Source: Verrucomicrobiales bacterium (GTDB lineage: Bacteria; Verrucomicrobiota; Verrucomicrobiia; Limisphaerales; JAQGOY01). Taken from it: a stretch of 34,955 bases of DNA. Numbering within the stretch: the first letter of the stretch is position 1; each line of letters begins with the position of its first letter. This document shows positions 1-34,955 of this stretch, in pieces. The stretch spans positions 1-34,955 of the forward strand of contig JAQGOY010000196.1 in the NCBI GenBank assembly GCA_028293375.1, read 5' to 3'. Position numbers and translations under genes: made by a program. The notes beneath the pieces were generated by a model. The model did no database searches. It had not been told where the DNA came from and saw nothing but the letters and a program-made list of their open reading frames with translations.

Positions 1-98
1 TCATGACCACGTTAAGCGGGGCCAAGGCAGCAGCACTTGGTATTGCAGCGTTGAAAAAGAACGGTTATGCGGTGAAGACTCTGCAGGAGTTCCACTGA
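1..98 (+). CDS. C-terminal end of an unrecognised protein (5' end outside window)
   Basis: An open frame enters from the left edge, reads from base 3 and stops at TGA 96-98. It gives about 31 residues, ending in VKTLQEFH. Codon use looks like the neighbouring genes, and the frame stops 12 bases before the convergent methyltransferase stop, which fits a real gene end. The fragment is rich in Ala, Gly and Lys and is too short to assign. There is an in-frame ATG at 3-5, but a 31-residue stand-alone gene is less likely than a truncated longer one. No function is proposed. Confidence 0.5.
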   Translation, partial: MTTLSGAKAAALGIAALKKNGYAVKTLQEFH

Positions 99-110
99 GC
101 AATTGAGGTA

Positions 111-1121
111 TTATTTGATTCCTATGACCATCGAGTCTGGACCAACGAGGTGCTGCACGGAGGTCTGAGAAAATCCGGTTTCGCGCATCCATGCCTGGCA
201 ATCATACCCGGTAAAATCAAATCCGCCCGAGGTTTCGATGAGCATGTTCAGGCTCATTAAAAGGCCGAACGCATTTTTGCGCCGGTCATCATCAATCAAC
301 GCTTCATAGACGATCAGTGCGCCGCCGGCAGGAAGTGCGTGGAAGGCCTTTGCAATCAGCATTTTTTTGGTGGGCAGATCCCAGTCGTGAAGGATGTGGC
401 CCATGACCAGAACATCTGTTGAAGGAAGTGGATTTTTGAAAAAATCGCCTTCTTGAAATCTCAACCGTTCCTGGAGCTTGTTGGCTGCCACATACTTTTC
501 GAAAATAGGTTGAACAATGGGAAGATCAAAGCCGACTCCCCGAAGATGGGGGTTTTTCAATGCCAGCTGGACCGGACTAGCGCCCTGAGCGCATCCGACA
601 TCAGCAAAGGTTTTGTATTTATGCCAGGGAAAGTCAGCGGCAATCCGGACGGCAGCACCCATACTGATGCCGGTCATGCCGCTCAGGAATAATTCCAGTC
701 TCGCGGGATTGGAATAAAGCGTATCAAAAGCATTTTCACCAAGCTTGGCTTCATTCTGGGGTTTGCCAGTCTTCAACGCTTCCGTAAGCGACGACCAGAA
801 TCCGTAAAGGCGGCCGTTGGCCATTTCCAGAATTCCCCCGGCATAGGACGGTTTGTCCTTATCAAGAAAAAAAGCGGTATCGGCAGAGTTGGAATAAACG
901 CCGTCGTTGCGTTCCAGAAAATTCAGGGCGACCAGGGTATCCAAAAAATCGTGTGCGCTGCGTGGGTGCAATCCCAATTTTTGAATCAAAGTGGCTGCAT
1001 CAGAAGGTTCCCTGGCGAGCACAGTGAACAACTCGAGTTCAACAGCGGAGAGCAGGGTTTTGGAAGCCCAAAAACCGGTGCCAATTTGCATGATATGTTC
1101 GAGAGAAGGCGATGGGCTCAT
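111..1121 (-). CDS. SAM-dependent O-methyltransferase (Methyltransf_2 family)
   Basis: The 336-aa protein has the architecture of plant-type and CrtF-like O-methyltransferases. An N-terminal winged-helix dimerisation domain spans about residues 15-95, followed by a Rossmann methyltransferase domain from about 165. Motif I is visible as FADVGCAQG (172-180), followed by the acidic residue D199 in GFDLP and by GDFF near 225. HILHDWD (242-248) corresponds to the segment that carries the catalytic His in caffeate/hydroxyneurosporene-type enzymes. It would transfer methyl from S-adenosylmethionine to a hydroxyl group of a small molecule. The substrate cannot be read from sequence, and no carotenoid or polyketide genes are visible nearby. 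The start is the ATG whose complement is 1119-1121; no strong ribosome binding site precedes it. The gene is monocistronic here and divergent from the NHL protein. Confidence 0.85.
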
Positions 1122-1313
1122 GAAAAAAGATAATAATGAATGTTCTTAAGGTTTCGAGGCGTCAACAACTCTGCTGCCAGGACCCGCATGAAAATTACAA
1201 AGCAGGAGAGCTGTTCTCCAAGTTTTTAATTAAGAAAATATCCCCAAAAATCCGTGCCAGCCCAAAAGGTATTCGTGCTGGCCCTTCAATCAACTCAGGA
1301 CTAGATTGGCAGG

Positions 1314-2447
1314 ATGTTCGGCAACTCATTTTACCCACTAAAGATTGGGATTTTCAGTTCCGTTGGTTTTTTTCTTTTTTTCCTGAGTGCTTTTGGCCAG
1401 GGCAGGGAGACCATGACGATTGCGGGGACGGGGGAAAAAGGATTCTCTTCCGGGAGCCCGGGGGCGCAATCCAAGCTTAACAATCCTTATGGAATTACAC
1501 GCGGCCCGGAGGGCTCCCTGTATATTTGCGACACTGAAAACCACGTTGTCCAGCGCTTGACCGCTACCGGGATGAGTCCAGTGGCCGGGAATGGAAAGAA
1601 GGGATATGCGGGGGACGGCGGAGCAGCCACAAATGCGAGCATGAACGAGCCCTACGAGGTGAGGTTCGATGCCAGGGGAGATATGTTTGTGGTGGAACGG
1701 ATGAATCACCTGGTCCGTAAAATCGAAATGAAGACCGGGATTATATCCACGGTGGCCGGGACAGGGGCTGCCGGCTTTGGGGGAGATGGCGGTCCAGCCA
1801 CGAAAGGAAAATTCACACAACCCCACAGCATTCAGTTCGATTCCAAAGGAGATCTGTTCATTTGTGATATTGGGAACAACCGCATTCGCAAATTGGAAAC
1901 CAGGACCGGGATGTTAACTACTTTTTTGGGAAATGGAAAAAGGACAAACGACGCGGGTGCGACACCATCGTGGGATAATCTGACCTTGAACGGGCCAAGG
2001 GCTATCGATTTTGATTTGGAGGGCAATATGTGGCTGGCACTGAGGGAAGGAAATGTCATTTGGAAAATTAATCCAACGAGCAAAACAGTTGAGCATATCG
2101 CTGGAACGGGCAAACAGGGAAACAGCGGTGACGGGGGGCCGGCGGAAGAAGCGACCTTGAGCGGGCCGAAGGGGATTGCTGTTGGACCGGATGGGCGGGT
2201 CTATTTTACGGATACCGAGAGTCATTCCATTCGTTTTATTACAATCAAAGACCATATGATGGACAGATTTGCCGGCACGGGTGAAAAAGGAGACGGCCCG
2301 GACGGGGATGGTTTTAAGTGCAAACTAAATAGGCCGCACGGTATCTACGTGGATCAACAGGGAATGGTCTATGTAGGAGACACTGAAAACAACCGAGTCA
2401 GGGTGATTATTAAACCGGCGACTTTCCCTTCATTTAAACCGAAGTGA
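1314..2447 (+). CDS. Secreted NHL-repeat beta-propeller protein
   Basis: The 377-aa protein begins with a hydrophobic signal peptide (about residues 8-28, ending near FGQG). The rest is a run of NHL-type propeller blades. Each blade carries a turn such as IAGTGEKGF, VAGNGKKGYAGDGG, VAGTGAAGFGGDGG, IAGTGKQGNSGDGG or FAGTGEKG, followed by a segment of the type 'GPRGIAxxxDGxxYxxDTxNxxIR'. I count about six such units, consistent with a single six-bladed propeller filling the mature protein. Proteins of this build are common in Verrucomicrobia, Planctomycetes and Acidobacteria and act outside the cytoplasm, probably in binding. No catalytic residues are evident. The start ATG at 1314 places the signal peptide right at the N-terminus; a CAGG directly abuts it, so the ribosome binding site is poor. 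Confidence 0.85.
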   Translation: MFGNSFYPLKIGIFSSVGFFLFFLSAFGQGRETMTIAGTGEKGFSSGSPGAQSKLNNPYGITRGPEGSLYICDTENHVVQRLTATGMSPVAGNGKKGYAGDGGAATNASMNEPYEVRFDARGDMFVVERMNHLVRKIEMKTGIISTVAGTGAAGFGGDGGPATKGKFTQPHSIQFDSKGDLFICDIGNNRIRKLETRTGMLTTFLGNGKRTNDAGATPSWDNLTLNGPRAIDFDLEGNMWLALREGNVIWKINPTSKTVEHIAGTGKQGNSGDGGPAEEATLSGPKGIAVGPDGRVYFTDTESHSIRFITIKDHMMDRFAGTGEKGDGPDGDGFKCKLNRPHGIYVDQQGMVYVGDTENNRVRVIIKPATFPSFKPK

Positions 2448-2543
2448 CGCCCTGTGTCAGTTTCCAGTTCACAAACGCAGGTTGAAAGTTTTACTGGAGA
2501 CGCGTATTTGTTGGTGAGTTCTAACCCATAATTCCTGTTCACT

Positions 2544-3038
2544 ATGTCCATACCTGTAAAACCAATTCCTGAAGGATTTCATTCCATCACCCCGTATCTC
2601 TCTATTCGAGGGGCTGCAGAGGCGATCGAATTTTACAAACGCGCTTTTGACGCAAAAGAGAGGTATCGCATGCCTGGTCCGGATGGAAAAACCATCGGTC
2701 ACGCGGAGTTGTTGTTTGGCAACTCCATTGTCATGCTGGCTGACGCATTTCCCCAGTGTGGAAATGTTTCTCCCTCAACCCTGAATGGCACCACTGTTGG
2801 ACTGGCTTTTTACGTGGAAGATGTCGATTCCCAGTTTAAAAAAGCGATTGATGCAGGTGCGAAAGTGGAACGGCCCCTCGAGGACATGTTTTATGGCGAC
2901 CGGAGCGCGACTGTGGTGGATCCCTACGGCCACAAATGGAGTATTATGACTCACAAGGAAGATGTCTCCGCCGAAGAAATTCAAAAACGACTCGCCGGGG
3001 AATATGCTAAAATGGGTTCTGAGCCTGGAAAGAAATAG
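2544..3038 (+). CDS. VOC-family protein, PhnB/glyoxalase-like
   Basis: The 164-aa protein has the paired beta-alpha-beta-beta-beta fold signature of the vicinal-oxygen-chelate superfamily, PhnB-like branch. The first module is ITPYLSIRGAAEAIEFYKRAF, with GHAELLFGNSIVMLAD. The second starts at VGLAFYVEDVDSQFKKAIDAG and ends with YGDRSATVVDPYGHKWSIMTHKED. Length and motif order match the family over the whole protein. PhnB-like proteins are cytoplasmic dimers of mostly unknown function that are often annotated as glyoxalase or bleomycin-resistance relatives. The sequence gives no substrate. The last ~20 residues form a charged helix (EEIQKRLAGEYAKM) typical of this branch. The gene stands alone between the NHL gene and the convergent binding-protein gene. 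Confidence 0.85.
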   Translation: MSIPVKPIPEGFHSITPYLSIRGAAEAIEFYKRAFDAKERYRMPGPDGKTIGHAELLFGNSIVMLADAFPQCGNVSPSTLNGTTVGLAFYVEDVDSQFKKAIDAGAKVERPLEDMFYGDRSATVVDPYGHKWSIMTHKEDVSAEEIQKRLAGEYAKMGSEPGKK

Positions 3039-3133
3039 TTGGGCTTTATGAAAAAGCCGACGCCTGGCTTCACAGGCGTTGGCACTTTCCCAGTTGGACC
3101 ATGATTCACTTGCGCAAACGCAGGTCTAAATCC

Positions 3134-4126
3134 TTACTTTCCTCCCTGATAAATTTTGTCAAAGACGCCACCGTCATCGAAATGAGTCTTTTGGGCTTTT
3201 GTCCAACCTCCAAAGAGTTCATCGATGGTAAACAACTCGACCTTCGGAAAAATGCCAGCGTATTTCGCGGCTATGGTTTTATTGCGGGGACGGTAATAAT
3301 TCTTCGCGGCAATTTCCTGGCCGGCGTCTGAATAGAGAAACTCCAGATAGGCTTTCGCGACCGCTTCCGTTCCATGCTTCTTTGCGTTCTTATCCACAAC
3401 GGTTACGGGTGGCTCAGCCAGGATGCTGATGGAAGGGATGATGACTTCGACTTTTCCCTTTCCTGTTTCCTGTAGCGCCAGGAAGGCTTCGTTTTCCCAT
3501 GAGACGAGGACATCTCCCACATCGCGTTGAAGGAAGGTTGTTGTCGCTCCCCGTGCGCCGGAATCCAGGACAGGGACATTCTTGTAAAATTTGGAAAGGA
3601 ACTCGACGGCTTTTGCATCGGATCCGTATTTTTTCAGAGCAAATCCATAAGCAGCCAGGTGGTTCCAGCGAGCCCCGCCGGAGGTTTTAGGATTAGGTGT
3701 AATGATCGCCACGCCGGGTTTGACCAAATCATCCCAATCTTTGATGTGTTTTGGATTTCCTTTTCGAACAAGAAATATAATGGTGGAAGTATAGGGAGCA
3801 CTGTTATCAGGAAGACGTTTCTGCCAGTCGGAGGGAATCAGATTATTTTTGGCCAGAAGGTCCACGTCGTAAGCAAGGCCCAGAGTCGCCACGTCCGCTT
3901 CCAGTCCATCGCCGATGGCTCGAGCCTGCTTCCCCGACCCGCCGTGGGACTGCTTGATGGTAATTTTATCCCCGGTCTTTTTTTGATATTCGTCAATAAA
4001 GCTTTTGTTGATGGCCTGATAAAATTCTCTGGTGGGATCGTAGGAAACATTGAGCAATGAAAAGTCCTTTGCGAATGCGCCAGTGAGAGAAAGAAACAGT
4101 GAAAGGACGGCGAGTTTTTTCAGCAT
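3134..4126 (-). CDS. Sulfate-type ABC transporter periplasmic substrate-binding protein
   Basis: The 330-aa protein has a clean signal peptide ([19 protein letters not shown]) and then the sulfate/thiosulfate binding-protein fold. The segment [13 protein letters not shown] (59-71) and the family signature [17 protein letters not shown] (145-161) are both intact. The C-terminal [19 protein letters not shown] is also typical. It would bind sulfate or thiosulfate in the periplasm and deliver it to a CysTWA-type permease. No permease or ATPase gene is present in the window, so the partner must be encoded elsewhere. The ATG at 4126 gives a normal signal peptide; an in-frame TTG three codons upstream (4135) is possible but less likely. 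The upstream leader is long and structured (see 4161-4206). Sulfate and thiosulfate specificity cannot be separated by eye. Confidence 0.9.
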
Positions 4127-4160
4127 AACAGTCAAATCTTAGATTAAAGGGGCTGGTTTT

Positions 4161-4206
4161 GGAAGCTCCCTCCGGGTCGGCACCCACCGGCGCAGAGATT
4201 TCTTCC
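4161..4206 (-). promoter_or_regulatory. Structured 5' leader of the sulfate-binding protein gene
   Basis: The untranslated leader can fold into a nested hairpin. GGAAG (4161-4165) pairs with CTTCC (4202-4206), CTC (4166-4168) with GAG (4195-4197), and an inner stem GGGT/ACCC (4174-4177 with 4182-4185) closes a four-base loop. It lies 35 bases upstream of the start codon. Location before a sulfur-uptake gene suggests a regulatory leader. I do not recognise the conserved core of a known SAM or SAH riboswitch, so the regulatory role is inference. Confidence 0.35.
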
Positions 4207-4245
4207 TGTGAACTAACCGCTACGAGACAGAGCCTATGTCGAAAG

Positions 4246-4251
4246 ATTATA
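4246..4251 (-). promoter_or_regulatory. Candidate -10 element for the sulfate-binding protein gene
   Basis: A perfect TATAAT reads on the minus strand at 4251-4246, about 120 bases upstream of the start codon and just before the structured leader. The hexamer at the expected -35 distance is weak. A TTGACA (4258-4253) lies directly next to the TATAAT, too close to serve with it. The call therefore rests mainly on the -10 match and its position. Confidence 0.35.
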
Positions 4252-4306
4252 ATGTCAACTGTTTTACTGTAGATTAACTGCTTGTTACTTTTTTGGGCGA
4301 CGTTTC

Positions 4307-4335
4307 TTGACAACTATATCGGTAGTGGATATATC
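4307..4335 (+). promoter_or_regulatory. Promoter of the padR-like operon with an overlapping inverted repeat
   Basis: TTGACA at 4307-4312 is followed after 17 bases by TATATC at 4330-4335, a good sigma-70-type promoter 15 bases before the regulator's ATG. Across the spacer and -10 lies a perfect inverted repeat, TATATC (4315-4320), 7 bases, GATATA (4328-4333). PadR proteins commonly repress their own promoters at AT-rich dyads of this kind, so this is the likely autoregulatory operator. The short leader leaves little room for other control. Confidence 0.6.
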
Positions 4336-4349
4336 ATTAACCGTTATAT

Positions 4350-4721
4350 ATGACTGACCGTTCCATAGACCCGAATCAGAAATTGCCACTAACTCCCGCT
4401 GTTTTTCATATCCTGCTTGCATTGGCGAATGGAGAACTTCACGGCTACGCAATCATGCAGGAGGTGACGCAGTCGACTGGTGGAACGATCCGAATGGGCC
4501 CCGGAACTTTATACGGGACCATCAAAAAACTAGTGGCCGAGGAATGGATCGAGGAAGCAGGCGAAAGGGCGGTTTCACCTTCCGATGACGAGCGAAGACG
4601 TTATTATCGATTAACAGAATTCGGGGCTAAAGTTGTTAATGCGGAGGTTCGAAGATTATCGCAGGTATTACGAAGTGCACAAGGGAAGCGTTTGATTGTC
4701 CCACTGGAAGGAGGCGTTTAG
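4350..4721 (+). CDS. PadR-family transcriptional regulator
   Basis: The 123-aa protein is a compact PadR-family winged-helix regulator. The helix-turn-helix region is LTPAVFHILLALANGELHGY (residues 14-33), followed by the recognition segment and wing (MGPGTLYGTIKKLVAEEWIEE), then the typical YRLTEFG and a short C-terminal dimerisation helix. PadR proteins of this size in Acidobacteria and Verrucomicrobia usually repress an adjacent membrane-protein or efflux gene and themselves. Here the next gene begins inside its stop codon (TAGTG at 4719-4723), so the two are translationally coupled. A strong GGAAGGAGG (4706-4714) in the end of this gene serves the next one. The dyad over the promoter suggests autorepression; the inducer is unknown. 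Confidence 0.92.
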   Translation: MTDRSIDPNQKLPLTPAVFHILLALANGELHGYAIMQEVTQSTGGTIRMGPGTLYGTIKKLVAEEWIEEAGERAVSPSDDERRRYYRLTEFGAKVVNAEVRRLSQVLRSAQGKRLIVPLEGGV

Positions 4722-5680
4722 TGCCTGGGCCGCAACAGTCCTTTTCTGAAAGGGCTTACCGTAAACTATTGTTATTATATCCGACAGGATTTCGCAAACA
4801 ATACGGAGAACCCATGGCACTGGTATTTCGTGATCAGTATCGGCGGGCACAAGAAGTTAATGGGAATGCGGGCCTGCTTGCACTTTGGTTTCAGACCATC
4901 TGGGACCTGGCGTGCAGCTTTCCAGCCGAACAAAACGATGAATTAATGAAAAACATGAATATTGGACTGAAACTCGAAAAGTTGACTGTGGGAAGATTTT
5001 TCCTCATGGCTTTCCTGGCGATGATGATTTGTTTTGGAGTAAAGACAGGGATGGAGCCCAGGGCATATAGAGTTAGCGAGTTACTGTTAGTGGAGAACAA
5101 CTCGGCTCGTGCTGATACGTTCATCCAAGCCGGGCGTATCTCCACGGAACTTAAGCGGGTCGGCAACCTTGATGAGGTCATTCAACGCCTGGAGTTACAA
5201 AAGCGATTTAACGATAGCAAGCTGATCAGGACGCCTGTTTCGAAATTGGAGGCACGTTACTTGTTAAATAGCATGGTGGCCGTCCAACCTGAGCTTAACA
5301 TTTCGGTGCCTGGAATGCTTCGAAGAACATCGCAAGCCCCCAACCGTGAAAACGCAGTCATCCACCTGACGATCACTTATAAAGACCGGGAGATGGCCAG
5401 GCAAACTGCTGCCTGTTTTGGCGAGTTGCTGGTCGAGAAATTTCGCTCAGAATCAAGTTCGATCCAAGATTCACCTGGGGCACCGCCAAGTTTGGTGGGT
5501 ATGAACCCGCAAATTAAGGTTTTGATTCTGGACGCGAACTGTCCAGAGAAAACACACCCGATCGCGTATTTGCTTGCTCGCACCATTACGCTCGGAGGAA
5601 TGAGGAGCCTGGGGATTGGTCTAGCGCTGGGGTTGGTTTTTTGGTGCGGTCAGCGGATGAGCTCATCCCGGCAAACGTGA
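4721..5680 (+). CDS. Hybrid membrane protein: ADOP-like N-terminus plus Wzz-like segment
   Basis: The 319-aa product starts at GTG 4721, one base into the padR stop and behind an excellent ribosome binding site. Residues ~10-75 (RKLLLLYPTGFRKQYGEPM..., then LWFQTIWDLACSFPAE) resemble the cytoplasmic leader found on ADOP-type ABC permeases of Acidobacteria. The FtsX/MacB permease that normally follows is absent. Instead there is one TM helix (~88-108), a ~180-residue presumably periplasmic part with helical segments and the sequence AVIHLTITYKDREMARQTAACFGELLVEKF, and a second TM helix (~287-308). That two-TM arrangement resembles Wzz/GumC chain-length regulators, which set polysaccharide length. 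The Wzz link is inference from topology and weak local similarity. The gene ends 1 base before a strong terminator, so the operon has only two genes. Confidence 0.65.
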   Translation: MPGPQQSFSERAYRKLLLLYPTGFRKQYGEPMALVFRDQYRRAQEVNGNAGLLALWFQTIWDLACSFPAEQNDELMKNMNIGLKLEKLTVGRFFLMAFLAMMICFGVKTGMEPRAYRVSELLLVENNSARADTFIQAGRISTELKRVGNLDEVIQRLELQKRFNDSKLIRTPVSKLEARYLLNSMVAVQPELNISVPGMLRRTSQAPNRENAVIHLTITYKDREMARQTAACFGELLVEKFRSESSSIQDSPGAPPSLVGMNPQIKVLILDANCPEKTHPIAYLLARTITLGGMRSLGIGLALGLVFWCGQRMSSSRQT

Positions 5681-5681
5681 A

Positions 5682-5721
5682 AAAGTCCACCCCTGTGACA
5701 AGGGTGGACTTTGCTGTTTTT
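5682..5721. terminator. Bidirectional intrinsic terminator
   Basis: AAAGTCCACCC (5682-5692) pairs perfectly with GGGTGGACTTT (5702-5712) around a short loop. T-rich tracts follow on both strands: GCTGTTTTT on the plus side, TTTTTC on the minus side. It closes the padR operon and, 21 bases beyond the stop of the minus-strand gene at 5742, probably serves that gene as well. Confidence 0.85.
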
Positions 5722-5741
5722 AGAATCGCCGTTGAGGTGGC

Positions 5742-6935
5742 TTACCTGTCTCGATCAATATTTTTATTGAGGGCAATGCCGGAAGCGCGCTTGGCAATTT
5801 TTCGGCTGGTAGTGATTTTCGTGACCGTGCCTGTTTTGAGATATTGAGTGCGAACTTTGTCGAGGATGCTTTCCCGTTGATCGTAAAGGCGCTTCAATTT
5901 GCGAGGTTTCACGCGACTCAGGCAATAAGCGGTAAGCAGTGGCAGGGATATTGTTGAGTCCACATAAGCCACCACGCAATCCGGCAACGAGTCTGGATCT
6001 ACTTTCCCCCAACTGACAGCTTCAGCGGGGGTGGCGCCACTCAAGCCACCGGTGTCGGGTCGGGCATCGGTGCATTGCAGGAAATAGTCGTGTCCTTTTT
6101 CCTGGATGCCCATCACTTCCTGGATTTGCGGCTCGGTTTGCAGCATGAAGTTCTTAGGCGAGCCGCCACCGAGGATGAAAACGGACGATTTATGCCCGGA
6201 TGATTTTGCTTCGTAAACGATCCCTGCGGTCTGGTTCACATCCCGATTCACATCCATGAGTAGTTTGGAATCGCGCATGGCCATGGCGGCGACATTCATG
6301 CCGATGGAACTATCCCCTGGACTACTGGTGAAGATGGGAATTCCGCATTCATAGGCCGTGGCGAGGACGGAACTGTCCTTAAGTCCCAGCTTCCTGCCCC
6401 GTTGCGAAACGTATTTTCCGAGGAGATAATGAAATTCGTCAGTGCCCATCGTTTTCTGGAATTCCGGCCCCTGGATGACTTCGCGAACAAAGGCATCGGT
6501 GTCGAGGAGGACATGGTAGTCAAAAAGAATATCGTAAATGCGGATGACCCCATCTTTATGAAGCACAATATCGTCGAGGAAAGGAGATCCCGAAAAGAGC
6601 TGCATATCCAGGCCGTAGTGGAGGTCGTGGTAAAGATTTGCGCCGGTGGAGACGATCCAATCGATGAATCCAGCCTTCATGAGAGGAATGAGGCACGATT
6701 TGCCAAGACCGGCAGGAGTGAGAGCCCCTGTGAGACTCATGCCTATAAATCCGTCGTTCGGAAGCATTTTCTCGGTCAGGAGCTTGGCTGCTTCCCGGAT
6801 GCGACCGCCGTTATAGGCGAGGAAAGACTGGTCGATCAAATCGGCAGCCGAAACGTTTTTACCGATCCCAAATGGATTCAGGCGGGGATAGGCTGCAAAT
6901 TTTTTAGACGGATTTGAGGATTTACTCATGGGCAT
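5742..6935 (-). CDS. Deoxyhypusine synthase-like enzyme (possible homospermidine synthase)
   Basis: The 397-aa protein matches the deoxyhypusine synthase family along its length. It shows the NAD-site motifs [25 protein letters not shown] and [16 protein letters not shown], the lysine loop GGGSPKN (K261, equivalent to the residue that carries the butylimine intermediate), and [15 protein letters not shown]. In archaea and eukaryotes this enzyme modifies eIF5A with spermidine. Bacteria lack eIF5A, and several bacterial relatives make homospermidine or act on other acceptors, so a polyamine-synthetic role is more likely. No other polyamine gene is in the window. The frame extends to a TTG at 6965, but the ATG at 6935 (or 6929) is preferred because the family homology begins after it. 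It shares a bidirectional terminator with the padR operon. Confidence 0.88.
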
Positions 6936-7097
6936 CACTTTTTGAAAATTTCGTTTTAAAGGCAATGACCAAATTTCCGTGTCCAGATAACGATTGACTA
7001 GGGAGAGAGTGGCGTGAATGTTTAGCGAAATCCGAAAGATGAGTTGGCGGAGTCGATTTTCGGAAGTTAAGGACGCGGTGGGCTATTTTAGACAATT

Positions 7098-8846
7098 ATG
7101 AAAATCCGGATGGCAATCAGCGGTATTCTTTTGGGGCTTCTCATTCTTCCCCTTTCACTCTATGCGCAGCAAGTGCCGGTGGTGGAGAAGCATCTTTCCA
7201 ACGGGATGAAACTTCTTTTGTTGCAAAGAAAAGATGAACCGACGGTGTCGGGCGGGTTTGTGGCGCATGTAGGGAGTTCCAACGAGCGGGAAGGAATCAC
7301 CGGGATAGCTCACTTGTTTGAACACATGATGTTCAAAGGAACGCCGACGATTGGCACGAAGGATTACAAAAAGGACCTGCAAATCATCCAGGAACAGGAA
7401 AAGGTCCGGGACGAAATGCGGGAGGAGGAGAAAAAAACTCGCGATGCTTATCGCAAGGGGTTGATAGAAGATCCAGCCAAGTTCGAAAACCAGACCGATA
7501 CATGGCGTGAACTGGAGAAGAAATTCAAGGACCTGATAGCCCAGCAGCGCGAAGTGCAGGTCAAGAACGAGTTCGACAAAATTTATACCTCGAATGGCGG
7601 CTCGGGGATGAATGCTTACACCAGCCAGGACATGACTGCCTACTTTATCACGGTTCCTGCGAACAAGCTCGAATTGTGGATGTGGATGGAATCCGGCCGT
7701 TTGTTCCAGCCCGTGTTTCGTGAATTCTACGCGGAACGTGATGTCGTATTCGAGGAACGCCGGATGAGAACCGATTCCACTCCCCTCGGTAAATTTGCAG
7801 AACAATTTGAAGCCTTGTTTTGGGAGTCGCACCCCTACCACTGGCCTGTGATTGGATGGCCATCGGATATCCCCGCCATATCAAAAGCGCAGGCGGACGA
7901 ATTTTATGGAATCTATTACGCTCCGCAAAACATTACCTTGGTACTGGTAGGGAATTTTGATCCAGAGCAGGCAACGACAATGGCTGAAAAATACTTTGGA
8001 AGAATCCCCAAGGGAAAGAAAGAGGCGCCAGACGTGGTAACATTGGAAGTCGGGCAGATGGCAGAGAAACGGATGTATGCAGAAGCGGAAACCAATCCCC
8101 AGGTGGACATCAACTGGCACACGGTAGGTTTTGGCCACAAAGACTCTTATACTCTGGGCGTTTTGGCTCAAATCCTAAGCACCCGCACGGGGCGACTGTA
8201 CAAAGGCATGGTTTTGGGCTCGAAAGTTTCGACCGAAACATGGGCACAGCAAGAATCGATGAAATGGTCAGGCTTTTTCAACATGGGAGGGGAGGCAAGC
8301 GAAGGAAAGACTCCTGAAGAGGTGGAGCAAGCCATTTACGCTGAGCTGGAGAAATTGAAAAAATCGGATGTTCCGAGCGAAGAATTGCAGAAGGTTAAAA
8401 ACAACTTCGCGGCCAACGAATATCGCAAGCTTGGTTCCAACAACCCAATTCTCATGCAGTTGTTGCATTATGATGGCCTTGGCAATTGGAAGGAAATCAA
8501 CGAAGCCAACAAAAAATATCAGGAAGTAACAGCGTCGGATATCAAAGCTGCTGCAAACAAATACTTTACGAAAGAGAACAGAACGGTGGGGATCTATACA
8601 CGCAAGGGCGTGGTGGCCGGAAAGGGTGAGGCAGATAATGGACCCGCAGGGTTAAACAGCCAGCAAAAGCAGAATTTGAAACAATTGAATGAGCAACTTG
8701 CCAAAGAAACAGACACCAAACAAATGAAGACCATGCTCGAAAGAATGGAAAGCGAGGCAGGAAAAGTTCCACCTGATCAAAAGGCGTTCATGGAAGCGGT
8801 CAAAGCTGTGATCGAAGCTAGAATTTCAACACTGGAGAAGAAATAA
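7098..8846 (+). CDS. Secreted M16-family zinc peptidase (catalytic partner)
   Basis: The 582-aa protein has a signal peptide (residues 1-24, ending LYAQQ) and two M16 peptidase halves. The inverted zinc motif HLFEH is at 72-76, with the downstream glutamate in VFEERR near 219-220, so the active site looks complete. Between them is a long charged helical insertion (about residues 88-158, rich in Glu, Lys and Arg) that many short M16 proteins lack. The second half begins near ISKAQADEFYGIYYAPQNITLVLVGNF and ends in a Lys/Glu-rich tail. Such peptidases cleave peptides in the periplasm, usually as a dimer with an inactive homologue. The gene for that partner starts one base after this stop (8848), so the pair is cotranscribed and probably forms the complex. 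Confidence 0.92.
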   Translation: MKIRMAISGILLGLLILPLSLYAQQVPVVEKHLSNGMKLLLLQRKDEPTVSGGFVAHVGSSNEREGITGIAHLFEHMMFKGTPTIGTKDYKKDLQIIQEQEKVRDEMREEEKKTRDAYRKGLIEDPAKFENQTDTWRELEKKFKDLIAQQREVQVKNEFDKIYTSNGGSGMNAYTSQDMTAYFITVPANKLELWMWMESGRLFQPVFREFYAERDVVFEERRMRTDSTPLGKFAEQFEALFWESHPYHWPVIGWPSDIPAISKAQADEFYGIYYAPQNITLVLVGNFDPEQATTMAEKYFGRIPKGKKEAPDVVTLEVGQMAEKRMYAEAETNPQVDINWHTVGFGHKDSYTLGVLAQILSTRTGRLYKGMVLGSKVSTETWAQQESMKWSGFFNMGGEASEGKTPEEVEQAIYAELEKLKKSDVPSEELQKVKNNFAANEYRKLGSNNPILMQLLHYDGLGNWKEINEANKKYQEVTASDIKAAANKYFTKENRTVGIYTRKGVVAGKGEADNGPAGLNSQQKQNLKQLNEQLAKETDTKQMKTMLERMESEAGKVPPDQKAFMEAVKAVIEARISTLEKK

Positions 8847-8847
8847 G

Positions 8848-10347
8848 ATGAACAACCGATTATCGCTTCCCCTGGCGGTCGCCCTGCTGGTCAACTTCTC
8901 GCCTGTTCTGCAGGCGGCGGACACTGGAATTCCTGCCCGTCCAGAGGAACTGAAATACCCTGCCCTTAAATACGAGGTGCCGAACCAGGCTGACTATCGT
9001 GTCACGCTAAAATCGGGTCCCGTTGCTTATCTCGTTCCTGACAAGGAAAGACCTCTGGTCAACATTTCGATCCTTGTTCGCACCGGGGACTACCTTGTGC
9101 CAGTTGGCAAGGAAGGGCTGGCTCAAATTACAGGTTATTTGCTCGCGCGCGGGGGGACAAAATCCAAGACAGCTGAAGAAATGGAAGAGAGACTGGCTTT
9201 TCTGGCTGCACATTTGAACTCCGGCGTCGGCGAAAATCAAGGTTCCGTCAGTTTGGAACTTTTATCCAAGGACGTGGATGAAGGAGTTGGCATTTTAAAG
9301 GAGGTCCTGACCGCGCCCCGGTTTCAGGATGATAAAATTGCACTTTACAAGGACCAGACTCTGCAGGTGATGAAACAAAGGAATGATGATTCGTCCGATA
9401 TTGAAGGCCGCGAGAAAGAATTCCTGGCCTACGGCGAAAACTTTTGGGCGAACCGGCAGACGACCGCTGCTTCACTCGACTCCATCAGCAAAGTCGATAT
9501 CGAGCAGTTTCATAAGAAATGGTTTCATCCCGCAAACTTCATTGTATCTGTGAACGGAGATTTTGACCGCGAAGCGATGACTCAAAAACTGGAGAAACTA
9601 TTTTCCGACTGGCCGTTTCAGGGGGAGAAACCAGGCCCCATTCCAACCGACACCCAATTTGCAAAACCAGGAGTCTATGTGGTGGACAAGGAAGTGAACC
9701 AGGGGCGAGTCTCCATCATGTTGCCCGGAATCAAGAGGGATAATCCCGATTTCTTTCCGATCATCATCATGAATGATGTGCTGGGTGGGGGCGGATTTAC
9801 CTCCCATATCATGAATCGAGTCCGAAGTGACGAGGGGTTGGCCTACTCTGCGGGATCAAGTTTTCCCGGAGGAATCTATTATCCATTGACCTTCACAGCG
9901 GGGTTTCAATCGAAGTCGAGAACGGTTGCCTACGCTGTTTCCATTGTGCTGGACGAGATGAAAAAGATGGGCTCAACAACACCAGACAACGAGGAATTGA
10001 GCACAAGCAAGAATGGAATCATCGACAGGTTTCCAAGAAATTTCGCCACCAAAGGTCAAATTGCAGCCACTTTTGCCCAGGACGAATATACCGGGAGGTA
10101 TGCCCAAAATCCGGAATTTTGGAAAAATTATCGTAAGAATGTTGAAGCAGTATCCACGGAAGATGTTCAGCGGGTGGCAAAGAAATATTTAACCGAGGAC
10201 AATCTGGCTATACTCATCGTCGGCGACAAAAAGGAAATTTTGGCCGGCCACCCCAATTACAAGGCGTCCCTAAAAGAAATAGCAAAGGACAAGATCGTGG
10301 ATGTCCCGCTGAGAGATCCTTTGACGATGAAACCAATCACGAAATAA
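8848..10347 (+). CDS. Secreted M16-family protein lacking the zinc motif (non-catalytic partner)
   Basis: The 499-aa protein has a signal peptide (ending near VLQAADT) and the M16 fold. Where HxxEH should stand, the sequence reads GLAQITGYLLARGGT, so there are no zinc ligands and no catalytic glutamate. The C-terminal half keeps the substrate-side motif MNRVRSDEGLAYSAG, which in M16B dimers supplies Arg and Tyr to the partner's active site. This is the usual division of labour in alpha/beta processing peptidases and in bacterial M16B pairs. Spacing to the catalytic gene is one base, implying cotranscription and roughly equal expression. No strong terminator was found after it. Confidence 0.9.
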   Translation: MNNRLSLPLAVALLVNFSPVLQAADTGIPARPEELKYPALKYEVPNQADYRVTLKSGPVAYLVPDKERPLVNISILVRTGDYLVPVGKEGLAQITGYLLARGGTKSKTAEEMEERLAFLAAHLNSGVGENQGSVSLELLSKDVDEGVGILKEVLTAPRFQDDKIALYKDQTLQVMKQRNDDSSDIEGREKEFLAYGENFWANRQTTAASLDSISKVDIEQFHKKWFHPANFIVSVNGDFDREAMTQKLEKLFSDWPFQGEKPGPIPTDTQFAKPGVYVVDKEVNQGRVSIMLPGIKRDNPDFFPIIIMNDVLGGGGFTSHIMNRVRSDEGLAYSAGSSFPGGIYYPLTFTAGFQSKSRTVAYAVSIVLDEMKKMGSTTPDNEELSTSKNGIIDRFPRNFATKGQIAATFAQDEYTGRYAQNPEFWKNYRKNVEAVSTEDVQRVAKKYLTEDNLAILIVGDKKEILAGHPNYKASLKEIAKDKIVDVPLRDPLTMKPITK

Positions 10348-10476
10348 ATTGGGCTCCAACTGACCTCTAAAATGTCCAATATGCCCCAAATTAATGGGGT
10401 TTCACCACAATAGACCCAATTACAGAACGGGTTTATGTAGAGTAATCATTCCTGCCCTCGGTCAGGTAACCATCAT

Positions 10477-12741
10477 ATGTCTCCTGGAAAAGCTAGTCGA
10501 AACGGCGCCACGGTTTTTCTGTGGATCGTATGCACGATTGCGCAGATAACGTCGGCAGCTGACGTAACGAACGCTCTACTTAACGGTCGGGAGACAGCTA
10601 AAATGGTGGAGCGACTGGAACAGGTGCATCAAAACGTCGATGCTGCATCAACCATCTTTGAATCGGCGAGGCGAGTGCCGTTTTTTCGCGAAAAATACAA
10701 GGCAGCGGTCAAACCTCGAGACAAATTTGCCACCGGTTCGGCATACGGGCTGGAACTGCTAAACAATGGGCAATCATTGGAAGCCATCGAACAATTTGAG
10801 GCGCTCGAGCAGTTGGCAACCACGTCAAAAACATCGGCAGATCCGAAATCGCTGGAACAGCTGCGATTCTATCTAGCCCTCGCTCATTTTCGTTTGGGAG
10901 AGCAGCAAAATTGCCTTTCCAACCACAATGCCGATTCGTGCCTTTTGCCCATTCGCGGCGCCGGCTTTCATATCAATCCCGCCGGATCGCGTAAATCGAT
11001 CGAAATCCTGACCAACCTCCTAAACCTGGATCCCGACAATTTATCGGCTCGCTGGATATTAAACGTGGCAAGCATGACGGTGGGAGATTACCCGGAAAAA
11101 GTTCCAGCCAAATGGTTAATCGACCCGAAAGTTTTCGAGTCACAATATTCTCTTCCGCGTTTCACGGATGTGGCGGCTGGAATAGGACTGGGCGGAATGA
11201 CCCTTGCAGGTGGTGTTGTGGCCGATGATTTCGACAACGACGGTTTCCTGGATTTGCTGATATCCGAATGGTCAACCCATGGACAGCTGCATTTTTATCA
11301 TAATAACGGCGATGGAACGTTTACAGACCGAACAAAGGAGGCAGGGCTCATCGGTCTCTACGGAGGCCTGAACATGGTGCAGGCGGACTATAACAACGAC
11401 GGGCTGGTGGATGTCTTTATTTTGCGCGGGGCCTGGCGCCGGGAAGATGGCAAACATCCCAATTCGCTGCTGAAAAACAAAGGAAACGGAACATTTGAGG
11501 ATGTGACTGAATCGGCTGGGTTGTTAAGTTTTCACCCCACGCAAACAGCGGTTTGGCTGGATTTTAACAATGATGGATTGATCGATCTGTTTATAGGGAA
11601 TGAATCGGGTCCAGGAGTGCATCCCTGCGAACTGTATCGAAACAATGGAGATGGGACGTTTACGGAGTGCGCCAGGGAAAATGGAGTGGATGCCGTGGGT
11701 TTTGTCAAAGGAGTGGGAAGTGCAGATTATAATGGGGATGGACGTCCAGACCTCTATCTTTCCATCCTGAACGGCAACAACATATTATTTAGAAACGATG
11801 GGGCTGCTTCTGGTGGGAAGGAAAAAACAGGTCGCTGGAAGTTTACCAACGTGGCGAAAGAAGCAGGAGTCATTGAGCCGTTGAATAGCTTTCCGACGTG
11901 GTTTTTTGATTACGATAACGATGGATGGCCGGACCTCATGGTCAGTGGCTACCATGTGGTTCAAGGGGTAGGAGACGTTGCTGCCGATTACCTGGGGTTG
12001 CCGCACGAGGCAGAGCGGGCGCGGTTATTCCACAACAATAAAGATGGCACGTTCAAGGATGTCACCAAGGAGATGGGGCTGTATAAGGTGATTCATGCCA
12101 TGGGGGCTAATTTCGGTGATTTAGACAACGACGGCTACCCCGATTTTTATTTTGGAACGGGCGATCCGGCGTTATCCATGGTTATTCCCAACCGCATGTT
12201 TCGAAACGATGGTGGAACTAATTTCCAGGAGGTGACGACGGCGGGAGGATTCGGTCATTTACAAAAAGGCCACGCGGTGGCTTTTGCCGATCTTGATAAT
12301 GACGGCGACCAGGACGTGTTTATCGTGGTGGGAGGGGCCGTGAGCGGCGATACGTTTACCGACGCATTGTTTGAAAACCCAGGCAACACGAATGGCTGGA
12401 TCTATTTACAATTGGAAGGGAAGCAAAGCAACCGCTCGGCGATAGGAGCAAAGATCAAACTAAGCCTCGAGGATGATGGGAAAAAACGAGAGATTTATCA
12501 TACCATTGGAAGCGGCGGAAGTTTTGGAGCCAATCCGTTGCGTGCAGAAATCGGGATCGGTATGGCCTCGACAGTGGACATAGAAATTACATGGCCGGCG
12601 AGTGGCATAAAACAACAGTTTCTGGGTGTGGAAACGCGACACCTTTACCAGGTCAAAGAAGACAGTGACAAAATAGTGCTGACGCCCATGAAGTCCTTCA
12701 CCTTTAAAAAGGGGATGGCCGGCCACGTTCATCATCATTGA
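10477..12741 (+). CDS. Exported TPR / FG-GAP (VCBS) / UnbV-ASPIC repeat protein (CRTAC1-like)
   Basis: The 754-aa protein has an N-terminal hydrophobic export signal (TVFLWIVCTIAQITSA). A helical TPR-like region follows (about 70-200), with LNLDPDNLSARWILNVASM as one repeat. The core has seven FG-GAP/VCBS units, each with a calcium-type loop: DFDNDGFLD, DYNNDGLVD, DFNNDGLID, DYNGDGRPD, DYDNDGWPD, DLDNDGYPD and DLDNDGDQD. Seven loops suggest a seven-bladed propeller. The C-terminal part (about 640-735) is the UnbV/ASPIC domain, recognisable by SAIGAKIKLSL and IEITWPASGIKQQF. The family is abundant in Planctomycetes, Verrucomicrobia and Acidobacteria and is thought to act outside the cytoplasm; the ligand is unknown. 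The extreme C-terminus, GHVHHH, is a natural His cluster that could bind metal. Confidence 0.9.
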   Translation: MSPGKASRNGATVFLWIVCTIAQITSAADVTNALLNGRETAKMVERLEQVHQNVDAASTIFESARRVPFFREKYKAAVKPRDKFATGSAYGLELLNNGQSLEAIEQFEALEQLATTSKTSADPKSLEQLRFYLALAHFRLGEQQNCLSNHNADSCLLPIRGAGFHINPAGSRKSIEILTNLLNLDPDNLSARWILNVASMTVGDYPEKVPAKWLIDPKVFESQYSLPRFTDVAAGIGLGGMTLAGGVVADDFDNDGFLDLLISEWSTHGQLHFYHNNGDGTFTDRTKEAGLIGLYGGLNMVQADYNNDGLVDVFILRGAWRREDGKHPNSLLKNKGNGTFEDVTESAGLLSFHPTQTAVWLDFNNDGLIDLFIGNESGPGVHPCELYRNNGDGTFTECARENGVDAVGFVKGVGSADYNGDGRPDLYLSILNGNNILFRNDGAASGGKEKTGRWKFTNVAKEAGVIEPLNSFPTWFFDYDNDGWPDLMVSGYHVVQGVGDVAADYLGLPHEAERARLFHNNKDGTFKDVTKEMGLYKVIHAMGANFGDLDNDGYPDFYFGTGDPALSMVIPNRMFRNDGGTNFQEVTTAGGFGHLQKGHAVAFADLDNDGDQDVFIVVGGAVSGDTFTDALFENPGNTNGWIYLQLEGKQSNRSAIGAKIKLSLEDDGKKREIYHTIGSGGSFGANPLRAEIGIGMASTVDIEITWPASGIKQQFLGVETRHLYQVKEDSDKIVLTPMKSFTFKKGMAGHVHHH

Positions 12742-12794
12742 GCCGGAGTTCGATTTAGCCTGTTCAACCTTTAGGATGATGATAAAAAGCAGGC

Positions 12795-13448
12795 GTGACA
12801 TCCGACCAAACATTGGCTGATTACTATGCCCGCCGGGCTGAGGAATACGAGTCCATCTATGCGAAGCCTGAACGGCAGGTGGAACTCGAGAAATTGCGAA
12901 AGCATCTTCGATCCCGGTTTGCAGGAGAAAAAGTTTTGGAAGTGGCCTGTGGTACCGGGTATTGGACGGAGGTTATTTCACAATCTGCAAAGTCGGTGGT
13001 AGCGTTGGATATCAATGACGAGGTTCTGGAGGTGGCACGGCGAAAAAGTTTTTCCGATGTCAAACCGCATTTTGAAATAGCAGATGCTTACAGGCTGCCA
13101 AAAAGCAGAGGAGAATTTACTGGAGGGCTGAGCGCATTTTGGTGGTCGCACGTGCCCAAGGCCCGATTGAATCAATTCCTCGCAGGATTCCATGAAAGCG
13201 TTGGTTCGTGCTCTAAAATTACTTTTGTCGACAATCGCTATGTGGAAGGAAGCAGCACAGTTATCTCGAGAATCGACGCCTCGGGAGACACCTTCCAGAT
13301 GAGAAAGTTGAAAGACGGGTCACTGCACGAAGTGCTAAAAAACTTCCCGACGCGTGAGGAATTGATTAATGCGGTATCGGCTGATGCGGTTGAGATATCG
13401 GTAAATTTGCTGGAATATTATTGGTTACTCGAATACCGATTGAAATAA
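12795..13448 (+). CDS. Class I SAM-dependent methyltransferase
   Basis: The 217-aa protein is a small Rossmann methyltransferase. Motif I is VLEVACGTGYWTEV (47-60), and the acidic residue that binds the SAM ribose is D72 in VVALDIN. Motif II/III is near PHFEIADAYRLP, and the segment FTGGLSAFWWSHVPKARLNQFL takes the place of motif IV. The N-terminal YYARRAEEYESIY is typical of the Methyltransf_25/11 group. The substrate is unknown. It starts at GTG 12795 with an AGGATGATGAT upstream, and an ATG start giving the same N-terminus is not available. It lies 53 bases after the UnbV protein in the same direction and could be cotranscribed. Its stop is convergent with and almost touching the next minus-strand gene. 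Confidence 0.85.
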   Translation: MTSDQTLADYYARRAEEYESIYAKPERQVELEKLRKHLRSRFAGEKVLEVACGTGYWTEVISQSAKSVVALDINDEVLEVARRKSFSDVKPHFEIADAYRLPKSRGEFTGGLSAFWWSHVPKARLNQFLAGFHESVGSCSKITFVDNRYVEGSSTVISRIDASGDTFQMRKLKDGSLHEVLKNFPTREELINAVSADAVEISVNLLEYYWLLEYRLK

Positions 13449-13449
13449 T

Positions 13450-14556
13450 CTACTTTGGAGTTTTTAGAACCGCGCCTACGAATTCCGCCCATTTCCCCTC
13501 TGGCTCCCAAACTCTGTTCATCAGTTCCTTCGCTTTGTCAGGAGAGCAAAGCCCATTTCGGCGGTGATAGAGATACATGAATGCGGACACACGCATATTG
13601 GCTGCGCAATGAATGAATGTGCGTTTGCCTTCCACGCTTTGGAGGATGCTTTCAAAGAGATAATAATCCCTGGGATTGGGCTCGCCGAACTGAACTGGAA
13701 TGTGGAAATAGGCCATGCCGTGCCGGGTTACGAGTTCACCTTCGTTGGGAATGGCATTGTCTGAATTTGGTAATGCCAGGTTAATTACCACTTCGACCTG
13801 GTCATGAGCCAGTGCTGAAAAATGTTCCGCACCGGGCATCCCGCCCGTTAGATGACGGTCACTGATCTGCACAAAATTCCTAATGCTGGAGATTGTCTTC
13901 CGCAGTGTAATTTCAGATGGAAAGAGGCCAGCAAGAAATTCGACGAGCTCTGTTTTAGAGTTTGATTCCAGTATTGGTTCGCCAGGTACACAATAACCGA
14001 AGCCCGGACCAAATGCTTTTCCATTGACGACGCAGGCGTCGGTTCCTGCCGTTTCGATTTGGTTCCTTGCCCTGGCCAGAGCCTCGTTGCGGCTTCCCGA
14101 AAGCTCATACTTCCACCCGACAATCATCGCCGACGGGAACATTGGGCGGAGGAGGGGAAGCACCTTCAGTGAGGGTTCGAGTTCAAGAATGATACTGCCC
14201 GCATTTGTTGGAATTTTTTCTGATTTAACCGATTGACCAGCTTCATTATTGATCGATTTTACTTTGTAGTCGCAAAGTGCCGCCACGTGAAAAATGGCGC
14301 TGATATGGTTCTCCTTGGCTGCCTTTTTAAAAAGTTCAAGAAGATCATCATTCGTATCGAACGTTTGGACATCGACGCCCCCCTGCGGATGCGGCCAGGT
14401 TGCGCCGCTTCCTTTATAACAAATTACTTCGAGGTTTCGTGAGGCCAATCTCTCGGCCAAAAGTACTCCGAGCTGGCCGGTCGACATATTAGTCAGTCGC
14501 CGGACATCATCAATTCGCTCAAAGCCGGGGCCGCAGGTGACGATGACTTTTTTCAT
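13450..14556 (-). CDS. Fusion of a CoaB-like (DFP) domain with a DUF442-type phosphatase-like domain
   Basis: The 368-aa protein has two recognisable halves. Residues 1-212 match the DNA/pantothenate-metabolism flavoprotein C-terminal domain, i.e. phosphopantothenoylcysteine synthetase (CoaB). The signs are VTCGPGFERIDDVRRLTNMSTGQ, HVAALCDYKV, a lysine segment SEKIP, and GWKYE...NQIETAGTDACVVN. Residues ~222-368 look like the tyrosine-phosphatase superfamily, DUF442 branch: ISDRHLTGGMPG near the start and the loop HCAANMR, with C317-x4-R322. The usual CoaC half is missing. I do not know this combination as a standard CoA enzyme. The DFP half may have kept ligand binding while the phosphatase half acts on a phosphorylated product, but that is speculation. 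A GGAGGG precedes the ATG at 14556. The flavodoxin-like gene ends 7 bases upstream, so both are one operon. Confidence 0.8.
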   Translation of the reverse strand: MKKVIVTCGPGFERIDDVRRLTNMSTGQLGVLLAERLASRNLEVICYKGSGATWPHPQGGVDVQTFDTNDDLLELFKKAAKENHISAIFHVAALCDYKVKSINNEAGQSVKSEKIPTNAGSIILELEPSLKVLPLLRPMFPSAMIVGWKYELSGSRNEALARARNQIETAGTDACVVNGKAFGPGFGYCVPGEPILESNSKTELVEFLAGLFPSEITLRKTISSIRNFVQISDRHLTGGMPGAEHFSALAHDQVEVVINLALPNSDNAIPNEGELVTRHGMAYFHIPVQFGEPNPRDYYLFESILQSVEGKRTFIHCAANMRVSAFMYLYHRRNGLCSPDKAKELMNRVWEPEGKWAEFVGAVLKTPK

Positions 14557-14563
14557 CAATTGT

Positions 14564-15124
14564 TTACCCTCCAGGTTTCATCCGGGTAGACATTTTGTTG
14601 GAGGGATGCTCTTCCTTTCGACCATCGACGTAAACCGCTGTCCATTCCGCCAGGCGTCTCCCTAAAATTCGGCACGCTTCCTGGACCTCCTCAGCGCGCG
14701 GCTCTTTTGCCGCTACCGCTCCATAATGAAGCGTGGTCATTTTCGAGGCATAATCCGTCACTCCAAAAACCAGAAAACCAAAATTAATGAGAACTGTCAA
14801 AATGGACTGACAGGCCAGCTCCATCCCGCCGCCCCAGCCCCCGGCGGAACTAAAGGCGCAGGCGATCTTGCCGTCCACCTGCATCCAGTGTGGTCCCATG
14901 GTTTCGTCCCAAAATCGTTTCATTTTCCATGAAAGAAGTCCCATGTTCGTGGGGCTGCCTACCGCAATCCCATCGCACCAAATGACATCACTGGCGGCTG
15001 CTTCTTCGAGTGATTTGCATCTGACCTCGGTGTTGGAAATCAAAGCGGCTCCCTCCGCAACATGGCGTGCCATGTTGGCGACATTACCGGTTTTGGAGTC
15101 ATACAGAACAAGAACCCTGCTCAT
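14564..15124 (-). CDS. Flavodoxin-like FMN protein (WrbA/NAD(P)H-quinone reductase type)
   Basis: The 186-aa protein is a flavodoxin fold. The phosphate loop is LYDSKTGNVANMA at the N-terminus. SPTNMGLLSWKMKRFWD and SSAGGWGGGMELACQS match the FMN-binding loops of the WrbA/flavodoxin_5 group, and the length is normal. It probably carries FMN and either transfers electrons or reduces quinones. The frame continues upstream to 15322, but that extension has no family similarity. The ATG at 15124 follows GGCAAGG at a suitable distance. It is the first gene of a two-gene unit with the CoaB-phosphatase fusion, with a gap of seven bases. The partner being a DFP-like domain, from a family that normally includes an FMN decarboxylase, makes the pairing worth noting. 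Confidence 0.87.
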   Translation of the reverse strand: MSRVLVLYDSKTGNVANMARHVAEGAALISNTEVRCKSLEEAAASDVIWCDGIAVGSPTNMGLLSWKMKRFWDETMGPHWMQVDGKIACAFSSAGGWGGGMELACQSILTVLINFGFLVFGVTDYASKMTTLHYGAVAAKEPRAEEVQEACRILGRRLAEWTAVYVDGRKEEHPSNKMSTRMKPGG

Positions 15125-15306
15125 GGATGTGACCTTGCCAAAACAGGGGGTGAATTCAAGCCGCGAAATTCCCAGCAATTTTTTGTTTCGGTAGCAGGAT
15201 GCAGGATTGACGGAATCGAATCCCTTCTGGATTCTATCGCGGTCATGGTATGAGACTACAAGTATGAGATATGGTTTCTGGCAGCGATCCAGTGTCGGTT
15301 TGAAGA

Positions 15307-16482
15307 ATGAGTGAGAGCCCACAACCGGTTGGAATTCATGATCGTATCCGCGAGTTGGATGTGATTCGAGGATTTGCCCTGTTCGGTGTTCTTTTGGTAA
15401 ATTGCCTTACCCTGTTTCGAGTCTCCTTCGCTGCCCGCCTGGAGGGAATTCCTAAACCGCCCCTCGCCCCCGACCATTGGACCGAACTGATTGCCTCGTA
15501 CTTTTTCGAGTTCAAGGCGATAACACTTTTTTCGCTTTTATTTGGAGTAGGGTCAGCGATCCAGTGGGAAAAAGCGACTCTTCGCCACATCTCTCCATTT
15601 TCGTTTCTGACGCGCAGATATCTGGTTTTGTTATTCATAGGCCTCATTCACATGATCTTCCTATGGAATGGAGACATACTTTGCCTTTATGCGGTTTGTG
15701 GACTGTTGATTCTTCCTTTGTATGGATTGTCGTCTCGTTCTTTAGTTATTGCCGGCCTTGCGCTGGTCATTCTGGGATTTTCTTCGATTACAGATGGACT
15801 ATTTCCTTCCAGTTTAATCCTGGAAGAAGACAAAGGATTAGCCACCGCCGTTTATTCCTCGGGCACTTACATGGATATTTTAAGATTTAGAATCCAGGAA
15901 ACTGGCGACATTATCCTGCCGCTGCTGATCATTACGCTCCCCCGAACCTGCGGGGTATTCCTTCTGGGAGCAGCGGCGTGGAAGAGCGGGCTGCTAAAAA
16001 ATGTGGAGCGATACAGACTCAGCATCGCACTTGGGGGAATAGTCCTGGTTATTTCTGGGTGCATCGCCACTTTTGCCATCGTTTGGAGCCAGGACACGAA
16101 TACGCCTTTGGGAGAGATTCTTGAATGGGCCGAACGGTTTAGCTATCTGCCATTGGGAATCGGCTACGGCGCTTTGATTTTTTCCTGCCTGACAGCGAGG
16201 CTAAAGTATTGGCCCCTGCCAGAATTGGGCGCGGTGGGGCAAATGGCGCTTACGAATTATCTCCTGCAATCCGTCGTACTTACTTTCGTGTTTTACGGCT
16301 ATGGACTTGGGTATTTTGCCATACTTGGGAGTGCGATTTGTGCCGCGCTTTGTGTCACCCTTTTTGCGGCGCAATGTGCTTACAGTCGCTGGTGGTTGCG
16401 ACGATTCGAATTCGGTCCGGTGGAATGGATGTGGCGTTCCCTAACTTACGGTAAACGTCAACAATTCACGAAAATAAAATGA
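15307..16482 (+). CDS. DUF418 (YeiB-type) multi-pass membrane protein
   Basis: The 391-aa protein begins with the family hallmark RELDVIRGFALFGVLLVN, followed by about ten hydrophobic segments. Near the end it shows the conserved DUF418 C-terminal pattern, seen here as FEFGPVEWMWRSLTYGKRQ. Internal motifs FSLLFGVGSAIQ and YLVLLFIGLIHMIFLWNGDIL are also typical. The function of the family is not established; relatives are proposed to be inner-membrane transporters or acyltransferase-like proteins. It overlaps the next gene by four bases (ATGA at 16479-16482), so the two membrane proteins are translationally coupled. The start ATG at 15307 gives the expected short N-terminus before the first motif. 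Confidence 0.88.
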   Translation: MSESPQPVGIHDRIRELDVIRGFALFGVLLVNCLTLFRVSFAARLEGIPKPPLAPDHWTELIASYFFEFKAITLFSLLFGVGSAIQWEKATLRHISPFSFLTRRYLVLLFIGLIHMIFLWNGDILCLYAVCGLLILPLYGLSSRSLVIAGLALVILGFSSITDGLFPSSLILEEDKGLATAVYSSGTYMDILRFRIQETGDIILPLLIITLPRTCGVFLLGAAAWKSGLLKNVERYRLSIALGGIVLVISGCIATFAIVWSQDTNTPLGEILEWAERFSYLPLGIGYGALIFSCLTARLKYWPLPELGAVGQMALTNYLLQSVVLTFVFYGYGLGYFAILGSAICAALCVTLFAAQCAYSRWWLRRFEFGPVEWMWRSLTYGKRQQFTKIK

Positions 16483-17186
16483 ACATGGCCGCTCCAGAAA
16501 TTTCCCAACCATTCATCGGGCTGACCCTCGGGTTGATCGCAGTGACTGGCGTGGCCTTTGTTCGACTCCTGCCGTATCGAAGGGCGACGGCAGCATTGAT
16601 GGCCATGCTGGCCTGGCTCGCGATGCAGGGGATACTTGCGGGAAAGGGCTTCTTTGAAACTCCGCATTCCTTTCCGCCGCGCATGGGGCTAATCGTCATT
16701 CCCATGCTCGCCTTTCTTGTTTGGGTAGCCCGAGGAAAACTCCCGTTGACCTTCGCAGAAGCCTGTCCTGGAAGATACCTGGTTTGGTTTCAGGCTTTTA
16801 GAATTTTGGTGGAAGTAACGATTTACAAGCTGACGCAGGCTGGCTTGATGCCCAGAGAAATGACCTTTGAAGGAAGAAACTTCGATATTATTTCCGGAGT
16901 GAGCGCAGTTGCCATGGGCTTCGTTGCCAAAAAAAGCTCAGTGTGGGCTCTGAAATCGATCATTAGTTGGAACCTGGTTTGTGCGGCCATCCTTTGCGTG
17001 ACTGTAGTCACTGGCGTCCTCTCCGCGCCGGGACCACAACGCATGCTGATGACCCCCATTCCAAATCGTGCAGTTCTACTTTTTCCATTCGTTTATATTC
17101 CTGCGTTCATGGTGCCACTGGCATTTTCCCTGCACATCCTCTCCGTCCGAAAGTCACTCGCGATGCTTCAAAAAAAGTCAGAATAA
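16479..17186 (+). CDS. Multi-pass membrane protein of unknown function
   Basis: The 235-aa protein is almost entirely hydrophobic, with six or seven predicted TM segments. Examples are GLTLGLIAVTGVAFVRLL, LMAMLAWLAMQGILAG, MGLIVIPMLAFLVWVA, LVCAAILCVTVVTGVL and LLFPFVYIPAFMVPLAF. A conserved-looking loop between TM3 and TM4 reads GRYLVWFQAFRILVEVTIYKL, where charged residues sit within a helix. I do not recognise a named family. Its start overlaps the DUF418 stop by four bases, so it is coexpressed with that protein and may work with it in the membrane. The short basic C-terminus (VRKSLAMLQKK) is likely cytoplasmic. Confidence 0.75.
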   Translation: MNMAAPEISQPFIGLTLGLIAVTGVAFVRLLPYRRATAALMAMLAWLAMQGILAGKGFFETPHSFPPRMGLIVIPMLAFLVWVARGKLPLTFAEACPGRYLVWFQAFRILVEVTIYKLTQAGLMPREMTFEGRNFDIISGVSAVAMGFVAKKSSVWALKSIISWNLVCAAILCVTVVTGVLSAPGPQRMLMTPIPNRAVLLFPFVYIPAFMVPLAFSLHILSVRKSLAMLQKKSE

Positions 17187-17229
17187 TTCAGAACGCAATG
17201 GAGCGCGACAGCTTGTTTAACTTTTTCGA

Positions 17230-18087
17230 TTACCGAACCTTAAGGTTTTCGGCAGCGACGAACTGAGCCTCGAGAAACATTTCGTTCCGGGTCTTATCGG
17301 TCCTGGCCCTCCAGGTTTTGAGGGCAGTCGCCATAACGGGGTCACGGTTGTTGGGCACCATTCTTAATAAAGCTGACAATGCAGCCAGACGGATATTCCC
17401 ATCATTCTCTTCCATCATCTGGATGAGATCTTGTTTCCAGGCAGTTGGCGGGTGAAAGACGAAAGTGGCTTGAAGGGCGAGTTCCCTAACGGACCGTTTG
17501 GCGTGATAAAAAGATTCATGAAGCTCCGCAAGGAACTCTTCCCTCTGCTGGCCCTGTGAGAAAGCCCCCAAATCAAAGGGGGTATAGTAATAACGCGAAT
17601 CTCGATCCACCAACGTGCTTCTTGGTCTTTCTCCGTAGGTTTCCAACAATTTTAACATTCCCCCTCCCTGTTTGTTTCCTATCTCCAATAAAACCAATGC
17701 TGCCCTATCCCGCATCCCCTGGTCGTAACGAATGGGGTCGACCGTTGGCGGCGCCAGCCATTGCTTTTTACGCAGCCAGGCAATGGGGGCAGCCATAAAA
17801 CCATCTGTGCGTGGCGGTGCGTTAGTGAGGACTTTTACAAGTATCGGCACCACTTCAGGTCCTTTCGATTTCAAGGCGAGGATCGCAGGATCATTGTTTA
17901 TGATATAGCTGGCGTTCCCCTCTCTGGGGTTAGGATAGTGGACTTTTTCCAACCAAACGGTTGCCGATCGCCCCTGAACAATCAACTCCCCCGAAAACCA
18001 GCCGCGCTTTAATGAAACGGTAAGCAATCCGAGCAGGACCGAGAGGGTGACAAATCCTCCGGCAACTTTAAAGTAACGAGTGTTCAT
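17230..18087 (-). CDS. Membrane-anchored HEAT-like repeat protein
   Basis: The 285-aa protein has an N-terminal hydrophobic segment (about residues 8-28, AGGFVTLSVLLGLLTVSL) that is probably an uncleaved anchor or signal. It continues with a globular helical part. Stretches such as SVRELALQATFVF and NIRLAALSALLRMVPNNRDPV look like HEAT repeats, which form helical solenoids used in protein contacts. A segment near the start (GRSATVWLEKV) resembles the N-terminal part of other Verrucomicrobia HEAT proteins. No catalytic motif is seen. It follows the class V aminotransferase gene on the same strand with an 83-base gap, so it may be cotranscribed, although nothing links the functions. Confidence 0.7.
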   Translation of the reverse strand: MNTRYFKVAGGFVTLSVLLGLLTVSLKRGWFSGELIVQGRSATVWLEKVHYPNPREGNASYIINNDPAILALKSKGPEVVPILVKVLTNAPPRTDGFMAAPIAWLRKKQWLAPPTVDPIRYDQGMRDRAALVLLEIGNKQGGGMLKLLETYGERPRSTLVDRDSRYYYTPFDLGAFSQGQQREEFLAELHESFYHAKRSVRELALQATFVFHPPTAWKQDLIQMMEENDGNIRLAALSALLRMVPNNRDPVMATALKTWRARTDKTRNEMFLEAQFVAAENLKVR

Positions 18088-18170
18088 GTTTTACAAGAGT
18101 GATAGATTGAAAACCCAGAATTTTCCCTTTGTTTCGGCCCGGCCTAAATACGACTGACATCCGCTCGCGA

Positions 18171-19403
18171 TTAGTCGTGTCCTATCTCAGTCTGAATTTT
18201 TTTCAAACTGTCAGCCAGGTAATGATAGTCCTTTTCAGTGTTATAGGCCTGAGCCGAGACTCGGAGCAGCCTGGATGGCCATTTTGGCCAGGGAACTACT
18301 GGAACTTCGATTCGATATTGTTTCCTCAACTGTTCCTGAAAATTGTCCAAGTATAATGGACTAGAGCCCGGGGCCTTTTCTTTGCCAGCAGGAATCACCA
18401 CCGAGGCCAGCGATCCTATCATGTCCACGGGTGCAAGAAAAGATTGAGGAAAAACTTCCGAGAGGATTTTGCGAGCCCGCAGCACCAGGCTTTTGTTCCT
18501 CTTTCTTAAGCCAGTCCAACCTTCGGGATGCAGGGCGCCCAAACTTGAAAGTGCAAACGGGATGGAGAGAGAGGCACTGGGGTCTCCTGTCCCGGTCCAG
18601 CCGAATTCCACCTGAAACCGCGAGCGGTCACGACGGGTGGTGCTGGCGCCGTGGCTAATGGTTAGTGGGCGTGTATAGGACTGCGCATTTTTTTCCACAT
18701 AGAGAAACGCAGCTCCTTTGGGCGCGCAAATCCATTTGTGACAATTACCAGTGTAGAATGTTGGATTAATATGTTTTAAATCCAGATCAACCATGCCGGG
18801 TGCATGCGCGCCATCTATCAGCGTGGCAATGCCTCTTTCGCGGCAGAGATTTACGATTTCTTTCACTGGAAAAATCAGGCCTGTCTGACTGGTGACGTGA
18901 TCCACCAACACCAATTTGGTTCTTTTCCCCAACCGTGATCGCACCGCATCAACCACCTGGGTCGCGGATTGAGTCGGAAAAGGAATATCGATGACTTCCA
19001 CTGTCGCTCCGTGTCTTTCTGCATGATAACGCAGTGCATTGGAACAAGCATTGTATTCATGACTTGTTACGAGCGCTTCGTCTCCCGGTTCCCAGGGAAA
19101 GGAATTCAGAACGGTATTCACGCCGGTTGTGGCGTTAGGAACGAAGACCAGGTCGTCGAGGGAAGTTCCTACAAATTTTGCCAGTGTTTCACGTGCTTCA
19201 TCCAACATTGGTTCCAGGTCGCGAACCAGGAATTGAATCGGATCTCGTTCCAGGCGTTGGCGAATTTCAGCCTGGTACTCCATCACCGGACGGGGACAAC
19301 TTCCAAAGGAACCATGGTTGAGAAAAGTCAGGGAAGGGTCGAGAAGCCAAAAACGAGGATCGGCAGGAAGCGGTGTCTGGAGATCTTGGTCAATGATTTG
19401 CAT
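18171..19403 (-). CDS. PLP-dependent aminotransferase class V (isopenicillin-N-epimerase-like)
   Basis: The 410-aa protein is a fold-type I class V aminotransferase. The N-terminal FLNHGSFGSCPRPV is typical of isopenicillin-N epimerase and cysteine-desulfurase-like relatives. The cofactor-binding residues are D198 and H200 in LIDGAHAPG, and the Schiff-base lysine is K223 in GNCHKWICAPKGAAFL. NATTGVNTVL (90-99) supplies the phosphate-side contacts. Length is normal and the active site looks intact. Members act as epimerases, desulfurases or lyases on small amino acids, and the actual substrate is not readable here. No beta-lactam genes are nearby, so a penicillin role is unlikely. Divergent from the exported TIM-barrel gene. 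Confidence 0.9.
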   Translation of the reverse strand: MQIIDQDLQTPLPADPRFWLLDPSLTFLNHGSFGSCPRPVMEYQAEIRQRLERDPIQFLVRDLEPMLDEARETLAKFVGTSLDDLVFVPNATTGVNTVLNSFPWEPGDEALVTSHEYNACSNALRYHAERHGATVEVIDIPFPTQSATQVVDAVRSRLGKRTKLVLVDHVTSQTGLIFPVKEIVNLCRERGIATLIDGAHAPGMVDLDLKHINPTFYTGNCHKWICAPKGAAFLYVEKNAQSYTRPLTISHGASTTRRDRSRFQVEFGWTGTGDPSASLSIPFALSSLGALHPEGWTGLRKRNKSLVLRARKILSEVFPQSFLAPVDMIGSLASVVIPAGKEKAPGSSPLYLDNFQEQLRKQYRIEVPVVPWPKWPSRLLRVSAQAYNTEKDYHYLADSLKKIQTEIGHD

Positions 19404-19517
19404 GTTTTATGTAACAGTCCAGGGGATCGGAAATCGCCTAACTTTTCACCGACAGGAGGATTAGCGCAAGCGACGATTTTTGACTGTATTTTTATGATAT
19501 TGCGGTCATGTTCAGCC

Positions 19518-20420
19518 ATGCTTATCCGACCCCTCTTGTTTGCTGCCATTATCTGCGGATTTACATCGTTATCAAATGCAGGGTCAGTTTCTGTCCCCGT
19601 TCCCGGTTTTCCGGTGGGTCGTTGCGTCAAGGTGCTGAACATTCAAACCCCCGAAGAAGCGGGTCCCGCCGGGTTCGAGTATTTGGAGTTAGCCATGCAG
19701 GATTTATTGCCACTGTCTGAAGCCGATTTTGAAGCCACAGTGAAACGTTTGAAGGCGCTTCCGATTCATGCCCTCTCAGGGTATGGGTTTCTTCCAGCAG
19801 ACCTGAAAATTCTGGGTCCGGACATGGAGCCGCAAAGAATGGGGGTTGCCTTGAGAAATGGCTTGGCCAGGGCAGAAAGGCTGGAACTCAAGATGGTCAT
19901 CTTCGGTAATTTGCTCACCAACTTAAGAAAAGTTCCCGCAGGCATTCTCAAGGCTGATGCGCAAAAGCAATTCGAAATTTTCTGTCGCGCGGCCGCCGAG
20001 GAAGGGGCCCGCCACGGGATAGTAATTCTGATCGAGCCTATTCCCGCCCCCACCACTGACCTGATTAACAACGTGGCTGAAGCTCTGGCGCTGGTTGAAA
20101 AAGTGAACCACCCAAACCTGCAGCTATTGGTGGAATATACCATCCTGGTGAAATCCAAAGAAGACCTGGCCATTCTGGAAAAGGCGGCTTCCCATATTCG
20201 ACAAATCGAAATTCAGAACCCGAATGGATGGATCTATCCCAAAAATGCGGATGAGTCCGACTACGCTTCCTTCTTTAAAGCCCTGAAAAAAGGAAATTAT
20301 CAAGGCAGCTTCAGCATTCACGGAAAGCCGGCAGACGTGGCAATTGACGCTCCAAAAGCCATCGCGCTCATTCGTTCACTAACACGCGAGTATCTGGCTC
20401 CTGAAGCGCCGGGTAAATGA
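19518..20420 (+). CDS. Exported sugar phosphate isomerase/epimerase-like TIM-barrel protein
   Basis: From the ATG at 19518 the protein is 300 aa and begins with a signal peptide (MLIRPLLFAAIICGFTSLSNA). The mature part is a xylose-isomerase-like TIM barrel, with LGPDMEPQRMGVALRNGLARAERLELKMVIFG. The segments GIVILIEPIPAPTTDLINNVAEAL and LQLLVEYTI carry the glutamate positions expected for metal binding. HIRQIEIQNPNGW and GSFSIHGKP follow. Where typical members have D/H ligands, this one shows I-E-I-Q and S-I-H, so the metal site may be altered. Verrucomicrobia and Planctomycetes have many exported members of this family. The frame is open upstream to 18969, but that part overlaps the divergent gene and lacks similarity; an ATG at 19494 is an alternative. 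Its end almost meets the convergent MFS gene. Confidence 0.82.
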   Translation: MLIRPLLFAAIICGFTSLSNAGSVSVPVPGFPVGRCVKVLNIQTPEEAGPAGFEYLELAMQDLLPLSEADFEATVKRLKALPIHALSGYGFLPADLKILGPDMEPQRMGVALRNGLARAERLELKMVIFGNLLTNLRKVPAGILKADAQKQFEIFCRAAAEEGARHGIVILIEPIPAPTTDLINNVAEALALVEKVNHPNLQLLVEYTILVKSKEDLAILEKAASHIRQIEIQNPNGWIYPKNADESDYASFFKALKKGNYQGSFSIHGKPADVAIDAPKAIALIRSLTREYLAPEAPGK

Positions 20421-20425
20421 TACAT

Positions 20426-21655
20426 TCAGGCAGGCTGTTTTATTTTCGAAGTGGAAATCACCCACGCGGCTAGGAATCCACATGTCGAAAACAGAAGCCA
20501 AAACGCGCCTGGATTCCAGGCCAGGCCACGCAATCCCACACTCGGGCCCACGACCAGGGCCAAAGACCAGGTCATACTCACGAGACCAAGGTATCTTCCC
20601 CTGGCATTCGCTGGGCACATATTCGCGGCATAGGCGGAAGCAATCGGAATCGACAACATCTCCCCAATGGTGAAGACGATCACCGAAAACAGGAGTGACC
20701 AAACGTCATGTGCGAAGGCGGCAATGCCAAAGCCTATTCCGACCAGAGAGTATCCCACAGGAATAATTCTTTGCGGCTTCAGTTTTTGCGTCCATGTCGA
20801 AACAGGCAATTCAAAGAGCACAATCAACAGCCCATTAAAGGATATGAGTCGTCCATAAACTTCTGCGGACAAACCCTGGTTGATGACATGCACCCCAAAG
20901 GTCGAACTCATCTGAAAAAACATGAGACCAATGAGGAAGGATGACGCCAGTACTTTCAGGAACTCGAAGTTGCTCAGGGCACCCTTCAAGGCCGTAGCCC
21001 AATGCGCTTCCTGTCTGGCGGTTCGCAAGCCTTCTGGAAGCCAGGCCACGGCGACGATGGCGTACAACAGGGAGGTCATGGCATCGCCCACAAACAGCCA
21101 GGAGAATGAATATTTAACAAGGAATCCTGCGGTAGCAGGGCCAAAAGCCCAGCCGGCATTCAAGGCGATGCGGTACACGCAAAAGGCGGTTACGCGGTTT
21201 TCAGGCGGGACCAGGTCTGCGATTAGCGCGCTGCTCGCGGGTCGGTACAATTCAGATGCCAGTCCGGTCAAGGCCGTGAGGGCGAAAATAGCCCACAATT
21301 GATGAGCCGTACCAAGAAGAGTCATGGTGATTCCCGCGGCAATCATGGAGATAATGATCGTCTTCCTTCGACCAATACGATCGGCCAAAAATCCGCCCAG
21401 GATCGAGGCAAATAAATTCCCTATCCCGTAGCAGCCGACTGCCAAACCCGCATTGACGAGACTGAAGCCCTTTGTAGTCAGGTAAAGGGTAAGGAAGGGC
21501 ACCACGAAACTTCCAAATTTATTCAGAAAAGTCCCGGCACAAATGATCCATACGCCGCGAGGCAGCTCCCGAACAGCAGCGAGCGCGCGCTTATAACCGA
21601 AAATCACATCGATCAATCTGGTCAATCGTGAAGGAATGGGGATGTTAGGGCTCAT
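20426..21655 (-). CDS. MFS transporter
   Basis: The 409-aa protein is a 12-TM major facilitator. The loop 2-3 signature is present as GGFLADRIGRRKTIII, and the N-half motif LYRPASSALIADLVPPENR resembles the multidrug-resistance (DHA1) group such as MdtH and YceL-type proteins. It probably exports a small molecule using the proton gradient; the substrate is unknown. The open frame runs upstream to 21706, but that extension reads through a strong hairpin. The ATG at 21655 is therefore the better start: it begins SPNIPIPSRL and leaves an 11-base gap to the terminator. Having a terminator just before the gene is unusual (see 21661-21694). It converges with the exported TIM-barrel gene with a five-base gap. 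Confidence 0.87.
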   Translation of the reverse strand: MSPNIPIPSRLTRLIDVIFGYKRALAAVRELPRGVWIICAGTFLNKFGSFVVPFLTLYLTTKGFSLVNAGLAVGCYGIGNLFASILGGFLADRIGRRKTIIISMIAAGITMTLLGTAHQLWAIFALTALTGLASELYRPASSALIADLVPPENRVTAFCVYRIALNAGWAFGPATAGFLVKYSFSWLFVGDAMTSLLYAIVAVAWLPEGLRTARQEAHWATALKGALSNFEFLKVLASSFLIGLMFFQMSSTFGVHVINQGLSAEVYGRLISFNGLLIVLFELPVSTWTQKLKPQRIIPVGYSLVGIGFGIAAFAHDVWSLLFSVIVFTIGEMLSIPIASAYAANMCPANARGRYLGLVSMTWSLALVVGPSVGLRGLAWNPGAFWLLFSTCGFLAAWVISTSKIKQPA

Positions 21656-21660
21656 AAAAC

Positions 21661-21694
21661 AAAAAAGCCCTGCCACTTTTTCGGTGGCAGGGCT
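21661..21694 (-). terminator. Intrinsic terminator upstream of the MFS gene, oriented on the minus strand
   Basis: AGCCCTGCCAC (21666-21676) pairs perfectly with GTGGCAGGGCT (21684-21694). On the minus strand the stem is followed by TTTTTT and then TTGTTTT, i.e. a proper intrinsic terminator for a minus-strand transcript coming from about 21.85 kb. It sits only 6 bases before the MFS start codon, so it ends an upstream short transcript or acts as an attenuator for the transporter. Confidence 0.8.
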
Positions 21695-21713
21695 GGGAAA
21701 AGTCAAAACTTAT

Positions 21714-21845
21714 CTACCCAGTCTGCCTCCCGTAATAATCAGGTTTATTCAGGGAAACGACGTGGACGCGCACGGCCATGCGACCCTGAACCATGCGGCG
21801 CATGGCGATCAGAAAGGGGTTGCAAAAATGGCGACTGGCGGTCAT
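21714..21845 (-). CDS. Possible 43-codon small protein, or part of a small RNA, closed by the terminator
   Basis: A minus-strand frame runs from ATG 21845 to TAG 21714-21716 and stops 19 bases before the terminator stem. It would encode a basic 43-residue peptide whose second half reads MAVRVHVVSLNKPDYYGRQTG. A TTGACA on the minus strand (21885-21880) and a TAGAGT-like -10 (21864-21859) lie just upstream. The spacer between them is a short 15 bases, which would make the message almost leaderless. No Shine-Dalgarno sequence is seen. The stretch is GC-rich and can form hairpins (CCATGC/GCATGG), so a ~180-base structured RNA is an equal alternative. I do not recognise the peptide. Confidence 0.3.
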   Translation of the reverse strand: MTASRHFCNPFLIAMRRMVQGRMAVRVHVVSLNKPDYYGRQTG

Positions 21846-21938
21846 TAGAGGGGCTAAGACTCTAAAAAAGTTTCTGTCATGTCAACTTTTTTTGCATTTT
21901 GGCTTCCGAGGAGTAACTTCACTCATTGAGGAGTGCAA

Positions 21939-22601
21939 ATGGCACAAGGGATTTTATTTGATATCGACGGAACATTATTGGATTCCAACACGCTTCATGC
22001 GCAGGCATGGTCCGATGCGTTCAGAGAATTTGGGAAAAAAATTTCATCGAAAGAGATATGGCCGCAAATTGGGAAGGGGGGTGACCAGCTTCTCCCCGTA
22101 TTCCTGACCGAAGTCGAAATCCAGCAATTCGGTAAGCAACTTGAAAAACGTCGGGGCGAAATTTTCAAGGAGCATTACCTTCAACAGGCAAAACCATTTC
22201 CGAATGTGCGCGAATTATTCCAGCTTTTGTTGAAGGAGAAAAAGGAAATCGGCCTGGCTACTTCCTCCAAAGATGAGGAAGTGGAACAATTTAAGAAAAT
22301 CCTACATATCGAAGACCTCATCCAGTCTCAAACCACCAAAGACGACGCGCCCCACTCCAAACCCGAGCCGGATATTTTTCAGGCTGCGCTGAATAAGTTA
22401 AATGGTATATCCCGTCATGAAGCAGTGGTGGTCGGTGATACCCCGTACGATGTCCAGGCCGCGAAAAAGATTGGACTGAAAGTCATAGGTATCTTATGCG
22501 GTGGATTTGAAGAAGAACTTCTTCGCCAAGAAGGGGCTGATCAAGTTTATCGTGATCCCACGGATTTAATGAATCATTACGAGGAAAGTATTTTATGCTA
22601 A
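21939..22601 (+). CDS. HAD-family phosphatase (phosphoglycolate phosphatase / beta-phosphoglucomutase-like)
   Basis: The 220-aa protein has all four HAD motifs. Motif I is LFDIDGTLLDS with nucleophile D8 and acid/base D10. Motif II is the Ser/Thr of LATSS, motif III the lysine of SKPEPDIF, and motif IV GDTPYDVQAA. A helical cap of subclass I lies between motif I and II (residues ~16-85). These enzymes dephosphorylate small phosphorylated sugars or acids, or isomerise sugar phosphates; the exact substrate is not evident. A GAGGAG at 21928-21933 lies five bases before the ATG at 21939, which decides the start over the in-frame GTG at 21933. The stop overlaps the start of the sugar-dehydrogenase gene, so the two proteins are made together. 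Confidence 0.88.
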   Translation: MAQGILFDIDGTLLDSNTLHAQAWSDAFREFGKKISSKEIWPQIGKGGDQLLPVFLTEVEIQQFGKQLEKRRGEIFKEHYLQQAKPFPNVRELFQLLLKEKKEIGLATSSKDEEVEQFKKILHIEDLIQSQTTKDDAPHSKPEPDIFQAALNKLNGISRHEAVVVGDTPYDVQAAKKIGLKVIGILCGGFEEELLRQEGADQVYRDPTDLMNHYEESILC

Positions 22602-24022
22602 AGCGCCTGATTTATTTTGCGAGCGCAGCAGCCTGCGCCGTTTTCACCTTTGCTCCCAATGCACATTCTGCCATTGCCTCCAAAAAAGTGGTGTCAGGAT
22701 TACAATCTCCTCTCTTCGTCGGAGCTCCTCCGGGGGACACGAAGCGGTTATTCATTGTGGAATATCATGCAGGTAACATTCGAATTTTCGACCTTCAAAC
22801 TCAGGTGCTGCAGCCTGCGCCTTTCCTAACTGTGGCGGGGATAACGACCGGCAACGAGCAGGGCCTGCTCGGTCTGGCCTTCGATCCCGGATACAAGACC
22901 AACGGTTATTTTTACGTCAACTTCACCACCGGTGGCGGCGGAACTGCGGGCCATACGGAAATTGCCCGTTTCCAGGCACTCGGCGACCCGGTGACCAGCA
23001 CCAGCGCGGACGCGTCTTCGAAAACTTTGGTTTTATCGTACGATCAACCCGAATCGAATCACAACGGCGGCTGGCTGAGTTTTGGCAAAGATGGGTATCT
23101 TTATATTTCCGCCGGTGATGGGGGAGGCGCCAACGATCGGCATGGGACAATAGGTAATGGACAAGATCGAACCAGTTTTCTGGGAAAAATTTTACGAATC
23201 GATACCTCTACACTTCCCTACAAGATTCCAGCAGATAATCCATTCAAAGGGAGCGCCACTTTCAAACAGGAAATCTGGCAATTCGGACTGCGAAATCCGT
23301 GGAGGTGCAGTTTTGACCGGCTGACGGGAGACCTGTGGATTGGAGATGTGGGGCAGGATACAAGGGAGGAAATTGATTTTGTTCCAGCGGGGCAGGGGGG
23401 GCTGAATTTTGGCTGGCGGCCGCGCGAGGGAAAAATTGTCACTCCCGCTTACACCGGTTCACCTTATCCTGCGGAAACACCGGTAAGCGTTGTGACGGAT
23501 CCTCTCCACGACTATGACCACGCCACAGGAGTGAGCGTGACAGGTGGATATGTGTATCACGGGGAAGCGGTTCCAGAACTCCAGGGAAAATACTTATTTG
23601 CAGATTATGGCTCAGCGCGTTTTTGGATACTGGACCGTGCCGCCGGGCAGACGCTAGTCACTGAAAAAACCACCGAGCTCAATCCTGGCTCCAGCAAACT
23701 GATCAGTGGAATTTCCAGTTTTGGTGAAGATGGCGCAGGAGAAATTTATTTTTGCGACATCAACCACGGAACTGTGTTTAGAATTGAACAAGCTCAGGCC
23801 GCCAGCTTCACTTTCTTTAGAACGGATGTGGGTCCCGTTTTTAAGGCTCAATTCAACGCTTCCTCTTTTCAGACCTATCGCATCGAATTTGTAAATGCAT
23901 TTGATAATGAGGTTTGGGCTTCGTTCGGGAGCTACGGGCCGTTTCCTTATGACACGAATCTCACCTTCAGTACATCCCTACAGCCCGGTAACGTCTTCTA
24001 TCGAATCAAAACTCCGCAATAA
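22595..24022 (+). CDS. Secreted PQQ-type glucose/sorbosone dehydrogenase-like protein
   Basis: The 475-aa protein has a signal peptide (residues 1-25, ending NAHSA) and a GSDH beta-propeller of six blades. Key segments are QGLLGLAFDPGY, ESNHNGGWLSFGKDGYLYISAGDGG, GKILRIDT, WQFGLRNPWRCSFD and FGWRPREG. His in ESNHNGG and Arg in LRNPWR are the usual PQQ-site residues. It would oxidise sugars or related alcohols in the periplasm with pyrroloquinoline quinone; many family members are not proven to be PQQ enzymes. The final ~70 residues (from about AASFTFFRTD) form a separate module ending in FYRIKTPQ, similar to tails on other secreted proteins in this window. It starts inside the HAD stop (ATGCTAA), so it is translationally coupled. 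Confidence 0.88.
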   Translation: MLKRLIYFASAAACAVFTFAPNAHSAIASKKVVSGLQSPLFVGAPPGDTKRLFIVEYHAGNIRIFDLQTQVLQPAPFLTVAGITTGNEQGLLGLAFDPGYKTNGYFYVNFTTGGGGTAGHTEIARFQALGDPVTSTSADASSKTLVLSYDQPESNHNGGWLSFGKDGYLYISAGDGGGANDRHGTIGNGQDRTSFLGKILRIDTSTLPYKIPADNPFKGSATFKQEIWQFGLRNPWRCSFDRLTGDLWIGDVGQDTREEIDFVPAGQGGLNFGWRPREGKIVTPAYTGSPYPAETPVSVVTDPLHDYDHATGVSVTGGYVYHGEAVPELQGKYLFADYGSARFWILDRAAGQTLVTEKTTELNPGSSKLISGISSFGEDGAGEIYFCDINHGTVFRIEQAQAASFTFFRTDVGPVFKAQFNASSFQTYRIEFVNAFDNEVWASFGSYGPFPYDTNLTFSTSLQPGNVFYRIKTPQ

Positions 24023-24063
24023 TCCGGCTTAAGATTCCTTCGGTTCCCCCATTGACTTTCCCG

Positions 24064-24092
24064 GTTTAAGGGCGACTTTAAAGTCCTTAAAC
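24064..24092 (+). promoter_or_regulatory. Extended dyad in the leader of the secreted propeller-like gene
   Basis: GTTTAAGG (24064-24071) is the exact reverse complement of CCTTAAAC (24085-24092). Between them lies the palindrome ACTTTAAAGT (24075-24084), with only GCG (24072-24074) unpaired. The element ends 24 bases before the start codon at 24117. It could be an operator for a dimeric regulator or an RNA hairpin controlling translation. It has no T-run, so it is not a standard terminator. Confidence 0.45.
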
Positions 24093-24116
24093 TCCAAGGG
24101 AATATTAAGAAAACGA

Positions 24117-25658
24117 ATGACAAAAAAAATCACCCAACTGCTTGTACTCGTGACATTTATAATAACAGGTTTCCGTGGGTTTGGCGCTCCGAATACGCTG
24201 GTTGTTACCCGGGGTACCTTAGGGTCTGTGACCATCTCCGGCACTCCTTCCCAAGCTGCCGATTTGCAGGCAAGCAGCGATCTCCAAAACTGGAGCACTG
24301 TTGTCCCTAATCTTCCTGCAGGCACTGCCTTCACTTATCCTGACCTTCTGCCAGGGTCTAAAAGGATTTTTCGACTGAAGTCAGTCGCGTCTGGCACGGT
24401 CTTGACCGATCTTTCCACACTCAACAATCGTGTATTTACCTCCGGTGAAGGATTCAACTCCCTTCAGTATGCGCCCAATGGAAAACTAGGAGTTATTGTT
24501 TGGAGGGATCACGATTTATTATTCCGTGAGCGTGCAACGGATGGTTCGTGGAGTGAGAAAGTGATTAGTTCCGATGGCCGGACTTTTACACACAGCGGTT
24601 CACAGAATGGAGAAGAGTACCGTTTTCAACCCCCGGCATTTCTCGGGTACGATTCCAGTTCCATGCCACATATTTTGCGAGTCAGTGGCAGCACTCTGAT
24701 CCAGAGCGTTCTTACTTCGATTGGGCAATGGGTCAACGATGCTCCCGTTTCACTACCCAATGGATTGAGTTCCTTTGCCTTATTTACGGGGGCCATGGGA
24801 CCTGGTGGAAAGTGGCATGTTAGTTTTTCGTCCACCGGCAGCGATCAAACCCTCCAATATGGGAGCAATCGTAATGGCAGCTGGCAATGGAGCGTCGTTA
24901 CCACTCTTCAGGGTAATATTCGTTATTTCCTCCCTCAGTCCTGGGCTCCTCGTTTTTTCTCCATGGCCATCGATAGTCAAAACTTTGCGCACATTGCCTA
25001 TACACCACACATGGACCTGGGCCCAGGCCCGCAAGGTTACGCGCGTCCCTATAGCGAACTGCATTACGCGAGCAATCGCTCCGGTCAATGGGTTACTGAA
25101 ACAGTTTATGCGCCGAACAACAGCTCTGCTGATGCAGGGTATGGCGCGTCTATTGCCCTTGATGCAAATGATAAACCATCGATCGCCAACTGGTATAATG
25201 AACGTGCTGATACCGGCTCGGCCCAATGGTCCCAAATGTTCTATCATCAAAAAGATAGCAATGGAAACTGGGTAAACTCCGTAGCCGCGCGTCTGCCGGA
25301 CAACTATGCGGCCGGGGACGGGGATCGGGGAGCTGGTTTTGCCCCATACCTTCGCTTTGATTCGAGGAACCGTCCGAATATTATTTTTTCCGACGCAGCC
25401 TCGGAGCATTTCTACAATGGGCAGCAGGAATTTGCGGGTCAGATCAGACATACCGTCCTGGATAACGGAAATTGGATTTCCAGAACGGTATATCGTCAGG
25501 GTAACCCGCAGCTTTCACAAATTGTCTATCCCGCTTTTGCCATGAGTTCCAGCGAGGTGACTTACGTGGCATTGGATCGAGCCACGCAATTTGATTCCAC
25601 CTGGCGGGTGGCGAATTCCGATTACAAATTTGTCACCATGACTCAGCCGGGGCTGTAA
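24117..25658 (+). CDS. Secreted beta-propeller-like protein of unknown function
   Basis: The 513-aa protein has a signal peptide (LLVLVTFIITGFRGFGA). A short N-terminal module (about residues 25-95: VTISGTPSQAADLQASSDLQNWSTV..., ending KRIFRLKSV) matches the terminal beta module seen on other secreted Verrucomicrobia proteins. The rest consists of repeats with the pattern 'LxYxSNRSGxWxxExV' and 'SIALDANDKPSIAxW', e.g. LQYGSNRNGSWQWSVV and LHYASNRSGQWVTETVY. These look like sialidase/BNR-type propeller blades, but I see no clear Asp-box pattern or sialidase catalytic arginines. It probably binds or degrades an extracellular ligand. It lies downstream of the sugar dehydrogenase with 94 bases between and its own dyad-containing leader, and is closed by a strong terminator. 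Confidence 0.7.
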   Translation: MTKKITQLLVLVTFIITGFRGFGAPNTLVVTRGTLGSVTISGTPSQAADLQASSDLQNWSTVVPNLPAGTAFTYPDLLPGSKRIFRLKSVASGTVLTDLSTLNNRVFTSGEGFNSLQYAPNGKLGVIVWRDHDLLFRERATDGSWSEKVISSDGRTFTHSGSQNGEEYRFQPPAFLGYDSSSMPHILRVSGSTLIQSVLTSIGQWVNDAPVSLPNGLSSFALFTGAMGPGGKWHVSFSSTGSDQTLQYGSNRNGSWQWSVVTTLQGNIRYFLPQSWAPRFFSMAIDSQNFAHIAYTPHMDLGPGPQGYARPYSELHYASNRSGQWVTETVYAPNNSSADAGYGASIALDANDKPSIANWYNERADTGSAQWSQMFYHQKDSNGNWVNSVAARLPDNYAAGDGDRGAGFAPYLRFDSRNRPNIIFSDAASEHFYNGQQEFAGQIRHTVLDNGNWISRTVYRQGNPQLSQIVYPAFAMSSSEVTYVALDRATQFDSTWRVANSDYKFVTMTQPGL

Positions 25659-25671
25659 TTCCATTTCTGGA

Positions 25672-25717
25672 GAAAAAAAGGGCGAACCTTTCGCAAGAGA
25701 GGTTCGCCTTTGATTTT
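25672..25717. terminator. Bidirectional intrinsic terminator
   Basis: GGCGAACCT (25681-25689) pairs with AGGTTCGCC (25700-25708) around a ten-base loop. It is preceded by A7 and followed by TTTGATTTT, so it can stop transcription on both strands. It separates the plus-strand propeller-like gene from the convergent minus-strand RDD operon. Confidence 0.85.
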
Positions 25718-25726
25718 GGAAATGGC

Positions 25727-27256
25727 CTAGACGGCGTATCGCGGCATTCTTTCTTTCACCACCACGGTGCCCGCGATGAAATCGTGCCATGCCCGCTTTT
25801 CATAGTTCCAGCCGCACCAGACGAATCCGAGGCCGAGGGGGAAAGCGGAAAGCACACATCCAAAAAGTCGAACGATGCTGGTGCCGATGTCCAATGGCTG
25901 TCCATTCAGCTTAAGCACTTTGATTCCGAGAATGATGTCTCCAACGGTCTGACTACGCATGGCCCACATAAGGATGTGATAAACTCCCCAGAGCACGACA
26001 AAAACAGGAGCTTTGGCATGGGCTGATCTAAAGAAACCGGTGGCAGCGAGAAGAATGGCCAGGTCAATCGCTCCGGATAGCAGACGAACCCAAAACCCAA
26101 CCACAGGAAGAGAAGGGGGGGCGATTTGAGTAGCCGTCACTCCCGGAGATAACGAGGGACCCATGCTCCCAACGCCCGGCATGGTGGCGTTACCTGGAGC
26201 CGTTCCCTGGCCGCCGGAGGGATTGATGGGCATATTGAAAACAGGTCGGGGTTTGATATTTTCACTTTTGAAGCTTCCAAATAAGGCAATGACCGCCATG
26301 CCGAAACCAATCAGGCTGGTCAGCGCAAGCACCAGGAATCCGATGAAAGGCACCATGTAAAAACCATAAATAATCATCATTCCCAGCAGGACCGAGAGGC
26401 CGGGAGAAGGTTTTCCCGAATCATGAAAAAGGCGGATAAACTGGGAACCGACAAAGTTGAAGAAACCAATCTTACCCAGCACTGTTGCAGTGATCATGGC
26501 GAGCAAAACAAGCGGGATGAGAATCGCGCCCACCACTGAGACTGCCAACAGGACAATAAGCAGAAGACAAACAATCAACGAAAGAAAGCCAACCATGACT
26601 GAGGCAATGGGACGTTTGTCAAAGGCCAGGGTGGAAGCCTCCACCCCTTTTCTGAAAAGCACCAGCAGCAATAACGTGGTCATGACCAGGAACCCAGCCA
26701 CCACCCAGGCGATTTGCAGGGAAGGAGGAAAAGGGCGACCCAGAAGCAGGCCTTTCAGGACCCACTGTGAAATGGCATACAGGCCCGGTGTGTGCGCGAA
26801 GTCATGCTCGTCGATGCGCCCATGTATCTGTTTCTTGTTGCCGACAATGGAGCCTCCTATCACGGTGGCATCCCACCCAATGTCAGCTTCCGGCCCGAGC
26901 GTCAAAGACCCGAGGATGACTACTGTTTTCCCATGAACCTTGCCATTCACTTCGGCATTTCCGCCGAGGACGACAAGATCATTGGAGACGTCGCCATTAA
27001 TCACGGCCGAGCCATGCACCACCACCACCTGTCGCGAGGTCTGGTTGGTGGCGACTACGACATCCTGCGCAAATTCGAAGATCTCGGAGATGCCGGACTT
27101 GCGCCAGTGTTCGTTATGAAATTCAGTGACAGTCGTTACCGTGGCCAGGTTTGCGTTGGTATCGGACGATTCCATGATCTTGTCCTGAGCGACGGCTGAG
27201 CCGAAAGCGCAGAGCAGGCAGAAAAAGGAATTTAAAAAGGACGATGTGATTTTCAT
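25727..27256 (-). CDS. Fusion of bactofilin-like repeat domain with membrane segments and an RDD domain
   Basis: The 509-aa protein has a signal peptide (residues 1-23). An N-terminal repeat region (about 75-145: VVVVHGSAVINGDVSNDLVVLGGNAEVNGKVHG in successive turns) resembles bactofilin/polymer-forming beta-helical repeats. Three to four TM helices follow (about 180-320). A Gly/Pro-rich linker (about 345-385) leads to a C-terminal RDD domain with GFWVRLLSGAIDLAILL and the family's SQTVGDIILGIKVLKLNGQPL, then AWHDFIAGTVVVK. RDD proteins are often linked to ion or substrate transport, but the function is not settled. The repeat domain lies after a signal peptide and so is probably periplasmic, unlike cytoplasmic bactofilins. 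It is the last gene of the ECF operon, overlapping its upstream neighbour by four bases, which suggests it is the protein under that sigma factor's control or involved in its signal. Confidence 0.8.
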   Translation of the reverse strand: MKITSSFLNSFFCLLCAFGSAVAQDKIMESSDTNANLATVTTVTEFHNEHWRKSGISEIFEFAQDVVVATNQTSRQVVVVHGSAVINGDVSNDLVVLGGNAEVNGKVHGKTVVILGSLTLGPEADIGWDATVIGGSIVGNKKQIHGRIDEHDFAHTPGLYAISQWVLKGLLLGRPFPPSLQIAWVVAGFLVMTTLLLLVLFRKGVEASTLAFDKRPIASVMVGFLSLIVCLLLIVLLAVSVVGAILIPLVLLAMITATVLGKIGFFNFVGSQFIRLFHDSGKPSPGLSVLLGMMIIYGFYMVPFIGFLVLALTSLIGFGMAVIALFGSFKSENIKPRPVFNMPINPSGGQGTAPGNATMPGVGSMGPSLSPGVTATQIAPPSLPVVGFWVRLLSGAIDLAILLAATGFFRSAHAKAPVFVVLWGVYHILMWAMRSQTVGDIILGIKVLKLNGQPLDIGTSIVRLFGCVLSAFPLGLGFVWCGWNYEKRAWHDFIAGTVVVKERMPRYAV

Positions 27257-27693
27257 GGCTGATTTCGATGCAGAACTTTTGCCTGATGAATGAGGAGAGA
27301 AGCGATTCCCAGGATGAGGGCGTAGGAAACTGCGGCCATTCCAATTTGGTAATTACCAATGACGAGTGGCACCTGCCCCAACACCGAGCCAAGAGTCCCA
27401 AAAAGAGACTGCATCAGTTCCAAGAGATGTGATACGGGCTGCGGCACTTCCAGTTCGATGCGTGAGCAATAATAATAAACCAGGGCACCAAGGAGTAACA
27501 TTCCGCTGACGAAGACCAGTTTCAAACCGGCCGGCCAGCTAAACCAGGACGCGCGCAACAGGGAGGGGTGGGCCTCGGCCTGCAACCGCAACATAACCAG
27601 CCGTTGAATATCTGCTGGAGCCGTTTTTTCGGGGAGTCGGGAGAGTTGAGACTGAGCCCAAACTTCCATAGGTTTATATTCTTCTTCGTTCAT
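27253..27693 (-). CDS. Small two-TM protein, probable anti-sigma factor
   Basis: The 146-aa protein has a charged N-terminal ~50 residues with helical character (MNEEEYKPMEVWAQSQLSRL, then QRLVMLRLQAEAH). Two hydrophobic helices follow at about residues 55-75 (GLKLVFVSGMLLLGALVYYY) and 118-136 (MAAVSYALILGIASLLIH), separated by a short periplasmic stretch. It is sandwiched between the ECF sigma factor and the bactofilin/RDD gene with ATGA overlaps on both sides. That position, directly downstream of an ECF gene, together with the soluble N-terminus and TM anchor, fits an anti-sigma factor. I see no zinc HxxxCxxC motif, so the assignment is by context only. Confidence 0.65.
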   Translation of the reverse strand: MNEEEYKPMEVWAQSQLSRLPEKTAPADIQRLVMLRLQAEAHPSLLRASWFSWPAGLKLVFVSGMLLLGALVYYYCSRIELEVPQPVSHLLELMQSLFGTLGSVLGQVPLVIGNYQIGMAAVSYALILGIASLLIHQAKVLHRNQP

Positions 27694-28274
27694 GCTAGAC
27701 CTTTCAGCAACGCTACCTTCGATCCTGTCCGCGGAGCCATCACATCGGTTTGACTGCCTGATAAAATTCGCTTAAGGGCGATGCGTGCCCTGTGGATGTC
27801 GGTCTTTACCTTTCCAACGGACACTTTCATCCGCGCCGCAATTTCCTCGTAACTCATTTCCTCAAAATGAAAAAGCACCAGGGGCACTCTTTGTTTTTCA
27901 GGTAATTTTCCGAGCGCTCTTTCCAGGTCCTCTGCCCCGAAACGTCCCTGTTCTTCCGAGGCTGGGGTGGATAAACCCTCGACGTGATCTTCGAAACTCG
28001 ACCCATCCTCAGAAGTGAAAACATCGGTGAACATTTTCCAGCGCGATCGGTACCTCGAAAGATGATTCAAGGACAAGTTCCGGGAGACCACTTTTAACCA
28101 ACCACCGACTGTTTCCGAGCGGCTCAGTTCTTCAAACCTGGCATAGGCTTTGATGAAGACCTCCTGGCTAATGTCGGCAGCGTCGGACTCATTGTTCAAC
28201 AGCCTGAACGCGGTCGAGTAGACCATGTTCTGGTATTGCGACATGAACAGTTCAAACTTTGCCGTATTACTCAT
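27690..28274 (-). CDS. RNA polymerase ECF sigma factor
   Basis: The protein is an ECF-type sigma-70. Region 2 is FELFMSQYQNMVYSTAFRLL, with DAADISQEVFIKAYARFEEL as the core-binding and -10 contact segment. Region 4 is LERALGKLPEKQRVPLVLFHF, with MSYEEIAARMKVSVGKVKTDIHRAR as the -35 helix-turn-helix. The linker between is longer than in minimal ECFs. The start is uncertain: GTG 28286 gives 198 aa and ATG 28274 gives 194 aa. Neither has a good Shine-Dalgarno sequence; I use the ATG. It would redirect RNA polymerase to a small regulon, probably including its own operon. The ATGA overlap with the next gene and the TM protein there point to sigma/anti-sigma pairing. Confidence 0.9.
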   Translation of the reverse strand: MSNTAKFELFMSQYQNMVYSTAFRLLNNESDAADISQEVFIKAYARFEELSRSETVGGWLKVVSRNLSLNHLSRYRSRWKMFTDVFTSEDGSSFEDHVEGLSTPASEEQGRFGAEDLERALGKLPEKQRVPLVLFHFEEMSYEEIAARMKVSVGKVKTDIHRARIALKRILSGSQTDVMAPRTGSKVALLKGLA

Positions 28275-28286
28275 TCCCAGGTTCAC

Positions 28287-28601
28287 TACTTATAATCATC
28301 ACCCTATTTCATGAAAAGAACACATACGCAGGTGCCAAAGTTTCAATCCTTTGCCATTTAGGTGCTGGTTCTATCCCGATTCACGCTTACGCAGGTAAGT
28401 TCCTCGATGGGTCGATGCCCCCGATTCTCGTCTGCGCGAGCCTTTGAATCCTGCCAGCAATAGGGGATCAAGACCAGGAAAGGCAGCATATGCCCGTTAT
28501 TCTCAAGCTCTTGTTTTGTAATAGCATCCAAACCGCGCATGATCCAATCTCGACTCGTCGCAGGGCGTTGCTCTGTTGGAACGAATTTGGTAAATAACAT
28601 T
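28287..28601. other. Divergent intergenic region between the ECF operon and the SPFH genes
   Basis: This 315-base stretch separates the two divergent clusters. It holds the promoters of both, but no hexamer pair stands out enough to be called. Short open frames on both strands here have no ribosome binding sites and no recognisable products. A GAAACTTT on the minus strand (complement near 28338-28345) resembles an ECF -35 but has no matching -10 at the right distance. Confidence 0.4.
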
Positions 28602-29471
28602 ATGACTCCAAAGGGCATGGCCAGGTTGATTGGTGTGGCGATCCTGATTTTTTGTGCATTGATCATGATCGCTTCCGGCAGTTATGTGGTTCATCCCGGT
28701 TACCGGGGTGTGGAGGTGACCATGGGCAAAGTATCGCCTGCGTTCAAACCGGAAGGGTTTGGCTTAAAGGCTCCAATGATAACTTCGATTTATCCTATTT
28801 CTGTCCGTCAGCAAACTGCGGAGGACAAAGCGGATTGTTATTCCTCTGATCTCCAACAAATTCATATCGAGTTGCGCGTTCTCTTCCGAATTCCGGAAAG
28901 CTCGGTGGTTAAACTTTACCAGGGATATTACGGCGAGCCTTTTGAAAGCCTGGTGGCGCCCCGAGTTCATGAAGCGTTGAAGGAAGTGACCGCGTTGCAA
29001 AGCGCGGAGCAGATCGTCAAGAACCGGGAACAGATCAAAACCAAAGCTCTGGAAATCGCCCGCAAGAAAATCGGAACGCTTCTGGTGGTTGAAGACATCG
29101 TCATTCAAAACATCGCCCTCACCAAGGAACTGGAACATGCCATCGAAGCCAAAATGGTCCAGGAACAGGAAGCTTCCAAATCCAAATATTTTCAACAGCG
29201 CGCCCAGATCGAAGCGGACACGAGTGTGATCCAGGCCAAGGGCGAGGCGGAATCGATTCGCATTCGCGGCCAGGCATTGAAGGAAAACCCGGCCTTCATC
29301 GATTTAAAGATCGTGGATAAATGGGATGGATTCACTCCGCTGGTGATCGGAGGAGGCGATAATCTCGTTTTACCCCTGGCTGATATGGAACGCATGCGAA
29401 AGGCAAACGCGGCAGCGCCTGCTGCAAACAATTCCGCTCCGGCCCCTCAACGCAGAAACCCCGGCCGTTAA
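28602..29471 (+). CDS. Prohibitin-like SPFH/Band 7 membrane protein (first of tandem pair)
   Basis: From ATG 28602 the protein is 289 aa. One N-terminal TM helix (about residues 8-27) anchors it, followed by the SPFH domain starting YVVHPGYRGVEVTMGKV and including ISVRQQTAEDKADCYSSDLQQIHIELRVLF. A helical, charged region (about 170-225: IEAKMVQEQEASKSKYFQQRAQIEADTSVIQAKGEAESIRIRG) is the flotillin/prohibitin-type coiled coil. A Pro/Ala-rich tail (APAANNSAPAPQRRNPGR) is probably unstructured. Prohibitins form large membrane rings that organise proteases and lipid domains. Its paralogue starts 4 bases after the stop, so the two probably build a heteromeric ring. An in-frame ATG at 28617 would shorten it by five residues. 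Confidence 0.9.
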   Translation: MTPKGMARLIGVAILIFCALIMIASGSYVVHPGYRGVEVTMGKVSPAFKPEGFGLKAPMITSIYPISVRQQTAEDKADCYSSDLQQIHIELRVLFRIPESSVVKLYQGYYGEPFESLVAPRVHEALKEVTALQSAEQIVKNREQIKTKALEIARKKIGTLLVVEDIVIQNIALTKELEHAIEAKMVQEQEASKSKYFQQRAQIEADTSVIQAKGEAESIRIRGQALKENPAFIDLKIVDKWDGFTPLVIGGGDNLVLPLADMERMRKANAAAPAANNSAPAPQRRNPGR

Positions 29472-29475
29472 ACTT

Positions 29476-30294
29476 ATGACTTCCACCGCTTCAAAGTTAT
29501 TGGGAATAGCCATCCTGGTTTTTGTTTTTGTCATTGCCAGTTCCACCACGACCTATGTGGTTCAACCCGGCACACGAGGGATAAAGGTTACCCTGGGCAA
29601 AACAACTGAGAAATTCCTGCCCGAAGGTTTCGGGTTTAAGACCCCGTTCATCACCAGTATCGTTGCGGTGAACGTCAGGCAGAGAACCCAGACCGTTCGT
29701 GCCGAATGTTTTTCTTCCGATCTTCAGCAGGTGATTCTTGACCTGCGAATTCTCTATCGCGTTCCGGAAGCTTCTGTTGTGCAGATATACAAAGAATTCG
29801 CGGGAGACCCTTTTGACAGCCTCATAGCCCCTCGCGTCCAGGAAGCTTTGAAGGAAGTCACAGCTTCGCGCACGGCAGAACAAATCGTCAAAGATCGCGA
29901 AGTCATCAAGCAAAGTGCTTTGGTAGCTGCCCGTCAAAAAATTGGAGCGATGCTTCAGGTGGAGGACATCGTGATTCGCAATATCGATCTCTCGGATGAA
30001 CTGGAACGGGCGATTGAAGCAAAAATGGTGGCAGAACAACAGGCTTCCCAGGCTCGATTCACCCAGTTGCAAACACAGGTGGAGGCCGAAACTGCGATCA
30101 TCAAAGCACGGGGCGAAGCCGAGGCGATAAAGGTTCGCGGGGAAGCGTTGAAAATGAATCCAGCTTTTCTCCGGCTCCAGATGGTGGAACGCTGGAATGG
30201 AAAATCCCCGCTGGTGGTGCCTGCTGAAGCGAATAACACTGCGTCAGGACTGCTTTTTCCAATGGCCCCGGTGGATAAACAAACCGTTCCATGA
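29476..30294 (+). CDS. Prohibitin-like SPFH/Band 7 membrane protein (second of tandem pair)
   Basis: The 272-aa protein is a clear paralogue of the preceding gene. The TM helix is LLGIAILVFVFVIASSTTTYVV, and the SPFH core YVVQPGTRGIKVTLGKTTEKF aligns to its neighbour. The coiled coil IEAKMVAEQQASQARFTQLQTQVEAETAIIKARGEAEAIKVRG aligns residue by residue with the first. It lacks the proline-rich tail of its neighbour and ends in a short LLFPMAPVDKQTVP. The two genes arose by tandem duplication. A heteromeric assembly of two SPFH types, as in mitochondrial PHB1/PHB2, is the natural reading. The last four bases overlap the next small gene (ATGA). Confidence 0.9.
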   Translation: MTSTASKLLGIAILVFVFVIASSTTTYVVQPGTRGIKVTLGKTTEKFLPEGFGFKTPFITSIVAVNVRQRTQTVRAECFSSDLQQVILDLRILYRVPEASVVQIYKEFAGDPFDSLIAPRVQEALKEVTASRTAEQIVKDREVIKQSALVAARQKIGAMLQVEDIVIRNIDLSDELERAIEAKMVAEQQASQARFTQLQTQVEAETAIIKARGEAEAIKVRGEALKMNPAFLRLQMVERWNGKSPLVVPAEANNTASGLLFPMAPVDKQTVP

Positions 30295-30488
30295 ATCCCA
30301 GACTACGAGCGTTCATTCGCCTGACTATCTTGTTGGCCGTGGCCGGATTGCTTTTGCTGCTCTTTCCGAAAGCTGCTGAATTCGTGGAGATGGCTTCGCG
30401 CGAATTGCGATATCTTTGGTGGCTTGTTCTCCTTATCGCGCTTGGCATTTGGTTGATCTGGGGAATGGGACGAAAACCGAAGATGTAG
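30291..30488 (+). CDS. 65-aa two-TM small membrane protein
   Basis: The start overlaps the prohibitin stop by four bases (ATGA), which makes this small frame credible. It has two hydrophobic segments, LTILLAVAGLLLLLF and WWLVLLIALGIWLIW, separated by a short charged stretch (PKAAEFVEMASRELRY). The ends are basic, with MNPRLR at the start and GRKPKM at the end, so both termini are probably cytoplasmic. I recognise no family. The position suggests a small accessory subunit of the prohibitin complex. Confidence 0.7.
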   Translation: MNPRLRAFIRLTILLAVAGLLLLLFPKAAEFVEMASRELRYLWWLVLLIALGIWLIWGMGRKPKM

Positions 30489-30698
30489 CTCTCAAGGCGG
30501 GTTCGATTTTGTAACCAGGGGAACTCACCATTACCAAAGCAAGTTCACGAAGAACCGGTTCATCTTCCACGGCCAGTCCTATAAGGTCAGCACGAAACTG
30601 CCCCGAGCTTCTCCGTGATAATCTATTCGAGCCATTAGAAAAGCATCAAACCTGCTTCAGAGTATTGCTTTTCAGGCCCTCTTTCCTATCTTCTCCGC

Positions 30699-32420
30699 GT
30701 GGATCATGGACTGATTAATGACATTGCGGTTTGCATCCTGGTAGCCTGGATACTGGGGGTGGTGGCCCATGTCCTCAAACAGCCTCTGATCCTTGCATAC
30801 CTGGTCGCCGGGTTTATCGTTGGACCGGTGGGATTAGCCTGGGTTAAGGACGAAAACGAGATTCGCATCATCTCTGATATCGGCTTGATTCTCCTCCTCT
30901 TTATGATCGGCCTTGAAATCGACATTAAAAAAATGTTGAGCGCCGGTAAAACGATCTTCATTACTTCACTGATCCAGGTGGTTGGCGGCACAGTTCTAGG
31001 CACCATCTTATTCATTCTTGCGGGTTATTCCTTTGGAGGTGGCAAATTGGATGCACTTTATCTGGGCGTTGCCGCCTCGCTAAGCAGCACGGTCATTATT
31101 GTCAAAATTCTATATCAAAAACGTGAACTCGACACTATTGCGGGCCGATTGACGCTGGGCGTGCTCGTGGTTCAGGATCTTTTTGCCATTCTTTTTCTGG
31201 CCTTACAGCCTGATCTGATGCACCCAGGCATCCTGGTCATTCTAAAGTCTTTGGGAAAAGTAGGGGTTATCGTGCTGGCCGCTTTTTCCGCCAGCCGATA
31301 TGCGTTGCCTCTTTTATTTCGCAGCATTTCAAGGCTTCCTGAACTGGTGCTTGTGGGAGCCCTGGCCTGGTGTTTCCTCATTGCTGGCATAGCCGCTGGC
31401 CTGGGACTTTCCCGTGAAATGGGAGCACTGATTGCCGGGGTGGCCATCTCTACTTTTCCATACACTCTCGATGTCACGGCCAAGGTGACCTGTTTGCGTG
31501 ATTTCTTCGTAACGCTGTTTTTTGTATCTCTGGGAATGGTCATTCCGGTTCCCACGCTCAGTATAGTGGCCATGGCACTCCTTCTTTCTTTTTTTGTGAT
31601 CTCCAGCAGATTCGTCACCCTGTTCTTTCCTCTTTATTTTTTACGACAGGGATTGCGCGCCAGTTTTCTTCCAGCCTTGAATCTGATGCAGGTCAGTGAA
31701 CTTTCTCTCGTCGTATTGTCCCTCGGCCTGGCAGCTGGTCACGTTGGCCCGCAAACGATAGGCAGTTGCGCCTATGCCTTCGTAATTCTTGCTTTGTTGT
31801 CCAGTTACGCCATTGCGGAGAATAACCGCATTTTTGTTTGGCTCTGCCCTCGTTTGCAAAAAATCGGATTTCGGGATGTGGGGGACGGCGACCACCCGGA
31901 ATCAGCCGGAGGCCATCAATCAGCCCGTATTTACATCCTTGGTTTTTCATGGACCGCGAGTTCGTTGATCGCAGAACTCTTGAAAAACCACCCCGATTTG
32001 ATCCCCGACATCGCCGTGGTCGATTTCAATCCCATCGTTTACGAACGTTTAAAACAGCGCGGAATCAAGGCGATTTATGGCGATATTTCTTCCCGTGACA
32101 CCCTGGTCCACGCAGGGGTTCCTGAGGCTGAACTAATTGTTTGCACCCTCCCCAACACGGTCTTGAAAGGCTCGAGCAACTTAAGGATGCTTCAGCAACT
32201 TCGGCAGCTAAACGCCAAAGGCAAGATCGTTGTCCACGCCGAACTCGTTTCCGATGTGGAAAAGCTCTACGCTGCGGGAGCCGATTATGTAACTCTCTCG
32301 CGCATTGAAGAAGCCTTGAACCTGGTGGAGGTTATCGTAGCTGCGGATGAGCGACTCCTTGACCAGAAAAAAGCCGAGCTTTCAGAATTGTTGGCCAGCA
32401 GGGACGAAGTTATTCCATAA
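30699..32420 (+). CDS. CPA2-type monovalent cation:proton antiporter with RCK (TrkA-N) domain
   Basis: The 573-aa protein has about 12 TM helices over residues 1-375 with the CPA2 hallmarks: LILAYLVAGFIVGPVGL, a GLEIDIKKM loop after a TM, and GVAASLSSTVIIVKIL. Residues ~405-525 form a TrkA-N/RCK regulatory domain: ARIYILGFSWTASSLIAELL, VVDFNPIVYERLKQRGIKAIYGDIS, then AELIVCTLPN. It would exchange K+ or Na+ for H+ under nucleotide or ligand control. The glycine loop is altered (GFSWTAS instead of GxGxxG), so NAD binding may be changed. The start is GTG 30699. It lies 210 bases after the small TM gene, so it may have its own promoter, and 17 bases before the inositol-monophosphatase-type gene, which is probably cotranscribed. 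Confidence 0.9.
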   Translation: MDHGLINDIAVCILVAWILGVVAHVLKQPLILAYLVAGFIVGPVGLAWVKDENEIRIISDIGLILLLFMIGLEIDIKKMLSAGKTIFITSLIQVVGGTVLGTILFILAGYSFGGGKLDALYLGVAASLSSTVIIVKILYQKRELDTIAGRLTLGVLVVQDLFAILFLALQPDLMHPGILVILKSLGKVGVIVLAAFSASRYALPLLFRSISRLPELVLVGALAWCFLIAGIAAGLGLSREMGALIAGVAISTFPYTLDVTAKVTCLRDFFVTLFFVSLGMVIPVPTLSIVAMALLLSFFVISSRFVTLFFPLYFLRQGLRASFLPALNLMQVSELSLVVLSLGLAAGHVGPQTIGSCAYAFVILALLSSYAIAENNRIFVWLCPRLQKIGFRDVGDGDHPESAGGHQSARIYILGFSWTASSLIAELLKNHPDLIPDIAVVDFNPIVYERLKQRGIKAIYGDISSRDTLVHAGVPEAELIVCTLPNTVLKGSSNLRMLQQLRQLNAKGKIVVHAELVSDVEKLYAAGADYVTLSRIEEALNLVEVIVAADERLLDQKKAELSELLASRDEVIP

Positions 32421-32437
32421 CTGTTTTTATTATTTGT

Positions 32438-33271
32438 ATGAACTCCACCCAATTGAATCGTGCTTTAAAAGTTTCCGTGGCTGCCGCTCGCGCCGTGGGC
32501 CTGCTCATGAGCCGGAATCTCAATAACGCCAAGTCGATCAATTCTCAAAGCCTTCACGATATTAAACTGGAGCTTGATGTTCGTTCCCAGCGGCTGATTA
32601 CAAAAATGCTGGCTGCCGAATTTCCAGATATCGCCCTGCTTGGTGAAGAAGAAACCATCGGTGATCCAACCCAGGAATACCGCTGGGTGGTCGATCCCAT
32701 CGATGGGACGGTAAATTTCACTTACGGCATCCCACACGCCTGCGTCTCCATTGCCCTCCAGGAAAGACGGAAAAAGCTCTCTCGTGTGCTGAAAAAGGGC
32801 GAAAAGCCTCATCCTGACGATTCTTATCACACCATACTCGGTGTCGTTTACGATCCCTTTTGCAATGAACTGTGGACAGCCATCGAAGGGAAACCGAGCC
32901 GCCTGAACAACAAAATCACCCGGGTGAGCAATCGTAAAAAATTATCGGATTCGATCGTGGCGATGGGTTTTGCCAAATATGAAGTGACCCTTAACCGCAT
33001 GTTGCCAGTTTTCAACTTGCTGGTGCACCGGGTGCTTAAAATACGGCTCCTGGGCGCAGCCGCCCTCAGCATGACCTGGGTGGCCAGCGGGCGTTTGGAC
33101 GCTTACAAGGAATATGGACTTCGTCTCTGGGACATAGCCGCAGCAGGCCTCATTATCAAGAATGCAGGGGGTGAATTTTATTACCGTCCGATCGAAGGCG
33201 AACATACCTACGAGTTGGTAGCCAACAATGGATTCATCCGGAAAGAAATCGAAAAACTGACCAAATTGTGA
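32438..33271 (+). CDS. Inositol-monophosphatase family enzyme
   Basis: The 277-aa protein has the Li+-sensitive metal phosphatase motifs. LLGEEE supplies the first metal ligands, WVVDPIDGTVNFTYGIP is motif A, and LRLWDIAAAGLIIKNAGGEF is motif B. The lysine/aspartate segment HDIKLELDVRSQRLI precedes them. The active site looks intact. A basic, Pro/Asp-containing insertion (about residues 108-127, KKLSRVLKKGEKPHPDDSY) is not typical. It could act on inositol phosphates, on 3'-phosphoadenosine phosphates (CysQ-like) or on fructose bisphosphate. The motifs alone do not separate these. It starts 17 bases after the antiporter gene and is likely in the same transcript. Confidence 0.9.
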   Translation: MNSTQLNRALKVSVAAARAVGLLMSRNLNNAKSINSQSLHDIKLELDVRSQRLITKMLAAEFPDIALLGEEETIGDPTQEYRWVVDPIDGTVNFTYGIPHACVSIALQERRKKLSRVLKKGEKPHPDDSYHTILGVVYDPFCNELWTAIEGKPSRLNNKITRVSNRKKLSDSIVAMGFAKYEVTLNRMLPVFNLLVHRVLKIRLLGAAALSMTWVASGRLDAYKEYGLRLWDIAAAGLIIKNAGGEFYYRPIEGEHTYELVANNGFIRKEIEKLTKL

Positions 33272-33307
33272 AGTTCACAAGATGGTTTTATTTGTTATAG
33301 TCTTTCC

Positions 33308-34132
33308 ATGCGCTGGTTAGTCATTGTTCTCGCGGTCGCTGTTTACGCCTGTTCCGGCATAAAAACCACTGCTGGTTCACTGGTGCAATTTCGGACCACA
33401 GTGGGCGACATGGATGTCGAACTCTTCGACCAGGATAAACCCGTCACCGTCAAGAATTTCCTCGATTACGTCAATGCGGGTTATTACACCAACATGATCT
33501 TTCATCGATGGGTTCCTGCGTTCGTTGTTCAGGGTGGGGGGATTTATACGGCGGGCAGACACACGGCGAACCCAAAATTGGACTATCTTCCCACCTTCGG
33601 TCCCATTACCAATGAGTTCAATGTCGGGAAATTTTACAGCAACCTTTACGGTACTCTCGCGATGGCCAAAGTGGGAGGCGACCCGAATTCCGCCACCTCT
33701 CAATGGTTTTTTAACCTCGGTGATAATAGCGCCAATCTGGATAGTCAAAACGGAGGTTTTACCGTTTTTGGAAGAGTGGTGAAGGGGACAAATATCCTTA
33801 ACAAATTCCTGAATAGGACTTCAGGCGTGCTTCTCTACACTAATCTTTCTTTCCCCAATGAACTGCCCGTGATCAAAAATCCGCCGGGTTTTGAAGATCT
33901 GGTTTATGTCGATATTTCCATCCTCAACGTGAAGGTCATCAAGACCAATTCAGTGAGCCAAATCAGTTGGAACAGCGTGACTGGCCAAACCAATTTGGTT
34001 GAATACACCACTTCCATTCCTGCCGTTTGGCAAACCCTGGTGACTACCAACGGGAATGGAGCGAGCTATCTAGTGAAGGATACCAACCCGGCCAACCCCG
34101 CAAGGTTTTATCGGGTAAGAGTGGTTTACTAA
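33308..34132 (+). CDS. Secreted cyclophilin-type peptidyl-prolyl isomerase with C-terminal module
   Basis: The 274-aa protein has an N-terminal signal (MRWLVIVLAVAVYACSG); the Cys might be a lipidation site, although the lipobox is imperfect. The cyclophilin domain covers about 25-205. FHRWVPAFVVQGGG carries the Arg of the active site, and GTLAMAKVGGDPNSATSQWFFNL matches the family. It would catalyse proline isomerisation and assist folding in the periplasm. The C-terminal ~65 residues (from VIKTNSVSQISWNSVTGQTNLVEY) are a beta module ending FYRVRVVY, the same kind as on other secreted proteins here. The gene is preceded by 36 bases after the phosphatase stop; a TTATAG-like -10 lies 8 bases before the ATG but without a clear -35. 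Confidence 0.88.
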   Translation: MRWLVIVLAVAVYACSGIKTTAGSLVQFRTTVGDMDVELFDQDKPVTVKNFLDYVNAGYYTNMIFHRWVPAFVVQGGGIYTAGRHTANPKLDYLPTFGPITNEFNVGKFYSNLYGTLAMAKVGGDPNSATSQWFFNLGDNSANLDSQNGGFTVFGRVVKGTNILNKFLNRTSGVLLYTNLSFPNELPVIKNPPGFEDLVYVDISILNVKVIKTNSVSQISWNSVTGQTNLVEYTTSIPAVWQTLVTTNGNGASYLVKDTNPANPARFYRVRVVY

Positions 34133-34290
34133 GCGTTAATGGATTGTTGAGGTGTTCTCACGGATGCGCAGGATACTAACCCAAGACCACCTTTAAATCG
34201 ACAATGCTGATTAGAGTCATGCACAAAATTCCGAATTCCTCCTGTACCATCCCCAACATGACTGCACTTGAAGTTTGCAAAAGGATGATC

Positions 34291-34955
34291 ATGCGCTGGT
34301 TTATTGTTATAGGGGTAATCGCCGCGATGCGAACGGCGAGTGCTAGCGCCGCGAGCTTTCAAACCAACCTTATCGAAGGCTGGCGAGTCCTGGTCAACGA
34401 GCAATTGCTCCGTGAAGACAAAGCGTCCGAGGAGAAAGCGATTCAGCTCCTTCGTTTGCAACTGGAGGAGATTGTTCGCGTGGTGCCGGCTCCTGCTGTG
34501 GCGAAGTTGCGCGAGGTGACACTTTGGTTCTCTCCCGCCTATCCTGGCATAACACCGCGGGCGGAGTATCATCCGGGGGCGGGTTGGTTGCGCGACAATG
34601 GGCGTGATCCCGCCATGGCCAAAGGGGTGGAATTCACCAACGTGAAGAATTTCGAAAGCGAGACGAAACGGATGCCAAACTTTACGCTGCACGAATTGGC
34701 GCACGCTTATCAAGACAGGGTGTTGCCAGGCGGTTTTTCCAACACTGAAATCAAAGCGGAGTATGAAAGGGCGAAGGCTGGCGGAAGCTATGAAAAAGTG
34801 GAGCGCTGGCATGGACATGGGCGGCCCAACACCCATGAACGTGCTTACGCCGTGACAAACCCCATGGAATACTTCGCCGAGTCCACCGAAGCTTACTTCT
34901 CCCGCAACGATTTCTTTCCTTTCACCCGCGAAGAGCTCGACAAACACGACCCGGA
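34291..34955 (+). CDS. Secreted zinc metallopeptidase (HExxH), truncated at window edge
   Basis: The frame runs off the right edge after about 221 codons. The N-terminus (MRWFIVIGVIAAMRTASA) is a signal peptide. The zinc motif HELAHAYQDRV lies near residue 140, and a downstream NPMEYFAESTEAYFSRNDFFPF contains the third-ligand glutamate expected in this type of gluzincin, found in secreted Planctomycetes/Verrucomicrobia proteins. The protein would be an exported metallopeptidase; its substrate is unknown. In-frame ATGs at 34258 and 34285 are alternative starts; 34291 is chosen because AGGA lies five bases before it. The 158 bases upstream hold no recognised promoter. Confidence 0.8.
   Translation, partial: MRWFIVIGVIAAMRTASASAASFQTNLIEGWRVLVNEQLLREDKASEEKAIQLLRLQLEEIVRVVPAPAVAKLREVTLWFSPAYPGITPRAEYHPGAGWLRDNGRDPAMAKGVEFTNVKNFESETKRMPNFTLHELAHAYQDRVLPGGFSNTEIKAEYERAKAGGSYEKVERWHGHGRPNTHERAYAVTNPMEYFAESTEAYFSRNDFFPFTREELDKHDP

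Follow-up and report, generated by a model that had tools for sequence, protein, structure and literature searches.

The window analysed here, a 34,955-nucleotide stretch of DNA from a Verrucomicrobiales bacterium, contains an open reading frame in which a phosphopantothenate-cysteine ligase (CoaB) domain is joined to a DUF442 domain (Table 1). The explanation we favour, with moderate confidence, is that this gene encodes an ordinary monofunctional CoaB to which a lineage-specific DUF442 domain has been appended, the latter being rhodanese-like rather than a phosphatase. CoaB is a nucleotide-activated ligase that couples 4'-phosphopantothenate with cysteine. In the proposed scenario, a formerly stand-alone DUF442 gene would have been appended to a CoaB gene, with the stop codon of one gene and the start codon of the other lost; the CoaB half would still make phosphopantothenoylcysteine and would pass it to a CoaC from another gene, presumably missing from the incomplete assembly, while the tether might be neutral, or might place sulfane-sulfur handling beside an enzyme of cysteine and pantetheine thiols. 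Each half is an ordinary known part, and the fusion is a small curiosity that implies no new pathway.

Table 1. Features of the fusion gene and its immediate surroundings in the window.
Feature	Position	Strand	Basis
CoaB (phosphopantothenate-cysteine ligase, DFP) domain, residues 1 to ~212	13921..14556	-	PF04127, PDB CoaB matches, AF2/Foldseek
DUF442 / Blh-type rhodanese- or PTP-like domain, residues ~221-368, with C317-A-A-N-M-R322	13453..13896	-	phmmer to 3gxg, AF2/Foldseek, Blh model
Stop codon of the fusion	13450..13452	-	ORF listing
Junction of ~8 residues (PSEITLRK)	13897..13920	-	DUF442 half without its own start codon
Ribosome-binding region (GGAGG) and 7-base gap before the fusion ATG	14557..14580	-	
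Flavodoxin / WrbA-like gene directly upstream of the fusion	14564..15124	-	Flavodoxin_1, NAD(P)H:quinone oxidoreductase model

The fusion is real in the source assembly, where it lies on one contig of one metagenome-assembled genome (MAG) that is 75.6% complete. The frame (13450-14559, minus strand) encodes 369 amino acids from a TTG codon or 368 from the next ATG (14556), and this ATG is the likely translation start, to judge from the GGAGG Shine-Dalgarno sequence close upstream, which sits within the tail of the flavodoxin gene. A methyltransferase gene (12795-13448, plus strand) is convergent with the fusion, with one base between its end and the fusion stop. Composition is alike in the two halves (GC3 of 0.51 and 0.53), and at each of the three codon positions the GC content differs little between them. 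Stand-alone relatives of the DUF442 half begin, in our alignment, a few residues ahead of a common IRNF-like motif; at that place the fusion has no ATG, GTG or TTG in any frame, the nearest TTG and GTG being codons 228-229, inside the domain, and the GTG at codon 229 is the only in-frame alternative start near the junction. Because no start codon is found where the stand-alone homologues start, the DUF442 half is expected to be made as part of the fusion.

The fusion is lineage-specific and unique among the genomes searched. A search for the domain pair, suggested in the preliminary description, found it in 0 of 319 other genomes of the order, in 0 of 387 other genomes drawn from the phylum, on no plasmid, and, in a narrow search, at none of the genome contig loci matched by peptide patterns. 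Wherever relatives have both genes, the CoaB and DUF442 genes lie on different contigs. A second DUF442 fusion was found in another genome (G028:C27, L114:4562-6115), where DUF442 (residues 131-278) and, behind it, a GNAT acetyltransferase domain (residues 314-452) share one frame, suggesting that DUF442 is a promiscuous fusion partner. These observations, and the single occurrence of the CoaB fusion among 320 genomes of the order, are what would be expected if unrelated genes had been joined by chance and the halves worked independently, an explanation that is compatible with our reading of the halves and to which we give slightly less than an even chance of being correct. Weighing against strict neutrality, the halves are intact, in frame and typical in codon use, and all clade-invariant residues are kept, from which it appears that selection at least tolerates the tether.

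The C-terminal half is not the tail of an ordinary CoaB. Residues 221-344 match the Shewanella structures PDB 3gxg/3gxh, a "putative phosphatase (DUF442)", at E 1.1e-21 (phmmer), and AlphaFold and Foldseek agree with this assignment: an AlphaFold2 model of the DUF442 half built with 15 family members reached pLDDT 95, and Foldseek with this model returned 3gxh first (E 1.7e-14, TM 0.84), followed by archaeal and human PTP-fold phosphatases. A full-length AlphaFold2 model resolved the CoaB half only, the DUF442 half being mostly at pLDDT 34-59. Curated models fall below their cut-offs on this half (Pfam PF04273, DUF442/BLH_phosphatase, 13 versus 26 bits; TIGR01244, 13 versus 86; NF040641, 25 versus 625), and the DUF442 assignment is based on homologues and on 3gxg/3gxh, which match in both sequence and fold. 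The phosphatase-like loop reported previously (C317-x4-R322) is present, and the 15 members share NLA..S..A..E, a PVxFxxP stretch and HCxxNxRVSxF. Strong stand-alone relatives were found in 12 of 145 other genomes of the order (~8%). Others come from a gammaproteobacterial MAG (44% identity) and from plasmids of cyanobacteria and Thiothrix, the plasmid copies being annotated as "protein tyrosine phosphatase family protein". Inspection by eye revealed no obvious conserved neighbour of the stand-alone genes; at two loci from one family of the order (L120 and L121, ~4072-6364), the stand-alone DUF442 gene begins, by eye, beside a YggS/PLP-homeostasis-like gene. The DFP tree gave no sign of a phylogenetic tie between DUF442 and the CoaB clade of the window, and most DUF442-bearing genomes placed in that tree carry the other CoaB clade.

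Both sulfur and phosphate chemistry have precedents among domains with such a cysteine loop. The DUF442 domains of Cupriavidus SQR (loop CRTGTR; PMC8533005) and of Xylella Blh, which has a rhodanese active site (PMC5823870), are proven sulfurtransferases, and a six-residue Cys loop ending in Arg is common to these characterised domains and to the DUF442 half (CAANMR). The same CRTGTR loop, C(X)4R, is found in Neisseria NMA1982, a proven phosphatase that hydrolyses phosphate esters by the PTP mechanism with an Asp as general acid; its loop Gly is 100% conserved among its homologues (PMC10716126). For the C(X)4R loop, the sulfurtransferase DUF442 domains are as good a fit as the phosphatases, or a better one. 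All 15 DUF442 members match the Blh sulfur-transferase/dioxygenase model and 14 of the 15 match the TIGR01244 sulfur transferase model, with scores under the cut-offs wherever these were given; the Blh match of the DUF442 half itself is far under the curated cut-off (25 versus 625 bits), which counts against a sulfurtransferase. The loop Gly of PTPs is replaced by Asn in all 15 members, and the general-acid Asp, which belongs to IPVDW in 3gxg and to PDF in archaeal PTPs, is replaced by Q in the window and by N, K, V or S in its nearest relatives, an Asp being found at this position only in 3gxg and more distant DUF442 members. Since both the loop Gly and the general-acid Asp are missing, we lean toward a persulfide or sulfurtransferase-like role over a phosphatase, and infer, more weakly, that the DUF442 half may use Cys317 to carry a persulfide and so act on small thiols in the manner of a rhodanese.

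A small-molecule or protein phosphatase acting on a phosphate of the CoA pathway, for example 4'-phosphopantothenate or a damaged intermediate, with the fusion setting CoA flux, is in our judgement fairly unlikely. It would agree with the PTP fold, with the rank of PTP-fold phosphatases directly after 3gxh, with the description of 3gxg as phosphate-bound (PMC4409338), with the activity of NMA1982, and with a Glu, invariant in the DUF442 family, that may correspond to the Arg-orienting E-loop Glu (NMA1982 E53). It is opposed by the Gln and Asn at the general-acid and P-loop Gly positions, the first of these positions being unconserved in the nearest relatives, and by the distribution of strong DUF442 matches, which are restricted to those 12 of 145 order genomes and do not track with CoaB. 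The domain reading of the preliminary description was right, and its active site is as consistent with sulfur transfer as it is with a phosphatase.

A domain acting on sulfane sulfur (persulfide) or on phosphate might also regulate or modify the phosphopantothenoylcysteine step and so link reactive sulfur to CoA supply. We regard this as unlikely, and a neutral fusion as at least as likely as any coupling of sulfur or phosphate chemistry to CoA synthesis. A coupled fusion would be the first CoaB known to us that has its own cysteine-persulfide or phosphatase module, and would give a clue to the target of the widespread HCxxNxRVSAF branch of DUF442.

The assignment of the N-terminal half agrees with the preliminary description, which had placed a DFP/CoaB domain in residues 1-212. 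Residues 2-179 match Pfam DFP (PF04127, E 4e-24, 85.8 bits against a cut-off of 22), and this half matches the solved CoaB proteins PDB 5int, 2gk4 and 4qji by sequence; an AlphaFold2 model built with 63 CoaB-type sequences reached pLDDT ~97 for residues 1-210 and returned CoaB structures in Foldseek with E values down to 3e-18. The cut-offs of the NCBIfam CoaB equivalogs are missed (TIGR02114, 55.7 versus 217; TIGR00521, 67.7 versus 219.7), as they are by the stand-alone relatives. The 63-protein alignment, which includes the window so that its residues are kept by definition, has 20 invariant columns (T7, G9, D16, R19, N23, G27, G30, V44, L72, A93, D96, K114, L126, K131, G147, W148, K149, E151, N178, G179). 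Among these, R19, N23, D96 and K114 align with R207, N211, D281 and the first Lys of K-X-K-K in Mycobacterium smegmatis (numbering from PMC7794376), and the active-site Arg and Asn, the metal-binding Asp and the triphosphate Lys are all present. The full K-X-K-K motif is absent from the CoaB half, which reads K-I-P-T; the clade replaces the rest of the motif by K-x-x-x-R, and the window is without that Arg too (N118). The motif is conserved widely in bacteria "with few exceptions" (PMC7794376), so its loss is not decisive. Modelling of the fold and inspection of active-site residues, which had been proposed at the outset, thus bore out a PTP-like fold in one half and the four catalytic positions in the other, but not a complete K-X-K-K.

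The CoaB half is the sole DFP protein in its own assembly; CoaE is encoded at another site of that genome, so the source bacterium presumably makes CoA. Because the active-site and clade-invariant residues are kept and no second DFP protein is present, the simplest reading of the sequence is that this half is the cell's CoaB. In a tree of 71 stand-alone DFP proteins, two old groups were resolved, and the window fell, on a long terminal branch (0.84), in the group that includes 0.9-Mb genomes. It also departs from its own clade, judged from the relatives alone, at two positions that are at least 97% conserved (P14R, G41N) and at one that is 95% conserved (R118N). Given this long branch and these substitutions, a weakened or altered CoaB activity is possible. 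That the half has lost or changed its function altogether, making the protein a new enzyme of another pathway, is improbable: the long branch and the changes at G41, P14 and R118, the clade Arg that replaces part of K-X-K-K, would suit such a shift, but they are set against the retention of all 20 clade-invariant columns in an alignment that includes the window, the status of the half as the only DFP protein, and the presence of CoaE with presumed CoA synthesis. Very improbable is an artefact in which a false indel from assembly or sequencing joined two adjacent genes, an idea invited by the single MAG contig and by a TGA at codon 214 of an alternative frame, roughly where the CoaB of relatives ends, but weakened by the about one-in-two expectation of a stop within 14 codons of a given alternative frame and by the scarcity of start codons around the expected DUF442 start.

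A more secure result than any coupling of the halves is that an entire bacterial order appears, from its gene content, to keep CoaB and CoaC as separate, unlinked genes, whereas most bacteria have a bifunctional CoaBC (PMC7794376). The statement in the preliminary description that CoaB is normally fused to CoaC therefore stands for most bacteria and fails for the order of the source. The CoaB half has its closest named relatives in Verrucomicrobia, one of which carries the label subdivision 3, and a match to the fusion protein is encoded in 223 of 245 order genomes, nearly always as a DFP protein that matches residues 3 to ~210 only, at 36-56% identity. A single PF04127 protein was counted in 40 of 44 genomes checked, with two in G112, G240, G230 and G068. 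At least two PF02441 matches in short separate frames were present in 91 of 95 other genomes of at least 92% completeness, and at least two separate matches also in every complete chromosome checked elsewhere in the class. These two flavoproteins are probably UbiX-like and CoaC-like; in two relatives checked, the profiles TIGR02113 and TIGR00521 marked the second as CoaC-like, with E values of 1e-55 to 1e-57 and scores under the curated cut-offs. In single-contig genomes the CoaB gene and the second PF02441 gene lie tens to hundreds of kb apart, as in G097, with CoaB at C1:2524798 and the second PF02441 gene at C1:2164082. DFP occurs together with two unlinked PF02441 proteins in complete or near-complete genomes, those of 0.9 Mb among them. 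A stand-alone CoaB is kept in two complete genomes of only 0.9 Mb, which argues for CoaB being essential. Two old clades of stand-alone CoaB occur in the order, and a few genomes have both.

Pfam searches found no PF02441 CoaC domain in the fusion frame, and neither a canonical coaBC nor a CoaC was found in the source genome (75.6% complete). Its sole PF02441 protein looks like UbiX and lies just before a UbiA-like prenyltransferase gene. The missing CoaC is attributed to incompleteness of the assembly and is weak evidence of absence. The preliminary description had also recommended looking for a normal coaBC elsewhere in the genome; since relatives are likewise without one, its absence is no sign of novelty, and because the order keeps CoaB and CoaC apart, having no CoaC in the protein or near its gene is normal for the clade.

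The flavodoxin gene ends 7 bases from the fusion ATG (stop codon 14564-14566), as reported previously, and the two genes are probably co-transcribed in the window. Its product is WrbA/flavodoxin-like (Flavodoxin_1, E 2e-7; NAD(P)H:quinone oxidoreductase model, E 2e-19). Copies with 71-81% identity occur in 20 of 115 other order genomes, none with CoaB or DUF442 within ~1.5 kb, and no flavodoxin was found near 20 CoaB loci or 13 DUF442 loci of relatives, in fetched stretches mostly extending several kb to each side; the adjacency is local to the source lineage. Many flavodoxin-bearing genomes also hold two PF02441 proteins, so the flavodoxin is no replacement for CoaC. A role for it as CoaC substitute or conserved partner was rejected, given the second PF02441 protein and the unconserved adjacency. 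The modified pantothenate-type pathway coupling flavoprotein and phosphatase steps that had been proposed is not supported: CoaB and CoaC are separate across the order, CoaE is present in the source genome, the flavodoxin is not a conserved neighbour and the general acid is missing. As a separate observation, the flavodoxin is much more conserved than CoaB and scattered over about one-sixth of order genomes, and its distribution looks patchy or transferred.

Among known systems, the monofunctional CoaB of Streptococcus pneumoniae (2gk4) is similar in being a stand-alone DFP protein with a separate CoaC, and in fold and catalytic residues; the protein of the window differs in its appended DUF442 domain, its low score with the curated streptococcal model (56 bits against a cut-off of 217) and the reduction of K-X-K-K to K-I-P-T. 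Separate genes for PPCS and PPCDC are also found in Mycoplasma iowae (PMC8721197). The Shewanella structures 3gxg/3gxh and the "protein tyrosine phosphatase family protein" entries from NCBI (for example on Pseudanabaena and Acaryochloris plasmids) belong to the same family as the DUF442 half, with 33-41% identity and the HCxxNxR loop (HCLANYRASAF in 3gxg), but these are single-domain proteins, whereas the window has a fusion to CoaB, and the IPVDW/F loop has lost its Asp in the subgroup nearest to the window. Blh (DUF442-ETHE1) and the Cupriavidus SQR likewise carry a DUF442 module with a six-residue Cys loop ending in Arg on an enzyme of thiols or persulfides; in the window the partner is CoaB instead of a persulfide dioxygenase or SQR, the loop is CAANMR and not CRTGTR, and sulfur transfer is putative. 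The NADH-dependent persulfide reductase Npsr, a flavoenzyme that uses CoA and ends in a rhodanese domain (PMC7969121), resembles the fusion, by analogy only, in having a C-terminal sulfur-carrying domain on a CoA-thiol protein; the folds are unrelated, and Npsr uses bound CoA for sulfur shuttling, whereas the product of CoaB is a precursor of CoA.

Elsewhere in the window, a gene of the deoxyhypusine synthase family (5742-6965; PF01916, E 9e-67) was found in this bacterial genome, and two consecutive M16-family peptidase genes (7098-10347) are followed by a gene for a 754-amino-acid protein (10477-12741) in which FG-GAP-like repeats were recognised by eye.
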